Assembly: GCF_003387075.1 (NCBI RefSeq)
Contig: NZ_QUMQ01000001.1
Location: forward strand, 1,860,001-1,924,000
Direction of reading: 5' to 3'
Length of the DNA: 64,000 bases
From: Asanoa ferruginea
Lineage (GTDB): Bacteria; Actinomycetota; Actinomycetes; Mycobacteriales; Micromonosporaceae
The notes beneath the pieces are model-generated. The model did not search any database. It was not told the DNA's origin and was given only the letters and a program-made list of their open reading frames with translations. Shown piece after piece: positions 1 through 64,000 of the stretch (within the stretch, counting starts at the first letter, position 1; every line of letters begins with the position of its first letter). A program made the translations under genes and the position numbers.

Positions 1-766
1 CGGGGTCACCGCGATCGTGGTGCCGAAGGCCACGCAACCGCCGGCGGACACGGCGACGGCCGCCGGCCCGGCGCCCGCACCTCAAACGGCGCAGGATTGG
101 CTATTGGTCGCCGCGACGTCCAGCGCCACAGCTCCGGCCCGTGCCGGCCGCTACTGGGTCTACCGCAGTGAGGAGGCCGCCAAGGACCACCCCACGCTCG
201 TCATCGAGCAGTGGCTGTCCACGGTGGACCGGGCGCCGACGGCCGCATACTTCCGGGATCCGGTCAGTGGCGCGTGGAGCCGGCGCGACATGCAGGGCCA
301 CAGCGCGGCGAACAACTTCCTGCTCGGCGGCCAGGGCAGGTCCGCGCAGGCGATCGCCGCGCTCCCCGCCGACCCCGACAAGCTCAAGGCGAAACTGCTC
401 ACCTGGTACGCCGGCGGCGACGGCGACCAGGCCGATTTCCTGTTCTACTCCGCCAGCGCGCTCGTGCTGAGCCTGCCGGCCCGGCCGCAGGTGCGGTCGG
501 CCGCCTACCGGATGCTGGCCGGCGTGCCGGGCATCACCGCTCTGGGCCGGGTCACCGACGCGGCGGGGCGCACCGGCATCGCCGTGGCGATCAGCCACCG
601 GGGCGACAGCGGCGCGCAGGGCCAGGTCCGACTGATCATCGACCCGACGACCGGTGCGGCGCTCGCTCAGGAGCGGTGGACCGACGGGGTGAGGAGCAGC
701 TACACGGCGCTGCTGACGGCCGGCTGGTCAAACGAAGACCCGCCAGCGGCCGCCGACATCCACTGA
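1..766 (+). CDS. CU044_5270-family protein, 5' truncated
   Basis: The reading frame is open from the left edge; the first residues (GVTAIVVPKA) look like the end of a transmembrane helix, so the true start lies outside the window and the first in-frame GTG (position 17) is probably internal. The remaining part is an extracytoplasmic domain with the pattern of the actinobacterial CU044_5270 family: a W-x-Y motif near the membrane (RYWVYR), the LPADPDKLKAKL segment, the PARPQVRSAAYRMLAGVPG helix and a C-terminal IIDPTTGAAL strand. Members are typically encoded next to SigE-type ECF sigma factors; a sigma gene is at 3910-4440 but not adjacent, and the true partner is probably left of the window. 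Function is unknown. Confidence 0.75.
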   Translation, partial: GVTAIVVPKATQPPADTATAAGPAPAPQTAQDWLLVAATSSATAPARAGRYWVYRSEEAAKDHPTLVIEQWLSTVDRAPTAAYFRDPVSGAWSRRDMQGHSAANNFLLGGQGRSAQAIAALPADPDKLKAKLLTWYAGGDGDQADFLFYSASALVLSLPARPQVRSAAYRMLAGVPGITALGRVTDAAGRTGIAVAISHRGDSGAQGQVRLIIDPTTGAALAQERWTDGVRSSYTALLTAGWSNEDPPAAADIH

Positions 767-783
767 CGGCCTCGACAGCACCC

Positions 784-815
784 GCTGCCCCCGCCCATCA
801 TCGGGTGGGGGCAGC
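784..815 (+). terminator. Hairpin terminator after the CU044_5270 gene
   Basis: Arms 784-796 and 803-815 (GCTGCCCCCGCCC with its complement, one G-U pair) pair around a six-base loop ATCATC, 18 bases after the stop at 766. There is no T-run, as is common for actinomycete intrinsic terminators. Confidence 0.6.
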
Positions 816-837
816 ACCGTCCTGGCGGAGGTGAGCG

Positions 838-1041
838 ATGCGACGCGGCACCTGGCCGCTGGTCGGGCTGGTCGTCGGCGCCCTCGGCGGCGGGCTCTGG
901 GGCTGGTTCGGCAACGACTACGAGTCGGCCGACTCGGCCGTCGGCACCGGCTTCCTCGGTGCGCTGGCAGGGCTGCTCGCCGGTGCGGTCGCCTATTCGC
1001 TGGCTGGCCGCCGCCGTTCTCCGGGAAACCGCAAAAGCTGA
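838..1041 (+). CDS. Small glycine-rich membrane protein
   Basis: Encodes 67 residues with two predicted membrane helices (about 6-24 and 38-56), both rich in Gly and Ala, and a basic C-terminus (GRRRSPGNRKS). A good ribosome-binding site (GGAGGTGAG) sits just before the ATG. It starts 23 bases after the hairpin at 784-815, so it is probably transcribed separately from the preceding gene. The glycine-zipper look of the helices suggests a small integral membrane protein; no function can be assigned. Confidence 0.65.
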   Translation: MRRGTWPLVGLVVGALGGGLWGWFGNDYESADSAVGTGFLGALAGLLAGAVAYSLAGRRRSPGNRKS

Positions 1042-1176
1042 GCACGGTCCGCCTTACGGTGGGTGCTTGACGCCGCGACGGCCGTCGCCTCGAGCGCGCC
1101 GCCGCCGAGAGGTTCAGGCCCTGGTGTCCGGAGCGCGCGCAGTCCGCCACCACGGGCGCTGAGGGAGCTGGCCCAC

Positions 1177-2805
1177 ATGACCGCGCAGACGAACATCAAG
1201 ACCACCGTGCACAGCGTTACCTACGACCTGCTCCGGTCGCTGGGGTTGACCACCATCTTCGGCAACCCGGGGTCGACCGAGGAGACGTTCCTGGCGGATT
1301 TCCCCGACGACTTCACCTATGTGCTGGCGCTCCAGGAGGCCTCGGCGGTCGCCATGGCCGACGGGTATGCCCAGGCCACCCGACATCCCACGCTGGTCAA
1401 CCTGCATTCGCACGCCGGCCTGGGCAACGGCATGGGCAACATCGTCAACGCCAGCCAGGGGCACACGCCGCTCATCGTGCTGGCCGGCAACCAGCACCGC
1501 GAGATGATGATCGGCGACCCCTACCTCAGCAACCCGGACGCGCCGGTGATGCCCCGCCCGTGGGTCAAGTGGGCCTACGAGCCCTACCGCGCCGAGGACG
1601 TACCCGAAGCGTTCATGCGGGCTTATGTCACCGCTCTTCAGCCGCCCGCCGGTCCGGTGTTCCTGTCGGTCCCGCTCGACGACTGGAACCAGCCGCTCGA
1701 AGGTCCCGCGGTGCGGCGCCAGTTCAGCACCGGCTTCGCGCCGGACGCGGAGCGGTTGCGGCACTTCGCGCAACGCATCACCGACAGCGACCGGCCAGCG
1801 CTGGTTTTCGGTCCTGACGTCGACCGCGCCGGGGGTTGGGACGCGGCCGTCGCGCTGGCGGAGAAGCTCAACGCCGGCGTGTATGGCACGCCGCTGCCCG
1901 ACCGGGTCTCGTTCCCCGAGGACCACCCGCTCTACCAGGGCCCGATCGGCGAGTCGCTCAAGTCGATCAGTGACACCCTGGCCGGCCATGACGTGGTCGT
2001 CGTCATCGGCGCCCAGGTGTTCCGTTACTACGCCTACGAGGCCGGGGAGGTGCTGGCACCCGGCACCGACCTGCTGCACATCACCCACGACCCGCGCGTG
2101 GCCGCCGCGGCCCGGGTCGGCGACAGCATTCTCGGCGAGCTGCGCCAGTCGACGGAGATGCTCACCGAGCTGGTCGGCGCCAACGGTCGCGACAAGCCCA
2201 AGCCGCTCGCGCGCCAACACCCGAAGCTGCCGAAGAAGGAGAGCAGCCCGCTGACGCCGGACGAGGTCTACGCGGCGCTGGCCGAGGTGCGGCCCGAGCA
2301 CGCCGTGCTGGTCAACGAGTCGACGTCCACGATGGAGCAGCACCAGGAGTGGCTGCCCACGGTCGAGCCGGACGCCAACTACGCCACACCCAGCGGCGGG
2401 ATCGGCTGGGCGCTGCCGGCCTCGGTCGGCATCGCCCTCGGCGACCGCGACCGCGGCGACCACCGGCCGGTGATCGGGCTGATCGGCGACGGCTCGCTGG
2501 AATACTCCATCCAGTCACTGTGGACAGCGGCACAACACAAACTGCCCAACGTGTACGTGGCGATGCGCAACGGCGAGTATGCCGTCCTCAAGTCCTTCGG
2601 CGAACTCGAGCACACGCCCGGTGTGCCCGGCCTCGACCTGCCCGGCCTCGACATCGCCTCGCTGGCCCGCGGCTTCGGCTGCGCGGCCGTCGACGTCACC
2701 ACGACGGCGGAGCTCAAGGCCGAGTTCACCAAGGCCTTGAGCTCCAACTCCGACCGGCCGACGGTCATCGTGGTGACAACCCAGCCGGAGCACGCGTCGC
2801 TGTGA
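1177..2805 (+). CDS. mdlC: Benzoylformate decarboxylase (ThDP enzyme)
   Basis: 542 residues, close to the 528 of Pseudomonas putida benzoylformate decarboxylase, which converts benzoylformate to benzaldehyde and CO2 in the mandelate pathway. Seen: GNPGSTEETF (about 29-38) with the Ser matching the substrate-binding Ser26; the catalytic Glu in ALQEASAVAMADGYA; LHSHAGLGN containing the His70 equivalent; and the ThDP-Mg motif GDGSLEYSIQSLW...NGEYAVLK near 435-475. The ATG at 1177 is preferred over an upstream in-frame TTG because GAGGGAG precedes it and the family N-terminus begins here. No other mandelate genes are adjacent, so the physiological 2-oxo-acid is uncertain; another aryl- or alkyl-glyoxylate decarboxylase is possible. 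Confidence 0.85.
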   Translation: MTAQTNIKTTVHSVTYDLLRSLGLTTIFGNPGSTEETFLADFPDDFTYVLALQEASAVAMADGYAQATRHPTLVNLHSHAGLGNGMGNIVNASQGHTPLIVLAGNQHREMMIGDPYLSNPDAPVMPRPWVKWAYEPYRAEDVPEAFMRAYVTALQPPAGPVFLSVPLDDWNQPLEGPAVRRQFSTGFAPDAERLRHFAQRITDSDRPALVFGPDVDRAGGWDAAVALAEKLNAGVYGTPLPDRVSFPEDHPLYQGPIGESLKSISDTLAGHDVVVVIGAQVFRYYAYEAGEVLAPGTDLLHITHDPRVAAAARVGDSILGELRQSTEMLTELVGANGRDKPKPLARQHPKLPKKESSPLTPDEVYAALAEVRPEHAVLVNESTSTMEQHQEWLPTVEPDANYATPSGGIGWALPASVGIALGDRDRGDHRPVIGLIGDGSLEYSIQSLWTAAQHKLPNVYVAMRNGEYAVLKSFGELEHTPGVPGLDLPGLDIASLARGFGCAAVDVTTTAELKAEFTKALSSNSDRPTVIVVTTQPEHASL

Positions 2806-2809
2806 GCGC

Positions 2810-3913
2810 TCAGGGGCGGCCGAAGGCGAGGTCGTTCTCGACGCCACGGAGCGCCGACGGCAACGGAATCCGTTGCAGCTCCTTGCCCTCGGTCGAGAAG
2901 ACGACGAGCTGCCGGGCCGCTACGGCGACGATCCGGTCGGTGGTGGCCCAGACGACCGACCTGGCCAGGAACTCGTCCTCCGGCCGAGGGTCGAGTGCCG
3001 CCACCAGGTTGCCGGTGGCCGCTTCGATGATCCCGATCCCGGAGGAGTTGCCAGCCGAGATCGAGGCGACGACGTAGCGGCCGTCGGGCGACCAGGCATC
3101 GCCGGTCTGCACCGTTCCGGGCAGGAGCACCCGGCGACTCCGGCCGTCCGCGACCGAATACGCCTGGAAGGCGACCTGTGACTGGCCCGCCTCGGGGAGG
3201 CTGACCTCCTGGCCACCGGGCAGCCAACTCGGGCGGCAGAGTTCCCAGCAGAGCACCGATGGTCGCAGCGTGCGAGCCCGTGCCCCGGCCGCGTCCACCA
3301 GGACGATGCTGATCGTGTCCTGCTCCGGGCCCGGACCGGAGAAAACCAGCCGGCGGCTGTCGGCTGACCACTCTGGCGCGCCGACCTCCAGCTTCGGTCC
3401 GGTGACCCAGCGGACATGTTTGCTGGCGAGATCGAGAAGGCCCAGTCGACCGTTGTCGTCAGCGACGGCCGCGAGCTTGCCGTTCGGAGACACCCACGCC
3501 TGCGGATAGCCGGAGGAGCGGTATTTGTGCAGCTTCGGGTCATAGATTTGGCTGCCGGAGTCATTGCTGGCGCTGGCAACGTAGAGGCCGCCGGGCAGCG
3601 CGACCGCGCCGGGTGGCGCCGGCTTGGGCGGAGCCATGGTGGGCGGCGCGCTCGTGGAGGGCGCGCTCGTGGAGGGCGCGCTCGTGGCCGGTGGCGTGCT
3701 GGCCGGGGCTCCGAGCGGCCCCGGCGCCTGGCCGGGCAGGTAGACGAACGGCGCGACCACGGCCGCGACCGCCAACGCCCCGCCGACACCGCCGAAGACG
3801 TTGCGACGCAACCGCATCCGGCGGGTCCGCCGCAGCACCGCCTGGGTCGGGTTGGTGAAGCGCAACTCCTCACCGAGGTGCCGCAGGGCCTGTTCCACCC
3901 GCTCCTCGCTCAT
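2810..3913 (-). CDS. Membrane partner of ECF sigma factor with beta-propeller-like domain
   Basis: 367 residues. A short cytoplasmic N-terminus (RVEQALRHLGEELRF) is followed by a basic stretch, one membrane helix (about 38-58), a Pro/Ser/Thr linker and a secreted domain with repeated strand motifs such as WSPDGRYV, WVSPNGKLAAV and WSADSRRLVF, typical of TolB/WD40-like beta-propellers. Its start overlaps the stop of the sigma-factor gene (ATGA at 3910-3913), so the two are translationally coupled. By analogy with SigE-type ECF pairs it probably senses something outside the membrane and controls the sigma factor, but no zinc anti-sigma motif (HxxxCxxC) is present. The linker DNA has a 15-bp unit repeated three times (3646-3690), giving the repeated APSTS-type residues. 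Confidence 0.75.
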   Translation of the reverse strand: MSEERVEQALRHLGEELRFTNPTQAVLRRTRRMRLRRNVFGGVGGALAVAAVVAPFVYLPGQAPGPLGAPASTPPATSAPSTSAPSTSAPPTMAPPKPAPPGAVALPGGLYVASASNDSGSQIYDPKLHKYRSSGYPQAWVSPNGKLAAVADDNGRLGLLDLASKHVRWVTGPKLEVGAPEWSADSRRLVFSGPGPEQDTISIVLVDAAGARARTLRPSVLCWELCRPSWLPGGQEVSLPEAGQSQVAFQAYSVADGRSRRVLLPGTVQTGDAWSPDGRYVVASISAGNSSGIGIIEAATGNLVAALDPRPEDEFLARSVVWATTDRIVAVAARQLVVFSTEGKELQRIPLPSALRGVENDLAFGRP

Positions 3914-4440
3914 GTGATGACCTCCAGGTCAGCGTCGTCGGGCGCCAGGAGGCCCTGGCTGGCAATCAGCTCGCGAAGCCGGGCCAATGCCCGGGATGCT
4001 TGACTGGCAACGGTTCCCGGTGAGCAGCCCAACACCTCCGCGACCTGTTTCTCGCTGAGGTCTTCGAGATAGCGCAACACCAGCACCGCCCGCTGCCGGG
4101 GTGGCAGCCGCAGCAGCGCGCTGTGCACGGCGAGCCGATCGGCGACTTGTCGAGACAGGTCACCACGGGCGCTGCGCTCCGGCACCGACTCGACCGAGAC
4201 CTCGCGCAGCCGCCGCAGCTTCTGCCAGCGCGAGATGTGGTCGTGGTAGAGGATCTTCCGCACATACAACTCGGCGCCGTGCTCGATCTTGTTCCAGCGG
4301 AGTGCCGTCTTCGCCAACGCGGTCTGCAGCAGATCCTCCGCCGCCTGCCGATTCCCCGTCAGCGCGTACGCGACCCGGAGCAGGGCATGACCGCGTTCCG
4401 TGACGAACGCGGTGAACTCCCGCTCGGCTGCTTCATCCAT
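3910..4440 (-). CDS. SigE-family ECF RNA polymerase sigma factor
   Basis: 176 residues with the two ECF domains. Region 2 (about 10-75) has FVTERGHALLRVAYALTGN and AEDLLQTALAK; region 4 (about 110-165) has LPPRQRAVLVLRYLEDLSE, a helix-turn-helix EVLGCSPGTVASQASRAL and a short tail. This is the streptomycete and micromonosporal SigE-like group. A strong ribosome-binding site (GGAGGGGAGG) precedes the ATG. The gene leads a two-gene operon with its membrane partner (overlap 3910-3913). Upstream, 4455-4472 holds a 5-bp inverted repeat (GCTGA/TCAGC) that might be an autoregulatory site, though this is weak. Confidence 0.88.
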   Translation of the reverse strand: MDEAAEREFTAFVTERGHALLRVAYALTGNRQAAEDLLQTALAKTALRWNKIEHGAELYVRKILYHDHISRWQKLRRLREVSVESVPERSARGDLSRQVADRLAVHSALLRLPPRQRAVLVLRYLEDLSEKQVAEVLGCSPGTVASQASRALARLRELIASQGLLAPDDADLEVIT

Positions 4441-4502
4441 GGATCCTCCCCTCCGCTGACATAGACATCAGCCGACGGAAGAACCTTGCATGCCGGGCGA
4501 AA

Positions 4503-5147
4503 CTAGGGCCAGAGCAGTTCGCGGGTCCAGCCGGCCGCAGTGCGCGAATACCGGAGCCTGGTGTGCTTGCGCTCCTTGTCGCCCTGCCAGAACTCGACCT
4601 CGGTGGCGGCGACGGTGTAGCGGGTCCACCCCGGGTCGACGAAGTCGGGTTCGGCCGCGATCCGCTGGGTGGCCTGCGTGACCGCGAGGTCGAGGGTGGC
4701 CCGGTCGGCCAGCGGTTGGCTCTGCCGCCCGAGCGAGGCTTCGGCGCGCGACCCCGCCGGCCGGGCGAGGAAATCGGCGGCGCCGGACTCGGGACGCACC
4801 GGCCCGCGCACCCGGATCTGGCGGGCCTGCGCCGGCCAGTAGAAGGTCAACGCCGCAACGGGGTGCCGGCTCAACTCCTGGCCCTTGGGCGCTGCCGCAT
4901 GCGCGGCGAACTGCCACCCCTCGTCGTCGACCTGCTTGAGGATCAGGACCCGGGCAGACGGCACCCCGTCGAGGCCGATGGTGGACAGCGTCATGGCATG
5001 CGGCTCGCGGACCCCCGCCTCGACGGCGCTGCTGAGCCAGCCGAGGAACAACGTGTCCGGCCGCGCCGGCGCCTGCGCGGGGTCGAAGCTGGGCAACTGG
5101 CCGGCGAAGACCGGCAGCGCGCGCAGGTAGCTCCGGATGTCGGTCAT
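4503..5147 (-). CDS. PdxH-like pyridoxamine 5'-phosphate oxidase family protein
   Basis: 214 residues, the usual PNPOx length. Seen: MTLSTIGLDGVPSARVLILK (FMN-binding split barrel), KGQELSRHPVAALTFYWPAQ, RQIRVRGPV, and the C-terminal PdxH signature region EFWQGDKERKHTRLRY. The family enzyme oxidises pyridoxine/pyridoxamine phosphate to pyridoxal phosphate using FMN. The signature differs from canonical PdxH (expected R-[LIV]-H-[DN]-R, here R-K-H-T-R), so another flavin-dependent substrate is possible. The ATG at 5147 overlaps the stop of the upstream methyltransferase gene (ATGA), and the pair appears to be driven from the divergent promoter at 5906-5937. Confidence 0.8.
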   Translation of the reverse strand: MTDIRSYLRALPVFAGQLPSFDPAQAPARPDTLFLGWLSSAVEAGVREPHAMTLSTIGLDGVPSARVLILKQVDDEGWQFAAHAAAPKGQELSRHPVAALTFYWPAQARQIRVRGPVRPESGAADFLARPAGSRAEASLGRQSQPLADRATLDLAVTQATQRIAAEPDFVDPGWTRYTVAATEVEFWQGDKERKHTRLRYSRTAAGWTRELLWP

Positions 5148-5899
5148 GGCCGGCCGACGATCAAGCGCAGCGATCCGACGAACATCGATTGGGTACGCAG
5201 GTGCCCGTACCGGGCGTCCCATTCCCCCGACGCGAGGTCGGCGCGGAGCGCTTCGACGGCGCGGGTGGTGGCGGCCTCGTCGACGAAGCCCCACGCCGAT
5301 TGCGCCGCCCGGACCCGCGGGTCGAGGAACCGCTCCGGGCGGGCGTAGTAGGCCTCGGTGAACCCGTCGACGCAGTCGATCGGTATCGGCACCTCGATGA
5401 CCTCCGCGCTGGACCCGATGGCGGCCGCGATGGTGCCGATCGCCGGGTAGCGGCGGCGTTCCGCGGCGATCAACTCCGGTGCGTACGCGGCCAGCCAGAG
5501 CCGGTCGAGGGCGGCGCCGTCGAAGGTCAGCACGAGCACGGGGCCGCGGGCGACCCGCCGGAGTTCGGCCAGGCCGCGGGCGGTGTCCGCCCACTGGTGC
5601 ACGGTGACGCTGGCCAGCACCGCGTCGAAGGAGTGGTCGTCGAACGGGAGATGCTCGGCGGTGGCGTCCAGCGCGGGCACCGCCGTCGCCGGCCGTTGCG
5701 CGCGCATCCGCGCCGACGGCTCGACCGCGACGACGTAGCGATCGGTGGGCTCGTAGGAGCCGGCGCCCGCGCCGACGTTGAGCAGGGTCCGGGCGTCGCC
5801 CAGCGCGGTGTGGACCAGTGCCGCGATCCGGGGATCGGGACGCCGCTGCACGGCGTACCCGTGGCCATTGGTCTCGTAGTCGAAGTCGCCCTTGATCAT
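5144..5899 (-). CDS. Class I SAM-dependent methyltransferase
   Basis: 251 residues. The Rossmann glycine motif is LLNVGAGAGSYEP (about 38-50), the acidic strand-2 end is VVAVEPSARMRAQRP, and post-motifs LPFDDHSFDAVLASVTVHQW match Methyltransf_11 enzymes. The substrate cannot be read from the sequence. The start ATG (5899) lies six bases after a TAGCGT -10 element, suggesting a leaderless transcript. First gene of a two-gene operon with the PdxH-like gene, divergent from a MerR regulator 55 bp away, which probably controls it. Confidence 0.85.
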   Translation of the reverse strand: MIKGDFDYETNGHGYAVQRRPDPRIAALVHTALGDARTLLNVGAGAGSYEPTDRYVVAVEPSARMRAQRPATAVPALDATAEHLPFDDHSFDAVLASVTVHQWADTARGLAELRRVARGPVLVLTFDGAALDRLWLAAYAPELIAAERRRYPAIGTIAAAIGSSAEVIEVPIPIDCVDGFTEAYYARPERFLDPRVRAAQSAWGFVDEAATTRAVEALRADLASGEWDARYGHLRTQSMFVGSLRLIVGRP

Positions 5900-5905
5900 G
5901 CCGCG

Positions 5906-5948
5906 ACGCTAAACCCGCACCTCGGGGTACAGGTCAAGGGTTTATGGT
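5906..5948. promoter_or_regulatory. MerR-type divergent promoter/operator
   Basis: On the minus strand, TTGACC (5932-5937) and TAGCGT (5906-5911) are 20 bp apart; a one-base shift of the -10 gives 19 bp. This is the over-long spacer typical of MerR-activated promoters. The spacer edge carries ACCT-8-AGGT (within 5921-5936). On the plus strand, TATGGT (5943-5948) lies six bases before the GTG of the regulator. Both transcripts would be leaderless. Inference from pattern; not experimentally supported. Confidence 0.5.
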
Positions 5949-5954
5949 CGCCGG

Positions 5955-6890
5955 GTGCGAGTGGGTGAGCTGGCGCGGCAGACCGGCACGACGATCCGGG
6001 CCCTGCGCTATTACGAGTCGGTCGGCCTGGTGGTGCCGCGCCGGCTGGGCAACGGCTACCGCGAATACGACCCGATCGCGGTGCGCCTGGTCGACCAGAT
6101 CCGCGAGCTGATGGCGCTGGGGCTCAGCGTCGAGGAGACCCGGCCGTTCGTTGAGTCGATCGCCGCCGGGGCCGACGACGCCGACGTCTGCGCGGCCGCG
6201 CTGGCGACCTATCGGAGCACGATCACCGGGTTGCAGGAACGGATCGGCAAGCTGACCGCGCAGCGCGACGCCCTCGACGCCCGCCTCGACGCGGTCGCCG
6301 GCCGGGTGGTGACCGCCGGACCCGCCGCGGTCGCCGATCCGGGCAACTTGATCGGCCGCGCCCTGCCGGCTCTGGTCTTCTACGCCACCGACGGTCGCCC
6401 GGTCGACCTCGGCGCGCTCGGCCCTGGTCGCAGCGTCATCTTCGTCTACCCGCTGACCGGGCGGCCCGGCGTCGACCTGCCCAACAGCCTGCTGGAGGTG
6501 CCCGGCGCGCTCGGCGACGCGGAGCCGGCGACCTGGTTCCGCGACCACCACGCCGAGCTCCGCACCGCCGGCGCCGCGCGCGTCTACGGGTTGTCGGCGC
6601 AGTCGACCGGCTATCAGCGCGAACTCGCGCACCGGCTGCGGCTGCCCTACCCGCTCATCCCCGATCCACGGCTCACGCTGGCCGCCGCGTTCGGTCTGCC
6701 CACCTTCACCGCGGGCGACATGACGTTGTACGAGCGCCTGACGCTGGTCGTCGCCGACGGGGTGGTCTCGCATGTCTTCCACCCGATCCCGTCGCCGGCG
6801 TCGCATGCACTGGAAGTCATGCGTTGGCTGACCCAGCAGCGTGCTACTGCTGGAGACGAAGGCTCCAGGTGGCGTCGCCGGGCGAGCTGA
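5955..6890 (+). CDS. MerR regulator fused to a cysteine-less peroxiredoxin-like domain
   Basis: 311 residues. Residues 1-70 are a MerR DNA-binding domain (MRVGELARQTGTTIRALRYY, NGYREYDPIAVRLVDQI); 75-120 is the dimerisation coiled coil; 133-300 resembles AhpC/TSA-type peroxiredoxins (VIFVYPLTGRPG, WFRDHHAEL, VYGLSAQSTGYQRELA, PYPLIPDPRLTLAAAFGLP). In related stand-alone proteins the loop before FRDHxxEL is CTPQSC-like; here it reads GDAEPATWFRDHHAEL, so both cysteines are replaced. The only Cys is at 79, in the linker helix. The domain is therefore probably a ligand or redox sensor without peroxidase activity. GTG start with a likely leaderless promoter. It probably regulates the divergent methyltransferase/PdxH-like operon. 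Its last 47 bases overlap the convergent lipoprotein gene. Confidence 0.82.
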   Translation: MRVGELARQTGTTIRALRYYESVGLVVPRRLGNGYREYDPIAVRLVDQIRELMALGLSVEETRPFVESIAAGADDADVCAAALATYRSTITGLQERIGKLTAQRDALDARLDAVAGRVVTAGPAAVADPGNLIGRALPALVFYATDGRPVDLGALGPGRSVIFVYPLTGRPGVDLPNSLLEVPGALGDAEPATWFRDHHAELRTAGAARVYGLSAQSTGYQRELAHRLRLPYPLIPDPRLTLAAAFGLPTFTAGDMTLYERLTLVVADGVVSHVFHPIPSPASHALEVMRWLTQQRATAGDEGSRWRRRAS

Positions 6891-7287
6891 CCTGGACGGT
6901 CAGCTCGTTGCCAGCTGCCACGGTGGCCTGGTTGCGGGCGGCGTAGCCCTCGGGCGTGCACGGCACGGTAAAGCGGTCGAGCGGCTTGAGCTCGACCTCG
7001 ATCTCGGTGCCGGCGGTGCCGTGGCACGTCACCAACTCCCAGAGCGGGACGCCGCCGCGGATCTTTGCGCGGCCGACGATCGCGGAGCCCTGGGTCGGCT
7101 TCTGGTAGATCAGCGTTTTGACGTCGGGCAGTTCCGTCGCCTCGGCCGGGATCGGGCTGGCTGGGTCGGCCACCGGCACGGTCACCGGCGGAGTCGCGGT
7201 TGCCGCCGGGGTGTCGTCGGAGGTGCAGGCGGAGACCGCGGTCGCGAGCGCGACCAGCATGAGAGAGATCCCGATCGAGCGTCGCAT
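6844..7287 (-). CDS. Putative secreted lipoprotein
   Basis: About 147 residues: a signal peptide (RRSIGISLMLVALATAVSAC) with lipobox AVSAC, a Thr/Pro-rich linker, and a mature domain with two further cysteines (VTCHG, TVPCTPEG) that may form a disulfide. The ATG at 7287 has GGGGA five to six bases upstream; an ATG at 7293 is an alternative. The 3' end overlaps the MerR-peroxiredoxin gene by 47 bp, tail to tail. Function not recognised. Confidence 0.65.
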   Translation of the reverse strand: MRRSIGISLMLVALATAVSACTSDDTPAATATPPVTVPVADPASPIPAEATELPDVKTLIYQKPTQGSAIVGRAKIRGGVPLWELVTCHGTAGTEIEVELKPLDRFTVPCTPEGYAARNQATVAAGNELTVQVSSPGDATWSLRLQQ

Positions 7288-7354
7288 TGTCATCCCCGGG
7301 GTGTGGTGGATGCAGATCATAGGTCGCGATCATCGAGCGAGCTACGGTCGTGGG

Positions 7355-7660
7355 ATGCGCGTTCCTACCGCGGCGATCACCGCAGGATCCCTCATCGGCG
7401 GCTGGCAACTGGCCCGCAAAACCGGCAACCGCCCCCTCGGCGGCGTGGTCCTCGCCGCGGGCGGGGTGGCGGCCGGCCGCGAATGGGCCCGGCAGACCAG
7501 CCCGGGGGTGACCGGGGCGCTTGTCGCGACCTACCTCGCCGCCTTCGGGCTGTCGCATCCGCTGGCAAAGAAGATCGGCTCGTGGCCGGCGGTGTTGGCC
7601 GTCTCGGCACTGACCGCCGCAGCCTCCTACGCCGCCGCGGACCGCCACCCACGCCCGTAG
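7355..7660 (+). CDS. Small hypothetical membrane protein
   Basis: 101 residues beginning MRVPTAAITAGSLIGGW, alternating short Ala/Gly-rich hydrophobic stretches (about 5-20, 28-42, 55-68 and 78-95), so probably a small membrane protein. The region divergent from the lipoprotein gene (7288-7354) would hold both promoters. Its last codons (AAADRHPRP) are the apparent source of the tandem repeat that follows: the TAG stop at 7658-7660 corresponds to CAG in the later copies. Confidence 0.55.
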   Translation: MRVPTAAITAGSLIGGWQLARKTGNRPLGGVVLAAGGVAAGREWARQTSPGVTGALVATYLAAFGLSHPLAKKIGSWPAVLAVSALTAAASYAAADRHPRP

Positions 7661-7957
7661 GCCGACTCGGCACGCGCCCGTAGGCCGTCTCGGCCACCAC
7701 CCACGGCCGCAGGCCGCCGCGGACCGCCACCCACGGCCGCAGGCCGCCGCGGACCGCCACCCACGGCCGCAGGCCGCCGCGGACCGCCACCCACGGCCGC
7801 AGCCCAAGTCGGACCGCCACCCCCGCCGCAGCCCGACTCGGACCGCCACCCCCGGCCACAGCCGCAAGCCACCTCTGGACCGACACCCCCGCGCAGCCCG
7901 ACTCGGACCGCCACCCCCGGCCACCGCCGCAAGCCACCTCCGGACCGACACCCGCGG
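7628..7957. repeat. GC-rich tandem repeat tract (30-bp and 65-bp periods)
   Basis: Three identical 30-bp units lie at 7711-7740, 7741-7770 and 7771-7800 (each begins AGGCCGCCGCGGACC). Degenerate units run on both sides, starting within the 3' end of the preceding gene (from about 7628). A second-level 65-bp direct repeat follows at 7828-7892 and 7893-7957, with only a few differences. The tract fills the gap 7661-7987; no gene is credible in it. Open frames on the minus strand here are repeats of Arg/Gly/Pro-rich residues and are not accepted as coding. Confidence 0.85.
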
Positions 7958-7987
7958 CCGTAGGCCGAGGGCCGCCGAACGCGGCCC

Positions 7988-8275
7988 CTAGGCGCCGTCG
8001 AGCAATGACCGCAGGGCTGCGCAGTGCGCCTTGTAGGCCTGCTCGCCCTCGGCCGTCATCCGGTAGGTGGTGCTGCCGCCGCGACCGTGTCCGTCCTTTG
8101 TGGACTTCACGTAGCCGGCGGACTCGAGCGTCGACATCTGCTTGGACAGGTCGGATTCGCTCAGGCCCAGGTGGTCGCGGAGGAAGCGGAACGAGACGGA
8201 CGGCGCGTTGGCCAGGATCGCCATCGCCGCTAGGCGCTTGGGCACGTGGATGATCGGGTCGAGGCCGTCGATCAT
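7988..8275 (-). CDS. Winged-helix transcriptional regulator (MarR/PadR-like, HTH_27 type)
   Basis: 95 residues forming a single winged-helix domain: VPKRLAAMAILANAPSVSF, recognition region LSESDLSKQMSTLESAGYV, and wing STKDGHGRGGSTTYRMTAEG. This short class of regulators usually represses its own operon. The ATG at 8275 overlaps the stop of the upstream membrane-protein gene (ATGA at 8272-8275), so the two are co-expressed. The inverted repeats at 8728-8782 are the likely operator. Confidence 0.85.
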   Translation of the reverse strand: MIDGLDPIIHVPKRLAAMAILANAPSVSFRFLRDHLGLSESDLSKQMSTLESAGYVKSTKDGHGRGGSTTYRMTAEGEQAYKAHCAALRSLLDGA

Positions 8276-8748
8276 GCGAGGCGCGACCGCACCTTGGCCG
8301 CCGCCACCGCGTAGCGCCGCTCGTAGATCGCGAGCCCGGCGGTCACCAGCACGAAGGCGACCCCGGCCGCGACCGGTGCGCCGGCCAGCCACCACGTAAG
8401 GGCCACCACGAGCGCGACCGCGGGAACCGTGAAGCCGTAACCGCGCCAGACCGAGGCGATCTCGCGCGGCGGCGTGCCGCGGCCCGGCATCGGCAGCGCG
8501 CCGTGCCGCTGGCGCATCCAGGCGATGAACGCGCCCTCCAAGGCGACCAGCACCACCAGCAGCACGATGGCGAGCGCGAGATGCGACCGCCACCAGGAGA
8601 AGACGCCGATCATGGCAGCCACCCAGGCGCCGATGACCGGTGAATACCACCACGGGGTCGCGGGATAGTCGATGTAGGGCGCCGCCTCGGCCCGCTGCAC
8701 GATATCCAACTGCTCCCGGGCGTCATAACTTTCCACAGCGGAAACCAT
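8272..8748 (-). CDS. Four-helix membrane protein paired with winged-helix regulator
   Basis: 158 residues with about four membrane helices (near 38-52, 57-75, 105-125 and 127-142) and conserved-looking WWYSPVIGAW and PWW aromatic motifs before the first helix. Membrane protein plus short winged-helix regulator is a recurrent actinobacterial two-gene arrangement, but the role is unknown. The start at 8748 places an operator-like element inside the first codons; an internal GTG (Val5) is an alternative that would put both palindromes in the promoter. Confidence 0.7.
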   Translation of the reverse strand: MVSAVESYDAREQLDIVQRAEAAPYIDYPATPWWYSPVIGAWVAAMIGVFSWWRSHLALAIVLLVVLVALEGAFIAWMRQRHGALPMPGRGTPPREIASVWRGYGFTVPAVALVVALTWWLAGAPVAAGVAFVLVTAGLAIYERRYAVAAAKVRSRLA

Positions 8749-8782
8749 AGGCGATAACTTTCCAGTCCGGCAAGTGGAAAGT
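8728..8782. promoter_or_regulatory. Paired TTTCC/GGAAA inverted repeats, likely operator
   Basis: ACTTTCCA (8757-8764) and TGGAAAGT (8775-8782) form a perfect 8-bp inverted repeat with a 10-bp spacer just upstream of the start at 8748. A second copy of ACTTTCC (8728-8734) pairs with GGAAA (8740-8744) inside the first codons. Three copies of one half-site suggest repressor binding, probably by the winged-helix product at 7988-8275. Confidence 0.5.
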
Positions 8783-8837
8783 GATTTGCGGCATTTCAGC
8801 CCTTGCGGGCTGATCGTCGGATTAGCCTGTGTCCACT

Positions 8838-10100
8838 ATGCGCAACGTATCGAGGCGTGTCCGCCTGACCCTGCTGCCGTTGGCGATCGTGCTGCTCGTC
8901 GCCACCCTGGCCGCGCCGGGCGCCGCCGCACCCGTGGCCCCCGAAGACGGCTATTCCGGCTCCGGCTCGGTCATCACGGTCACCACCACGAGCGTTGGCG
9001 CACCAGGCAACCCGGCCGTGGCGGTCGTGCCGTTCACCGATGCCGTCTACCGGTCCTGCGCCGAGGCCCCGGCCAGTTCGCGCGGCTGCCTTGAGGTTGG
9101 CCGGGTCGGCTACCCGTACCAAATTGGTCAGATCGAAATCACGGTCAAGCAGTGGGTGGCGTTCCTGAACACCGCCGACGCGAGTGGCCGCGACCCGCAC
9201 GATCTCTACGACGTGACCGAGAGTTCCAGGGCGTGGCCCCGGTTCGGGCAGATCAACTTTGCGCCACGCGCCGCGTTCGGCCGTCACTATTCGGTCGCCT
9301 ATCCACAGTGGTCGGACAAGCCGTTCGCCTTCGCCAATTTCCTTCGGGCGGCGCGCTTCGTCAACTCGCTCGGCAACGGCCGGATGCTCGGCGCGCAGAC
9401 CAGGACCGTCGGCCGGTTCCGCTACACGAGCTACAAGGTGAGCCTCTCACCCAACACCGAGACCGGCATGTACGACATGGCCCGGCGCGTGCCGACGCGA
9501 TCGAAGAACACGGGATTCGTACTGCCCAGCCAGAACGAGTGGATCAAAGCGGCCTACTACGACCCGAGTGGCGGCGGCACCTACTCCTACTGGAAATACC
9601 CGACGAACGCCGGCGTCTTCGGCGACGGCGATGCCACGGCTCCCGCGCCGACCGTGCTCAACCCGTCGACCGGCGACGTGACCAACGGGACGACCCAACC
9701 CTTGGCCTCCTACCACGCCAGCGGCCAGCCGGCGCCGGCCTGGTGCCCCGGGCAGTTGTCATCGGACGCCTGCACCACGGTCAACCCGCTGGGGCTCGAC
9801 CCGACCACCTACGCCTCGCTCTATCAGGGCAGCCTGAGCACCGTCGGGCAGGCCCGCACGCTGTCGCCGTGGGGCACTCTCGACCAGGGCGGCAACGCCG
9901 TCGAGTGGACCGACACGGTTGCTACACCCCCGGCCGGGCAGGACGGCGCGCGGGTATGGCGGCGCCTGCACGGCGGGATCTCCAACGCGCCGGCGTTTCA
10001 GATGTGGCCGTCGGCGGTCGGGCTCCAGCCACAGGACAACGCGTTCTTCGCGCACAGCTATCCGTGGCTCGGCATCCGGATCGGCGTGCTCAGTTCTTGA
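8838..10100 (+). CDS. Secreted FGE-sulfatase (SUMF1)-fold protein
   Basis: 420 residues from ATG 8838 (GTG 8829 possible). A signal peptide (about 1-33, ending GAAA) is followed by a formylglycine-generating-enzyme-like fold: YQIGQIEITVKQWVAFLN, FVLPSQNEWIKAAYYDP, LSPWGTLDQGGNAVEWTDT, WRRLHGGISN and LGIRIGVLSS. In true sulfatase-activating enzymes active-site cysteines follow the RGGS region; here that segment (LHGGISNAPAFQMW) has none, so sulfatase activation is unlikely. Similar secreted SUMF1-fold proteins occur in many bacteria with unknown ligands. TAGCCT at 8823-8828 may be a -10 element. The 3' end overlaps the small gene at 10090-10254 by 11 bp. Confidence 0.75.
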   Translation: MRNVSRRVRLTLLPLAIVLLVATLAAPGAAAPVAPEDGYSGSGSVITVTTTSVGAPGNPAVAVVPFTDAVYRSCAEAPASSRGCLEVGRVGYPYQIGQIEITVKQWVAFLNTADASGRDPHDLYDVTESSRAWPRFGQINFAPRAAFGRHYSVAYPQWSDKPFAFANFLRAARFVNSLGNGRMLGAQTRTVGRFRYTSYKVSLSPNTETGMYDMARRVPTRSKNTGFVLPSQNEWIKAAYYDPSGGGTYSYWKYPTNAGVFGDGDATAPAPTVLNPSTGDVTNGTTQPLASYHASGQPAPAWCPGQLSSDACTTVNPLGLDPTTYASLYQGSLSTVGQARTLSPWGTLDQGGNAVEWTDTVATPPAGQDGARVWRRLHGGISNAPAFQMWPSAVGLQPQDNAFFAHSYPWLGIRIGVLSS

Positions 10101-10254
10101 GGTTCTGCCGGATGCCGGCCCAGTAGGCACCGAGCAGCACGCCGCCGATCGCGGCCACGGCACCGGTCGCCTTGCCGGTGCCGAAGAACACCGCGATCAG
10201 GATCGCGACCACGTAGAGCATCGGCAGCACCGTATCCAGAGTTCGTCGATTCAT
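10090..10254 (-). CDS. Small 54-residue membrane protein
   Basis: Reads MNRRTLDTVLPMLYVVAI at the N-terminus and ends WAGIRQNLKN. Two hydrophobic segments (about 10-24 and 31-45) flank a short GTGKATG turn. TAATCT lies six bases before the ATG (10261-10266), matching the leaderless pattern seen elsewhere in the window. Tail-to-tail overlap with the SUMF1-fold gene. Function unknown. Confidence 0.6.
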   Translation of the reverse strand: MNRRTLDTVLPMLYVVAILIAVFFGTGKATGAVAAIGGVLLGAYWAGIRQNLKN

Positions 10255-10295
10255 GGCGCCAGATTAGGTCAACTTGATGACCGGCAAAGTCCCGG

Positions 10296-11749
10296 TCAGA
10301 ACACGTAGTTGAACTTCTCCCACGGGCCGATCGCGGTGCGGTTGGCGATCAGGGCCTTCTTGCCGGCCGACTCCGCCGTCACGTAGCGACCGTTGACCTT
10401 CGACTGGAAGCTGACCGACCCGTCGGCGTTCTTGACGACCTTGAAGGTCTCCCAGGGACCGACCGCGGTGCGGTTGGCGATCAGCGGGTCCTTGCCGGCG
10501 TGGTCGGCGCACACGTATTTGCCGTTGACCAGCGACTTGAATGCCACGAAGCCGTCGCCGAGCTCCTCGACGAAGAAGAACTCCCAGAGGCCGGACTCGT
10601 AGCGGTTGGCGATCAGCGGCTTCTTGCCCGCCGAGTCCGCGGTCACGTAGCGGTTGTTGACCAGCGCGTTGATCGGCGTCGGGCCGGCGCCGACGGCAAA
10701 GCGGCTGAACTTCTCCCATGGGCCGATCGCCGTCCGGTTGACGATCAGCGGCGCCACACCGGCCTGGTCGGCGGTCAGGTATTTGCCGTTGACCTTCGAA
10801 CGCAGGCTGATCGAACCGTCGGCGTTGGCGACGAGGTGGAACTTCTGTGCGTCACCGTCGACCCGGATGCTCGACGCGGCCAGCGATCCGTCGCTCGGTG
10901 AGACGGTCAGGAACCGCTTGTGCGGCACCGAGCGGATGGCGACGTCGCCAGATCCGAGATCGAAAAACTCGAAGAGGGTACGTGCCTCGTGGCTGCCCTG
11001 GTCGCTGGCGTAGAGCACGCGCGGGACGAGCGCGCCGACATAGCGCTGTTGACGCGGGCGAACAACTGCGACGTGCCGAGCGAATGCATGCAGTCGGCCG
11101 CCGGATACTCCCATTCCCCGGATCCGATGGGGTCGAAGTTGTCGATGATGACCTTCACGACCCCGGTCTTCGCCGCCGGAACGCTCACCGACTGGGCCGG
11201 CGCACCGGGCTCGAGGTCGAGGCTCTGGAAAAACCTGCCGTCGGACCAGATCTCGGCCGGGACGTGCAGGCCGCCGGCCGGCATCCCGACGGTGACCAGC
11301 AGGTCGTCGCAGCGCGACTGGAAGGTGGCGACGGGCATGACCGGGTCACCGCAGACCCGTGGCAGCTTGACCTCGCCCCGGTAGCCGTAGACGGCGTCGT
11401 CGGCCAGGTTGACGTTGAGGTAGACCTCGCCGGGCCCGAGGCTGTAGACGGTCGAGGTCGCGGTCAGCGTGCCCGCGGACGCGGCCGGCAGGATGTCGCC
11501 GCGCTTGACGCCGGTCAGGGTGCTGATCGGCGCGGCGGGGAAGGGCTTGACGAGACTGATCGCGACCGGCGTCTCCGTGGTGTTGGCGATCGTCCAGGTG
11601 ACCTGCCAACTGCTGCTGGCTTCGTCGCACACCGCTACGCCGGTGATCTCCGGTTTGACACCGGCACTGGCAGGCGACGACACGACCACGGCACCGACCG
11701 CCGCGGCCACAATAGATACGGCGCCGGCCAACCAACGATTCATCCGCAC
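10296..11749 (-). pseudogene. Fascin-like beta-trefoil secreted protein, frameshifted (copy 1)
   Basis: Compared with the intact copies at 24407-25825 and 32224-33675, this gene has the same layout: signal peptide (RWLAGAVSIVAAAVG...SPASA), a Cys-containing immunoglobulin-like N-terminal domain (VAVCDEASSSWQVTWTIAN, CGDPVMP, CDDLLVTV) and C-terminal fascin-type repeats (NGKYVCADHAGKDPLIANR, NGRYVTAESAGKK). The frame breaks at 11046-11047: GTC AAC is followed by AG instead of a full codon before CGC TAT GTC, where the paralogs read N-Y-R-Y-V. One base appears to be missing. Upstream the frame continues into a foreign tail ending near 10907; downstream the correct frame resumes. It may be a real inactivation or a sequencing error. 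GTG 11749 is chosen because it matches the leaderless start of both paralogs. Confidence 0.75.
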
Positions 11750-11755
11750 GCGCGG

Positions 11756-11768
11756 AGCATAGTTGATC
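11756..11768 (-). promoter_or_regulatory. Leaderless promoter of fascin-like copy 1
   Basis: TATGCT (11756-11761 on the minus strand) lies exactly six bases before GTG 11749 and is preceded by GATCAAC (11762-11768). The same element (GATCATC + TANNCT + six bases + GTG) occurs before both paralogs. Confidence 0.55.
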
Positions 11769-12374
11769 TTAGTGCGGCCGTTCGACCCGTGTCGGGTTGC
11801 CGCGGACCAGATCGTCGTGGATCTGCCAGCGGGCCGTGACAACGGCGCGGCCCGCGGCCTCGTCGGCGCCCTCGAGGCGTTGCCGCAACCGGGCCAGTGC
11901 GAGACGCCGGTTCAGGCTGAACTGGCGCTCGGTGTCGACCACCACCACGATTCCCGACGGGCGATGGGTCGCCCGCACCGCGGTGCTGGCCTTGTTGCGG
12001 TGTTGCCCACCGGGGCCGCCGGTCCGGATCGCGACGACCTCGACGTCGGTTTCCGCGAACGGCGTCACCGGCGCGTCGACCGCACATGGCCGCGCGACGA
12101 CGAACCAGTTCTTTCGGCCGACCGAACGGTAGGGACTCGGCGCCTGCCAGCACAGCGTTCCCGTCCACGACGCGGCGAACTCCTCCGCACCCGGGCCGGA
12201 GATGTCGAGCAGCACCGACAGGAACGTCGCCGGGCGAGGGCCGGGCACGGTCTCGAGCCGGCGGATCGTCAGGCCCTGCCGAGCGCCCGCGGCCTCGAAT
12301 CGGCGCGCCAACGACGCGACGGCCCAGGCGCACTCCTCCGGCCCGCGGCCGGCCGACATCAGCAGCGCGGTCAT
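11769..12374 (-). CDS. prfH: Peptide chain release factor H
   Basis: 201 residues. The class-I release-factor catalytic loop is RTGGPGGQHRNKASTAVRA (GGQ at about 122-124), followed by a basic helix and tail. It lacks the stop-codon-recognition domain 2 of RF1/RF2, as PrfH does. In characterised systems PrfH recognises ribosomes cut in the 16S decoding centre and releases the nascent peptide, after which RtcB2 reseals the rRNA. Its ATG overlaps the stop of the upstream rtcB (ATGA at 12371-12374), giving the classic rtcB-prfH order. It ends only 20 bp from the start of the next gene. Confidence 0.9.
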   Translation of the reverse strand: MTALLMSAGRGPEECAWAVASLARRFEAAGARQGLTIRRLETVPGPRPATFLSVLLDISGPGAEEFAASWTGTLCWQAPSPYRSVGRKNWFVVARPCAVDAPVTPFAETDVEVVAIRTGGPGGQHRNKASTAVRATHRPSGIVVVVDTERQFSLNRRLALARLRQRLEGADEAAGRAVVTARWQIHDDLVRGNPTRVERPH

Positions 12375-13441
12375 GACCGGCCCCGGGCGGCGCCGCGGGT
12401 CTTATAGGTGACGAGCGGGACCGTCGTCGCGATCGGGGTGGCCAGGCCGTGGTCGGTGAGGTCGGCGATGACCTGCTCGATCCGCTTGTAGGCCGTCGGC
12501 GCCTCCTCGAACAGCAGTTGCCGGTCGCCACACACCACGATCGAGCCCAATGGGGTGCGCCGTAGCTCTTCCACCGTGTGTTTGGCCTTGCCGCGGCGCA
12601 GCGCGTCGGCCCGGGACATCTTGCGGCCCGCGCCATGGGCCACCGACCGGTTGGCCTCGGGGCCGGCGTGCGCGGCCACCAGGTAGGAGTTGGTGCCCCG
12701 GGTGCCGGCGATCAGCACGTCGCGGCCGTCGCCCGGTGCCGCACCCTTGCGGTGCAGGAACACCCCGTCGTGCAGCTCGACCAGGTTGTGGCACTGGTCG
12801 ACGATCGGCTCTTCGTAGCGGGCGCCCAGCGCTTCCAGCACCCGCTCGGCGATCAGCCGGCGGTTGAGCGAACCCCAGCGGACCGCATCGTCGTGCGCCG
12901 CCAGATAGGCCGCGGGATCGGCGGCCGGGCCGGCGCCGTGCACTTCGGTGTGCGCGCGCAGGATCCGCTCACCGAAGCCACGCGAGCCACTGTGGACGAT
13001 CAGGACCAGCGCGCCCGCGCCGAGCTCCAGCCGAAGAGCGTGGTCGGCGTCGAGCACGGTGCCGACCCGGGCCAGCTCGACGAAGTGGTTGCCGCGGCCC
13101 ACGGTGCCCAGGCTCTCGACGTAACCCCCCGGCGGCGTAAGGGAGTCGGGGTCGAGCGGGCGGTCGAGGTCGGGGAAGCGGCGGGCCAACTGCTCGGGGA
13201 CGGCGCGCTTGAGGCTGACCGGGAACACGGCGATGCCGCAGCCGATGTCGGAGCCGACCAGGTGGGGGTAGAGCACGGTCGACGCCATGGCGGCGCCGAT
13301 CGGCGCACCCTTGCCGGGGTGCAGGTCGGGCATGCCGGCGACGTGGAGCATGCCGTCGAGGGCGGCCACCTGGTGGCACTGGTCGACGGCGTCGGACTCG
13401 ATCCAGCTGCGCGGAGACGCGAAGACGGTGACGGAAGACAT
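12371..13441 (-). CDS. rtcB: RtcB-family RNA ligase (RtcB2 type)
   Basis: 356 residues, shorter than housekeeping RtcB (about 400-480), as for the PrfH-linked RtcB2 group. Metal and catalytic residues are visible: D65 and C68 in GSDIGCG, H119 in GRGNHFVEL, H150 in VHSGSRGFGE, H218 in DQCHNLVELHDG, and the guanylylated His (H269) in AHGAGRKMSR. The family joins 3'-phosphate or 2',3'-cyclic phosphate to 5'-OH RNA ends using GTP and Mn2+. With prfH it most likely repairs nuclease-damaged 16S rRNA rather than tRNA exons. AAGGA six bases before the ATG supports the start. A leader of about 90 nt from a TAAAAT -10 element precedes it. Confidence 0.92.
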   Translation of the reverse strand: MSSVTVFASPRSWIESDAVDQCHQVAALDGMLHVAGMPDLHPGKGAPIGAAMASTVLYPHLVGSDIGCGIAVFPVSLKRAVPEQLARRFPDLDRPLDPDSLTPPGGYVESLGTVGRGNHFVELARVGTVLDADHALRLELGAGALVLIVHSGSRGFGERILRAHTEVHGAGPAADPAAYLAAHDDAVRWGSLNRRLIAERVLEALGARYEEPIVDQCHNLVELHDGVFLHRKGAAPGDGRDVLIAGTRGTNSYLVAAHAGPEANRSVAHGAGRKMSRADALRRGKAKHTVEELRRTPLGSIVVCGDRQLLFEEAPTAYKRIEQVIADLTDHGLATPIATTVPLVTYKTRGAARGRS

Positions 13442-13506
13442 GACGTCCTTGGGAAGGAGAAGGGGCGGCCTTGAACATGTGGGTGCCCGTCAGAACGTCA
13501 TGGACC

Positions 13507-13545
13507 AAGGATCCTGAAGATCCCCGGTCGCGGCAACGGATTTTA
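13507..13545 (-). promoter_or_regulatory. rtcB promoter and leader hairpin
   Basis: On the minus strand a consensus-like -10 TAAAAT (13540-13545) overlaps the stop of the upstream CBS-protein gene. It is followed close to the expected transcript start by a hairpin with arms 13519-13525 and 13507-13513 (GGGGATC/GATCCTT, two G-U pairs) and a five-base loop. About 90 bases of untranslated leader then run to ATG 13441. Confidence 0.4.
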
Positions 13546-14607
13546 GCGACCCGCCCGCGCCGCCGCACCGACGATCCGGTCGGTCTCGTCGTCGAACTCG
13601 CCGATCAGCTCTTCCAGCAGGTCTTCCAGCGCCACCACACCGACCACCTCGGCGCCGTCGGTGACGACCGCGAGTTGGGCGCGGTGTTCGCGCATCAGCC
13701 GCACCGCGCCGGCCACCGGGACCGAACCGCCGAGCGTCAGCGGTGACGACATCAGGTCAGCCGCCGTCTGTGGCACGCCCGAGAAGGTGGTCGAGCGCAC
13801 CGCGTCGCGGACGTGGACGAAGCCGAGGACCTGGCCGCCCGGGCCGACCACGGCGAGCCGGGACCGGCCCGAGCGCCGGCTGGTCAGCTCGACCGACCGC
13901 GCGGAGTCGGCCGGCGGCACCGAGACGACTTCCCGCAGCGGTGTCATCACCTGCGCCACCGTGGTGTTCTGCACCGCCAGCATCGCGGTCAGCAACTCGT
14001 GTTCGCCCGCCTGGATCGTGCCGTGCTCGCGCGACGACTGGAGCAACAGCCGCAGCTCGTCGGGGCCGTGCACCTGGGCCAGCTCGTTCTGCGGTCGCAC
14101 CTTGACCAGCCGCAGGCAGGCGTTGGCCAGCCCGTTCAAGGCCACCAGCGCCGGCCGGGTGAGCCAGGTGAAAGCGCGGAACGGGCGGGCCAGCAGCAGC
14201 GCCGACCGCTCCGGGTGGCTGATCGCCCACGACTTCGGGGCCATCTCGCCGACCACCACGTGCAGGAAGCTGACCACCACGACGGCGAACAGGAAGGCGA
14301 AGACGTAGGAGAGCCCCGATGGCAGGCCCACCGCGCTGAAGACCGGTTGCAGCAGGTGGCTCACCGTCGGCTTGGCCAGGGCGCCGAGCGCCAGGGTGCA
14401 CAGGGTGATGCCGAGCTGGGCGCCGGCCAGCATGACCGACAGCTCGCGTACGCCGGCGATCGCCGACCGGGCCGATTTGTTGCCGTTGGCCGCGGCCTGT
14501 TCGAGCCGGTGCCGCTTGGACGCGACGAGGGCGAACTCGGCCGCGACGAAGAACGCGTTCGCCACCAGCAGGAGCAGCGACACGATCAGCGACCAGGTGG
14601 TGTTCAT
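13543..14607 (-). CDS. CNNM/CorC-type membrane protein with CBS domains
   Basis: 354 residues. The N-terminal DUF21 membrane domain (about 1-185) has three to four helices and the motifs FFVAAEFALVASKRHR and LHVVVGEMAPKSWAI. Two CBS repeats follow (about 205-335; VMTPLREVVSVP, GVVALEDLLEELIGEFDDE). The family includes HlyC/CorC-like proteins implicated in Mg2+/Co2+ transport or efflux. No C-terminal CorC_HlyC domain is present, unlike its upstream partner. ATG 14607 overlaps the partner's stop (ATGA), so the two probably form a heteromeric pair. Confidence 0.85.
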   Translation of the reverse strand: MNTTWSLIVSLLLLVANAFFVAAEFALVASKRHRLEQAAANGNKSARSAIAGVRELSVMLAGAQLGITLCTLALGALAKPTVSHLLQPVFSAVGLPSGLSYVFAFLFAVVVVSFLHVVVGEMAPKSWAISHPERSALLLARPFRAFTWLTRPALVALNGLANACLRLVKVRPQNELAQVHGPDELRLLLQSSREHGTIQAGEHELLTAMLAVQNTTVAQVMTPLREVVSVPPADSARSVELTSRRSGRSRLAVVGPGGQVLGFVHVRDAVRSTTFSGVPQTAADLMSSPLTLGGSVPVAGAVRLMREHRAQLAVVTDGAEVVGVVALEDLLEELIGEFDDETDRIVGAAARAGR

Positions 14608-15944
14608 TTGCGCACCACCCACAGCGAGACCTCGTCCGGCACGTGCCGGCGGACCGTCTCGACGCGCAGCCGGGCCCGGCCCGGCGAGACCGGTTCGGCC
14701 TCCGGTGACAGCACCGGCGGCAGGCTGGCCAGCACCTCGTCGCCCGGTGCGGGCACCCGGCCGAGGTGCTGGAGCACCAGGCCGGAGAGGGTGTCGTAGC
14801 GGGGCGACGTCGGCAGCAGCACGCCGGTCGCCTCGGCCACCTCGTCGAGGCGCCAGCGACCGGGCAGCGACCAGCCGCTGTCCGCGCGGCGGTGCGCCGA
14901 CGGCTGGGGCAGGTCGTCTTCGTCGTGGATCTCGCCGACCAACTCCTCCGCGACGTCTTCCAGGCTGATCACGCCGGCGAAGCCACCGTATTCGTCGATC
15001 ACGCAGGCGAGCTGGCGGTGTTCGGCGCGCAGCCGTTCGAGCACGGCCGGCAGCGGCAGGGTCTCCGGCACCAGCACCGCCGGAACCGCCAGCGAACCGA
15101 CCGTGACCGTGCCGCGCAGCGCCGGCTCGACGTCGACCACGTCGGTGACGGAGACGATTCCGCGTACGTCATCGACCGCGGGACCGAGCACCGGGAACCG
15201 GCTGTGGCCGGTGTCGAGCAGCTCGATCACGCGTACGGCCGGCTCGTCGGGGTGGACCGTGACCACGTCGACCCGCGGCACCATGGCGTCGCCGGCGGTG
15301 CGGGTGCGGAAGTCGAGGCCGTGGTCGAGCAGCCGGGACGTGTCGGCGTCGAGCACGCCCGAGGCGCGCGAGCTTTCGATGATCGCGTCGAGGTCTTCGG
15401 TGGTGGCGCCCTGCGGCAGCTCTTCGACCGGCTCGATGCCGACGGCGCGCAGCAGCCGGTTGGAGGTCGCGTCGAAGAGCTTGATCACCGGGCCGGCCAT
15501 CGTCAGGTAGGCCAGCGTCGACCGGGACAGCGAGCGGGCCAGCGCGTCGGGCTTGGCGATCGCGAGGTTCTTCGGCGCGAGTTCGCCGACCACCATCTGC
15601 ACCACGGTCGCGACCAGCAGGGCGATCAGCACCGAGATGGTGGCGGTCACCGCGGTCGACGCGCCGGTGAGGCCGACCAGGTCGGCGACGCCCTCACCCA
15701 GGAAGGGTTCGGCGACGTAACCAGCGAGGAGGGCGGTGACGGTGATGCCGAGTTGGGCGCCCGACAACACGAACGACAGGCGAGACGTGACGTGCAGCGC
15801 GCGCTCGGCGGCGGCGTCTCCGGCCTCGGCCGCGGCTCGCAACTTGGCCCGGTCGACGGCGACGTAGGCGAACTCCTGGGCGACGAAGAACCCGGTCGCC
15901 ACGGTCAGGACGATGATGATCGCCAGGCCCGCGAGGATCAACAT
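14604..15944 (-). CDS. Hemolysin/CorC family protein: DUF21, CBS pair, CorC_HlyC domain
   Basis: 446 residues. DUF21 membrane part (FFVAQEFAYVAVDRAKLR, VQMVVGELAPKNLAI), CBS pair (about 205-335; AMVPRVDVVTVHP, GFAGVISLEDVAEELVGEI) and a C-terminal CorC_HlyC domain (about 350-430; WRLDEVAEATGVLLP, YDTLSGLVLQHLGRVPAPGD). Full-length member of the putative divalent-cation transporter family. First of a two-gene operon with the shorter homolog. Confidence 0.87.
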   Translation of the reverse strand: MLILAGLAIIIVLTVATGFFVAQEFAYVAVDRAKLRAAAEAGDAAAERALHVTSRLSFVLSGAQLGITVTALLAGYVAEPFLGEGVADLVGLTGASTAVTATISVLIALLVATVVQMVVGELAPKNLAIAKPDALARSLSRSTLAYLTMAGPVIKLFDATSNRLLRAVGIEPVEELPQGATTEDLDAIIESSRASGVLDADTSRLLDHGLDFRTRTAGDAMVPRVDVVTVHPDEPAVRVIELLDTGHSRFPVLGPAVDDVRGIVSVTDVVDVEPALRGTVTVGSLAVPAVLVPETLPLPAVLERLRAEHRQLACVIDEYGGFAGVISLEDVAEELVGEIHDEDDLPQPSAHRRADSGWSLPGRWRLDEVAEATGVLLPTSPRYDTLSGLVLQHLGRVPAPGDEVLASLPPVLSPEAEPVSPGRARLRVETVRRHVPDEVSLWVVRK

Positions 15945-15953
15945 GATCTGTTC

Positions 15954-16035
15954 AGCCGGTCCGAGACCGGCTGGGTACTACAACCTTCAGCCACCTGACG
16001 AGGTTATCGGGATTCGCTGTGGGTTCGCTGAAGGT
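15954..16035. terminator. Hairpins downstream of the ABC exporter gene
   Basis: AGCCGGT (15954-15960) and ACCGGCT (15966-15972) form a 7-bp stem with a five-base loop. A longer-range 9-bp inverted repeat, ACCTTCAGC (15983-15991) and GCTGAAGGT (16027-16035), overlaps the end of the ABC exporter gene. Either could end transcription of that gene before the CBS-protein operon; neither has a T-run. Confidence 0.4.
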
Positions 16036-17930
16036 CAGGCGAGGTAGCCGCTGGCCTGGAGGTGGAACAGCTCCTGGTAGAGGCCGCCGGCGCCGACCAG
16101 GTCGTCGTGTGTGCCGTGTTGCACGATCCGGCCGTGGTGCAGCACGTAGATCTGGTCGGCGTGCCGGACGTTGGCCAGCCGGTGTGTGATCAGCACCACC
16201 GTGCGGTCGGGGCGGCGGCGGAGCTGCTGGAACATCGCGTGCTCGGCCCGGGCGTCGAGCGCCGACGACGGCTCGTCGCAGATGAGCAGCGGGGCGTCGC
16301 GGTAGAAGCCGCGGGCGGCCACCAACCGCTGCCACTCGCCGCCGGACAGGTCGTGCCCGTCCTTGAACTGGCGGTTCAGCAGCGTCGCGTATCCCTTGGG
16401 AAGTTTTTCGATCATCTCGTGGGCGAGCGCCGCGCCGGCGGCGTCGGTCACCGACGGTCCGTCACCGCGCTCCCGGCGACCGACCGCGATGTTCTGGTGC
16501 GCGGTGAACGGGAACTTCCACCAGTCCTGCGTGATCACCGCGACCTGCGCCGCCCGGCTGTCCGGGTCGAGCTCGCCGATGTCGGCACCGTCCCAGCTGA
16601 TCCGGCCGCCGGTCGGCTGGTAGAGGCCGCTGAGCAGCTTGGCCAGGCTGGACTTGCCGGAGCCGTTCTCGCCGACCAGCGCGATCACCTGACCCTTGCG
16701 CAGGGTCAGCGACACCTCGTCAACGGCGGGCGCGTCGGTGTCGGGGTAGTGCAGGCTGACCCGGTCGAGCCGGATCTCCTCGAAGCCGGACACCGGCCGG
16801 CCGCCCGGTTCGGGCGCCCGCTCCCGGGCCCGGTCGACGAAATCGCGGAAGTCGCCGTAGTAGAGCGCGTCTTCGTAGAGCTGGTTGGTCGCGTAGACCG
16901 CCGTGTTGAGGCCCATCTGGGCGGCCTGCAAGGCCAGGAGTGCGGTCGCCGCCGCGGCCAGTGGGATGGCCCCGTCGACCAGGAGCCAGCCGAGCACGGC
17001 GTAGAGCGCGAGGCTCGCGAACCCGCCGAACGCGGCACCCAGCGTGCGGGTGCCCGTCTGCGCCCGGATGAGCCGCATCTCCGCACCGGTCTGGATCTGC
17101 ATCACCCGCGAGTATTCGCCGAGCAGGAAGTCGCGCATCTGGTAGCTGCGGACCTCGGCGGCGGTGTGCCGGTTGGCCATGATGCTGCCCAACAGCCACA
17201 TCCGGCGCCGGCGGCTGATGTAGGCGATCATCGCCAGGTATTCGCGCCGGGCCATCCGCACCGCCGTGATCGCCGACGGGATGGCCGCGACGATGAGGCA
17301 GGGCAACAGGATCGGCTCGATCACGGCGATCGCGGCCGCTGTCGCGGCGACCCGAACGAGGCCGGTGAACAGGTCCACACTGGAGTTGACGATCGACGCG
17401 GCCTCGGTCATGCCGCGTTCCTTGGCCCGGTCCATCTCCTCGGCGAAGCCCGGGTCGTCGAAGGCGGCCAGCCCGACGGCCGTCGTCGCGCCGAACAGCC
17501 GCAGCTCCACCGCATAGTTGATCTGCGGAGTGATCCGGGCCTGGGCCCAGCCGGCCGCGATGGTCAGCCCGCCCCGCATCGACACCGCGACCGCCGCCGC
17601 GACGAGGGCCGGCACAGCCGCCTTGATCCGATCCGGCGTCGGGCCGGCCGCGAACAGTTCGGTGAGCACGGTGCTGGTGGCCAGCAGCCCGAAGGTGGTC
17701 GCGACCCCGGCGAAGATGTTGAGCCCGATCGCCGCGCTCGTGTCGCGCTTGTTGGCCTGCCAGGCCAGCGACAGCGCCTCCCGGACGATGGCCGGCAGGC
17801 GCCGGGCGACCGACCAGAAGCTGGTGGCCGCGAACGTGTCGACGTGGTGCAGCCACGCCGGTGATCCGAGTTCGGGTAGGACGTCGTCTTCGTCGGCGGG
17901 CGGGGGTTGTCGCACGGTGGTCTGCTCCAC
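16035..17930 (-). CDS. ABC transporter, fused permease and ATPase
   Basis: 631 residues: an exporter-type membrane domain (about 60-360, six helices expected) and a C-terminal ATPase with Walker A GENGSGKSS (420-428), signature LSGGEWQR (528-535), Walker B LLICDEP (548-554) and switch His in VLITHRLANVRHAD. Half-transporters of this class act as homo- or heterodimers. No second half-transporter or substrate gene is adjacent, so a homodimer is likely; the substrate is unknown. Similar proteins are often found with peptide or lantibiotic genes, but nothing local supports that here. Confidence 0.88.
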   Translation of the reverse strand: MEQTTVRQPPPADEDDVLPELGSPAWLHHVDTFAATSFWSVARRLPAIVREALSLAWQANKRDTSAAIGLNIFAGVATTFGLLATSTVLTELFAAGPTPDRIKAAVPALVAAAVAVSMRGGLTIAAGWAQARITPQINYAVELRLFGATTAVGLAAFDDPGFAEEMDRAKERGMTEAASIVNSSVDLFTGLVRVAATAAAIAVIEPILLPCLIVAAIPSAITAVRMARREYLAMIAYISRRRRMWLLGSIMANRHTAAEVRSYQMRDFLLGEYSRVMQIQTGAEMRLIRAQTGTRTLGAAFGGFASLALYAVLGWLLVDGAIPLAAAATALLALQAAQMGLNTAVYATNQLYEDALYYGDFRDFVDRARERAPEPGGRPVSGFEEIRLDRVSLHYPDTDAPAVDEVSLTLRKGQVIALVGENGSGKSSLAKLLSGLYQPTGGRISWDGADIGELDPDSRAAQVAVITQDWWKFPFTAHQNIAVGRRERGDGPSVTDAAGAALAHEMIEKLPKGYATLLNRQFKDGHDLSGGEWQRLVAARGFYRDAPLLICDEPSSALDARAEHAMFQQLRRRPDRTVVLITHRLANVRHADQIYVLHHGRIVQHGTHDDLVGAGGLYQELFHLQASGYLA

Positions 17931-17973
17931 TGGGCCGCTCCTCGGTCACAACCGGATCGGGCAGATAGGCAAA

Positions 17974-17998
17974 GGACCCGCGTGTTCGACGCGGGTCC
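17974..17998 (-). terminator. Strong hairpin terminator of the ThuA/GH99 gene
   Basis: GGACCCGCGT (17974-17983) and ACGCGGGTCC (17989-17998) form a perfect 10-bp stem with loop GTTCG. It lies 37 bases beyond the stop at 18035 and upstream of the ABC exporter gene, separating the two transcripts. Confidence 0.8.
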
Positions 17999-18034
17999 CT
18001 GCCTACTGTAGTCGATGCGTGACCGAACGTAGCT

Positions 18035-21000
18035 CTACGAGGTGTAGACCTCCACTTCGTAGATTCGGGCCGCCTGGTTGCCGTCCTGGGTCGGCGTGAT
18101 CACGTTGACCCGCACGTAGCGGGCGCCGCGCGCGGCGAACGAATGCGTGGAGACATTGCCCGTGTTGCCGCGCACCTGCGCGACCGTGTTCCACGAGGTG
18201 CCGTCGGTGCTCACCTGCACATCGAAATCACGGGTGTTGTAGGAGGCCTGCTCGCCACCCGCACCGGCGTGCCGGAGCACGATCCGCCCGACCGACGCCG
18301 TCGACTGGAGGTCGACCTGCCACCACTTCGACCCGCCGAGCGAGCACCACTTGTCGCTGTTGCCGCCGTTGACGGTGCCGTTGACCGCCTTGGCCGCACC
18401 TTCGTTGGCGGCGCACTGGCTGTCGGCGGTCGCCGGCTTGTTGAGGGCCAAGTTGACCGTCGGTGGCGTCGGGTTGCGCCGGTTCTCGAACTCGCGCGCC
18501 CAGAAGGCGGTCCGGTCGAGGTAGGCGGTCTCCGAGGCGGCGCCGCTGGTGCCGTAGGCGCCGACGTAGCTCTGGTAGTTGAGGCCGGCCGGCGGGCTGC
18601 TGCGCGCCGGTTCGATCGTCGAGCCCTCGTGCCACTCGTTGAACGACGTGATCGACACCCAGGTCGGCACGCCACCCTTGGTCGGGTCGAGCGCGTTGGT
18701 CCACTCCTGGTCGTAGGTCGCGCCGTTGTTGCGGGCCAGGGTCGGCGTCGTGTTGCCGGGCACCGCGCGGTCGTCGAGATAGCCGGGACCGACCGACGGC
18801 GACCAGATCAGGTTGTTGGCCTTGGCATACTCACCGGCGCTCTCCCAGCCCGGCGCCGTCGCACCGGCGATCACGTCGTAGGTGTAGAGGCCGCTGAAGT
18901 GCGCGATCTTCGAGACGTCGGTGGTCTGTGCCAGCACGATGTTGTTGCCGGTCACCGCGTCCAGCGCCGTCCAGTCGGTGATGTTGAGGCTGCTGAAGAC
19001 GTAGAACGCGGGCTTGTTGCCGAACTCGGCCGCCCGGTAGAACGCCGGGTGGCTGCCGTAGCGGCTGTTGATGTAGTTGATGTCGGCGACCGTCGAGGCC
19101 GCGGTCTGGCCGGTGTAGGGCTCGAGGTGCCAGGCGACCTTGACGCCGGCGGCGGCCGCCGCATTCATGACCGTGGTCACCAGGTTGTCCTCGTAGGAGC
19201 CCTGGCCCCACCAGCTGTAGACGATCACGCCGGCGCCGGACCGGCGTACCCACTGCATGTGTTGGTTGACCGCGCCGTTGACATCTCCGGAGTCGTAGGC
19301 ACCCAGCGTCGGGTAGTAGTCGGCGCCGATGTCGTTGGGCGGGTTGTGGTTGCCCTGCTGCCAGTGCCGGTAGCTGCCGTTGACCGTCGGGCTGCCATAC
19401 CAGGGGTAGTAGAAGAGGTGGACGTTGGTCGACAGAGCGGCCTGCGACCCGGTCACGGTGATCACGACCTGGCCGCTCGCGCTGGCACCACGGGCGTCGG
19501 TCACCGTCAGCCGGGCGGTGAAGCTGCCCGCCGTGGCGTAGGTGTGTGTGGCGTTGGCGGTGGTGGCCGTGCCGCCGTCGCCGAAGTCCCACCGGTAGGT
19601 GAGCGCGTCGCCGTCGGGGTCGGTGGCGCTGCCGGTGAAGGTCACCTGCAACGGCGCCGGGCCGCTGGTCGGGTTGGCGATCGGGGTCTGCACGACGGGC
19701 GGCCGGTTGGTCGGTGTGCCGCCGACGCCGGAGCCGACGAAGTCGACCCAGTTGATGTTGAACAGCCCACCGCCGTTGGCGGTGCCGGTCGGCGGCCGGG
19801 CGACGAAGAACAGCGGCTGGGTCGCGGTGTTGGCCGGCACCCCGACCGTGACGTCGGTGTAGCCCTGCCAGTTGCCGGTCGCCGGGATGGCCGCGGTGGC
19901 CAGCAGCGTGCCGGTCGCCGAGCCCGCGCGGATCTCCACCCGGCCGCCCGGCCCGCCGGACGCGCCGCGCAGCCGGATCGAGGTGATGTTGGTGAGGTTG
20001 GTGGGCGCGAACGACCACCAGTCGCCGTCTTCGATGAAGCCGATGTTCTGGAAGCCGCCGGCGCTGTCGCCGGTCGCCTCGCGCACCACGCCGGGGTCGC
20101 CGCCGCCGGTCGACCCGGCCACCCGACCGGTCGCGGTGAAGAACTCGGCCTGCTTGCGCTTGGGCTGCAACTGGATGATGGCCCGGCCGGTCAGCCCGCC
20201 ATTGTCCACATAGGTGGCTTCCAGCACGGCGAAGATGTTGGCGTCGGTGCCGTGCCCGGTGGCCAGCGTGGTCTGCACGCTACCGGAGCAGCCGTTGACC
20301 TGTTGCAACTCGTGGGCGTGCTCGTCGTGGCCGAGCAAGTAGCGCACGGTCACCCGGTTGCAGGCGATGGTGCCGTCTTCGGGGTCGGTGACGCTGACCG
20401 TGAACGGCACCTGGTCGCCCCAGTCGAAGAAGCCACCCTCGGGCGGCGAGGTGAGCCGCACGGTCGGCGTGGTGTTGCCGACCACGACCGGCACGTTGGC
20501 GACGGCCGTCTTGCCGCCCGGGTCGCGCACGGTCAACTGCGCGGTGAAACTCCCGTTGGCCGTGTAGGTGTGGCTCGGGTTGGCCGCGGTCGAGGTGCCG
20601 CCGTCGCCGAACGCCCAGGCGTAGGTGATCGGCTGGCCGGCCGGGTCACGCGAGCCGGCGCTGCTGAACTGCACGGTCAACGGCGCGGCGCCGCTGGTCG
20701 GTTGCCCGGCCGCGACCGCGATCGGGGCGAGGTCGACGTCAGTCGAGCGGTAGTCGATCCGGTAGACGCCGGAGTTGTCGTTGTTGCCGCCGAAGCCGCT
20801 GCCCCACTCGATCAGGTAGAGCGCGCCGTCGGCGCCGAACTCCATGTCCATCGGGCGGACCAGCGGCATGCCGGTGAGCAACTGGTTGATGTCGACCAGC
20901 GACCGGCCGTCCGGGGTCACCTGCATCGCATACATCTTCGACTGGTTCCACTCGCCGAGGAGCGCCTTGCCGTCGTAGTAGGCGGGCCACTTGCGGGTCG

Positions 21001-22810
21001 AGGCGCTCGCGGCGTTGAAGCGGTAGACCGGGCCGCCCATCGGCGCGCCACCACCGCCGATCTCCGGGAACCGCGGGTTGCCGTCGTAGTCGAAGTCGAC
21101 GGTCGCCGGGATCGCCGCCGGCAGGTTGGTCAGGCCGGTGTTGTTGGGCGAGTTGTTGACCGGAGCGGCGCAGTTGTAGGCCGCCTGGGCGGGCCCGTCC
21201 GGGAAGGTGAACTCCCGGTAGGCGTAGTTGTTGCCGACGCAGTAGGGCCAGCCGTAGTTGCCGGGTTGCCCGACGATGTTCCACTCCACGGTGTTGCCGG
21301 GGCCGCGCTCGCTGTTGGCCTGGCCCGCGTCGGGGCCGTAGTCGGCCACGTACAACGTGTTGGTCTTGCTGTCGATCCCGATCCGGAACGGGTTGCGGAA
21401 GCCCATCGCGAAGATCTCCGGCCGGGTCTGCGCGGTGCCCGGCGCGAACAGGTTGCCGCTCGGCACGGTGTAGCCGCCGTCGGTGGTCGGCTTGATCCGC
21501 AGCACCTTGCCGCGCAGGTCGTTGGTGTTGGCCGAGGTGCGCTGGGAGTCGAAGTCCTGCCGGCCCGCCCGCTCGTCGATCGGGGCGTACCCGCTGGATT
21601 CGAAGGGGTTGGTGTTGTCGCCCGTGGCCAGGTAGAGGTTGCCGGCCGCGTCGAAGGTCATCGACCCGCCCATGTGGCAGCAGGTGTTGCGTTGGGTCGG
21701 CACCTGGAGCACGACCCGCTCGCTGGCCAGGTCGAGGCTGTCGCCGTTGACGGTGAACCGGGAGACCTGGTTGCGGGTCGCGCCGGTGGTCGGCGCGTAG
21801 TAGACGTAGAGCCAGCGGTTGGTCGCGAAGCCCGGGTCGAGGGTGATGCCGAGCAGGCCGTCTTCGTTGCCGGTGAACACCGGGATGGTGCCCGCGGTCA
21901 CGGTGGTGCGGGTGTCGGGCTTGATGATCTGGACCCGGCCGTCACGCTCGATGTAGAAGACCCGGCCGTCGGGCGCGACCGCGAGTTCCATCGGGTTCTG
22001 CGTGTTGGTGTCGAGCGCGACCTTCTCGAAGTTGGCGGTCAGGCTGGCACCGCAGTCGGCACTCTTCGCGCCGGTCACGGTCTGGATGCCACCGAGCAGG
22101 TGGGCGCGGAACTGCGGGTCGCTGTAGGACTCGATGGTGTGGCCGAGGCCGGTATACCAGGACCGGCCGCCGTCGAAGGCCTTGCACCAGGTGATCGGGT
22201 GGTCGGCGCCCATCGCGCCGGTGCCCGGTGTGTAGGTCGTCTCATCGAGGCTGGCCAGCACGTGCGCGGTCGCCCGCGGGTTGGTGCGGTAGTTGTAGAG
22301 CTCGTCGAGCCGGCTCCAGCGGGCCGGCAGGCCTGCGGTCGACGGATGCGCCGGGTCTTCGACCTTCACCGTGGCCGTCTGGTTGGCCGGGTGGGCGTTG
22401 AAGTAAGCGCCGACGAGGTTGCCATACCAGGCCCAGTCGTATTCGGTGTCGGCCGCGGCGTGCACACCGGCGTAACCGCCGCCGGCCCGGATGAAGCGCT
22501 CGAAGGCCGCCTGCTGGTTGCCGTCGAGCACGTCGCCGGTGGTGGAGAGCCAGACCACGGCGTCATATTGCGCGAGGTTGGCATCGGTGAACGCGCCGGC
22601 GTCTTCGGTCGCGGTCACCGAGAAGTCGTTGGCGGCACCGAGTTGCTGGATCGCGGTGATGCCGGCGGGGATCGAGTCGTGGCGGAAGCCGGCCGTCTTG
22701 GAGAACACCAGGACCGCGAAGGACGCGGCCTGTGCGGGAGTGGCGGCGAGGACGGTCGCCGCGGCCAGCACAAGGGCAAGGGCTAAGGCGATGGGGGTAC
22801 GGCGTGGCAT
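18035..22810 (-). CDS. Giant secreted protein: ThuA, sugar dehydrogenase, PKD, CBM6, PKD, GH99, F5/8C
   Basis: 1591 residues. ATG 22810 is chosen because GAGGAG precedes it and a signal peptide (1-29, ending AQA) follows. Order: ThuA-like domain (30-245; FSKTAGFRHDSI, GVHAAADTEYDW); PQQ-type glucose/sorbosone dehydrogenase beta-propeller (about 255-690); PKD (695-780; YAWAFGDGGTS); a bridging domain (785-885); CBM6-like (890-1028; GFIEDGDWWSF, NINWVDF); PKD (1035-1120; YRWDFGDGGTA); GH99-like catalytic domain (1125-1445; FYYPWYGSP, WHLEPYTGQ, and SFNEWHEGSTIEP with Glu 1392 and 1395 at the endo-mannosidase catalytic positions); F5/8 type C carbohydrate-binding domain (1452-1591). The ThuA-dehydrogenase half is common in actinomycetes; the GH99 extension suggests attack on mannose-containing glycans outside the cell. 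It ends in the terminator at 17974-17998. Confidence 0.85.
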   Translation of the reverse strand: MPRRTPIALALALVLAAATVLAATPAQAASFAVLVFSKTAGFRHDSIPAGITAIQQLGAANDFSVTATEDAGAFTDANLAQYDAVVWLSTTGDVLDGNQQAAFERFIRAGGGYAGVHAAADTEYDWAWYGNLVGAYFNAHPANQTATVKVEDPAHPSTAGLPARWSRLDELYNYRTNPRATAHVLASLDETTYTPGTGAMGADHPITWCKAFDGGRSWYTGLGHTIESYSDPQFRAHLLGGIQTVTGAKSADCGASLTANFEKVALDTNTQNPMELAVAPDGRVFYIERDGRVQIIKPDTRTTVTAGTIPVFTGNEDGLLGITLDPGFATNRWLYVYYAPTTGATRNQVSRFTVNGDSLDLASERVVLQVPTQRNTCCHMGGSMTFDAAGNLYLATGDNTNPFESSGYAPIDERAGRQDFDSQRTSANTNDLRGKVLRIKPTTDGGYTVPSGNLFAPGTAQTRPEIFAMGFRNPFRIGIDSKTNTLYVADYGPDAGQANSERGPGNTVEWNIVGQPGNYGWPYCVGNNYAYREFTFPDGPAQAAYNCAAPVNNSPNNTGLTNLPAAIPATVDFDYDGNPRFPEIGGGGAPMGGPVYRFNAASASTRKWPAYYDGKALLGEWNQSKMYAMQVTPDGRSLVDINQLLTGMPLVRPMDMEFGADGALYLIEWGSGFGGNNDNSGVYRIDYRSTDVDLAPIAVAAGQPTSGAAPLTVQFSSAGSRDPAGQPITYAWAFGDGGTSTAANPSHTYTANGSFTAQLTVRDPGGKTAVANVPVVVGNTTPTVRLTSPPEGGFFDWGDQVPFTVSVTDPEDGTIACNRVTVRYLLGHDEHAHELQQVNGCSGSVQTTLATGHGTDANIFAVLEATYVDNGGLTGRAIIQLQPKRKQAEFFTATGRVAGSTGGGDPGVVREATGDSAGGFQNIGFIEDGDWWSFAPTNLTNITSIRLRGASGGPGGRVEIRAGSATGTLLATAAIPATGNWQGYTDVTVGVPANTATQPLFFVARPPTGTANGGGLFNINWVDFVGSGVGGTPTNRPPVVQTPIANPTSGPAPLQVTFTGSATDPDGDALTYRWDFGDGGTATTANATHTYATAGSFTARLTVTDARGASASGQVVITVTGSQAALSTNVHLFYYPWYGSPTVNGSYRHWQQGNHNPPNDIGADYYPTLGAYDSGDVNGAVNQHMQWVRRSGAGVIVYSWWGQGSYEDNLVTTVMNAAAAAGVKVAWHLEPYTGQTAASTVADINYINSRYGSHPAFYRAAEFGNKPAFYVFSSLNITDWTALDAVTGNNIVLAQTTDVSKIAHFSGLYTYDVIAGATAPGWESAGEYAKANNLIWSPSVGPGYLDDRAVPGNTTPTLARNNGATYDQEWTNALDPTKGGVPTWVSITSFNEWHEGSTIEPARSSPPAGLNYQSYVGAYGTSGAASETAYLDRTAFWAREFENRRNPTPPTVNLALNKPATADSQCAANEGAAKAVNGTVNGGNSDKWCSLGGSKWWQVDLQSTASVGRIVLRHAGAGGEQASYNTRDFDVQVSTDGTSWNTVAQVRGNTGNVSTHSFAARGARYVRVNVITPTQDGNQAARIYEVEVYTS

Positions 22811-22961
22811 GGGCGCGCTCCTCTGCGGGGCAGATGCCGGGCACGGGATGGCCCTGCGACTCGCCGAGGCCGCGGGGAGGTCATAGATTAACGCTGATGT
22901 CTGCAAGAAGTCTACGACTCATTGAAACTTTTGACTTTGACCCGGGCGATAGCCTCGGCGC

Positions 22962-23447
22962 GTGGACATACGCGACGCGTCGGCGGCCGACTGGCCCCGG
23001 ATCTACCCGTTCTTCGCGGCCATCGTCGATGCCGGCAACACCTACGCCTACCCGCCTGATCACTCGCTGGAGACGGCGCGGTCGTGGTGGATGGAGGAGC
23101 CGCCCGGGCAGACGGTGGTGGCGCAGCACGACGGGGTGATCCTGGGCTCGGCGAAGATGGGGCCCAACCGGCCCGGCCGCGGTGCCCACATCGCGACAGC
23201 GAGCTTCATGGTCGACCCGGTGCAGCAGGGGCGCGGCGTCGGTAAGGCGTTGGGCACCTACGCGGTCGAGTGGGCGCGGGCGCGGGGCTATGTCGGGATG
23301 CAGTTCAACGCGGTGGTGGAGACCAACGTCGTCGCGGTGCGACTGTGGCAGCAACTCGGCTTCACCATCATGACGACGATCCCGGAAGCGTTCGACCATC
23401 GCGCGCGCGGTTTGGTCGGTCTGCACGTGATGTACCAAAAGTTCTGA
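22962..23447 (+). CDS. GNAT-family N-acetyltransferase
   Basis: 161 residues. Acetyl-CoA-binding motif A is FMVDPVQQGRGVGKALGTYAVEWAR (Q/RxxGxG/A), with the usual C-terminal NVVAVRLWQQLGFTI. These resemble phosphinothricin- or amino-acid-type acetyltransferases, but the acceptor is unknown. The GTG at 22962 is preceded by TAGCCT at 22950-22955 (six-base gap), fitting a leaderless start. Divergent from the ThuA/GH99 gene. Confidence 0.85.
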   Translation: MDIRDASAADWPRIYPFFAAIVDAGNTYAYPPDHSLETARSWWMEEPPGQTVVAQHDGVILGSAKMGPNRPGRGAHIATASFMVDPVQQGRGVGKALGTYAVEWARARGYVGMQFNAVVETNVVAVRLWQQLGFTIMTTIPEAFDHRARGLVGLHVMYQKF

Positions 23448-23601
23448 GCCGTTGTTGTTGGTTTTTATCCCTTTTGGACAGGAAAATCACTCGTACTTTC
23501 GGCTAGCTTCCCGGCGCCGGTCGGCCTAAAGTAAGCGTCGATCGGTCGAAGCGTGCTCCATAGCAAAGATCGCTATCGGGTACGACCGCTGGGAGGCGAC
23601 C

Positions 23602-24402
23602 ATGACGACGCAGACAGTTACCGAGTCCACTCACGACACCACGGTGGCGTCCGAGAGCGCGACCGAACTGCTCACCGCGATGGCCGCGCTGCCCGCCGGC
23701 CACCCGTCCCGGGCCCGTCTCCGGGACCGCACGATCGAGGCCTGGCTCCCCCTGGCCCAACACCTGGCCCACCGCTACAGCGGCCGCGGCGAGCCCACCG
23801 ACGACCTGCTCCAGACGGCGGCGGTCGGCCTGATCAAGGCGGTCGACAAGTTCGACCCGACGCGCGGCGTCGACTTCGCCGGCTACGCCATCCCGACCAT
23901 CATCGGCGAGCTCAAGCGACACTTCCGCGACCGCACCTGGGACATCCGGGTGCCGCGCCGCTTGCAGGAACTGCGACTGTCCATTTCGGAGGCCAACAGC
24001 ACGCTGTTGCAGACGCTGGGCCGCTCCCCGACGGTGGCCGACATCGCGGCCCACCTGAAGATCTCCGAGGAAGAGGTTCTGGAGGGGCTGGAAGGCGCGC
24101 GGGCCTACAACGCGGTGTCGTTGTCGACCCCGACCGGCGACGGCGAGCGCGGCACCGAACTCGGCGACCTGCTCGGGTCGGAAGACACGTCCTTCGAGCT
24201 GGCCGAGCTGCGGGTGGCGCTGGGTCCGGCGCTGGCGACGCTCGACGAGCGCGAGCAGAAGATCCTGACGCTCCGGTTCTACGGCAACCTGACCCAGTCG
24301 CAGATCGCCGACCAGATCGGCGTCTCCCAGATGCACGTCTCCCGGTTGCTCGTCCGCGCCCTGACCAAGCTCCGCGGCGAACTCTCGGCGACGGGTTTCT
24401 AG
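23602..24402 (+). CDS. SigB/SigF-family RNA polymerase sigma factor
   Basis: 266 residues with sigma regions 2 (about 45-115; DDLLQTAAVGLIKAVDKFDP, FAGYAIPTIIGELKRHFRD), 3 (about 120-190; VPRRLQELRLSISEANS) and 4 (about 205-260; LDEREQKILTLRFYGNLTQ, IADQIGVSQMHVSRLL). It has the length and motifs of general-stress and sporulation SigF-type factors. No anti-sigma or anti-anti-sigma gene is adjacent, unlike the usual rsbW-sigF arrangement. GGGAGG precedes the ATG. GGGTAC (23578-23583) resembles a SigB/SigF -10 box, but no matching -35 GTTT was found. Convergent with the fascin-like gene, with a four-base gap. Confidence 0.9.
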   Translation: MTTQTVTESTHDTTVASESATELLTAMAALPAGHPSRARLRDRTIEAWLPLAQHLAHRYSGRGEPTDDLLQTAAVGLIKAVDKFDPTRGVDFAGYAIPTIIGELKRHFRDRTWDIRVPRRLQELRLSISEANSTLLQTLGRSPTVADIAAHLKISEEEVLEGLEGARAYNAVSLSTPTGDGERGTELGDLLGSEDTSFELAELRVALGPALATLDEREQKILTLRFYGNLTQSQIADQIGVSQMHVSRLLVRALTKLRGELSATGF

Positions 24403-24406
24403 GCAC

Positions 24407-25825
24407 TCACAGGTAGAACATCTCCCACGGCCCGATCGCAGTGCGGTTCGCGATCAGCGGCTTCTTGCCGGCGGACTCCGCGGTGACGTAACGACCGTTG
24501 ATTTTCGCCCGGAAGCTGACCGAACCGTTGGGGTTCTTGACGAGCTTGAACGTCTCCCAGGGCCCAACGGCCGTCCGGTTGGCGATCAGCTCCTTCTTCC
24601 CGGCCGACTCGGCGCACACGTACTTGCCGTTGACCAATGACTTGAGGGCCACGTCGCCGTTGCCGAGGTCCTGCACCTGGAAATACTCCCAATGGCCGAT
24701 CGCCTGACGGTTGGCGATCAGCGGCTTGGCGCCGGCGGACTCGGCCGTCACGAAGCGACCGAGTGCGCTGAACGCACCGGGGCCGGTGCCGTCCGCATAG
24801 CGGCTGAACTTCTCCTGCGACCCAATCGCCGTCCCGATGGGATACAGCGCCTGGCCGGGCTCTGCGACGACGTACCTGCCGTTCTTGGCGCGCAGGCTGA
24901 CCGTCCCGTCGGTGTTGGCGATGAGCCGGAACCGCTGCGCGTCGCCCACGGTGCTGACCGTTCGGAACTCCAGGGCGATGCCGTCGCCGGCGTAGGTGAG
25001 GAACTGGTTCTTCCAGACCGAGCGGATCGCCACGTCGCCACCACCGGCGTCGTAGAACTCGAAGCGAGCCTCCGGCGACCGCGGGTCGGTGCCTTCCGTG
25101 ATTGCCCAACCTCGGTTGTCGGGGTGGACATAGCGGTAGTTGGAGCGTGCGAAGAGCTGGAAGACGCCCGTCGACGGCGGCAGGCAGGACGCCGGATACT
25201 CCCACCGACCCGATGCGGTCCAGGTGAAGCCGAGGATGCCGAGCGACACGGACGTCGGCTTGAGCGCCAAGGACCGCGCGGGGGCACCGGGCTCGACCAC
25301 CACGGTCTGGAGCGGGCCGCCGCCGGTGACGTCGATCGGTGCGGCATAGCCGCCGGCCGGCATCGCGACGCTGACCAGCAGGTCGTCGCAGCGCGACTGG
25401 AAGTTGACGGTCGGCATGACCGGGTCGCCGCAGGTGGGCAACAAAACGACGCCGCTGTAGAGGGTGGTTACCGTGCCCACGAGCCTGATCGCGAGCACCG
25501 TGCGGCCCGCGCCGTAGCTGTGCACGGTCGCGGTCGCCGTCAGTGGCCCTTCCGACGCCGGCGGCAGGATGTCGCCGGCCGCGATGCCGGTCAACGTGTT
25601 GGCCGGCGCCACCGGCGCGAGGACCACGTCCTTGATGGCCACGGCGGTTTCGGTGTCGTTGGTGACCGTCCAGTTGACGGTGAAGCTGGCGTTCGCTTCG
25701 TCGCACACGGCGGTGCCGGTGATCGTCGGCTTGGCGGCCGCTGCCGCGGGTGAGGCAATGGCGACGGCACCGCCGGTCGCGACGAGGGCGGCAAGCAGGG
25801 CGGCGAACTTCCGGTTCAGACGCAC
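24407..25825 (-). CDS. Secreted fascin-like beta-trefoil protein (copy 2)
   Basis: 472 residues. Signal peptide (1-28, KFAALLAALVATGG...ASPAAA), an N-terminal beta-sandwich with four conserved Cys (TAVCDEANASFTVNW, TCGDPVMP, CDDLLVSV), then six repeats of the fascin/actin-crosslinking type (NYRYVHPDNRG, NGRYVVAEPGQ, LGRFVTAESAGAKPLIANR, NGKYVCAESAGKKELIANR, NGRYVTAESAGKKPLIANR). In eukaryotes such beta-trefoils bundle actin; in secreted bacterial proteins they more likely bind carbohydrate or another surface. GTG start with TAATCT exactly six bases upstream. About half its sequence is repeats shared with copies 1 and 3. Confidence 0.8.
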   Translation of the reverse strand: MRLNRKFAALLAALVATGGAVAIASPAAAAAKPTITGTAVCDEANASFTVNWTVTNDTETAVAIKDVVLAPVAPANTLTGIAAGDILPPASEGPLTATATVHSYGAGRTVLAIRLVGTVTTLYSGVVLLPTCGDPVMPTVNFQSRCDDLLVSVAMPAGGYAAPIDVTGGGPLQTVVVEPGAPARSLALKPTSVSLGILGFTWTASGRWEYPASCLPPSTGVFQLFARSNYRYVHPDNRGWAITEGTDPRSPEARFEFYDAGGGDVAIRSVWKNQFLTYAGDGIALEFRTVSTVGDAQRFRLIANTDGTVSLRAKNGRYVVAEPGQALYPIGTAIGSQEKFSRYADGTGPGAFSALGRFVTAESAGAKPLIANRQAIGHWEYFQVQDLGNGDVALKSLVNGKYVCAESAGKKELIANRTAVGPWETFKLVKNPNGSVSFRAKINGRYVTAESAGKKPLIANRTAIGPWEMFYL

Positions 25826-25831
25826 CGGCAG

Positions 25832-25844
25832 AGATTAGATGATC
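25832..25844 (-). promoter_or_regulatory. Leaderless promoter of fascin-like copy 2
   Basis: TAATCT (25832-25837 on the minus strand), six bases before GTG 25825, preceded by GATCATC (25838-25844); same arrangement as for the other two copies. Confidence 0.55.
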
Positions 25845-25873
25845 ATCAGCGGCCGCGCTGTCCCGTCGGTTGC

Positions 25874-26164
25874 TCAGACTTCGTGGCCCGTTGCCGTGCC
25901 GGTGCCGAACCCTGCCTTGCTCAGCATGCCGCGGAGTTCGGAGACCGTACGCGCGTCGAGGTCCTTCGTCTCGAAGTGGTCGAAGACCTGGGTCTGCGAC
26001 CCGACCGTGACGGCGAGCTTGCCGTCATGGCGGCGGTCGACGGTGCCCACCGTCTCCAGCAGCGAGAGCACCGACCGCCATTCGATGTTGTGGCTCGTCG
26101 GGTGCTGGAGGATCTGCCGCAACGTGTTGCGGTGATGGTTGTTGAGGTGCTCCGCCGACGTCAT
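25874..26164 (-). CDS. Small HicA-like (dsRBD-fold) hypothetical protein
   Basis: 96 residues beginning MTSAEHLNNHHRNTLRQILQ. The pattern HPTSHNIEWRSVLSLLETVG, GKLAVTVGSQTQVF and LRGMLSKAGF is reminiscent of HicA/YcfA-type double-stranded-RNA-binding folds, but no HicB-like antitoxin is adjacent, so a toxin role is not claimed. ATG 26164 overlaps the stop of the DUF5996 gene (ATGA), so they are co-translated. Confidence 0.6.
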   Translation of the reverse strand: MTSAEHLNNHHRNTLRQILQHPTSHNIEWRSVLSLLETVGTVDRRHDGKLAVTVGSQTQVFDHFETKDLDARTVSELRGMLSKAGFGTGTATGHEV

Positions 26165-27075
26165 CCCGGCTCCTTCCGTCCATGGGGCCAATCGCCCGTC
26201 GTGGCGGCGGCCGTGTAGGTGTGGCGCAGGAAGTCCAGCAACATCGCGTCGGGGTCGGCGGCCGCGCGGACTTCGGCGTAGGGCAACACGTACTCGCCGA
26301 GGTCCGCGTCGAAATAGGCCCCCGGGCCGGCGGGCTGCTCGCGATAGCCGGGCGGTTCGGGGTAGGCGTACGAGTAGAAGACGCCCTCGTCGGCTCCTCC
26401 CGGCCAGTAGCCGGCGCTGGACACCTCGTCGCTGTAGGCCTCCCACATCACCCGGTCCGGGCAGTTGGGGATGCCACCCGGATGCCGCGGTGCCGGGCGG
26501 CCCGAGAAGCGGGTCACCGCCAGGTCGAAGCCGCCCCAGAAGAAGTGCACCGGGCTGGCCTTGCCGCGGAACTCGGCCCGGAAGCTGTTGAACACACGGT
26601 CGGCCGACACCAGCGACGACCAGAACGCGTGCATCGCCTGGGCGTCGTAGGAGTCGTGGACCGTGTCGCGGTCGAACGCCACCACGTCGGGGATCTCCAC
26701 CGGCCGCGGCACGATGTCGACGTCGACGCCCAGGGCGGCCAGGTGCGCGCGGTATTCGCGGTAGAAGTCGGCGACGCTGCGCGGGGCGAGCGTCATCCGG
26801 CGATGGGCGCCGGTGGTGAGTCGGATGTCGAGCGCGTGCGCGACGAAGTCGAAGCTGACCTCGACCCCGATGCCGCGATAGGGCATCAGCGAGGTGGTCA
26901 GGCCGCGGCCGGTCACATAGAGCGCGACACCCCACCAGTGGTTGAGCGGCGGGGCGAGGGCGAGCCGGGTCTTGCCGACGATCTGCGTCCAGAGTTGGAC
27001 CGTGTCGCGCGTCGGTTGCCAGTCCGCCACCTGGAGAATCGGCCAACCGGCGCGCCCGACCTGGGAATCCGCCAC
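26161..27075 (-). CDS. DUF5996 family protein
   Basis: 304 residues. Typical features: WPILQVADWQPTRDTVQLWTQ... at the N-terminus, LNHWWGVALYVTGRGLTTS, and a large aromatic C-terminal half (FWGGFDLAVTRFSGRPAP, YWPGGADEGVFYSYAYPEPP). The family is widespread in actinobacteria and proteobacteria with no known function. First gene of an operon with the small HicA-like gene. Confidence 0.8.
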   Translation of the reverse strand: MADSQVGRAGWPILQVADWQPTRDTVQLWTQIVGKTRLALAPPLNHWWGVALYVTGRGLTTSLMPYRGIGVEVSFDFVAHALDIRLTTGAHRRMTLAPRSVADFYREYRAHLAALGVDVDIVPRPVEIPDVVAFDRDTVHDSYDAQAMHAFWSSLVSADRVFNSFRAEFRGKASPVHFFWGGFDLAVTRFSGRPAPRHPGGIPNCPDRVMWEAYSDEVSSAGYWPGGADEGVFYSYAYPEPPGYREQPAGPGAYFDADLGEYVLPYAEVRAAADPDAMLLDFLRHTYTAAATTGDWPHGRKEPG

Positions 27076-27187
27076 CCCCGAAGCCTAGGCCGGTTGATCC
27101 ATACGCAGCCGGGCGTACGGCGTAATCGTGCTATATTGGCGCCGTTGGAGTTTTTGATTCCCTCGACGTTGCGCCATCCCTCCTGGC

Positions 27188-27292
27188 ATGGCTGATCTGA
27201 GCGGCGACGGAAGAACTCACCGCCGCAAACGTCTTTCGCGGCGCGAGCGGGCTGCCGCACTCCACAACCACACCAATGAGGACTTTGGATGA
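27188..27292 (+). CDS. Possible 34-residue basic upstream peptide
   Basis: A short frame beginning MADLSGDGRTHRRKRLSRRE and ending HNHTNEDFG stops at 27290-27292, overlapping the ATG at 27289 (ATGA). It follows a TATATT -10-like element at 27132-27137. No good ribosome-binding site is seen. It could be a real leader peptide coupling translation to the next gene, or simply the 5' untranslated region of the 27289 gene. Confidence 0.25.
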   Translation: MADLSGDGRTHRRKRLSRRERAAALHNHTNEDFG

Positions 27293-27483
27293 CGCCAAAC
27301 CACGACCACGCCACGCTGTTCGTCGCACCGGCCGACGCGCCGGAGGTCGACGCCGCGGCCAGCACGCCGGGCCCGGCCGCCGACGACGGAGCCGAGGCGA
27401 TGTTGCAGCTTCGCGACCCGTTCGCGGTGCGCGACGCTGTGCCGGCCGAGCACGGAACAACCGATCGGCCGATCCGCCACTAA
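27289..27483 (+). CDS. Small acidic hypothetical protein
   Basis: 64 residues: an N-terminal His-containing start (MTPNHDHATLFVAP), an Ala/Pro/Asp-rich middle and a distinct tail (LQLRDPFAVRDAVPAEHG... ending PIRH). GAGGA lies about nine bases before the ATG. The size and leader-plus-tail look recall ribosomal-peptide precursors, but no modifying enzyme is adjacent and no family is recognised. It ends 24 bases before the PadR gene. Confidence 0.5.
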   Translation: MTPNHDHATLFVAPADAPEVDAAASTPGPAADDGAEAMLQLRDPFAVRDAVPAEHGTTDRPIRH

Positions 27484-27485
27484 CT

Positions 27486-27500
27486 CTACCTAGATAGATT
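27486..27500. promoter_or_regulatory. Palindrome and -10 element before padR-type gene
   Basis: CTACCTAGATAG (27486-27497) is a 12-bp palindrome with one mismatched pair. It overlaps a TAGATT -10 element (27495-27500) seven bases before GTG 27508. Such short AT-rich palindromes are typical of PadR self-repression sites. Confidence 0.5.
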
Positions 27501-27507
27501 TAACGCC

Positions 27508-27834
27508 GTGACCAGATCCCGGCGCCCCTCACCGCAGACCGTGGCGGTGCTTACGGCCCTCGCGGCCGACCCGTCCCGATGGCGACACGGCTACGACCTC
27601 GGGCAGGAGATCGGCCTCAAGGCCGGCTCGCTCTACCCGATCCTCATCCGCCTCAGCGACCGCGGTCTGCTCGAGTCGAGCTGGGAGACCGAGCCGGAGC
27701 AGGGCCGCCCGGCCCGCCACCTCTACCGCTTGACCGACACCGGGCTGGCGCTCATCGCCGAGGCCGAGGCCGAGTCCGCTGCCGAGGCCGCCGCGCAGCC
27801 CCGCCAGGCGCCGCGACCGCGGGGTGCGTGGTGA
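27508..27834 (+). CDS. PadR-family transcriptional regulator
   Basis: 108 residues. The winged-helix domain shows the PadR pattern: YDLGQEIGLKAGSLYPILIRL, DRGLLESSWETEPEQGRPA, and HLYRLTDTGLAL, with a short Glu/Ala-rich C-terminal helix. Its stop overlaps the GTG of the downstream membrane-protein gene, so it probably controls that partner and itself through the palindrome at 27486-27497. Confidence 0.88.
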   Translation: MTRSRRPSPQTVAVLTALAADPSRWRHGYDLGQEIGLKAGSLYPILIRLSDRGLLESSWETEPEQGRPARHLYRLTDTGLALIAEAEAESAAEAAAQPRQAPRPRGAW

Positions 27835-28685
27835 CCCGCTCGGGCGTGTCCGACCGCCTGCTGGCGGCGGCACTGCACGGGCTGCCGCGCGAGCGCGCCG
27901 AGTGGGGCCAGGCGATGCGGGCCGAAATGGCCGCCGTCGACTCGCGCTCGGAACGCTGGCTGTTCCTGCTCGGCTGCCTGCGGGTGGTCGTGTTGCGGCC
28001 CGGCACCTGGTCGACCCCGCGCCTGGTGCGTTTCGCCTGCTGCGCCGTCCTCGCCGTCACGGTCGGGGGCATCGCGACCGCGATCGCGACATCATCCAAC
28101 CCGGGCCAGAAGCTGCGCGAGGGCGGTTGGATCCTCGCTCTCCTGATCGGGAGCTACCTGTTCGGCTTCCTGGCGATCACGTCGCGCCGGTGCGCCGCGA
28201 CCGCGCGGGTGCTGTTGATCGGCGGCGGCGCCGGGCTGGCCTCGGTCGGTGCCGCGGCGGTGCTGATGTTCGCCATCCCACCGGTGCCGCGCAGCATCGG
28301 CTCGACCGTGCTGCTCGTCGCGCTCGCCGCGCTCGGCGCGGCCGCACTGGCCCAGCGACCGCACGACGACCGAGCGGCGTCGCTCGCCGGCCTGTTCGCG
28401 GCAACCGTCGGCTCGCTCGGCATCGTCATCCTGGTCGACATCATCGCCAGCGCCGGCCCGGCCGAGCTGATCCCCATCGTCGTCCCGACGACGCTGTCAC
28501 CCGCGATGCAGATCTCGGAGAGCCGCATCGAGCTGGTCGACCCCTACATCGGCCTGCTCTTCCTCGGCGCCGTGATGGGTCTGCTGCTGGGCATCACCGC
28601 GCTGCTGACCAGGAGCCGCCTGGCTACAGGTTGGCGGCCGCGCGGCGAAACGCCGCCAGCTGGCGGGCCAACTCGGCGTCGATAG
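27831..28685 (+). CDS. Multi-pass membrane protein coupled to PadR regulator
   Basis: 284 residues. A soluble N-terminus (RLLAAALHGLPRERAEWGQAMRA...) of the kind seen in PadR-linked membrane proteins is followed by about seven membrane helices (near 65-85, 100-117, 125-150, 155-175, 180-205 and 240-260). GTG 27831 is chosen because it overlaps the padR stop (GTGA). PadR plus membrane protein operons commonly respond to membrane-active compounds, but the function here is unknown. Confidence 0.72.
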   Translation: MTRSGVSDRLLAAALHGLPRERAEWGQAMRAEMAAVDSRSERWLFLLGCLRVVVLRPGTWSTPRLVRFACCAVLAVTVGGIATAIATSSNPGQKLREGGWILALLIGSYLFGFLAITSRRCAATARVLLIGGGAGLASVGAAAVLMFAIPPVPRSIGSTVLLVALAALGAAALAQRPHDDRAASLAGLFAATVGSLGIVILVDIIASAGPAELIPIVVPTTLSPAMQISESRIELVDPYIGLLFLGAVMGLLLGITALLTRSRLATGWRPRGETPPAGGPTRRR

Positions 28686-28729
28686 CCTCGCCACGGTCGC
28701 TCGGCGGTGCCGGCTGAGAAGATGTCCGG

Positions 28730-29662
28730 GTGGATCAAGTTAGCGACAACCCGCTGGCCGCGGCGTTGGCGGCCGGCGACGAGGTGCTGCTGCTCGGCCT
28801 GACGCCGCCGCGGGAGAGCGTCTCCGCGGCCGAGGCGGCCCGGATCGCCGAAGTGACGCTGAGCCGCCTGGCCGGGGTCGAGCTCGACGGCCTGGTGCTC
28901 TACGACATCGACGACGAGGGCGACCGCAACCCCGACCAGCGACCGTTCCCCTACCTGCCGACGATGGATCCCGCCGCCTATCACGCCGGCCAGCTCGCGG
29001 CCTGGCGGTTGCCGGTGGTGATCTACCGGTGCGTCGGCAAATACCCCGCCGCCGACTTCTCGCGCTGGCTCGGTGCGGTCGACACCGACCAGGTGCTGAC
29101 GGTGTTCGTCGGGCCGTCGTCGTCGAGCAAGCCGGTGCAGACCCGGCTCGGCGAGGCGCACGCGCTGCGCGACCAGCTCCAGCCCGCGCTAACCCTTGGT
29201 GGCGTCACTATCACTGAGCGCTACACCCGGCGGGGCGACGAGCACCTGCGGATGCTGGCCAAGCAAGACCGCGGGAGTTCGTTTTTCATCTCGCAGGTCG
29301 TCTACCACGTCGATGCGACCAAGAGCCTGCTGTCCGACTACTTCTACGCTTGCGCCGAACGCGGCGTGCGGCCGCGTCCGGTGCTCTTCACGCTGTCGGT
29401 CTGCGGATCGGTCAAGACGCTGGCGTTCCTGCGCTGGCTGGGCGTCGACATCCCGCGCTGGCTGGAAAACTCGCTGAGCCGCTCGGCGGACCCGTTGACC
29501 GAGTCCTACGAGCAGTGCGTCGCCAACGCCCGCGAACTGGCCGCCTTCTGCCGCCGGCTGGGGATGCCGTTCGGCTTCAACGTCGAGAGCGTGTCGATCC
29601 GCAAGGCGGAGATCGACGCCTCGATCCAGCTCGCCAAGGAGGTCCGGACCCTGCTCCGCTGA
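28730..29662 (+). CDS. Methylenetetrahydrofolate-reductase-like protein
   Basis: 310 residues resembling the TIM-barrel MTHFR family: LLGLTPPRESVSAAEAARIAE, GLVLYDIDDEGDRNPDQRPFPY, SSFFISQVVYHVDATKSLLSDY (matching the family's Q-xx-FD-type segment) and VRPRPVLFTLSVCGSVKTLAFL. The closest types are divergent actinobacterial proteins that lack the usual MetF start, so the exact reaction (NADH-dependent reduction of 5,10-methylene-THF) is not certain. GTG start. The end is four bases from the convergent VC0807-type gene. Confidence 0.65.
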   Translation: MDQVSDNPLAAALAAGDEVLLLGLTPPRESVSAAEAARIAEVTLSRLAGVELDGLVLYDIDDEGDRNPDQRPFPYLPTMDPAAYHAGQLAAWRLPVVIYRCVGKYPAADFSRWLGAVDTDQVLTVFVGPSSSSKPVQTRLGEAHALRDQLQPALTLGGVTITERYTRRGDEHLRMLAKQDRGSSFFISQVVYHVDATKSLLSDYFYACAERGVRPRPVLFTLSVCGSVKTLAFLRWLGVDIPRWLENSLSRSADPLTESYEQCVANARELAAFCRRLGMPFGFNVESVSIRKAEIDASIQLAKEVRTLLR

Positions 29663-29666
29663 CGGC

Positions 29667-30377
29667 CTACGCCGCAGCGAGGGCCGGGGCGGGTGTCGCG
29701 GTGGGCTTCGGTTCGCCGAACCGGAACTTCACGTCGGGCATGCGCCGTAGGCTCCAGATGCCCCAGCCGGCGCACACGGCCACCATCACGGCGGTCAGCA
29801 CCCCGCTGAACACACCACGGGAGAGCAGCGCGGCGTCGAGGCCGACGTGCAGGAACCCGAGGCTCATCCCGGCGTCGATCAGCCGGCCGATGCCCCACAG
29901 CGCCGCCGTCTGGGTGAACACCCGGCGCATGCCCTTGTGGTGCAGCAGGTGCACGGGCAACGAGACGAAGTCGCGGGCCAACCGCATCGTTATCGGTCTG
30001 CCGAACAGCGCGCTCAGCAGGAACAACGCCGCCATGAAGAGCGAGGCGATCACCGGCTGGACCAGGTAGACCAAGGCGCTGGAGAGGACCAGGGCGACGA
30101 TCGCCCGGGCGCAGAGGGCGCCGGCGCAGACCAGCAGCGTGCCGGGGAGGTGGCGGCCGGAGATCCAGCGGATGCTCACGGTCAACACGCACCAGCCGAG
30201 CACCGCCGCGAGCGCCGGCACCAGGCCGGCGGTGTGCAGCAGCAGGTAGAGCAGGCCGGTCGGCACGAGCGCCGTCTCCGCGAACAACCGCGCGGCGCGG
30301 ATCAGTGCCGGCCGAAGGGCGCCGACCTCGATGACGAACGGGGCTTCAGCGGGAGGTGCTTCTTCACAGACAGTCAT
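29667..30377 (-). CDS. VC0807-family membrane protein
   Basis: 236 residues with about six membrane helices and the family motifs FGRPITMRLARDFVSLPVH and a preceding LVYLVQPVIASLFMAALFL. A homologous family is widespread in actinobacteria with no known function. Its N-terminus is a short acidic cytosolic tail (CEEAPPAEAP). Convergent with the MTHFR-like gene. Confidence 0.75.
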   Translation of the reverse strand: MTVCEEAPPAEAPFVIEVGALRPALIRAARLFAETALVPTGLLYLLLHTAGLVPALAAVLGWCVLTVSIRWISGRHLPGTLLVCAGALCARAIVALVLSSALVYLVQPVIASLFMAALFLLSALFGRPITMRLARDFVSLPVHLLHHKGMRRVFTQTAALWGIGRLIDAGMSLGFLHVGLDAALLSRGVFSGVLTAVMVAVCAGWGIWSLRRMPDVKFRFGEPKPTATPAPALAAA

Positions 30378-30585
30378 AGGCCCGGGGGGATCGGGGATGG
30401 GAGCCTCAACGTAACCCAGATTCCTCGGAAATCCAGAGGCGATGTGCCCCTATTCTGATGGAGAAATCGGAGGTTTCGCCCTCGCCGATGGCGAACGCGA
30501 GGATTTGCGGCTGTTAACTCACCGCATTTGCTAGCACCTCAGAGGTTTCAAGTGACAGCGAATTCACAGCGTGTTTGGTGATGCC
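30378..30585. other. Intergenic region with hairpins, no gene seen
   Basis: 208 bp, less GC-rich than its surroundings, upstream of the VC0807-family gene and downstream of the hydrolase gene. It holds TCGCC/GGCGA (30482-30486 and 30490-30494) with an alternative CCTCGC/GCGAGG pair (30480-30485 and 30497-30502), which may terminate the hydrolase transcript. It also has several scattered copies of GAGGTTTC-like words. No coding region is supported. Confidence 0.5.
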
Positions 30586-32166
30586 TCAGATCAGATCGAG
30601 CACCAGAAACCCCGCGAGCAGGATCGCGGCGACCAGCGCGAGGTGGATCGGCCACGACCAGGGCCCGAGCGCCACGAAGGCGGCGATGGCCGCGGCGCCC
30701 AGAATGACCAGTAGGCGCGCGAGCGTCGGTGCCGCCCGGGACAAGAACGCGAAACCCGCTGATGGGGTACGCGGGAGCGCGTCCTGCTTGAGCACCGTCC
30801 CGTCGAGCACGAACGTGACCAGCCGCGGCAGGTTGCCGGCGTTGAGCGCGTCGCTGTGCCCACCGGGGTAGTAGTAGACCTCGCTCTTGGCGTCGTCGTC
30901 CCACTCGTGGAAGCCGTCGACCCCAGCCGTGCCGACGTCGCGCATGCCGAGGCCGCGCAGCCCGGCGCAGAGCACGCCGACCGGGATGTCCCGGGCGGCC
31001 CGGTCATTCCGGATCCGCCGCACCTGGCCGGCCTCCCGGCGCCCGCGCCAGTCGTAACCGACCGGAAGCACGCTCCCGGCCAGCAACACCCGTTCGAACC
31101 GCATTCCGGGAATCTTCTGGAGGCTGTGGCCGAGCAAATAGGTGCCGTTGCTGTGGCCGATGAAATGGAACGTCGCCTTGGGGTTGAGCGCCAACCGCTC
31201 AGCGTAGGTGTCCTCGAGCCAGCCCAGGAAGCGGCGGCGGGTCACCGGCAGCGCGAACTTGCCCGCTGAGAACCGTCCGTAGCTCGCACCCACCACCTCG
31301 ACGTCGCTGTTCCGCGAGCCGATCTCGTCTTCGACGTCGCGTACCCACGTGGTGTTGCCCGCCCGGATCCCATGCAGCGCGATCACGACCGTCTTGCCGG
31401 CGTCACCGATCTCCGGCACCGGGTCTTCCCGCAAGGGCTCGGTGAACGCGGTGGCGATCAGCCGGAACCGCTCGTCGGGCGCGGGGGCCACGCTCAACCG
31501 GATCAGGTTGCCGTGGGTGGCGTCCGGGATGATCTGCTGACGGCCGGTCGGGAACTGACGGACGTCGCTGCTGTCATCCCCGGTGACCAGCCCGTCTTCG
31601 CTGCCGAGAAACTGCACCAGATTGGGTGGGTGAGCGAGCCCGTTGATCTCGCGGACCCAGGTGATCCGCAGGTTGGTGATGAAGGCCGAACCGCGGAGCA
31701 CGTCGTGGATCAGCCAGTGCCGGGTGAACGGCAGCACCCGGGCGAACCAGGCCGCGGCCGGCAGCCACCACCGCCGCTCGAACCGCGCGGGCAGCCCGCG
31801 GTTGAGGCTGGCGAAGAGCACGACCCGGTTGACCTTGCCGGCCCAGGGGTTGCGCTCGCCCGGCTCGCCGGCCAGCGCGAGCAGGTAGGCCTGCCGCACG
31901 ATCAGCCCACCGACGCTGTGGCCGACCAGGACGATCTCGTCATAGCCGCCGTTGGCCACCCAGCTCTGGTGTATCCGCGCGGCGATGGTGGACGCCTGCT
32001 GCCGGAGCGAACCCCGCCGGAACCAGGCCGCGTCGTGTGACATCAGCTCCCAACGGCAGTCGGGCTCGCCATAGCCGTCGAGCGTCTTGAGCCGGTCGAC
32101 CAACTCGGCCCACTGCGTCAGGTCGTTGGCGATCGACGGAACCACAACGACGAGACGCGAACCCAT
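30586..32166 (-). CDS. Protein with two alpha/beta-hydrolase domains and C-terminal membrane helices
   Basis: 526 residues. First domain (about 1-215): nucleophile elbow LVGHSVGGLIVRQAY, acidic/His region SEDGLVTGDDSSDVRQF and DATHGNLIRL. Second domain (about 255-445): VVIALHGIRAGNTTW, elbow FIGHSNGTYLLGHSL, and YYYPGGHSDALNAGN with a candidate His. Two membrane helices (about 480-525) anchor it, probably with the catalytic part in the cytoplasm since no signal peptide is present. Lipase/esterase-type; substrates unknown. The start ATG follows GGGGGAG. Confidence 0.75.
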   Translation of the reverse strand: MGSRLVVVVPSIANDLTQWAELVDRLKTLDGYGEPDCRWELMSHDAAWFRRGSLRQQASTIAARIHQSWVANGGYDEIVLVGHSVGGLIVRQAYLLALAGEPGERNPWAGKVNRVVLFASLNRGLPARFERRWWLPAAAWFARVLPFTRHWLIHDVLRGSAFITNLRITWVREINGLAHPPNLVQFLGSEDGLVTGDDSSDVRQFPTGRQQIIPDATHGNLIRLSVAPAPDERFRLIATAFTEPLREDPVPEIGDAGKTVVIALHGIRAGNTTWVRDVEDEIGSRNSDVEVVGASYGRFSAGKFALPVTRRRFLGWLEDTYAERLALNPKATFHFIGHSNGTYLLGHSLQKIPGMRFERVLLAGSVLPVGYDWRGRREAGQVRRIRNDRAARDIPVGVLCAGLRGLGMRDVGTAGVDGFHEWDDDAKSEVYYYPGGHSDALNAGNLPRLVTFVLDGTVLKQDALPRTPSAGFAFLSRAAPTLARLLVILGAAAIAAFVALGPWSWPIHLALVAAILLAGFLVLDLI

Positions 32167-32223
32167 GGCTCCCCCATCGGCAGACGAGGATTCATCGTCA
32201 CCGAATCGCGACAGCTAGTGACC

Positions 32224-33675
32224 TCAGCCGAACGTGTAGAACTTCTCCCACGGGCCGATAGCGGTGCGGTTGGCGATCAACGGCTTCTTGCCGGCCGACT
32301 CCGCCGTCACGTAGCGACCATTGACCTTCGACTGGAAGCTCACCGACCCGTCGGCGTTCTTGACGACCTTGAAGGTCTCCCACGGACCGACCGCGGTGCG
32401 GTTGGCGATCAGCGGGTCCTTGCCAGCGTGGTCGGCACACACGTATTTGCCGTTGACCAGCGACTTCAGCGACACCTCGCCGTTGCCGAGGTCCTGCACG
32501 AAGAAGAACTCCCACAGCCCTGCTGTGGCCCGGTTGGCGATCAGCGGTTTCTTGCCGGCCGACTCGGCGGTCACGTAGTTATCGTTGATCAACGCATCGA
32601 TCGGGCGAGGGCCCGCGTTCGGGGCGTAGCGGCTGAACTTCTCCCAGGGGCCGATCGCGGTCCGATTGGCAACAAGCGGCTCCTGGCCGGCACGCTCGGC
32701 GGTCACAAACTTGCCGTTGAGCTCGGACCGCAAGCTCGTTGTGCCGTCGGCGTTGCCCACGACGCGGAACTTCTCCGCGACGCCGAGGACCCGAACCGGA
32801 CCCAGGTTCACCGAGCCATCGCCCGCGGCGACGGTCAGGAAGCGGCTGTCGTCGACCGAACGGATAGCGACATCGCCGGATCCCACGTCGCGAAACTCGA
32901 AACGGGTGCCGAAGCTGCTGGTGGCCAACGCGCTCGCGGCGACGTCAAGCTGGTCGGCCTCCACGTAGCGGTAGTTGGCCTGTGCGAAGAGCTGGAAGGT
33001 GCCAGCCGACGGTGGCAGGCAGGACGCCGGATACGCCCACTTGCTCTGCGCCACCGTGCCAACGCCGCCAATGTTGACTTTCACGGACGCCGCCTTGTCG
33101 GACGGCACCGGCACCGACCGCACAGCGGCGCCTGGTTCGGCCACGAAGCTGCTCTCCATGGCGTCAGTGCCCCACACTTCGATCGGGACGGTGTAGCCGT
33201 TCGCCGGCATCGCGACGCTGACCAGCAGGTCGTCACACCGCGACTCGAAGGTGACGGTGGGCTTGACCGGCGTGCCGCAAACGGTGGGCAGATTCACCTG
33301 CGCCCGGGTGCTCAACGTCGAATCCGCCAGGCCGATGGCGAGGAACGACGCGACCTTTGGCAGATAGCTGTGCACCACGGTGGTCCCGGTGAGCGAGCCC
33401 TCCGACGCCGGCGGCAGGACGTCGCCGACCGCGATGCCGGTGAACGTCGTGACCGGCGCGACCGGGACGGCGAAGACCTGCCGGATCGCGACCGGCGTCT
33501 CGGTGGGGTTCGTGACCGTCCAGGTCACGACCCAGCTGCTGGAGTCTTCGTCACAGATTGCGGTGCCCGCGATGACCGGTTTGATGGCGGCGTTCGCGGG
33601 CGAGGCGACGACGCCAACGCCGACGGTTCCGAGCAGCGCGGCGACGACCGCGGCGAGCTTGCGATTGAGGTGCAC
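32224..33675 (-). CDS. Secreted fascin-like beta-trefoil protein (copy 3)
   Basis: 483 residues, the longest intact copy. Signal peptide (1-28), Cys-containing beta-sandwich (TAICDEDSSSWVVTW, VCGTPVKP, CDDLLVSV), then six fascin-type repeats (NYRYVEADQLD, DSRFLTVAAGD, NGKFVTAERAGQEPLVANR, NDNYVTAESAGKKPLIANR, NGKYVCADHAGKDPLIANR, NGRYVTAESAGKKPLIANR). The last 60 or so codons are almost identical to copy 1 at DNA level, suggesting recent duplication or gene conversion. GTG start with TAGGCT six bases upstream. Probably extracellular and surface- or glycan-binding. Confidence 0.8.
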   Translation of the reverse strand: MHLNRKLAAVVAALLGTVGVGVVASPANAAIKPVIAGTAICDEDSSSWVVTWTVTNPTETPVAIRQVFAVPVAPVTTFTGIAVGDVLPPASEGSLTGTTVVHSYLPKVASFLAIGLADSTLSTRAQVNLPTVCGTPVKPTVTFESRCDDLLVSVAMPANGYTVPIEVWGTDAMESSFVAEPGAAVRSVPVPSDKAASVKVNIGGVGTVAQSKWAYPASCLPPSAGTFQLFAQANYRYVEADQLDVAASALATSSFGTRFEFRDVGSGDVAIRSVDDSRFLTVAAGDGSVNLGPVRVLGVAEKFRVVGNADGTTSLRSELNGKFVTAERAGQEPLVANRTAIGPWEKFSRYAPNAGPRPIDALINDNYVTAESAGKKPLIANRATAGLWEFFFVQDLGNGEVSLKSLVNGKYVCADHAGKDPLIANRTAVGPWETFKVVKNADGSVSFQSKVNGRYVTAESAGKKPLIANRTAIGPWEKFYTFG

Positions 33676-33681
33676 GGGCGC

Positions 33682-33694
33682 AGCCTAGATGATC
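33682..33694 (-). promoter_or_regulatory. Leaderless promoter of fascin-like copy 3
   Basis: TAGGCT (33682-33687 on the minus strand), six bases before GTG 33675, preceded by GATCATC (33688-33694). Confidence 0.55.
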
Positions 33695-33714
33695 ATGTCA
33701 CGCCGAAGATCACG

Positions 33715-34098
33715 CTATCGGTCGGTCATGTCAGCCGACCAGATAGGCCGGACCTCGACCAGGCCGAGCGCGGCCTCCGGCACCTTCGCGGCCCACTCCA
33801 GCGCGCGCTCCTCGGAATCGCAGTCGACCAGATAGAAGCCGGCCAGTTGCTCCTTCGACTCGGCGAACGGGCCGTCGGTCGGCAGGCCCAGCGCCGCCAG
33901 CGCTTCCGGCTGGCCGGGCAGGCGGGTGCCCGTCGACGGGTCGGCCAGGCGGTGGCTGAGGATCAGCTCGCCGGATGCCGTCAGCGCCTCGCCCAGGGCC
34001 AGGTGCTCGATCATCCCGGCGGCCCGTTGCTCGTCGGTGAAGCTCTCCCAGATCGCCCGCGAGCGCGGATTGCCGTACACCATGATCAGATATTTCAT
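33715..34098 (-). CDS. YCII-domain (DGPF-type) protein
   Basis: 127 residues beginning MKYLIMVYGN, with LGEALTASGELILSHRLAD, the DGPFAESKEQLAGFYLVDC motif and a C-terminal VEVRPIW. Small YCII proteins of this kind are often found with ECF sigma factors of the SigJ/ECF41 type, but none is adjacent. The function is not established. Divergent from the acyl-CoA synthetase gene. Confidence 0.85.
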   Translation of the reverse strand: MKYLIMVYGNPRSRAIWESFTDEQRAAGMIEHLALGEALTASGELILSHRLADPSTGTRLPGQPEALAALGLPTDGPFAESKEQLAGFYLVDCDSEERALEWAAKVPEAALGLVEVRPIWSADMTDR

Positions 34099-34146
34099 GG
34101 TCTTCAGTGTGGCGCGCTCCAGCGGTCGCGGTAGCAGACTGGGGCC

Positions 34147-35835
34147 GTGAGCCGAGAAGCGTTTCGGGCGGCGCGGGACTATCTCCTCGACGTCGCCGAC
34201 GACTACGACCGGGCCTACGCCGAGTTCCGCTGGCCGCAGCTCGACGAGTTCAACTGGGCCCTGGACTGGTTCGACCCGATGGCCGAGGGCAACGACGACC
34301 CGGCCTTGTGGATCGTCGAGGAAGACGGCTCGGAGGCGAAGCGGTCGTTCCGCGAGCTGAGCGAGCGGTCCAATCAGGTCGCCAACTGGCTGCGCGACGC
34401 CGCCGGTGTCGGCCGGGGTGACCGGGTCATCGTCATGCTCGGCAACCAGGTCGAGCTGTGGGAGACGATCCTGGCCTGCGCCAAGCTCGGTGCGGTGATC
34501 ATCCCGGCGACGCCGCTGCTCGGGCCGGCCGACCTGCGCGACCGGCTGGATCGGGGCGGCGCCCGGCACGTGATCACCACGACCGCCTCGACCGACAAGC
34601 TGGCCGACGTCGCCGGCGACTACACCCGGATCGCGGTCGGTGGCGCCCCGCCCGGTTGGCTCGACTACGGCGGCGCCGACGGTGCGGCGCAGGTGTTCAC
34701 CGCTGACGGGGTGACCCGCGCGAGCGACCCGCTGCTGCTCTACTTCACCTCCGGGACCACGGCGTTGCCGAAGCTGGTCGAGCACACCCACGCGTCCTAC
34801 CCGGCCGGTCACCTTTCGACGATGTATTGGATCGGCCTGCGGCCCGGCGACGTACACCTCAATATCTCTTCGCCGGGTTGGGCCAAGCACGCCTGGAGCA
34901 ACGTCTTCGCGCCGTGGAACGCCCAGGCCTGCGTGTTCCTCTTCAACTACAGCCGGTTCGACGCGACCGCGCTGATGGCCCAGATGGACCGCTGCGGCAT
35001 CACCACCTTCTGCGCGCCGCCGACCGTCTGGCGCATGCTGGCCCAGGCCGACCTGCGCAAGCTGGCCACGCCGCCGCGGGTGGCGGTCGCTGCCGGTGAA
35101 CCCCTCAACCCCGAGATCATTGAGCAGGTACGCCGCGCGTGGGGCCTGACCATCCGCGACGGCTTCGGGCAGACCGAGACGACCGTGCAGATCGCCAACA
35201 CGCCCGGTCAGCCGGTGAAGCCGGGCTCGATGGGCCGGCCGCTGCCCGGGTATGTCGTGGCCCTGGTCGACCCGATCACCGGCCAGCCGGGTGACGACGG
35301 TGAGATCTGCCTCGACCTCGCGCACCGGCCGCTCGGGCTGATGGTCGGCTACCACGGCGATCCCGAGCGCAACGCGGAGGCGATGGCCGGCGGTTTCTAC
35401 CACACCGGCGACGTCGGCTCCCGCGACTCCGACGGCTACATCACCTACGTCGGCCGGATGGACGACGTGTTCAAGGCGTCGGACTACCGGATCTCGCCGT
35501 TCGAGTTGGAGAGCGTGCTGATCGAACACCCGGCGGTCGCCGAGGCCGCCGTGGTGCCGTCGCCCGACCCGCTGCGGCTCGCGGTGCCCAAGGCGTTCGT
35601 CGTGCTCGCCGCCGGTTGGGCGCCGGACGCCGACACCGCGGCCTCGATCTTCGCTCACTGCCGGGAACACCTGGCGCCGTTCAAGCGGGTCCGCCGGATC
35701 GAGTTCGCCGAGCTGCCGAAGACGCTGTCCGGGAAGATCCGCCGGGTCGAGTTGCGGACCGGCGACCACGACCGCTACGCCAACGGCGGGCGCCCGGCCA
35801 CCGAGTTCCGCGAGGAGGACACTCGGCCGAGTTGA
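34147..35835 (+). CDS. AMP-forming acyl-CoA synthetase (medium-chain type)
   Basis: 562 residues. Adenylation motifs: LLYFTSGTTALPKLVEHTH (P-loop, about 200-215), GFGQTETT (about 340), YHTGDVGSRDSDGYITYVGRMDD (about 418-440) and the C-terminal LPKTLSGKIRRVEL containing the catalytic lysine. These fit the ACSM-like group that activates medium-chain fatty or aromatic acids to acyl-CoA. The GTG at 34147 follows CAGACT at 34135-34140, again a leaderless pattern. Followed 46 bp downstream by the MMPL transporter gene. Confidence 0.88.
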   Translation: MSREAFRAARDYLLDVADDYDRAYAEFRWPQLDEFNWALDWFDPMAEGNDDPALWIVEEDGSEAKRSFRELSERSNQVANWLRDAAGVGRGDRVIVMLGNQVELWETILACAKLGAVIIPATPLLGPADLRDRLDRGGARHVITTTASTDKLADVAGDYTRIAVGGAPPGWLDYGGADGAAQVFTADGVTRASDPLLLYFTSGTTALPKLVEHTHASYPAGHLSTMYWIGLRPGDVHLNISSPGWAKHAWSNVFAPWNAQACVFLFNYSRFDATALMAQMDRCGITTFCAPPTVWRMLAQADLRKLATPPRVAVAAGEPLNPEIIEQVRRAWGLTIRDGFGQTETTVQIANTPGQPVKPGSMGRPLPGYVVALVDPITGQPGDDGEICLDLAHRPLGLMVGYHGDPERNAEAMAGGFYHTGDVGSRDSDGYITYVGRMDDVFKASDYRISPFELESVLIEHPAVAEAAVVPSPDPLRLAVPKAFVVLAAGWAPDADTAASIFAHCREHLAPFKRVRRIEFAELPKTLSGKIRRVELRTGDHDRYANGGRPATEFREEDTRPS

Positions 35836-35881
35836 CCGTTTTAAGCTGAATGCCCGATCTCCCGGACCACCGGAGGCAGGC

Positions 35882-38068
35882 ATGCACGCGTTTCTGGCCC
35901 GCCTCGGCCGGTGGTGCGCGCGCCGGCACTGGGTCGTCATCGCCGCCTGGGTGGTGCTGCTGGTCGGCCTGGTGGTCGGCAACAACCGGTGGGGCGGCGA
36001 CTACGTCAACGACTACACGGTGCCGGGCAGCCAGTCCGAAAAGGGCACCAACGTCATCGCCAGCGAGTTTCCCGGCCAGACCACATTCGTCGGGCAACTC
36101 GTCTTCCAGGCGCCGGCCGGCTCGACGGTCAAGGCGCAGCAGGCCGCGGTCGACCAGTCGGTGGCCAACACCGCCACGCTGCCGCACGTGGTCAGCGCGA
36201 CCAGCCCGTTCGCCACCAACCCGCCGACCGTGTCGCCGGACGGCACGATCGCGTACGGCAACGTCGACTACGACATCTCCACCGACGCCCTCGGCGACGA
36301 GTATCTGAACCAACTCGACAACGCCGTGGCGCCGGCCCGGGCGGCCGGCCTTACCGTCGAGTACGGCGCCGCCACCGGCCAGATCGGCAAGGGCACCAAC
36401 GACGCCGCGTCCGAGATCGTCGGCATCGTGGTGGCCTTCGTGCTGCTGTTCCTCATCTTCTTCTCGGTGGTCGCCGCGCTGATCCCGCTCGTCTCGGCGG
36501 TGTTCTCGGTGCTCGCAGCGCTGTCGATCATCGGCCTGCTGGCCGCGGCGTTCACCTTCCCGACCACCGGACCCACGCTGGCCACCCTGCTCGGCCTGGG
36601 TGTCGCCATCGACTACGGGCTTTTCCAGGTCGCCCGCCACCGGGAGGATCTCGCCGACGGCGACTACGTCCGGGCCGCCGGCAGTGCCAACGGGCATTCC
36701 GGGATGGCCATCCTGGTCGCCGGCACCACCGTGATCATCGCGATGCTCAGCCTCTACATCTCGGGCCTGCCGTTCATCGGCGCGCTCGGCATCTCGGCGG
36801 CGCTCGCGGTCGCGCTGACCATGCTGGCCGCACTCACGCTGATCCCGGCCTTCCTGGGCCTCACCGGACGGACGGTCCTCGCGATCCGCCGCTTCCGCGA
36901 ACCGCCGCCGCCCCCCGGGGTCGACCCGGTGACCCACCCGGCGCACGAGCACGGCGCTTTCGCCCGGTGGGGCCGCTACGTCAGCCGGCAGCCGTGGCCC
37001 TGGGCGATCGGCGCGGTGGCCGTGCTGCTGGTGATCACGATCCCGCTGATCTGGATCGACTTCGGCCAACTCGACCCCGGCACCGACCCGACGAGCGACA
37101 GCGACCGCCGGGCGTACGACCTGATCGCCGAAGGTTTCGGTCCGGGCGCCAACGGGCCGCTGACGGTCGTCATCTCGATCCCGCCCGGCACCGACCCGAC
37201 GACGCTGGTGACCAGCACCCAACTGGCGCTCGAGCAGCAGCCCGGGGTGGCATCGGTGGCGCCGCCGGTGGTCAACCCGCAGGGCAACACCGCGATCATC
37301 AACGTCATCCCGACAACGGGCCCGCGCGACACGGCGACCACCGACCTGGTGCACCGGATCCGCGACGACGTGCTGCCGACCGTGCCGGCCACCACCTACC
37401 TGACCGGGCAGACCGCCAGCTATGACGACTTCACCGCCCGCACCGTGCAGCGGCTGCCCTGGCTGATCTTCGCCGTGGTGATCCTGTCGCTGCTGCTGCT
37501 CACGACGGCCTTCCGGTCACTGGTGATCGGCATCCAGGCGGCGGTGATGAACCTGCTGTCGGTCGGCGCGGCTTACGGCGTGATCGTCGCGGTGTTCCAG
37601 TGGGGCTGGGGCTCGTCGTGGATCGGCGTCGACATGCCACTGTCCATCCCGGCGTACGTACCCATGATCATGTTTGCCGTCGTGTTCGGCTTGTCGATGG
37701 ACTACGAGGTCTTCCTGATGTCCCGGGTCCGCGAGGCCTACCTGCGCACCCGAGACACCCGGCGCAGCGTCGCCCTGGGCATCGGCGCCACCGCCCGGGT
37801 GATCACGACCGCGGCCCTGATCATGATCGTTGTGTTCATCAGCTTCGTCGCCGACCCGGACCCGACGATCAAGATGCTCGCCGTCGGCATGGCGGTCTCG
37901 GTGCTGCTCGACGCCAGCATCGTCCGGATGATCCTGGTGCCGGCGATCCTCGCGATCCTCGGCGACCGGGCCTGGTGGATCCCCCGCTGGCTGGACCACA
38001 TCCTGCCGCGCCTCGACATCGAGGGCGAGCAGCCGGAGGCTCCCGAACTCGAAGGGGCACACCGATGA
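35882..38068 (+). CDS. MMPL-family RND transporter
   Basis: 728 residues with the duplicated RND layout: a helix at 14-34, a periplasmic loop, a bundle of five helices (about 180-320), then a second loop and bundle (about 380-700). The central acidic/tyrosine motifs VAIDYGLFQVARHRE and LSMDYEVFLMSRVREAY lie in the transmembrane segments expected to carry protons. MMPL proteins export lipids, siderophores or drugs. GGAGG before the ATG supports the start. Stop overlaps the ligase start (38065-38068). Confidence 0.88.
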   Translation: MHAFLARLGRWCARRHWVVIAAWVVLLVGLVVGNNRWGGDYVNDYTVPGSQSEKGTNVIASEFPGQTTFVGQLVFQAPAGSTVKAQQAAVDQSVANTATLPHVVSATSPFATNPPTVSPDGTIAYGNVDYDISTDALGDEYLNQLDNAVAPARAAGLTVEYGAATGQIGKGTNDAASEIVGIVVAFVLLFLIFFSVVAALIPLVSAVFSVLAALSIIGLLAAAFTFPTTGPTLATLLGLGVAIDYGLFQVARHREDLADGDYVRAAGSANGHSGMAILVAGTTVIIAMLSLYISGLPFIGALGISAALAVALTMLAALTLIPAFLGLTGRTVLAIRRFREPPPPPGVDPVTHPAHEHGAFARWGRYVSRQPWPWAIGAVAVLLVITIPLIWIDFGQLDPGTDPTSDSDRRAYDLIAEGFGPGANGPLTVVISIPPGTDPTTLVTSTQLALEQQPGVASVAPPVVNPQGNTAIINVIPTTGPRDTATTDLVHRIRDDVLPTVPATTYLTGQTASYDDFTARTVQRLPWLIFAVVILSLLLLTTAFRSLVIGIQAAVMNLLSVGAAYGVIVAVFQWGWGSSWIGVDMPLSIPAYVPMIMFAVVFGLSMDYEVFLMSRVREAYLRTRDTRRSVALGIGATARVITTAALIMIVVFISFVADPDPTIKMLAVGMAVSVLLDASIVRMILVPAILAILGDRAWWIPRWLDHILPRLDIEGEQPEAPELEGAHR

Positions 38069-39027
38069 GCTGGCCACGCGTGATCGAGCCGATGCTGGCG
38101 ACGCCGGGCGAGATACCCACGACACCCGGCTGGGCGTACGAGTTCAAATGGGACGGCGTCCGCACGGTCGCCTACACCGACGGGCGCGGCGGCATCCGGC
38201 TGATGTCCCGCAACGACCTCGACGTCACGCCCAGCTACCCGGAGTTGAACGTGGTCGCCGATCTGATCGGCCACCGCCGGGTAGTGCTCGACGGCGAGAT
38301 CGTCACCTTCGACCGGCACGGCGTCTCGTCCTTTTCGTCGCTGCAACGCCGAATGCACGTGGTCGACCCGAGCCCGACGCTGGTGTCGTCGACACCGGTC
38401 GTGTTCGGCGTCTTCGACGTGCTGTATCTCGACGAGCCCCTCATCGGTCGTCCCTGGAGCGAACGCCGCGCCGTGCTCGACGGCCTCGGCATCGACGAGC
38501 AGCCGGTGCTGGTGGCGCCCTACTTCGAGACCGACCCGGACGCGGTGATGACGACGGCCCGCGAGCGCGGCCTGGAGGGCGTCGTGTCCAAGCGGGTGGA
38601 TGGCACCTACCACCCCGGTCGGCGGTCGCCGGTCTGGCGCAAGACGCCCTTCATCCAGACCACCGAGGTGGTGGTGGTCGGCTGGAAGCCCGGCGGTGGC
38701 CGGCGGGCGGGCACGATCGGCTCGCTCACCCTGGGCGCCTACGACGACCAGGACAGGTTGATCTATTGCGGCGGGGTGGGCACCGGCTTCACCGACGACA
38801 TGCTCGCCGAGTTGCTGGCGCTCCTCACTCCGCTGGAGACCGACCGGTCGCCGTTGGCCGAGCCGATCCCGACGGCCGACCGGCGCGGGGTGCGCTGGGT
38901 GCGACCGAAGGTGGTCGGCGAGGTGGTCTTCCGGTCGGTCACGCCCGATGGCCGCCTGCGCCATCCGGCCTGGCGCGGCCTGCGCCCGGACCGCCGCCCC
39001 CATGAGGCCCGCATCCCTCGTCCTTGA
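38065..39027 (+). CDS. ATP-dependent DNA ligase (LigC/LigD-ligase type)
   Basis: 320 residues. Motif I lysine in YEFKWDGVRT (Lys28), motif III region VFGVFDVLYLDEP, motif IV GLEGVVSKRVDGTYHPG, motif V WRKTPF, and OB-fold end VRPKVVGEVVFRSVTPDGRLRHPAWRGLRPD. This is the short bacterial ligase used with Ku in end joining, without polymerase or nuclease domains. No ku gene is in the window. ATG 38065 overlaps the MMPL stop, so expression is coupled. Confidence 0.9.
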   Translation: MSWPRVIEPMLATPGEIPTTPGWAYEFKWDGVRTVAYTDGRGGIRLMSRNDLDVTPSYPELNVVADLIGHRRVVLDGEIVTFDRHGVSSFSSLQRRMHVVDPSPTLVSSTPVVFGVFDVLYLDEPLIGRPWSERRAVLDGLGIDEQPVLVAPYFETDPDAVMTTARERGLEGVVSKRVDGTYHPGRRSPVWRKTPFIQTTEVVVVGWKPGGGRRAGTIGSLTLGAYDDQDRLIYCGGVGTGFTDDMLAELLALLTPLETDRSPLAEPIPTADRRGVRWVRPKVVGEVVFRSVTPDGRLRHPAWRGLRPDRRPHEARIPRP

Positions 39028-39056
39028 GGACGCCGAACCTCGGGCCGCCGGCTCGA

Positions 39057-39806
39057 TCAGCTCGGCTCGGACTCCGCTGAATCGGCACGCCGTATCCGAT
39101 CTCGGAGCCGGCGCGCTTCGCTGCCGCGGTAGACCCGCAGAACGCTTTCGAGCGTTTGGCGCACGTGCGGGTCAGGATGATCGGCAAGGTAGGCCAGTTC
39201 CTCGGCACCACCCCGCCGGCCACGGCCGAGCTCAGCGAGCACATCGATGATCTCGTCTGCCGTTTCGGCCGCCCGCAGCTCCGCCATCAGCTCGTTCTTC
39301 GGCTTGGGCGGCTCCTCATACGCGAACCGGCGGCGCAGCCTCGCCGCCTTGAAACCGCCGCGCCGCAGACAGTAGGGACACGCGCACGGTCGCCGGCCGT
39401 GGGCCGCCGGTAGGTAGCGCCACCCCACCCCTTGTGGGACATCCCGGATCCGGCGCACCTCGGCCGCCGTGACCGCCCGCGGCACGAACACCTCATAGCC
39501 CCGCGGATCATCGAGCGCACGCACCCGCGCGACCGCCCGCGCGGCGGTGGCCTCGTCGGGTTGCGCGCCATAGTGTCCGATCGTCACCGGCTCGTCGTCG
39601 GGCAACCGCAGGTGCACCGCCACGAGCACACCCGGGTGCCAGCGCCGCAGCTCACGCACCCACTGATAGGTGAGCGTGAACGATGGCAACACCGGCATGC
39701 AATAAACGCCGCGCCTGCCGGCCCAGCCGTGGCTAACCGCGGCGATCCCCGAACGCGGCATTCGCCGGGCCGACCCCGCCCTGGTGATATGCACGAACTC
39801 CGCCAT
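39057..39806 (-). CDS. Hypothetical protein with CxCPYC zinc-like motif and helical repeats
   Basis: 249 residues. The middle has CACPYCLRRGGFKAARLRRR, a probable zinc knuckle (three Cys within six residues) followed by a basic stretch. The C-terminal third (LMAELRAAETADEIIDVLAEL, ELAYLADHPDPHVRQTLESVL) looks like HEAT-type helices. The N-terminal part (VHITRAGSARRMPRSGIAA) resembles a small beta domain. Not recognised as a characterised family. The neighbour downstream is the ligase gene, convergent. Confidence 0.6.
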   Translation of the reverse strand: MAEFVHITRAGSARRMPRSGIAAVSHGWAGRRGVYCMPVLPSFTLTYQWVRELRRWHPGVLVAVHLRLPDDEPVTIGHYGAQPDEATAARAVARVRALDDPRGYEVFVPRAVTAAEVRRIRDVPQGVGWRYLPAAHGRRPCACPYCLRRGGFKAARLRRRFAYEEPPKPKNELMAELRAAETADEIIDVLAELGRGRRGGAEELAYLADHPDPHVRQTLESVLRVYRGSEARRLRDRIRRADSAESEPS

Positions 39807-39860
39807 CGCCGCGGATCGTAGCGCCCAAAGGCGGCCAGCGCGGATCGCGGCTGGCCGCGG

Positions 39861-40020
39861 ATCAACCTGGCGGCCCGCCGGTCAACCTGGCGGCCTGCCG
39901 ATCAACCTGGCCGCTCGCCGATCAACCTGGCCGCCCGCCGATCAACCTGGCCGCCCGCCGATCAACCTGGCCGCCCGACGGCCAACCTGGCGGCCCGGCG
40001 ATCAACCTGGCGGCCCGGCG
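39861..40020. repeat. Eight 20-bp tandem repeats
   Basis: Units start at 39861, 39881, 39901, 39921, 39941, 39961, 39981 and 40001 (consensus ATCAACCTGGCCGCCCGCCG), with only one to three changes each and no spacers. The last unit overlaps the 3' end of the LLM oxidoreductase gene and supplies its stop codon (TCA at 40002-40004). Not CRISPR (no spacers). Together with the flanking 54 bp it fills the gap 39807-40001. Confidence 0.9.
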
Positions 40021-40808
40021 GCGATCCGGTCGCGGATCTGGGTCATCCGCTCCGGGCTGTGGTGCGGCATCTCCCACCGCGACTCGAGCCACCACGTCGC
40101 CCCCGCCGCCGCCCATTCCGCGACAACCGCCGCCGAGCCCGGGTCGTCAGCCCGCGTCTCACCCTCGGCGATCAGGTCGAACTCGGCACCAACCCCCCGC
40201 GTGCCCAACCACTCCCGCACCGACCGCGCCCCCTCGGGCCCCCCTTCGCCGGAGAACTCCGGAATCACCCCGTCGCAGCGCAACGCCCGCCGCATCGACC
40301 GCGGCCGCGGCCAGCGCGCCACCACCCAGATCGGGATGCGCGACCGCACCGGCCGCACCACCTCGGTCAGGTCGTCGCGCGCGCACTCGTAGTCGTAGTG
40401 CGCACCGTGAAAGCTCGTCGAGCCACTCCACAGCGCCCGGATCAGGTCGATGCCCTCGTCGAGCAGACCAGCCCGCTCGCGCCGATCGACCACCTCCCCC
40501 GTCGACGGCAGATCGGTCTCGATCGCCCCGAGCCCGACGCTCAGGATCGCGCGCCCGCCGGAGAGCTGGTCGAGGGTCGCGACCTGGCTGGCCACCTTCC
40601 ACGGGCGGCGCCAGGGCAGCGGGGTCAGCATGGTGCCGAGCTGGACCCGGCTGGTCACCATCGCCATCGCCGACAGCAGCGACCACGCGTCGACGCCGTA
40701 GGCCGCCTCCCACACGAACACCGCGTCCCAGCCCGCGCGCTCCGCGAGAACGGCCTGCTCAACCTGGGCGCCGGCGGGCCCGCCGGGCAGAATCACCCCG
40801 TACCTCAT
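40002..40808 (-). CDS. LLM-class F420-type oxidoreductase
   Basis: 268 residues. Luciferase-like monooxygenase features: MRYGVILPGGPAGAQVEQAV, AERAGWDAVFVWE, VQLGTMLTPLPWRRPWKVA, ATLDQLSGGRAILSVGLG, and RSRIPIWVVARW. This is the shorter actinobacterial type expected to use F420 (or FMN). The last residues (AAGPPG) are encoded by the 20-bp repeat tract, which may have altered the original C-terminus. Divergent from the MerR/beta-clamp gene. Confidence 0.82.
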   Translation of the reverse strand: MRYGVILPGGPAGAQVEQAVLAERAGWDAVFVWEAAYGVDAWSLLSAMAMVTSRVQLGTMLTPLPWRRPWKVASQVATLDQLSGGRAILSVGLGAIETDLPSTGEVVDRRERAGLLDEGIDLIRALWSGSTSFHGAHYDYECARDDLTEVVRPVRSRIPIWVVARWPRPRSMRRALRCDGVIPEFSGEGGPEGARSVREWLGTRGVGAEFDLIAEGETRADDPGSAAVVAEWAAAGATWWLESRWEMPHHSPERMTQIRDRIAAGPPG

Positions 40809-40841
40809 GCGGACATTGATAGCAGCGGGGTCCGACAGAAC

Positions 40842-40872
40842 TTGACCCTCGACAAGGTCGAGGCACCAGGGT
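40842..40872 (+). promoter_or_regulatory. MerR-type palindrome and -35 element
   Basis: A perfect 7-bp inverted repeat CCTCGAC-AAG-GTCGAGG (40847-40863) begins at the last base of TTGACC (-35, 40842-40847). This is the geometry expected of a MerR operator between -35 and -10. The -10 at 18-20 bp is poor. It lies between the LLM and MerR/beta-clamp genes. Confidence 0.45.
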
Positions 40873-40892
40873 TCCGGGATGTGGAGAGCGAC

Positions 40893-41939
40893 ATGCGGAG
40901 CATCGGCGAGACCGCGCGGGCCAGCGGGCTCAGCGTGAGCGCGCTGCGGTTCTACGACCGCGTGGGCGCGCTGGTGCCGGCGCTGGTCGATCCGGAGAAC
41001 GGCTACCGCTGGTATAGCGACCAGCAGGTCGATCAGGCCCGCCTGGTCGCCGGCCTGCGCCGGGTCGGCATGCCGGTCGCCGAGATCAGCGCCGTGCTCG
41101 GCGCCGAACCGGCCACCGCGCACCGGCTGGTCGACCGGCACCTGGGCCGCCTCGAGACCGGTCTGGCCGATGCCCGCCGCGAGCTCTCCCGTGTTCACGC
41201 CCTTCTCGACACGCAGGAGAACCCGATGACCACCGTGACCATGTCCGCCACCGTCCTGGGCGCCGCCTTCGACTCCGTCCGGTTCGCCGCCGGCACCGAC
41301 CCTGAGCTGCCGATGCTGGCGGGCGTCCTGGTCGACGCCGAGCCCGGCGCGGTCACCTTCGTCGCGACCGACCGCTTCCGGATGGCCATCCATCGCGAGC
41401 CCGCCGACGTCGACGGGCCGGCCAACAAGATCATCGCGCCGACCGGGTGGGTCGATCGGGTCCGCGACCGCCTCGGCGGGGACGAGCCGATCACCCTGCG
41501 GCTGGACGGCACCCTGATCGAGGCCTCGGGCGGCGATTGGACGATCAAGGACACCCCGCTGGCGTACGACTATCCCGACTACCGCCGGCTCCTCGAAGCG
41601 CGCACCGGCGACACCCCGCGCCGCACCCCGGTCGACCCGGCCGCGCTGCGGGCGGCGCTAGCGGCACCGACCACGCCGCGGGTGGTCCGCCAGCACGACG
41701 GCGTCGACCACGAGCTCGCGGTGCTGGCCATCGGCTCCGGCGGCGGTGTCGACCTGGTCGGCGAGGACGACTGGAACGACGAGCACGTGGCCGTCAACCG
41801 CGGGTTCCTGCTCGAGGCCCTCAACGCGGGCGGCGACGGCCAACTCGTGCTCGAGCTCGACGGCCCGATCCACCCGCTCGCGATCCGGCGGCCGGCCGAC
41901 GACCGCGGTTTCTCCATCATCATGCCGGTCAAGGCCTGA
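40893..41939 (+). CDS. MerR regulator fused to DNA polymerase III beta-clamp-like domain
   Basis: 348 residues. Residues 1-70 are a MerR HTH (RSIGETARASGLSVSALRFYDRVG, NGYRWYSDQQVDQARLV), 70-110 the coiled coil, and 112-348 a DnaN-like sliding-clamp module of about two domains (LPMLAGVLVDAEPGAVTFVATDRFRMA, AVNRGFLLEALNAGG, and the closing FSIIMPVKA matching the DnaN ending). Known MerR proteins of this architecture are annotated in databases, but the ligand is unknown; GyrI-like sensor domains usually occupy this place. ATG 40893 follows GGAGAG; GTG 40881 is an alternative. The gene ends in a strong terminator. Possibly autoregulated through 40847-40863. Confidence 0.85.
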   Translation: MRSIGETARASGLSVSALRFYDRVGALVPALVDPENGYRWYSDQQVDQARLVAGLRRVGMPVAEISAVLGAEPATAHRLVDRHLGRLETGLADARRELSRVHALLDTQENPMTTVTMSATVLGAAFDSVRFAAGTDPELPMLAGVLVDAEPGAVTFVATDRFRMAIHREPADVDGPANKIIAPTGWVDRVRDRLGGDEPITLRLDGTLIEASGGDWTIKDTPLAYDYPDYRRLLEARTGDTPRRTPVDPAALRAALAAPTTPRVVRQHDGVDHELAVLAIGSGGGVDLVGEDDWNDEHVAVNRGFLLEALNAGGDGQLVLELDGPIHPLAIRRPADDRGFSIIMPVKA

Positions 41940-41946
41940 CGGGAGA

Positions 41947-41971
41947 GCGCGCCGGGCATCGCCCGGCGCGC
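41947..41971 (+). terminator. Strong intrinsic terminator
   Basis: GCGCGCCGGGC (41947-41957) and GCCCGGCGCGC (41961-41971) form a perfect 11-bp stem with a three-base loop, followed by CTTTCTC, just after the stop at 41939. Confidence 0.88.
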
Positions 41972-42063
41972 CTTTCTCCGTGTCCCATTGATGCGACAGT
42001 CCAATCACGAACGACCCGATTCGGCGATGCGTTCGGCATCTGTTCGTCAGATAGAGTCCGGTC

Positions 42064-42906
42064 ATGGCCCGCCCAGGTTCATCCCGGTGTCGGGCCCTTA
42101 GCGCGGTCGCGGTTTTCGGTTTCTTCCTAGCGCCCATCGCACCACTGCCGACCCCGGTCGATGACGGTTCCCTGGTTTTCTGTCTAGATCACCAAACCGA
42201 TCTCATCCGCGCCGCGATAGCGCTCGACCGGGGCACCCCGGCCGAACGACCCGACCAGATCCGGGTCGGTTCGCAAGACCTGCGGGTCGCCGAATGGCGC
42301 CGGTCCTATCCCGCCGATTTCGATCGCAGTTGCGCCGCCCTCCGCGCCGCCGGCCCAGCCGACAAGGTGCAGACCCCGGCCGACTCGACCCGCCCCAACC
42401 CCTGGTTCGCGCCGGTCACCACGTTGACCGCGACGGTCGTCGGCGCCCTGCTCACGTTTCTGGTGACCAGGTCGCGCGACCAGGTGGCGCAGCGCCGCCA
42501 GGAGGCCAACGAGCTGCACAGCGCGGTGCAGGCCTTCGAGTCAGTGGTGCACCGCTACGCGCACGGCTGGCTCAAGGAGGCCACCGACGCGCCCTCCGCG
42601 CCGCAGGTCATCGAGCGCACCGTCGACCTGCAGACCAAGCTCCGCCGGGTCCACCTGGCCCGGCCAGACTGGCCGGAGCCGACCGAGGTGCTGGCGCGCC
42701 TCGACAAGGAGCCGTTGGGCAGATATCTGATCGACACCGAAGCGTGGGCGGCGCTTGATCCAAAAAGACGAGTGGAACGGGGGACCCGCATCTTCGGATC
42801 TCTTGCCAATCTCACCCGCGATGCCGACCATATTGCTTATCGGCATGACCATCCACGGCACAACAAACAGCCGGAGCAACGGCCGGCCACCCCGGAGATC
42901 GGATGA
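42064..42906 (+). CDS. Hypothetical membrane protein, first gene of NTPase operon
   Basis: 280 residues. Two hydrophobic segments: an N-terminal one (about 11-30) and a second at about 118-138 (TLTATVVGALLTFLVT). The loop between them has two Cys (LVFCLDHQTD, DRSCAALR) and would be outside the cell. After the second helix, a long helical, possibly coiled-coil part (DQVAQRRQEANELHSAVQAF) lies in the cytoplasm. The ATG follows TAGAGT at 42052-42057 by six bases. Its stop overlaps the next start (ATGA at 42903-42906). It may anchor the NTPases that follow. Not recognised. Confidence 0.65.
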   Translation: MARPGSSRCRALSAVAVFGFFLAPIAPLPTPVDDGSLVFCLDHQTDLIRAAIALDRGTPAERPDQIRVGSQDLRVAEWRRSYPADFDRSCAALRAAGPADKVQTPADSTRPNPWFAPVTTLTATVVGALLTFLVTRSRDQVAQRRQEANELHSAVQAFESVVHRYAHGWLKEATDAPSAPQVIERTVDLQTKLRRVHLARPDWPEPTEVLARLDKEPLGRYLIDTEAWAALDPKRRVERGTRIFGSLANLTRDADHIAYRHDHPRHNKQPEQRPATPEIG

Positions 42907-43817
42907 ACCCGTTTCTCGTTCCCGGTTGCGTCGACGCGCGGACTCCGCTCAACCCCGGCGTGCACGGAACCCACGAGGATTACGCCGACGTCGATCACAC
43001 TGAGCGCCAGTTCAGCGCTTTCCAGGCCGACTTCCAGGGTGGCGACGGAGTCCTACAAGACGGCCGGCTGGTGGTCGTCAGCGGGCCTTATGGCAGCGGC
43101 AAGACGGCGCTCGTCAACCGCTGTGTGAAATGGCTCAGCAGCGCGTCAGGCGAACGCCATCCGGTCGTGGTCGATCTCCGGCGCGACAGGTTGGACCGCG
43201 GCGAGGTCGCCGACCGGATCAAGTTCATCGCGGGCCGGTTGGTCGACGAGCTACGCACCCGCCGGCTCCTGGAGACCGCCGGCGACCTGGCGCAGCGGCT
43301 CGAAGAGCCCGACCGGATGTTCCCGATCCTCAGCCAGGTGCTCGGCCCGAGCACGTTCCTGGTGGTCCTGCTGCCGCCCTCCGGCGACCTGGTCAGCGAG
43401 CTGATCAAATACGCCCGCTTCGCCCGCGCCAAGCTGCTGTTCTTCGCCGAGACCGCCTATTGGAGCAGCCTGCGCGAACGCCGGGCGGAGTTCCACTCGG
43501 CCGGTGGCTCGCCGCCGCTGTTCCTGGAGCTGGGGCCGCTCGCCGAAAGCGACGGAGACACCTTCTGGGACTTCCGGCTCGAGCGCTTCCTGGAATACGG
43601 GAGCTGGCCACACGGCGACGCACCGCCCCAGGTCGCTCCGGAGAAGCTGAAGAGCCTGGTCAGCCAGCGTCCGATGTCGATCGGCGAGCTCCAGCTCGTG
43701 CTGCACGCGGTCTGGGAACTGCTGTGCGCCGAGCCCGAGCAGCCGGAAATGATCTCCGACGAGCACTTCTGGCGGGCGTACGTCCGGCTCTACGCATCCG
43801 GGACTGGTGACCGATGA
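42903..43817 (+). CDS. P-loop NTPase, unknown family
   Basis: 304 residues. Walker A is VVSGPYGSGKTALVNRCV (about 58-75). A likely Walker B-type strand is FLVVLLPPSGD, which lacks the usual Asp-Glu pair, so catalysis may be altered. The N-terminal stretch has FLVPGCVDARTPLNPGVHG and DVDHTERQF, hinting at a binding site for a partner. Starts and stops overlap both neighbours (42903-42906 and 43814-43817). Confidence 0.65.
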   Translation: MNPFLVPGCVDARTPLNPGVHGTHEDYADVDHTERQFSAFQADFQGGDGVLQDGRLVVVSGPYGSGKTALVNRCVKWLSSASGERHPVVVDLRRDRLDRGEVADRIKFIAGRLVDELRTRRLLETAGDLAQRLEEPDRMFPILSQVLGPSTFLVVLLPPSGDLVSELIKYARFARAKLLFFAETAYWSSLRERRAEFHSAGGSPPLFLELGPLAESDGDTFWDFRLERFLEYGSWPHGDAPPQVAPEKLKSLVSQRPMSIGELQLVLHAVWELLCAEPEQPEMISDEHFWRAYVRLYASGTGDR

Positions 43818-46057
43818 CGACACCTCAGGCTGGGTTCGCCAACCCGTTCCCGTCCACCGCCAACGCCTCCGGCCAGCCCGTCGACCCCGATCTGGCCGTC
43901 CACACGCCGGCCGTGACCACCGCGGCCGCGCTGTTCGACGCCTTCCTCCGGGGCGGCCAGCAAGGCGAGGTGCTCGCGGTCATCGGCGGTGCCGGCACCG
44001 GCAAGACCTACCTGTCGGGCGTGCTGCGCGGGATGGCCGATCAGGCCCAACCACCGGTGCGCTCGTTCTACGCGCAGGTCTCCGCGACCTCGTTCCAGGG
44101 CGTGCTCGGTTCGTTCGTCCGGGCCGTCAAACGCGACGAGTCGACCGTGCGTGCCGGGGTGCGGCACCTCTTCGCCCAGGTGGTCGCCGACGCCCTTGGC
44201 GACTCCGACCTCGGCCGGCATCTCGGCCCGGAGCTGCGCGGCGGCAAGCTCGACCCGGTCACCCTGGTGCAGCGGATGCGCCTCGACCGGGGCGCCTACC
44301 TGGAGACCCTGACCACCCGCCTGGAGCAGCTCACCGACCACCCGGGGATCGCGACCGCGCTCACGCTGTTGCTGCGGCCGGGTTTCGACCACGCGGTCTG
44401 GACCTGGCTGGCCGGCGGCGAGCCGGCCGGCGTGCTGCGCGACCGGCGGATCGCCGCCGCGTTGGAGAGCGACGCCGACGCGCTCCGGGCGATGGGCGCG
44501 CTGATCTCGGTGATCTGTGCGCCCGGCCGCAAGATCCTGCTCACCTTCGACGAGCTGGAGCGCACGTTCCGGGCCGACCGGCCGCTGACCGAGGAGACCA
44601 CGACCGCGCTGCGCCGGTTCCTGGCCAGCGCGGTCAACGCCGGCGCGTTCGTGGTGCTCTCCGGGTTCACGTCGTTCCTGGAAAACGTGCCCGAAGACGT
44701 CCGTTACCGGATCGGCCCGACCATCCAGACCTCGCCGTTCCAGCCCGAAGACATCCAGCAACTGGTCAACACGAGCCGCGAAGCCGTGCGCGACCAGGCC
44801 ACCGCGCCGCCGCCGTTCAGCCCGAAGGTGGTCGAGCACCTTGCCGACCTGACGGCAGGCGTACCCCGGTTGATCGTGGATCTGTCTCATCGCCTGGTGC
44901 GGGCGACCCGGCCGGCCACCACGACCATCGACGAGGCCGCGATCGAGACCGCGGCACAGGCCTACGTGGAGGAACGGCACGGCGCCTATTTCGCGGAAGA
45001 GGTCCGCCGCGCGCTCACCGAGCAGGGTTGGAAGGTCGAGCCCAACCGCTATGTCGGGCTGAGCCAGGACTCCCATGTGGACTTCTGGGTCGCCGACACC
45101 GATGGTGGCGAGGGCTGCGCCATCCTGGTCGCCGAAAACGTCATCGGCGCGGCCGACGTCAACCGGCAGCGCGACCGGATCTTCACGGTCAAGGAGGGCC
45201 TGCCCACCGGCGAGATCCTGCTGGTGGTCAAGGGATTCCTGGCCCAGGGCGCCGAACGCGAGCTGACCGACCTGACCGGGCGGCGGCCGCTGGTCGCGCA
45301 GCCGGGCCGGATCGGGCGCGACCTCGGCCGCACCGTGCGCGCGATCCTCGCCTCCTTCGAGGCACACGACCCGGTCGAGCGGGTCGGCAACCGGCTCGAC
45401 CGCTTGGGTCAACACCAGGCAACCATGCACGGGTACGTCGCACAGCTCGCACTGTCGATGAACGAGTTGCGCACCGCCAACGAGAAGCACCTCGCCGAGA
45501 TCATCGGACGGCTCCAGCCACCGGAGCCGCAGGGTGCCCAGGGGACGCCCGCGCACCTGCCGCCGGCGGTCGAGGCGATGCTCGACGACGCGCAGCACGT
45601 GCTCGCCGAGTTGCTCGGCCGGGTCGACACGCTGTTCACCGACGCGCTGCACGCCGGGCCCGACCGGGCCCGCGACACCCGGATGGCGCTGCGGGCCCGA
45701 CTACGGCAGCGCAACACCGCGGCCGCGGCCGGCGTCGTGGCGCTGCTGCAACGGCTGATCGCGGCGTTCCGCGAAGAACTGCGGCTCTGGTATGCCGAGG
45801 AGTCGCCGGCCGGAGCGGCCGGGCGCGACACCCGCACGCTCGACGCGCTCTGCCAGACCTACTCGGTGGCCTGCGAATATCTCCCGCTCTTCCAACTCGA
45901 CGAGTTGCGCCACGTCACCGCGCGGTTCGCCGACGTCGACGACCTCCCGACCGAGCGCACCACCGAGATCAGGGCGTCGGAGCTGTTCGGCAACCTCGCC
46001 GGCCGGGTGCAGACCGAGCTGACCGGGCCGACCGCGATGCGCCGCCGGGCCACCTAG
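43814..46057 (+). CDS. AAA-type ATPase with possible nuclease-like segment
   Basis: 747 residues. Walker A VIGGAGTGKTYLSGVL (about 54-70), Walker B ILLTFDELERTF (about 240-252). After the ATPase core, about 390-480 reads as a mixed alpha/beta region (DSHVDFWVADTDGGEGCAIL followed by VAENVIGAADV) with spaced acidic residues, which recalls PD-(D/E)xK endonuclease folds, though the usual lysine is replaced by Asn (AEN). The C-terminal third is helical. Related to large ATPases of the conflict/NLR type in layout only. Its end overlaps the convergent gene at 46054. Confidence 0.6.
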   Translation: MTTPQAGFANPFPSTANASGQPVDPDLAVHTPAVTTAAALFDAFLRGGQQGEVLAVIGGAGTGKTYLSGVLRGMADQAQPPVRSFYAQVSATSFQGVLGSFVRAVKRDESTVRAGVRHLFAQVVADALGDSDLGRHLGPELRGGKLDPVTLVQRMRLDRGAYLETLTTRLEQLTDHPGIATALTLLLRPGFDHAVWTWLAGGEPAGVLRDRRIAAALESDADALRAMGALISVICAPGRKILLTFDELERTFRADRPLTEETTTALRRFLASAVNAGAFVVLSGFTSFLENVPEDVRYRIGPTIQTSPFQPEDIQQLVNTSREAVRDQATAPPPFSPKVVEHLADLTAGVPRLIVDLSHRLVRATRPATTTIDEAAIETAAQAYVEERHGAYFAEEVRRALTEQGWKVEPNRYVGLSQDSHVDFWVADTDGGEGCAILVAENVIGAADVNRQRDRIFTVKEGLPTGEILLVVKGFLAQGAERELTDLTGRRPLVAQPGRIGRDLGRTVRAILASFEAHDPVERVGNRLDRLGQHQATMHGYVAQLALSMNELRTANEKHLAEIIGRLQPPEPQGAQGTPAHLPPAVEAMLDDAQHVLAELLGRVDTLFTDALHAGPDRARDTRMALRARLRQRNTAAAAGVVALLQRLIAAFREELRLWYAEESPAGAAGRDTRTLDALCQTYSVACEYLPLFQLDELRHVTARFADVDDLPTERTTEIRASELFGNLAGRVQTELTGPTAMRRRAT

Positions 46058-47007
46058 CCGGCCTCGTCCAGGCGGCCGCAGAGTTCGGCGAAGCGGTCCT
46101 CGACGCTGGCCACGTAGGCCTGCACCAGGGTCACGCCGACCACCTGGCGGCCGCCGCCGAGCCAGCGGGTGATCACGGCGCCGTCTTCGACGTCGAGCAC
46201 CACCGCCCGGGCCGCCCGGCCGAGCACCGGGTAGACCAGCCGGCGCAGGTCGCGCAGGTCGCCGTCGAGATCGGTGTGGAAACCCCAGTAGACCCGGCGC
46301 AGCCGGGCGGGCGAGGTGTCGCCGTGGGTCTCCGGGAGGTCGAGGCCGCCGAAGCAGTCGACCGCGAACGCGGTGCCGTCGTTGCTCAGATAGAGCACGT
46401 ATTGCAGCCGCTCGTCGATCGCCTCCCGGCAGATCGACAGCAGCCGGGCGTGGGCGTTGCCGGTGATGACCGGGCTGCCGGTCGGTGGTGGCAGCACCGC
46501 GCTGGGCGCGATCGGCTGGAAGCCACCCGGGTTCTGGTCGCTGAGCTCGAACAGCTCGCGCGCCTCGGCGGCCAGCCCAGCCAGCGCCCGGTCGGCCTCC
46601 TGCACCTCGGGTGCCACCGCGAGGCTGGGTTCGGCGGGCAGGTGCGGGTCGCGCAGGCAGAAACCGACGAGGTGGCCGCGGCGCGGGATCGTGTAGGCCA
46701 GCGCGGCACCGGCCGGCGTCTCCAGGACGAGCCGCACCAGCGCGCCGGTGCGCGCCACCTGGAGCTTGTCGTGTAGGTCGAGGCAGACCCCCACGACGCC
46801 CTGCGCGGCGAGCCGGGCCTGCTTGCGCTGCTGCTGGTCGGTGTCGGTCTGGTCGATCGAGAAGGTCCGGTCGCCGTCGACGATCAGGCTCAGATGCGTC
46901 AGGTTGGGGATCCGCCGGGCCAGGTCGGCCGCCGAGAACAGCAGGTCGTGTTGTTCGTCGCTGGGCGGTGGGTCGATGTGGACACTGTCGAAGGCCGACC
47001 GGGTCAC
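46054..47007 (-). CDS. Hypothetical protein downstream of FxsT-like gene
   Basis: 317 residues, no signal peptide or membrane helix and no recognised domain. Composition is soluble mixed alpha/beta with short motifs VVGVCLDLHDKLQVARTG, GHLVGFCLRDPHLP and RLLSICREAIDERLQYV. The GTG at 47007 is preferred because GGAGG lies seven bases upstream; GTG 47013, which overlaps the upstream stop (GTGA), is an alternative. It is translationally linked to the FxsT-like gene, so it probably belongs to the same peptide system. Confidence 0.55.
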   Translation of the reverse strand: MTRSAFDSVHIDPPPSDEQHDLLFSAADLARRIPNLTHLSLIVDGDRTFSIDQTDTDQQQRKQARLAAQGVVGVCLDLHDKLQVARTGALVRLVLETPAGAALAYTIPRRGHLVGFCLRDPHLPAEPSLAVAPEVQEADRALAGLAAEARELFELSDQNPGGFQPIAPSAVLPPPTGSPVITGNAHARLLSICREAIDERLQYVLYLSNDGTAFAVDCFGGLDLPETHGDTSPARLRRVYWGFHTDLDGDLRDLRRLVYPVLGRAARAVVLDVEDGAVITRWLGGGRQVVGVTLVQAYVASVEDRFAELCGRLDEAG

Positions 47008-47009
47008 CG

Positions 47010-50000
47010 TCACACCTCCGGAACGTCGATGTCGATCAGCAGCGAGTGGGGCACCGGACGCCGCCCGCCGCTGAGATATTCGGCCGCCACCCGGGTGTAG
47101 GGGTGCCCGGCGCCGAGGAACTCTTCGCACAGCCCGAGGGTGTCGTGCTGCGGACCCTGATCCGACATGCCGGCCAGGTTGAGCCGGGCCGCGAGCACCC
47201 AGGGATGCACCTCGCCGAGCCGGCCGGCCAGGCTTTCGGCCGCCCGGCCGGCCTGGGCCAGCGCCGCGTCGGCGCGGCCCGCGCTCCACAGCACCAGGGC
47301 CAGGTTGGCCCGGCTGGCCTCCACGAAGGGGTGACCCTCGACCAGCGCGGCGGTGTAGAGCTCGAGGCACTGCCGCGCGAGCTCGAGGGCGTCTTCCCAC
47401 TCGGCGAGCCGGAACAGGTCCATCGCCAGGCTGAGCATCCCAGCCTGGGTGCGCGGGTGGTCGAAGCCGAACGTGTGCCGATAGCCGTTGACCGCGTCGG
47501 TGTTGAGCTGGCGGGCGACCGCGTAACGGCCCAGCCGGCGCTCGGCCACCGCCAGGTGACCCTTGATCCGCAGCACGTCGGGGTGGCTGGCCGACTGGAA
47601 CTTGCGGATCCGGTCGAGCGCCGCGTAGAGCCGGCGGCTGGCCTCGCCGTAGCGGCCCAGCTCGCGCTGGAAGCCGGCCGCCGCGGCCATCGACCACCAG
47701 GTCAGCGGGTCGTCGGGGCCGAACAGCGCCTCCCGGCGGGTCAACGTGTCCTGCTCGTGGAAGTAGGCGCGTTCGGGGTAGCCGGCCAGGAAGTAGGAGT
47801 TGGCCAGGTTGTGGCTGGCCTGGAGGGTCTGCGGGTGGTCCTCGCCGAACAGGTCGCGGAACTGGTGCCAGGTGCCCCGGTCCTGGACCAGCGCCTCGGC
47901 GAACTGGCCCAGCCCGCGCAGGTCGCCACTCATGCCGCGGCGGGCGGTGAGCACCCGCACCGAGCGGGCGCCCAGGTCTTTGAGCGCGACGCTGAGCAGC
48001 AACTCGTCGGCGGCCAGCGACTCGCGCGGCCGGCCCATCTGCCGTTGCAGGTCGGCTCGGTAGGTGGCGAGCTGGATGGTGAGCGACTCGCGCGGCGCGT
48101 CGCCGGCCGTCCAGGCGTCGAGGGCGGTCTCCACCTGGGCCAGCCGCTGGGCGCGGACGACGGCGTCGTCGTCGTCGGAGGTCCAGCGCAGTTGGGCCAG
48201 GACCCAGCGGCGCACCGCCCACTCGGGCGAGACGAGCGCGCCGGAGGGCACGAGGTGGTGCCGCAACTCGGCGAGCACCTGACCGTCTTGCAACCGGCCG
48301 GCGGCGAACCCGGCCAGGCCGCGGCGCACCTGGTCGCGGCGGCGGTCGTGCTCTTCGGCCGGGATCGCCTTACGCACCATCGTGCGGACCAGCCCGTGCA
48401 TCTGTAGGTCGGAGTCGGCTCCCCAGAAGACCGAGAAGATCTCCAACCGTTGGCCGAGCCAGATCACCTGGTCGAGGTCGAACGGCTCGTCGAGGAGGGC
48501 CCGCGGCTCGATGCCGGCGGCGTCGGCCAACTGCTCGACCATGGCCGGCCAGCGCAGCAGCGACAGGCTCACCCTGGCCGGGTCGAGGAAGCAGCACAGC
48601 TCGGCGAGGCGGTGGGTGAGCCGGCCGAGCGGGTGCTTGTCGAGCTGGTCGAGGGTCATGCCGACGATCGCCGCGAACGAGGCACCGCCGGCGTCGGCGA
48701 GCCGGTCGCGGATCTCGTCGGCCGCCCAGGACGCGGCCTCCGACGCCGAACTGCCGGCGCGCAACTCGGTCTCCCCGGCGAGTTGGCGGACGAGTGCGCC
48801 GGCGAGGTGCAGGCTCAGCGGTGCCCGGCCGGTCGTCTCGATCAGCTTCTCGCCCTCGACGCCGGGCAGCGCCGGGGCGTAGCCGCGCAGGATGGCGACC
48901 GCCTCGGCGGCGGTCAGCGGCTTGACGTGGACCCGCCGGTTGCGGGTCGCCCAGAGGTCGGGCAGGGTGTCGGCGGCCTGCGGCTGCGCGGTGATGACGA
49001 TGTGCCCGAAGCCCTCCCGGGGCAACAGCTCGACCAGCGTGTCGACATCGTCGGCGGCGTCGTAGACGAGCAGGGTGCGGCCCGGCCGGGCGGCGCGGAG
49101 GGCGTCGAAGGTGGCCGCGACCATGTCGGCCGACGGCTCGACGCCCATCACGTAGCCGAGGCGGGTGAGGCTGGCCCGGACCGTCTGCTCGTCGCCGGCC
49201 GGGATCCACCAGACCACGTCGTAGTCGTAGGCGAAGCGGTAGGCGTAGGCCTGCGCGATCGCGCTCTTGCCGACGCCCGGCTCGCCGGCCAGGATCACCA
49301 CGCCGACGGTCTCCGACTCGACCAGCGCCGACCGGATGTCTTCGAGGTAGGCGTCTCGGCCGACCATCCGGGTGCTGGCCCGGGGCACGGAGAAGAGCTT
49401 CTCGCCGGCCGTCGCCTCGGCCCCGGGGAACCGTTGGCGCGACTCGCGGCCGGCGACCTCGGCGACCCGGTCGCCCATGCCGAACGCGGCCAGCAGCCGC
49501 TTGAGGGCGTCGGCCTCCAGCGGGCCGGTCAGGTCGACCGCCCGCACCGTCGGGAAGGCGTCGTGGCGGCTGGGCTCGACGTTGAGCAGGACCGTCTCGG
49601 CTCCGGGCGCCATCCGGAGGACGTCGGTGACCTCGGCCGCGACCGGCGCGGCGGCGAACGCCGACGAGCCGATCAGCACCAGCAACGACCGCTCGGGACC
49701 GTCGAGCCAGTGCTGCTCGGTGTTCCAGGTGCCGACGGTGAACCCGAGTTGGCGTAGCTGCTCGCCCACCCAGTCGGCCCACGGCCGGTCGGACGGCGCG
49801 TAGGCCAGCACGGCGCGGGTGTCGACGTCGCGCGCGTCGCCGGTCAGGCTGCGCCGGTAGCGCCGGCGGACCGGATCGGGGATCCGCGGCAGGCTGCGCA
49901 CCTCGCCGTTGGTGATGAACCAGACCAGGTCGGCGAACGCTTCGAACGGGCCGGCCGTGCGGGGCGACGTCGGCGGATCGTCGAGCAGGATGCTCAGCGC

Positions 50001-50717
50001 CGAGGCGGCGGGCGACAACTCCGGCACCTTGACGACGCGCTCGGCGAATGCGGCGCCGAGCCGGCTGAACGCCTGCCGGACCTCGCCGATGGTCTGGCTG
50101 GCGCGGGGCAGCACCCGCGCGTCGAACGGCACGGCGGCCGCCGCGGTGCGGCGGGGCCGGCTCGCCGCGTCGCGGATGCTCAACGCCGCTTTCACCGCGT
50201 CGCGGATCGGCGCGTATTGCGGCTGGAAACAGATCACCACCGCGTCGGTGAGCCCGGCGATCAGGTTGGTCTGCGCCTCGGTCGCGGCCGGCAGGCCGAC
50301 CAGGATCACGTCGTATCTGGTGCGGCGCAGCGCGGCGCGGATCTCACCACTCGGCACGCTTTCCAGGTCATTGCCGCGGAGCACCGAGAACGGCCGGCTT
50401 GAACCGAGCAGATCGAGGTTGCCGCGGCCGACCGGAAGGATGTATCTGCACAGTGACAGCGGCTTCTCGATGAATTCGGTGACCAGCCGCGCGGCCTCGG
50501 TGTCGAGCAGGTCGCTGGGGTCGCTCACGCTCATCAGAAATGGATCAAGAAAGGCGCGGACCAACTCGCCGTCGGCACCTGTGTCAATCACGAGCACCCG
50601 CTTGTCGACGTGGCACAACGCGACAGCGGTGTTGGCGACTATCCGGGTAATGCCGACCTCGGGACTCGACGCCGCGAAGGTGACGATCGTGGGCGCCGCT
50701 GAGCCTCGGTCCGTCAT
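47010..50717 (-). CDS. FxSxx-COOH-system TPR protein (FxsT-like), degenerate ParA domain
   Basis: 1235 residues. Residues 1-250 resemble the ParA/CpaE-type SIMIBI domain of FxsT (IVTFAASSPEVGITRIVAN, KRVLVIDTGADGELVRAFL) but the Walker motif lacks the usual K-G-G-V-G-[RK]-T, so nucleotide binding may be lost. About 300-370 is TIR-like (AVLAYAPSDRPWADWVGEQL), shortened and without an obvious catalytic Glu. 450-850 is an NB-ARC-type ATPase (Walker A GEPGVGKSA at 478-486; LLVYDAADD at about 549-557). 850-1220 is tetratricopeptide repeats (SHNLANSYFLAGYPERAYF, RIKGHLAVAERRLGRYAVA, MLSLAMDLFRLAEWEDALE). Known FxsT proteins accompany FxSxx-COOH ribosomal peptides with a radical-SAM maturase; none is seen here. 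First stop overlaps the next gene. Confidence 0.75.
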   Translation of the reverse strand: MTDRGSAAPTIVTFAASSPEVGITRIVANTAVALCHVDKRVLVIDTGADGELVRAFLDPFLMSVSDPSDLLDTEAARLVTEFIEKPLSLCRYILPVGRGNLDLLGSSRPFSVLRGNDLESVPSGEIRAALRRTRYDVILVGLPAATEAQTNLIAGLTDAVVICFQPQYAPIRDAVKAALSIRDAASRPRRTAAAAVPFDARVLPRASQTIGEVRQAFSRLGAAFAERVVKVPELSPAASALSILLDDPPTSPRTAGPFEAFADLVWFITNGEVRSLPRIPDPVRRRYRRSLTGDARDVDTRAVLAYAPSDRPWADWVGEQLRQLGFTVGTWNTEQHWLDGPERSLLVLIGSSAFAAAPVAAEVTDVLRMAPGAETVLLNVEPSRHDAFPTVRAVDLTGPLEADALKRLLAAFGMGDRVAEVAGRESRQRFPGAEATAGEKLFSVPRASTRMVGRDAYLEDIRSALVESETVGVVILAGEPGVGKSAIAQAYAYRFAYDYDVVWWIPAGDEQTVRASLTRLGYVMGVEPSADMVAATFDALRAARPGRTLLVYDAADDVDTLVELLPREGFGHIVITAQPQAADTLPDLWATRNRRVHVKPLTAAEAVAILRGYAPALPGVEGEKLIETTGRAPLSLHLAGALVRQLAGETELRAGSSASEAASWAADEIRDRLADAGGASFAAIVGMTLDQLDKHPLGRLTHRLAELCCFLDPARVSLSLLRWPAMVEQLADAAGIEPRALLDEPFDLDQVIWLGQRLEIFSVFWGADSDLQMHGLVRTMVRKAIPAEEHDRRRDQVRRGLAGFAAGRLQDGQVLAELRHHLVPSGALVSPEWAVRRWVLAQLRWTSDDDDAVVRAQRLAQVETALDAWTAGDAPRESLTIQLATYRADLQRQMGRPRESLAADELLLSVALKDLGARSVRVLTARRGMSGDLRGLGQFAEALVQDRGTWHQFRDLFGEDHPQTLQASHNLANSYFLAGYPERAYFHEQDTLTRREALFGPDDPLTWWSMAAAAGFQRELGRYGEASRRLYAALDRIRKFQSASHPDVLRIKGHLAVAERRLGRYAVARQLNTDAVNGYRHTFGFDHPRTQAGMLSLAMDLFRLAEWEDALELARQCLELYTAALVEGHPFVEASRANLALVLWSAGRADAALAQAGRAAESLAGRLGEVHPWVLAARLNLAGMSDQGPQHDTLGLCEEFLGAGHPYTRVAAEYLSGGRRPVPHSLLIDIDVPEV

Positions 50718-50733
50718 CGACTGTCCACCTCGG

Positions 50734-50937
50734 TCAGGGAGATTCGGGGTCTTCCATTCTCCCGGCGACCATCATGTTCTGGAACCCGTAAAAAGCGGGT
50801 GACCCTCCGTCGTTCTCCTGAATTAGCCGACGTAGCGACGACAGCATCGCCGTTTCCGGCAAATCATCAAGACCTTCGAGTCCCCTGCCCTGGAGGTCTA
50901 GAAGATCCGAGATAAGATCGGCGTCCTCACCACCCAT
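50734..50937 (-). CDS. FxsA-like peptide with atypical core
   Basis: 67 residues from ATG 50937. Residues 6-40 read as an FxsA-type leader: ADLISDLLDLQGRGLEGLDD then LPETAMLSSLRRLIQE, i.e. the SDLxDLxGxxLxxL...LPETxxLxxxLRR pattern of FxSxx-COOH precursors. The tail is AFYGFQNMMVAGRMEDPESP, not the expected FxSxx end, and lies 10 residues beyond the aromatic cluster. Composition is less GC-rich than its neighbours. It is the first gene before the FxsT-like gene (16-base gap) and divergent from the HExxH gene. A TATGCT -10-like element at 50984-50989 and the lack of a ribosome-binding site for the longer start (ATG 50988) favour the shorter product. Confidence 0.65.
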   Translation of the reverse strand: MGGEDADLISDLLDLQGRGLEGLDDLPETAMLSSLRRLIQENDGGSPAFYGFQNMMVAGRMEDPESP

Positions 50938-51046
50938 ACACCGACCACCGCCTTCATCGCGCTCGATCAGGATGAACGGCGCCAGCATAGTCCAGTGATC
51001 GCGTGGCAACGGCACCCAGGACGCACCGCGGAGAGGCGATTCCGAC

Positions 51047-52321
51047 GTGGCGAATCCACCGACCCATCGCGTCAGCGCAGCGACCTTCGCCGCGATCTGC
51101 GGCGGTGGTGGCGGGCCGGCCACGATCCGCATGTTGCGGGCCGCGCAACGCAGTAAAACGATCTTGTCGATCGGTGCCGTCGTCGCGCTGGCGAAGGAAA
51201 CGAAACATCCTCGACGGGCATCGACTACCGACGCGTACGCGTTTCTGCGCGCGCTGAATCCCGAGGCGGTCGGCCAGGTCCTGGACTATCCATCGGTCGG
51301 CGCCTGGGCGCTGCGCACCGCACACGCCCTGCACCGCCGCGACCTGGCCGCCGCACAGCCCGAGTGGCTCGCGGCGATCGCCGCCGCCGCGGCCGTCCGC
51401 GCGCTGGCACCCGCACGCCTGCCCGTGCCACTGCAGGGCCGCGGCCACCTCGCGCTGCCCTCGCTCGGCGGGTGCGCGTCGCCGGACCCGTCGGCCCCGG
51501 TCGAGTTGGTCTCCGGCAGCGACGGCGCCGAGTTGGTCAGCGGCACCCGCCGGATCCAGGTCGGCGGTCCACAGTGGTCGCCGCTGCCGACGGTGCGGGC
51601 CGCACATCACGGGCTCGCCGTCGAGCTGCGCTTCGATCACCTCGACGGCGCGCCGGCACCCGGCGACGCCGACCGGCGCACGGCCGCGGTCTGGGAGCAC
51701 CGGGTCGCTCCCGCGTGGCGGGTGCTGGTCGACCGGCACCGGCCGGTCGCGGTCGAGTTCGCCGAGGCGATCTCGGTGCTGGCGCCGCTCGCGGACCCAC
51801 CGGCCGGCACCGTCAGCGCGACCGGCCGCCACGCGTTCGGCGCCATCGCGATGTCGACGCCCGCGACACCCCGCTCGGTCGCCGTGACGTTCGCCCACGA
51901 GTTGCAGCACGCCAAGCTGTCGGCGCTGATGGACCTGTTCCCGCTGGTGTCGGGCGACCCGGGCGGCCGGCACTACGCACCCTGGCGGCCCGACCCGCGG
52001 CCACTGATCGGCCTGGTCCACGGCGTCTACGCCCACCTGGCGATCGCCGACTTCTGGCGCCGCGAACTTGCCGCCACCGACGACGACCGGTCGCTCGCCG
52101 AGTTCGAATACGCCCGCTGGCGCGCCGCCGTGCACACCACCGCGACCCGCCTCGCCGCCGACGCCCGCCTCACCGACCTGGGCCAACGCCTGATCCACAG
52201 CGTGCTGTCGAAGGTCGCCGGCTGGCCCGAAGAGGTGCCGCCGGCGGCCGCCGCCCGAGCCCGGACGGCGGCCGACGAGCACCGCGACCGCTGGATCGCG
52301 GCACACGGCCCGATCTCTTAG
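51047..52321 (+). CDS. HExxH-motif peptide-modification protein (aKG-HExxH type)
   Basis: 424 residues. Zinc or iron-site motif HELQH at 284-288 (TFAHELQHAKLSALMD) with further His at HGVYAHLAIADFW (325, 330). The N-terminus (HRVSAATFAAICGG, TIRMLRAAQRSK) matches the leading part of the HEXXH-motif putative peptide-modification family, which in other systems is fused to or neighbours radical-SAM FxsB proteins and beta-hydroxylates the precursor peptide using 2-oxoglutarate. Standing alone here, divergent from the FxsA-like gene, it would act on that peptide. Starts with GTG; its end overlaps the telA-type gene. Confidence 0.72.
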   Translation: MANPPTHRVSAATFAAICGGGGGPATIRMLRAAQRSKTILSIGAVVALAKETKHPRRASTTDAYAFLRALNPEAVGQVLDYPSVGAWALRTAHALHRRDLAAAQPEWLAAIAAAAAVRALAPARLPVPLQGRGHLALPSLGGCASPDPSAPVELVSGSDGAELVSGTRRIQVGGPQWSPLPTVRAAHHGLAVELRFDHLDGAPAPGDADRRTAAVWEHRVAPAWRVLVDRHRPVAVEFAEAISVLAPLADPPAGTVSATGRHAFGAIAMSTPATPRSVAVTFAHELQHAKLSALMDLFPLVSGDPGGRHYAPWRPDPRPLIGLVHGVYAHLAIADFWRRELAATDDDRSLAEFEYARWRAAVHTTATRLAADARLTDLGQRLIHSVLSKVAGWPEEVPPAAAARARTAADEHRDRWIAAHGPIS

Positions 52322-53625
52322 GCGCGCACCTGCGTCGAGACCGGCGCCTGCTGGAGCACGGAAGCCGGCAGTTCGGGGCCGGCCGGCAGGGCCACCTGCT
52401 CCTTGGCCCGGGTGACCAGCTCGACGACCGTGCGGCTGAGCTGCTGCGCCGACTGCGACATCGACTCGTTGGCCGTCACGATCGCGGTGACCACCTCGGC
52501 CCGCTTGGCCTGGCCGTAGCGGACCGCCTCTTCGATGCCGCGCGCCTGCGCGTCGATCGACTCGGCGACCTCGAGGATCGTCTCGGGGCGGATCGTCGGC
52601 GTCTGGATCGTGCGGGCGATCTGCGGAATCGCCGTCTTCGACGCCCGGGCATAGGCGCTGAGCACGTCGTTGGCGCCGTCAGCGACCGCCTGCTGCATGT
52701 CGGCGGCCTGGTTGGCCTGGAGCAGCAGCGCCCACTGCGCGATGGTCAGCTTCATCGTCGGGATGGTCAGGTTCATCAGCAGCGCCAGCCGCTGGCCGAG
52801 CCCGTAGTTGAGGGTGCGGATGTTGCGTACCTGCGGCGAGGTCGACCAGGCGACGAACAGGCGCTGCTGGAACTCGTTGATCCGCACCTCGATCGCCTGG
52901 ATGAACTCGGTGATCCGGGAGAGCTGCTCCTCCTTCTCCCGGGCGTCGGGCGCGCCGGGCACCACGACGATCGCGTTGGCCGCCGCGACCGCCTCGTCGC
53001 GAACCAGTTCCATCACCGCGATCGCACCGATCAGCTGGGCGATCGCGCCTTCGTTGGCCTTGTAGAGCTCGTCGCAGAGCACCACGTTGCGCTTGAGCTG
53101 GAGCTGCTTGTCGCTGAGCTGCCCGGCCACCCGGTCGAGCTGCTGCTCGACGGTGCGCGCCTCTTCGAACAGCATCTCCAGCAGGTCGCGGCCCTTGCGG
53201 AACAGGCCTTTGATCGCGTCGGCGAACTTGTCGAACGTCTCCCGCACCCGCGGGTCGCTCGGGTCGTATTTGCGGCGGAAGGTGCGCATCCGGTCGTTGA
53301 GCTCGTGCATGATCGACGTCAGCTCGGGGATGTTGACCCGCCCGACCTCCCGGAAGATCCGGTTGACCTGGGTGTTGACCTGGTCGATCGCGGTGTTGCC
53401 AAACGTCGCGAGCTGGTCGGTGTTGGCCAGCATGGCCGGGAAGAGCTGCCGGGCGGCGGCGGTGGCCTGCTCGCGCTGCGCCGGCGTGAGCAACTCGACG
53501 CAGATGAGCTGCCGTTGCTGGGTGCCCACCAACACGCTCGACATGGCCGCGTCGGCGGGGCCGGCCGGCAGTGCCGCCGGACCGCCGACGATGCTGCCGA
53601 AGTCGATCTGCAGTCCGTCAGACAT
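52318..53625 (-). CDS. TelA-family toxic anion resistance protein
   Basis: 435 residues. All-helical, coiled-coil-rich protein: LLTPAQREQATAAARQLFP, IDQVNTQVNRIFREVGRV, FRRKYDPSDPRVRETFDK, and a central VEQQLDRVAGQLSDKQLQLK, as in TelA/KlaA (tellurite resistance) proteins. Linked operons with XpaC-like, VWA and solute-binding proteins are typical of actinobacterial stress systems. It is the last gene of an operon starting at 57070, 27 bases after the binding-protein gene. Confidence 0.88.
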   Translation of the reverse strand: MSDGLQIDFGSIVGGPAALPAGPADAAMSSVLVGTQQRQLICVELLTPAQREQATAAARQLFPAMLANTDQLATFGNTAIDQVNTQVNRIFREVGRVNIPELTSIMHELNDRMRTFRRKYDPSDPRVRETFDKFADAIKGLFRKGRDLLEMLFEEARTVEQQLDRVAGQLSDKQLQLKRNVVLCDELYKANEGAIAQLIGAIAVMELVRDEAVAAANAIVVVPGAPDAREKEEQLSRITEFIQAIEVRINEFQQRLFVAWSTSPQVRNIRTLNYGLGQRLALLMNLTIPTMKLTIAQWALLLQANQAADMQQAVADGANDVLSAYARASKTAIPQIARTIQTPTIRPETILEVAESIDAQARGIEEAVRYGQAKRAEVVTAIVTANESMSQSAQQLSRTVVELVTRAKEQVALPAGPELPASVLQQAPVSTQVRA

Positions 53626-53652
53626 GATCAGAACCTTTCGGGTGTACGGGGA

Positions 53653-54801
53653 TCAGGCGCACTTGGTGGCGTCTTGAACGCAGGCGAGCAGGGCGAGGGT
53701 GACCTCGGCGTTGGGTGGTGGCGTGGTGCGGACCTGCTCGGCCAGCGCCAGGTCGGGGAAGTCGGCCGGGTTGGCCAGGCCGACCTCGATGGCCGAGCGG
53801 AACCCGTAGGTCTGCCACGCCAGGGTCTGGATCTCCGGGTCCTTCATCGCGTCGATGAACCGGGCGGCGCCGGCATTGAGCGCGAGGATCGGGTGGTCGC
53901 TGTAGATGGTCGGCTCCGGGTAGAGGATCCGGATGTTCTTCAACAGCGCCGACCGGTTGTCGCCGGCCAGCGCGGCCTGCTGGATGAGCTGGTTCTCGTA
54001 GCCGGCGTAGAGCGGCGCCTTGAACTCGCCACCCTGGGTCAGCCACTCCCGGAACCCGTTGTCAGACGTGCGGGCCTGTAGGCCCTGCGCGTCGTAGAGC
54101 GCCCGCATGGTCGGCAGCGCCTTGCGGGCCTGCGCCAGGCTCGGCGCCGCGAACGCGTCCGAAGTGGACAGGATCGACAATTGGAGCTGAGCCATCGTCA
54201 GCCCGCTGTTGGACTTGGCCGGGTCGGTGCTGGCGATCGCCACCGGGCCGCGCAGGTCGACCGCGCCCAGCGCCTGCCACGTCTTCTTGGCCAGCACGTT
54301 GTCGAGCAGCAGCGCCTTGACGTCGACCAGGTAGTAGCGGTCGTCGCGCTTCTCGACCAGCTTCGCCTTGATCAGCGCGTCGGAGCCGCGCGGGCCGGCG
54401 TAGATGACCTCGGGCGACTGGAGCACGTTCTCGGCGCGATAGTCCGGGAACGCGCCGCTGTGCGTACTCTCGAAAACGCTCTGCGCACTGGCACTTGACG
54501 GCCAGAGGCAGTCGACCTTGCGGTTGCGCAACTCGTCGGCGGAGAGCCGCACCTGGTCGTAGGAGCCCAGCGGGGTGAAGCGCACGGTCAGGCCGTATTT
54601 GTCGTGCAGCAGCGCCTTCACGTCGGGGTCGGCCATCAGCTCCGACTTCTCGCTGCCGCCGATGCAACTGATGGTCAGCGCGTCGGTGCTGCCCGGCTCG
54701 GCCGGCGAGCCGGTCAGCTTCCGCACCACGAACGCGCCGCCCAGCAGCACGGCCAACACCGCGACCAGCCCGACGAGGAAGCGGGCGCTCGGCAGTCTCA
54801 C
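53653..54801 (-). CDS. Membrane-anchored solute-binding-like protein
   Basis: 382 residues. One N-terminal anchor helix (6-27, RFLVGLVAVLAVLLGGAF) without a lipobox; then a type-II periplasmic-binding fold (LTISCIGGSEKSELM, DCLWPSSASAQSVFES, IASTDPAKSNSGLTMA, PTIYSDHPILALNAG). Two Cys near the C-terminus (ALLACVQDATKCA). No ABC permease or ATPase is nearby, so it is likely a ligand sensor rather than part of a transporter. GTG start overlaps the XpaC-like stop (GTGA). Confidence 0.75.
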   Translation of the reverse strand: MRLPSARFLVGLVAVLAVLLGGAFVVRKLTGSPAEPGSTDALTISCIGGSEKSELMADPDVKALLHDKYGLTVRFTPLGSYDQVRLSADELRNRKVDCLWPSSASAQSVFESTHSGAFPDYRAENVLQSPEVIYAGPRGSDALIKAKLVEKRDDRYYLVDVKALLLDNVLAKKTWQALGAVDLRGPVAIASTDPAKSNSGLTMAQLQLSILSTSDAFAAPSLAQARKALPTMRALYDAQGLQARTSDNGFREWLTQGGEFKAPLYAGYENQLIQQAALAGDNRSALLKNIRILYPEPTIYSDHPILALNAGAARFIDAMKDPEIQTLAWQTYGFRSAIEVGLANPADFPDLALAEQVRTTPPPNAEVTLALLACVQDATKCA

Positions 54802-55406
54802 GGTTGTCCCCCACTCAGCTCCGGAAGCTCCGGCGGTGCGACGGTTTCCAGGTTGGCCTGGTATTGCGCCATGTCACCCTGGTTGACCAGGCGGACGCTC
54901 TCCAGGGTGAACTCGGCGAAGCGGTAGAACGCCTGCTCGCCGCTGCGGGTCAGCACCTGCGGGTCGCGGTAGAGCTGGGGCTTGCTCTGGATGTCGAGAT
55001 ACTGCCCCAGCACACCCTCCAAACTCGACAGATGACCGTTGAGCTGGCTGGCCGTCGAGTAGAGGCTGTTGGGTGCCTTGGCCCGCACCCGCGCGAACAA
55101 CTCGGTGACGTGGTTGCCGGCCTGGTCGAGCGCCGCGCGGGCCGCCGGGCTCGCCACCGACTTGGCTTGCGCCCGGATCCGTTTGACCCGGGCCAGGGCC
55201 TCGTCGACCTTGGCCCGCGCCTCGCCGGCGTAGTCGTCGTTGGCGACCTGCCGGGCCGACCGGTCGTCGAGCATCAGGTAGACGCCCAGGGCCGCGACCA
55301 GGGCGAGCAGCGGCGGCCAGAGCAGGCTGCGGGTGAGCGCGAACGCGACGACGAACACGACGACCGCGGTCAGCAGGCCGCCTGGTGCGGCGAACCGGTG
55401 CCTCAT
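54798..55406 (-). CDS. XpaC-like (5-bromo-4-chloroindolyl-phosphate hydrolysis family) protein
   Basis: 202 residues. Two adjacent membrane helices (about 9-25, 28-46) and a long helical cytoplasmic part (VDEALARVKRIRAQAKSV, VRAKAPNSLYSTASQLNG, LESVRLVNQGDMAQYQ). XpaC and TelA genes are classic neighbours; XpaC was first linked to X-phosphate hydrolysis in Bacillus but is unlikely to be a hydrolase. Both ends overlap neighbours (54798 and 55403-55406). Confidence 0.75.
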   Translation of the reverse strand: MRHRFAAPGGLLTAVVVFVVAFALTRSLLWPPLLALVAALGVYLMLDDRSARQVANDDYAGEARAKVDEALARVKRIRAQAKSVASPAARAALDQAGNHVTELFARVRAKAPNSLYSTASQLNGHLSSLEGVLGQYLDIQSKPQLYRDPQVLTRSGEQAFYRFAEFTLESVRLVNQGDMAQYQANLETVAPPELPELSGGQP

Positions 55407-57070
55407 TTGTAACCCGCCGCCTGCCGCAGCGCGGTGACCAGGTCGTCCTGCTGGAAGAACGCGCCTCCGGTGGCCTGTGCGACCTCCTGGAGCTGGCCCG
55501 GGTCGGCGTCGCGGCCGAACGCGATCGCGACCACCGGCGCGCCCGCGGCGCGGACGGCGTCGATGGCCGCCGTGTTGCCGACCTGCTCGGAGAGCCCGTC
55601 GGTCATCAGCACCACCAGCCGCTTGCGGCCTTCGGCCGGCCGGGTGGACAGCTCGGCGCCGGCGCGGGCGAGGCAGCCATACATGTTGGTGCCGCCGCCG
55701 GGCCCGTAGGCGACCACGTCGTCGCTCAGCTTGCGCATCGCGGCCGGGTCGTTGCCGTCGACCGTCCACGGCCCGTCGGCGATCTGGTCGTTGAAGATCG
55801 TCACAGTGGTGCGGTCTTCGGGGTGGGTCTGTAGGAAGTTGAGCGCGGCCTGGTCCTGGTCGAAGATCTGCCGGCCGGCTTCCTGGACCCCGGTCCAGCC
55901 GTTGTTCTCGGCCATCGACCCGCTGCCGTCGAGGCAGAAATAGACGTCGACCGGCCGGCGGTAGTGGGTCTGGTAGCGGTCCAGCGCCGACTTGATGACC
56001 GGCGCGGCCGGGTATTGGATCGGCTGCTCGTTGAGCGTGCCCTGGATGCCCCAGTCGGGGTTGAACACGGCCTTGTCAGGGTTGGGCAGCGCCAGGCCCA
56101 CGCCGGTCACCGGCCGGCGACCGAGCCCGAGCAGTTTCGCCTGCGCGTCCTTGTCGCTGAGCAGATATTTGCGCAGGTCGCTGAGCGCCTGCCGCTTGCC
56201 GGCGTCGGTGGCCGCGTTGTGCGGGAAGAACCCGAGCGGCGCGTCGCTGATCGCCAGCGCGCCCTCCGGGTAGGTGGCGACCAGCGGCTCCTTGCCCTGC
56301 GCGACCAACTCCTGGTTCTTCTCGATGACCAGGTCCTCGTAGGTGAACAGGGTGCGGCAGTCATCCGGTCGGGCGACGCAGTCGTTCATCAGCGTGCCGC
56401 TGGACGGCGGCGTCGCGTCCATCGCCCGGATGAACCGGGTGATCCCCTGGTCGACCGGCTTCGAGTCGAGTTGCGCCTGGGTCAGTGCCTGGCCCGGCTG
56501 GTTGCCGGCGAAGTGGTTGAGGAATCCGAAGAGCACGGTCGCGCCGGAGTTGGACTGAGTCGGATTGGTGACCCACACCTTCGTCTTTCCGGACTCGACG
56601 GTGTCGAGAATCTTCTCGATCGGCACGCTTGGCTTGCCGGCGAAGCCGAGCCGCTGCATCTCCGACTTCCAGCCGGCGAACACGATCGGGGTGAGGAACA
56701 TCGGCTCGACGTCTTGCAGCACGTTGCCGGCGTCGCCGACCTGGAGAAACACGCTGCTGGCAAACCAGTAGGCGTCGTAGTCGCGATTGCCGGTCGCGAG
56801 CAGTCGGGCCTGGTCGACGGACCCCTTGAGGGTGAAGGTGCAGTGGAGTTCATGCTCCGTACACCAAGGCTTCACGATCGCGTCAATGATCTTTTCCTGT
56901 TCGGAGCCCGCGACGAACGACAGCGACTTCGCGTCGTCGACGTAGCGGGGCTCCCCGCTGCTCTGCTCTTCGGTGCTGGTGCACGCGCCGACCAGCAGCA
57001 ATGCGGCCGCGACCAGGGCGGTCGCCACCCGCCGGCGCAAGCCCGGCGCGGTCTGGTGAGGGTGGGTCAC
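55403..57070 (-). CDS. Lipoprotein with solute-binding and von Willebrand A domains
   Basis: 555 residues. Signal peptide with lipobox LLVGAC (about 27-32, VAAALLLVGAC). Binding-protein fold (about 40-350; CTFTLKGSVDQARLLATG, WVTNPTQSNSGATVLFG) then a VWA domain (about 375-540) with the metal-site motif DGSGSM (VYFCLDGSGSMAENN), a second threonine loop (GGGTNMYG) and LVVLMTDGLSEQ. The two folds together suggest extracellular ligand sensing linked to protein-protein contact. First gene of the TelA operon. GTG 57070 follows AGAGG. Confidence 0.82.
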   Translation of the reverse strand: MTHPHQTAPGLRRRVATALVAAALLLVGACTSTEEQSSGEPRYVDDAKSLSFVAGSEQEKIIDAIVKPWCTEHELHCTFTLKGSVDQARLLATGNRDYDAYWFASSVFLQVGDAGNVLQDVEPMFLTPIVFAGWKSEMQRLGFAGKPSVPIEKILDTVESGKTKVWVTNPTQSNSGATVLFGFLNHFAGNQPGQALTQAQLDSKPVDQGITRFIRAMDATPPSSGTLMNDCVARPDDCRTLFTYEDLVIEKNQELVAQGKEPLVATYPEGALAISDAPLGFFPHNAATDAGKRQALSDLRKYLLSDKDAQAKLLGLGRRPVTGVGLALPNPDKAVFNPDWGIQGTLNEQPIQYPAAPVIKSALDRYQTHYRRPVDVYFCLDGSGSMAENNGWTGVQEAGRQIFDQDQAALNFLQTHPEDRTTVTIFNDQIADGPWTVDGNDPAAMRKLSDDVVAYGPGGGTNMYGCLARAGAELSTRPAEGRKRLVVLMTDGLSEQVGNTAAIDAVRAAGAPVVAIAFGRDADPGQLQEVAQATGGAFFQQDDLVTALRQAAGYK

Positions 57071-57108
57071 GACCTCTTGGTAGCAGCATCCTGCTACTCG
57101 TTTTTCCT

Positions 57109-58605
57109 CTAAAGGGTGCGTGCCAAGCGGTGGTATGCCGCGGTCCAGCGAAGCTCCTGCGCGAAGCGGCGCACGGTGGTCTCGCCGTCGATCAGAGCGA
57201 GTTCGGTGCCGGTCATCTCGGCCAGATCGTGCAGTTCCGCCACGCCGAGGGCCTGGGTCAGCGCCGTGTGGTGTGGACCGCCGGCGGTCAGCCACGCCTC
57301 GGCCGCCGTCAGCAGATCGGGTCGCGGCGTCCAGACAGCGCGGGCAACCGGCAGGTTCGGCAACGGGTGATCGGCCGGCACCACGTCGACCTCGTTGGCG
57401 ACCAGGCGGAAGCGCTCGCCGAGGTCGGCCAGGCCGAGCACGACCGCCGGGCCGGGCGCGGCGTCGAAGACCAGCCGGACCGGGTCTTCGCGACCGCCGA
57501 TCGACAGCGGGTGGATTTCGGCGCGCGGCGTCTCGCCGGCGATCGACGGGCAGACCTCCAGCATGTGCGCGCCCAGGGTGCGCTCGTGGCCGGGGGTCAG
57601 GTCGTAGGTGTAGTCCTCCATGAACGACGTGCCGCCGGGTCGGCCCGCCGACATCGCCTTGAGAGTGCGGACCAGGACGGCCGTCTTCCAGTCGCCCTCG
57701 CCGCCGAAGCCGAAGCCGTCGGCCATCAGGCGCTGCACCGCGAGGCCAGGAAGCTGGCGCAGCCGGCCCAGGTCTTCGAAGTTGGTGGTGAACGCCCGGA
57801 AGCCGCCGGCGGTCAGGAAGGCGCGCAGGCCCAGCTCGATGCGGCCGGCGTAGCGCAGCGACTCGTGCCGCTCGCCGCCGGAGCGCAGGGCCGGGTCGAG
57901 CTGGTAGAGACCGTCGTATTCGGCGACGAGTTTGTCCACATCGGAATCGGTGGTGGCGTCGACGGCGTCGGCCAGGTCGGTCACGCCGTAGGTGTTGACG
58001 GAGACGCCGAAGTGCAGTTGGGCCTCGACCTTGTCGCCTTCGGTCACCGCCACGTCGCGCATGTTGTCGCCGAACCGGGCCAGCCGCAGCGAGCGCATCT
58101 CGGCCCGCCCGATCGCGGCCCGCGCCCAGCCACCGATCCGCTCCGTCACCCGCGGGTCGCTGACGTGCCCGGCGACGGTCTTGCGGGCCACACCCAGGCG
58201 GGTCTGCACGTAGCCGAACTCGCGGTCACCGTGTGCGGCCTGGTTGAGGTTCATGAAGTCCATGTCGATGTCGGCCCAGGGAAGCACCACATTGGACTGC
58301 GTGTGCAGGTGCAGCAAGGGCACGTCGAGCGCGTCGAGACCGGCGATCCACATCTTGGCCGGGGAGAACGTGTGCATCCAGGCGATCACGCCGACGACGC
58401 CCTCGGTGGTGGCCGCGGCCCGGCAGCACCGCAGGATCGCCTCGGCCGAGGTCAGCACCGGCTGCCACTGCACCTCGGCCGGTATGTCGGCGGCGGCGTC
58501 GAGTGCCGCGGCGATCCGCTGGGACTGCTCGGCGACCTGCCTTAGCGTGTCAGCGCCGTAAAGCTCCTGGCTGCCGGTCAGGAACCACAAACGCGGTGCG
58601 GTCAT
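57109..58605 (-). CDS. araA: L-arabinose isomerase
   Basis: 498 residues, the usual AraA size (about 500 in Escherichia coli). N-terminal [53 protein letters not shown], and [19 protein letters not shown] [19 protein letters not shown]; metal-binding Glu and His are in the expected HFGVSVNT and GEGDWK regions. It interconverts L-arabinose and L-ribulose. Start ATG overlaps the araB stop (ATGA). Last gene of the sugar operon; araD does not follow. Confidence 0.92.
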
Positions 58606-60259
58606 CTGCGTCCTCTCCCATTTTCCGCTGCCAGCACGCGCCGGCGGGCCAGTCGATGCAACACGTTCGAGGCGCCGCGCCCGAAGTGGTCGTGCAGCTC
58701 GCGATAGTCGGCGTAGATCGGGTCGTAGGCGTCGGCGCGCTCCGGGTCGGGCCGGTAGACCTCCGGGCCCCGGCTGCCCATGACGGCCGCGGCGGCGCGG
58801 ACGTCGGTGAAGTGCCCGGCGGCCACCGCCGCGTGGATCGCCGAGCCGAGCGCCGGGCCCTGCGCCGAGCCGATCACGGCGATCGGGCGGCGCAGCACGT
58901 CGGCGTAGACCTGCATCAGGAAGGCGTTCTTGAGCAGGCCGCCCGCCGCGACGACCTCGGTGACCGGCACGCCGGACGCTTCGAAGGTCTCGACGATCAT
59001 CCGGGTGCCGAACGCGGTCGCCTCGACGAGCGCGCGGTATTGCTCCTCCGGCCGGGTGGCCAGGGTCTGCCCGAGGATCGCGCCGGAGAGCGCGTGGTCG
59101 ACCAGCACCGAGCGGTTGCCGCTGTGCCAGTCGAGGGCGACCAGGCCGTGCGCGCCGACCGGCTGGGCGGCCGCCAGCCGGCTCAGGTAATCGTGCAGGT
59201 CTCCGCCGGCCGCATCCACATAGGAGGCAGGCACGGACGTCTCCGCGAACCAGGCGAAGATGTCGCCGACGCCGCTCTGGCCCGCCTCGTAGCCCCACAG
59301 TCCCTCGACGATGCCGTCGGCGACCACACCGCACATGCCGGGCACCACGGCGAGCCGGTCGCTGGAGAGCACGTGGCAGGTCGAGGTGCCCATGATGGCG
59401 ACGAGCTGGCCCGGCTCGACGGCCCTTGCCGCCGGCGCGGTGACGTGTGCGTCGACGTTGCCGACCGCGACCGCGATGCCCTCGGGCAGCCCGGTCAACG
59501 CCGCGGCCCGCGCGGTCAGGCCGCCGGCCCGACCGCCCAGTGCCGACAGTGGGTGGCGCAGCTTGTCGACGAAGCCGGCGAAGCGCGGGTCGAGCGCGGC
59601 CAGGTATTCCCGGGACGGGTATTCGCCCTCCTGGTGGATGCCTTGTAGCCGGCGGTGCAGACGTTGCGGGTCTCCACGCCGCACAGCTCCCAGACGATCC
59701 AGTCGGCCGCCTCGATCCAGCGGTCGGCGCGGTCGTAGAGTTCCGGGTCCTCGTCGAGGAGCTGAAGGCCCTTCGCGAACTGCCACTCCGCCGAGATCCG
59801 ACCCCCGTAGCGGGGCAGCCACTGCTCGCCGCGCGCCGCGGCGACGGCGTTGATCCGGTCGGCCTGGCCCTGCGCCGCGTGGTGCTTCCAGAGTTTCGGG
59901 TAGGCGTGCGGCCGGTCTTCGAGCCCGTCGACCTCGCACAGGGGTGTGCCGTCGGCGAGGGTGGGCAGCACGGTGCAGGCGGTGAAGTCGGTGCCGATGC
60001 CGACGACGTCGGCCGGTGCGACGTCGGCGGCCGCGAGTGCCTTGGGGACCGCCTCGCGCAACACGTCGCGCCAGTCCTGCGGCACCTGGAGCGCCCAGGC
60101 CGCCGGCAGCTGCCGGTCGCTGCCGGGCAGGGCCCGCTCGACCGCGCCGTGCGCGTATTCGTGCACCGCGGAGCCGACCTCGGCCCCGTCGGCGACCCGG
60201 ACGACCACGGCCCGGCCGGACAGCGTGCCGAAGTCGACGCCGACCACATGCGCTGGCAC
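58602..60259 (-). pseudogene. araB: Ribulokinase, frameshifted as given
   Basis: Together the two frames cover a full-length ribulokinase of about 550 residues. Part 1 (60259 to about 59640): [50 protein letters not shown]. Part 2 (about 59640 to 58602): [69 protein letters not shown]. The FGGY-family ATP and sugar motifs are intact, but the frames join only if one base is added at 59641-59642 (C/G run; AAGGCATC where AAGGGCATC is expected). It phosphorylates L-ribulose to L-ribulose-5-phosphate. Sequencing error or a recent deletion; the surrounding operon is intact. Confidence 0.85.
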
Positions 60260-60269
60260 AGCGACCTCC

Positions 60270-61280
60270 CTATCGGCGCCGGCGGGTGACGGCGCGCTGC
60301 AGGACGATGAAGACGAAGAGCAGGATCCCGATGAAAATCTTCGTCCACCAGGAGCTGAGATCTCCCTGGAACGTGATGATCGTCTGGATCAGGCCGAGCA
60401 CGAGCACCCCGAGAACGGTGCCGATGACATAGCCGGAGCCGCCGGTGAGCAGGGTGCCGCCGATCACGACGGCCGCGATCGCGTCGAGTTCCATGCCGCT
60501 GGCGTGCAGGCCATAGCCGGAGAGCATGTAGAAGCTGAGCAGCACGCCGCCGAGCGCCGAGCACAGGCCACTGATCGTGTAGACGGCGATCCGGGTGCGG
60601 CCCACGCGCAGGCCCATCAGCATGGCCGACTGCGGGTTGCCGCCGACCGCGTAGACGTCACGGCCGAACTTCGTGTAGGACAGCACGTAGGCGGCGATCA
60701 GCACGACGGCGAGCGCGATCAGCACGCTGATGGTGATGAAGAAGCCGCCGAACCAGATCTGCTTGTTGGCCACGCTCACCCAGAACGGGTCGCTGATCGG
60801 GATCGAGTCGGTGCTGATCACATAGCAAAGGCCGCGGGCGAGAAACATCCCGGCGAGCGTCGCGATGAACGGCTGCACCTCGAAGAAATGAATCATGCAG
60901 CCCATGCCGAGCCCGATGGTCGCGCCGACCAGCAACACCACCGGCAGCGCGACGGCGGGCGGCCAGCCCTTTTCGAGCAGTCCGGCCGCGATCATCGTGG
61001 TCAATGCGACCACCGCGCCGACGGACAGGTCGATGCCGCCGGTCAGGATCACGAACGTCATTCCCACCGCGACGACGAGCAGGAACGCGTTGTCGACGAA
61101 GACGTTGAGCACGACCTGGGTGTCGGAGAAGCCGGTGTAGTTGATGACGCCGATGCCATACATCAGGGCGAGCAGCACCGCCGTCGCGCTGACCGGCAGG
61201 TATTTGTTGCGCATCGCCAGCGAGCGCATCCGGGCCAGGTTGGCCGGCGGGCTCGGCATCCGGGTCTTCAGGTCGATCAT
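60270..61280 (-). CDS. Sugar ABC transporter permease (YjfF/RbsC-like)
   Basis: 336 residues, nine or ten predicted helices. The permease signature is [20 protein letters not shown], with the conserved GG-N loop [19 protein letters not shown] and [20 protein letters not shown]. The type matches the YjfF half of the galactofuranose-like importer. Its ATG overlaps the upstream permease stop (ATGA). Partners: ATPase 62284-63810 and permease 61277-62287. Confidence 0.88.
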
Positions 61281-62287
61281 GCCGACACCTCCGCGGGCTG
61301 GCGACGGGACAGCCGGGCGCGGAACGCCGGCGACTGCACGAGGCAGAGGACCACCACGACGACCGCCTTGAAGAGCAGGGTGACCTCGGGCGGGATGCCG
61401 ATCGTGTAGACCGTCGTGTCGAGCGTCTTGATCAGCAGGGCACCGACGACCGTGCCGGCGATGGAGAACCGGCCGCCGAGCAGCGAGGTGCCGCCGATCA
61501 CGACCGCGAGGATCGCGTCGAGCTCGATCAGCAGGCCGGCGTTGTTGCCGTCGGCGCTGGACACCGTCGAGCTGACCATCAGCCCGGCGACGCCGGCACA
61601 GACGGCGCAGGCCACGTACGCGATGATGATCAGCCGTCGGGACCTGATGCCGGCGAGCCGGCTGGCACCGGCGTTGCCGCCGACCGACTCGAGCAGCATG
61701 CCGAACGCGCTGCGCCGGATGACCAGCGCGACGGCCGCGACCAGGGCGGCGGCGATGATCACCGGCACCGGGATCGACGCCAGGAAGCCGGCGGCGATCG
61801 TCTTGTAGGGCGGCGAGTTGACGTTGATGATCTGGCCGTCGGTGATGAGCTGCGCGACGCCGCGGCCGGCGACCATCAGGATCAGCGTCGCGATGATCGG
61901 CTGGATGCCGACGACGCCGACCAGGAAGCCGTTCCACAACCCGAGCCCGGCGCAGAGCAGCAGCGCCAGCGCCACGGCGACCAGGACGCCGCCGACAGCG
62001 CCCTGGTCGTCGAGGCCGGCTATCTGCTGGCAGGCCAGCGCGCCGGAGATGGCCACGACGGCGCCGACGGACAGGTCGATGCCGCCGGTCGCGATCACCA
62101 ACGTCATGCCGAGCGCGACCAGCATCAGCGGCGAACCCTGCCGGAGGATGTCGATCAGGCTGCCGAAGAGGTGCCCGTCGCGAAGCTCGACGGAGAAGAA
62201 GCCCGGCTCGAAGATCAGGTTGCCGATCAGCAGGAGGGCCAGCATCGCGACCGGCCAGAAGAGCCGTTGCTTCATCAGGTTGGTCAT
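61277..62287 (-). CDS. Sugar ABC transporter permease (YtfT/RbsC-like)
   Basis: 336 residues. Signature [37 protein letters not shown], and ELDAILAVVIGGTSLLGGRF. Two different permease subunits, as here, are characteristic of the YtfT/YjfF-type carbohydrate importers. ATG 62287 overlaps the ATPase stop (ATGA). Confidence 0.88.
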   Translation of the reverse strand: MTNLMKQRLFWPVAMLALLLIGNLIFEPGFFSVELRDGHLFGSLIDILRQGSPLMLVALGMTLVIATGGIDLSVGAVVAISGALACQQIAGLDDQGAVGGVLVAVALALLLCAGLGLWNGFLVGVVGIQPIIATLILMVAGRGVAQLITDGQIINVNSPPYKTIAAGFLASIPVPVIIAAALVAAVALVIRRSAFGMLLESVGGNAGASRLAGIRSRRLIIIAYVACAVCAGVAGLMVSSTVSSADGNNAGLLIELDAILAVVIGGTSLLGGRFSIAGTVVGALLIKTLDTTVYTIGIPPEVTLLFKAVVVVVLCLVQSPAFRARLSRRQPAEVSA

Positions 62288-63810
62288 GCCGCGCCTCCAC
62301 TCGCGATGGCTTCCATCACCCGGTCGATGTCGAGACCGTCGGTGTTGTCGAGCTCGCTGACCAGCCGGCGGTCGCGGAGCACGGCGACCTTGTGGCTCAA
62401 CCGCAGCACCTCTTCCAGCTCGGCGGAGATGAACAGCACCGCCATGCCGCCGTCGGAAAGCTCGACGACGAGCCGCTGAATCTCGGCCTTGGCGCCGACG
62501 TCGATGCCCCGGGTCGGCTCGTCGAGGATCATCAGCTTGGGCTCGGTGATCAGCCACCGGGCCAGCAGCACCTTCTGCTGGTTGCCGCCGCTGAGGTTGC
62601 GCACCGGGATCTCCGGGTCGGCCGGCCGGATGTCGAGCGCCTTTATGTAGCGGGCCACCAACTCGTCCTGCTTGCCGCGCGGCACCGGGCGGGCCCAGCC
62701 ACGTTCGGCCTGTAGCGCGAGGATGATGTTCTCCCGCACCGTCAGCTCTTCGACCAGCCCGTCGGTGCGCCGGTTTTCCGGGCAGTAGGCGATGCCGTGC
62801 TTCATCGCGGTCTGCGGCCCGCGAAACGTGACGGGCGCGCCGTCGACCAGCACCTGGCCATGGTCGGCACGGTCGGCGCCGAACAGCAGCCGGGCAACCT
62901 CGGTGCGGCCGGAGCCCAGCAGGCCGGCCAGGCCGACCACCTCGCCCTTGTGGATGGCCAGCGTGAACGGTGCGATCGCGCCGGTGCGGCCCAGGTCGTC
63001 GGCGCTCAGCACCGGCGTGCCACGCTCCAGCACGGCGACCTCCCGTCGGGGCGCCTCCTCGATGTTCTCGAGCACCTCGAGCTCTTTGCCGATCATCGCC
63101 GCGACCAGGTCGAGCTGGCTCAGCTCGGCGGTGCGGTATTCGCCGACCAGGCGGCCGTTGCGCAGCACCGTCATCCGGTCGGCGATCTCGTAGACCTGGT
63201 CGAGGAAGTGGGTCACGAACAGGATCGCGATGCCCTCCTCCTTGAGCGCCCGCATCACCCGGAAGAGCTGGTCGACCTCGGACGCGTCGAGGCTGGAGGT
63301 GGGCTCGTCGAGCACGAGCACCTTGGCGTCGACGTCAAGAGCACGAGCGATGGCGACCATCTGTTGTACGGCGATCGAGTGGTCGCCGAGGTCGGAGGAG
63401 ACGTCGATGGTGAGCTGGAGCCGGGCGAGCAGCTCTTCGGCTCGGCGCCGCATCGCCGACCAACGAATCCGGCCGAACCGGGTGGGCGCGCGGCCGATCA
63501 GCACGTTCTCCGCGACGGACAGGTTGGGGCAGAGGTTGATCTCCTGGTAGACGGTGCTGATGCCGGCCTGCTGGGCCTGGTGCGGCCCGGAGAAGGCGAC
63601 CGGCGCGCCGCCGAGCGTGATGTCGCCCTGGTCGTGGTGGTAGGCGCCGGTGAGCACCTTGATCAGGGTCGACTTGCCCGCGCCGTTCTCACCCATCACG
63701 GCGTGCACTTCGCCCGGGAACAACCGCAGGTCGACGCCGTCGAGCGCGACGACGCCCGGGAACCGCTTGCCGATGCCGCGCATGACGAGCACGGGCTCCC
63801 TGTCGGACAT
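62284..63810 (-). CDS. Sugar ABC transporter ATP-binding protein (double ATPase)
   Basis: 508 residues with two nucleotide-binding halves, as for RbsA/AraG/YtfR. First: GENGAGKSTLIKVLTG, QQMVAIARALDVDAKVLVLDEP. Second (from about 265): a degenerate P-loop GLAGLLGSGRTEVARLL, and LSGGNQQKVLLARWL, LMILDEPTRGID. Only one half usually hydrolyses ATP; the second P-loop (GSGRTE) lacks the lysine. ATG 63810 follows AGGAGGGG. Between this and the binding-protein gene lies the hairpin at 63831-63866. Confidence 0.92.
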   Translation of the reverse strand: MSDREPVLVMRGIGKRFPGVVALDGVDLRLFPGEVHAVMGENGAGKSTLIKVLTGAYHHDQGDITLGGAPVAFSGPHQAQQAGISTVYQEINLCPNLSVAENVLIGRAPTRFGRIRWSAMRRRAEELLARLQLTIDVSSDLGDHSIAVQQMVAIARALDVDAKVLVLDEPTSSLDASEVDQLFRVMRALKEEGIAILFVTHFLDQVYEIADRMTVLRNGRLVGEYRTAELSQLDLVAAMIGKELEVLENIEEAPRREVAVLERGTPVLSADDLGRTGAIAPFTLAIHKGEVVGLAGLLGSGRTEVARLLFGADRADHGQVLVDGAPVTFRGPQTAMKHGIAYCPENRRTDGLVEELTVRENIILALQAERGWARPVPRGKQDELVARYIKALDIRPADPEIPVRNLSGGNQQKVLLARWLITEPKLMILDEPTRGIDVGAKAEIQRLVVELSDGGMAVLFISAELEEVLRLSHKVAVLRDRRLVSELDNTDGLDIDRVMEAIASGGAA

Positions 63811-63830
63811 GGCCCCTCCTGTGTGGCGGG

Positions 63831-63866
63831 CGGCGCGGCCCCCGGTTTTCACCGGGAGCCGCGCCG
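63831..63866 (-). terminator. Intercistronic hairpin after binding-protein gene
   Basis: Arms CGGCGCGGC-C-CCCGGT (63831-63846) and ACCGGG-A-GCCGCGCCG (63851-63866) form a 15-bp stem with one C-A mismatch and loop TTTC. Within an operon such hairpins stabilise the upstream binding-protein mRNA or partly terminate, giving more binding protein than membrane subunits. Confidence 0.7.
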
Positions 63867-63873
63867 ATCGGAC

Positions 63874-64000
63874 TCAGTACTTGCGCTCGGGCAGGGCGGC
63901 CTTGGCCTGGTCCTGCGTGAACGTGGTTTCCTCGGTCAGCACCCGGGTCGGGATCGTCTCGCCGGCCAGGACCTTCTTGGTCAGGTCCATGAGCTGTGGG
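63874..64000 (-). CDS. Sugar-binding protein (C-terminal part only)
   Basis: Only the last 41 residues are present, the rest lies beyond the right edge. They read PQLMDLTKKVLAGETIPTRV, LTEETTFTQDQAKAALPERKY, which is the end of a YtfQ/RbsB-type periplasmic sugar-binding protein. It is first in the operon; given araA and araB downstream, an arabinose-type sugar is the likely ligand. Confidence 0.8.
   Translation of the reverse strand, partial: PQLMDLTKKVLAGETIPTRVLTEETTFTQDQAKAALPERKY

What the first reader, a model, noticed from the sequence alone, without database searches (positions are those of the whole stretch)
46054..52321. Variant FxSxx-type peptide-modification locus without a radical-SAM enzyme
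An FxsA-like peptide, an FxsT-like NB-ARC/TPR protein, an unknown protein and a divergent stand-alone HExxH peptide-modification protein sit together. Canonical FxSxx-COOH systems have a radical-SAM/SPASM maturase (FxsB), sometimes fused to the HExxH domain. Here that enzyme is absent from the whole window, so the peptide may be only hydroxylated, or matured by an enzyme encoded elsewhere. Seen: motifs and gene order. Known: family roles. Inferred: that these act as one system.
Basis: partly seen in the sequence, partly recalled or inferred. Interest (0 to 1): 0.85.

Follow-up and report, generated by a model that had tools for sequence, protein, structure and literature searches.

The report
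Peptide-modification cassette lacking its radical enzyme
A bacterium carries a small peptide, one iron-dependent peptide-oxidising enzyme and an immune-receptor-like sensor, but not the radical enzyme that often accompanies them; most relatives without that enzyme have asparagine instead of serine at the peptide's key position, which gives a concrete chemical prediction to test.

Summary
The locus is real and larger than reported: P-loop (STAND-like) ATPase, unknown protein, FxsT-type protein, FxsA-like peptide and an intact aKG-HExxH enzyme (43814-52321). The ATPase gene occurs in 46 of 354 family genomes; 45 of those loci have a readable peptide. In 24 FxsB sits between peptide and HExxH gene; in 21, window included, no radical-SAM gene was found nearby. 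The peptide differs accordingly: aromatic-x-Ser in 22 of 24 with FxsB, aromatic-x-Asn in 20 of 21 without. The window peptide reads FYGFQN plus 13 residues, so it is not FxSxx-COOH. FxsB was found nowhere in 14 of the 21 genomes; the window's genome has one 3.1 Mb away. Best reading: an FxsB-loss variant in which HExxH oxidises the core directly, probably at Asn. Caveats: the Ser/Asn split rests on 3-4 changes and is not statistically established; AmcB-type enzymes, whose peptide also has aromatic-x-Asn, are in all 14 FxsB-free genomes and could act in trans; FxN occurs with FxsB in three other loci; one FxN genome has no HExxH gene; the HExxH tree does not recover one FxsB-less group. Zincin-peptide systems without radical SAM (RxD, acidic) were already published: a new variant of a known kind.

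The parts
43814..46057 (+). P-loop (STAND-like) ATPase, 747 aa, outermost conserved gene of the cassette
   Evidence: Weak NACHT/AAA matches below cut-offs; found in 46 of 354 family genomes, with the unknown gene nearby in the 45 loci that could be read
46054..47013 (-). Conserved protein of unknown function, 319 aa; low-confidence model shows two repeats of the order helix-strand-strand-helix-strand-strand-strand-helix
   Evidence: No significant Pfam match among 21 homologues, no NCBIfam match for the window copy, no significant PDB match with the profile; alignment; model mean pLDDT 46.9
47010..50717 (-). FxsT-type protein, 1235 aa: ParA/MinD-like N-terminus (no canonical Walker A seen by eye), TIR-like region, NB-ARC/NACHT ATPase, C-terminal TPRs
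   Evidence: NF040586 569 bits, MinD model TIGR01969 E 0.0021; TIR_2 at 304-409 and NACHT at 473-613 just below Pfam cut-offs, TPR_12 above; TPRs match kinesin light chain
50734..50937 (-). FxsA-like precursor peptide, 67 aa from the likely ATG, core FYGFQN and a 13-residue tail
   Evidence: TIGR04268 below cut-off; candidate starts; dN/dS about 0.14
50776..50784 (-). Aromatic-x-Asn (FQN) codons, at the place of FxS in FxsB-type loci
   Evidence: Peptides anchored on the core; DNA
51047..52321 (+). aKG-HExxH-type peptide-oxidising enzyme, 424 aa, divergent from the peptide gene
   Evidence: TIGR04267 159 bits; PDB relatives 22nu/22ob (E 5e-33) and ChlH 8s5f (E 7.7e-5, residues 277-343 only)
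51896..51910 (+). HELQH metal-binding motif (residues 284-288)
   Evidence: H284, E285, H288, W313, R314, R318 among 24 residues invariant in 41 cassette HExxH proteins, window included

Best explanation
It is an FxsB-loss variant of the actinobacterial FxsA/FxsT peptide cassette. SHOWN: gene order, absence of FxsB nearby, intact HExxH motif, and a conserved peptide core that is aromatic-x-Asn where FxsB-bearing sister loci have aromatic-x-Ser. INFERRED: FxsA is made as a leader-core precursor; the HExxH enzyme, an Fe(II)/2-oxoglutarate oxygenase by family, acts on the core without a prior cyclophane and oxidises it at the conserved Asn, most likely by beta-hydroxylation (+16 Da); the unconserved tail is trimmed or irrelevant; the modified peptide is a ligand for the TPR domain of the NLR-like FxsT protein, which with the ATPase and the unknown protein forms a sensing or response complex.
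For: ATPase gene in 46 of 354 family genomes. Among 45 readable loci, FxsB absent goes with [FW]xN in 20 of 21 and FxsB present with [FW]xS in 22 of 24; 0 of the 24 FxsB-bearing cassette loci of the family have FxN (Fisher p 6.6e-12, or 4.6e-10 with the two loci from outside the family, descent ignored). In the FxN class [YF]xx[FW]xN is kept while the tail varies from 7 to 38 residues. No FxsB at E 1e-30 in 14 of the 21 genomes, 7 of these 14 being one-contig assemblies. In 5 of 6 genomes examined the cassette's HExxH gene is the only TIGR04267 match. HExxH residues invariant in 41 of 41 compared. HExxH enzymes from clusters without radical SAM hydroxylate Gln (PMC12636437, introduction, one results section and discussion read) and Pro (PMC13060819, abstract and passages seen); for PesO, co-occurrence of the residue with the enzyme foretold its target.
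Against: The Ser/Asn split is few events: FxsB changes 3-4 times on FxsT trees, and the independent-pair tests have only 3 supported pairs, far from significance. On the HExxH tree the FxsB-less cassette loci do not form one group. FxN occurs with FxsB in L144 (same cassette, outside the family) and in L065 and L139 (other HExxH loci of the family). L060 and L145 lack FxsB without FxN. G328 keeps the FxN peptide but has no HExxH match in a one-contig genome. Aromatic-x-Asn is also a cyclophane motif of XncB/OscB (PMC11002830, passages), and AmcB-type enzymes are in the FxsB-free genomes. Asn is not among the HExxH targets named in the passages seen. No activity was tested.
Confidence: 0.5

Rival explanations
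1. The FxN core is cross-linked in trans by AmcB, the cyclophane-forming radical-SAM enzyme of another locus, and the HExxH enzyme then hydroxylates the product, as in ChlBH.
For: TIGR04261 matches (all below its cut-off) in 14 of 14 FxsB-free genomes, identified as AmcB by NF041718 in the 5 checked and in the window's genome. AmcA ends AWNHFENIPTFYNWNNRPR, with several aromatic-x-Asn motifs. XncB and OscB link Trp or Phe to Asn (PMC11002830). ChlBH needs a preinstalled cyclophane (PMC12636437).
Against: AmcB has its own precursor beside it in 6 of 6 loci examined, with an upstream sequence unlike FxsA's by eye; it is not linked to the cassette; radical-SAM/SPASM maturases are as a rule leader-dependent (recalled).
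Confidence: 0.17
2. In the window's own genome the FxsB of the second locus (3.1 Mb away) matures this peptide in trans.
For: FxsB 443 bits at C1:5037525-5038598. Five surveyed loci with FxS but no FxsB in the fetched stretch (L015, L115, L120, L133, L135) lie in genomes that have FxsB elsewhere; FxsB is common, 227 of 354.
Against: No FxsB found in 14 of 21 FxsB-less cassette genomes, including G088, the closest relative; MscB, of the FxsB family (assignment recalled), joins Phe to Ser, not Asn (PMC11002830).
Confidence: 0.08
3. The peptide part is decaying: FxsB was lost, and FxsA and HExxH are remnants beside a sensor that works without them.
For: G328 has no HExxH gene either; L060 and L145 lack both FxsB and the motif.
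Against: dN/dS about 0.14 on FxsA, a core kept across a deep clade, HExxH residues invariant in 41 of 41 compared.
Confidence: 0.1
4. The HExxH protein acts as a peptidase or oxidative cleavage enzyme that releases the core from its variable tail.
For: PosC/PflC cleave the backbone oxidatively at ARMD (PMC12636437); Kaur et al. took the zincin for a peptidase (PMC7159879, section 24); the tail after Asn is unconserved in length and sequence.
Against: The other HExxH members described in the papers seen hydroxylate; no shared cleavage motif follows Asn.
Confidence: 0.1

Closest known systems
FxSxx-COOH (FxsA/FxsB/FxsT) cyclophane RiPP systems
   Same: FxsT-type protein, FxsA-like leader, gene order, HExxH gene; sister loci carry FxsB between peptide and HExxH gene
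   Different: No FxsB; core aromatic-x-Asn in place of FxS; 13-residue tail instead of an FxSxx carboxy end
Actinobacterial standalone peptide-processing system with AP-ATPase and inactive MinD/ParA-like domain (Kaur et al. 2020, PMC7159879)
   Same: HExxH (zincin) gene, variable small peptide, AP-ATPase/TPR protein with ParA-like domain
   Different: The peptide types named there are FxSxx, RxD, acidic and FtsH-associated; 'FxN' does not occur in its main text (its source data were not seen)
Stand-alone aKG-HExxH hydroxylases PflC/PosC and PesO
   Same: HExxH enzyme acting on a precursor in a cluster without radical SAM
   Different: Those act on Gln or Pro and sit with MNIO enzymes; here the partner is an NLR-like protein and the conserved residue is Asn
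ChlBH/ChlH (radical SAM-HExxH; 8s5f)
   Same: Related by sequence over the HExxH region
   Different: ChlBH hydroxylates a preinstalled cyclophane (PMC12636437 introduction); here no radical-SAM gene is nearby
AmcA/AmcB multiple-cyclophane RiPP
   Same: Aromatic-x-Asn core motifs
   Different: Separate locus, other leader, has its own radical-SAM enzyme

Membership tests
FxSxx-COOH RiPP system | Precursor over the TIGR04268 cut-off with a C-terminal FxSxx | tested here: not met
   19.3 bits against 28; ends FQN plus 13 residues
FxSxx-COOH RiPP system | FxsB radical-SAM/SPASM maturase in the cluster | tested here: not met
   No PF04055 match in the window; the genome's only FxsB over cut-off is 3.1 Mb away
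FxSxx-COOH RiPP system | FxsT protein | tested here: met
   NF040586 569 bits, cut-off 300
aKG-HExxH-type peptide beta-hydroxylase (TIGR04267) | Over-cut-off match with intact HExxH | tested here: met
   159 bits against 40; HELQH
aKG-HExxH-type peptide beta-hydroxylase (TIGR04267) | Fe(II)/2-oxoglutarate-dependent hydroxylation | not testable with these tools
   Needs purified enzyme or co-expression
Standalone AP-ATPase/ParA peptide-processing system (PMC7159879) | Zincin gene, small peptide and AP-ATPase-TPR protein with a ParA-like domain | tested here: met
   the ParA-like match is weak (TIGR01969, E 0.0021)
Triceptide (three-residue cyclophane) | Ring-to-beta-carbon crosslink at aromatic-x-X | not testable with these tools
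   The motif is compatible with Asn, but no local radical-SAM gene was found
Known anti-phage defence systems (PADLOC) | Significant model match | tested here: not met
   Six window proteins scanned (not the peptide); best matches near E 0.007

The most novel reading that the evidence does not exclude
The HExxH enzyme has taken over FxsB's job: an Fe(IV)-oxo oxidant abstracts hydrogen from the Asn beta-carbon and the radical closes onto the aromatic ring two residues earlier, making the three-residue cyclophane (-2 Da) without any radical-SAM enzyme. Keeping the aromatic-x-Asn spacing after FxsB loss is what this would predict.
Probability: 0.08. Interest if true: 0.88.

Novelty: new variant of a known kind. 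Interest (0 to 1): 0.55.

Why it matters
The paired difference in maturase presence and core residue gives a direct prediction (Asn as target) for an uncharacterised HExxH subfamily. FxsB-bearing and FxsB-less sister cassettes are a natural comparison for what the cyclophane contributes to a peptide that appears tied to an NLR-like receptor.

Tried and rejected
Rejected: FxsB just outside the window; a missing or degenerate HExxH motif; FxsB in trans as a general answer (not found in 14 of 21 genomes; 7 of the 14 are multi-contig assemblies). TIGR04085 was tried as a general SPASM test over the 21 genomes (matches in 5) but it misses FxsB itself, so it proves little; TIGR04261 then showed a related radical-SAM enzyme, AmcB, after all, and my earlier thought that those genomes had no cyclophane enzyme was dropped. 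Positions separating FxN from FxS HExxH enzymes at 75% on both sides: one, residue 286 Leu/Ile. A Roadblock-like fold for the unknown protein is suspected from the order of secondary structure (that topology is recalled, not matched); the model has mean pLDDT 46.9 from two sequences, Pfam and PDB gave nothing significant, and no fold search could be run. The HExxH structure job never ran.

Rows dropped: L071 (contig ends in the ATPase gene), so 45 of 46 loci were counted. No HExxH match in L071, L083 or L098 (L098 is contig-limited), so HExxH was seen in 43 of 45. In the survey of 49 other HExxH loci no usable peptide was read in L016, L104, L116, L118, L126, L130, L140 or L137 (unreadable letters), and L131 was ambiguous. 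Core-residue labels for one search were set by eye. The survey loci follow similarity to the window enzyme and are not a random sample. One search compared 41 enzymes: 19 FxN and 22 FxS loci; L055, L060, L083 and L098 were left out.
Full report
WHAT IS THERE. The window (C1:1860001-1924000 of a 9.07-Mb one-contig genome) holds, in order, a P-loop ATPase (43814-46057, +), an unknown protein (46054-47013, -), an FxsT-type protein (47010-50717, -), an FxsA-like peptide (50734-50937, -) and a HExxH protein (51047-52321, +). The FxsT protein scores 569 bits on NF040586, the HExxH protein 159 bits on TIGR04267, and the peptide 19.3 bits on TIGR04268, below its cut-off of 28. The peptide ends FYGFQN-MMVAGRMEDPESP, so it is not FxSxx-COOH. 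No radical-SAM match lies in the window.

REAL GENE. Against the same-genus copy (G088) the peptide gene has dN 0.072 and dS 0.504.

CONSERVED CASSETTE. The ATPase gene was found in 46 of 354 genomes of the family, and in 2 genomes besides the window's own in a class sample of 394. In the 45 loci whose peptide could be read, the unknown gene, FxsT and FxsA recur beside it, and a HExxH gene in 43 (L071 is cut by its contig end, L098 is contig-limited, L083 has none). In 24 loci FxsB is present, between FxsA and the HExxH gene where both are held. In 21, window included, there is no FxsB match, and no frame over 200 aa with a radical-SAM cysteine motif in the stretches examined.

THE PEPTIDE DIFFERS WITH FxsB. 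With FxsB the core is aromatic-x-Ser in 22 of 24 loci (exceptions L055, FER, and L098), mostly followed by six residues. Without FxsB it is aromatic-x-Asn in 20 of 21 (exception L060), inside [YF]xx[FW]xN and followed by 7-38 unconserved residues. Fisher p is 6.6e-12, but this ignores descent. On FxsT trees 19 of the FxsB-less loci form one group: 3 changes of FxsB, support 95, or 4 changes with an outgroup and two loci from outside the family, support 82. The three outgroup rows come from loci with FxsB, so loss is the likelier direction, though the deep forks are open. On the HExxH tree (92 rows) the FxsB-less cassette loci are not one group, but those forks are unresolved. Only 3 supported independent pairs exist, so the covariation is striking but not statistically established. 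Outside the family L144 has FxsB with FQN, and L145 has neither FxsB nor FxN.

WHO MODIFIES IT. FxsB (E 1e-30 or better) is found somewhere in 7 of the 21 FxsB-less cassette genomes, the window's included, and in none of the other 14. In five of six of these 14 examined, the cassette's HExxH gene is the only TIGR04267 match; the sixth, G328, has none although its FxN peptide and the other cassette genes remain. All 14 have a TIGR04261 match below that model's cut-off; the five checked are AmcB, with AmcA beside them, as in the window's genome. AmcA has aromatic-x-Asn motifs, so AmcB in trans is the main rival. The window HExxH enzyme keeps the HExxH and PWRxDPRP motifs and matches solved relatives 22nu/22ob and, over a short stretch, ChlH 8s5f.

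LITERATURE. PMC12636437 (introduction, one results section and discussion read): HExxH enzymes are Fe/2-oxoglutarate oxygenases; ChlBH works on a preinstalled cyclophane; PflC and PosC hydroxylate Gln and cleave the backbone. PMC13060819 (abstract and passages): PesO hydroxylates a Pro that co-occurs with the enzyme; earlier targets are named as His, Asp, Phe and Gln. PMC11002830 (passages): MscB (IPR026335; that this is the FxsB family is recalled) links Phe to Ser; XncB and OscB link Trp or Phe to Asn. PMC7159879 (section 24 and passages) already describes zincin-peptide-AP-ATPase systems, radical SAM with FxSxx peptides, RxD and acidic types, and a standalone type with a ParA-like domain. 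'FxN' is not in its main text. No title or abstract opening listed by searches described an Asn type; only one search had a term aimed at it (hydroxyasparagine, 0 occurrences in the 6 papers listed). The Nature Chemistry paper on ChlBH was not held.

WIDER SURVEY. Of 49 other HExxH loci, 32 have no FxsB in the fetched stretch: 19 with [YF][NS][GP]-type cores (8 of them with NPQR), 4 with GPPGRVD, 5 with FxS, 4 without a readable peptide. HExxH cassettes without radical SAM are therefore common. Of the 17 with FxsB, 10 have Ser, 2 Asn (L065, L139), 1 is ambiguous and 4 unread.

FUNCTION. The FxsT TPRs match kinesin light chain TPRs (E 3.5e-15), domains that bind short peptides around an aromatic residue (recalled), so peptide sensing by FxsT is plausible but untested. 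No defence model matched well.

VERDICT. A new, Asn-type, FxsB-less variant of a known peptide cassette, with a testable chemistry prediction.

Noticed in passing
L047:5925-18898 (G000:C1, about 5.03-5.05 Mb): The window's genome has a second Fxs locus: FxsB, a separate HExxH gene, an FxsA ending SAFSSFVS and three FxsT-type genes.
   Followed up: partly
L115, L120, L133, L135 (also L015): FxSxx-type peptides (GFNSAL; L015 GFNSSI) beside HExxH genes, with no FxsB in the fetched stretch, contrary to the published rule that FxSxx goes with radical SAM; FxsB is elsewhere in all five genomes.
   Followed up: partly
L061-L064, L102, L103, L111, L125; L119, L132, L134, L138: FxsB-less HExxH loci whose peptides end in or near NPQR(L/V/I)D or GPPGRVD; probably the published RxD type (my inference).
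   Followed up: partly
L069:3003-5048 and L050:2150-3352 (minus strand): A number of relatives have an extra gene between the ATPase and the unknown gene, by eye a membrane antiporter-like protein (two looked at; no NCBIfam match for the L050 copy); the window lacks it.
   Followed up: partly
L083:7854-9873 (G328): An FxN cassette without a HExxH gene; an acyl-CoA dehydrogenase-like gene (by eye) follows instead.
   Followed up: partly
L010:717-2058: AmcB with AmcA beside a purM-like gene (by eye); the last 20 or so residues of AmcA are identical in the 6 genomes looked at.
   Followed up: partly
52318-54801: A TelA gene and a gene with no family match, by eye substrate-binding-protein-like, follow the HExxH gene; tblastn found neither in 23 related stretches, so they are probably not part of the cassette.
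   Followed up: partly
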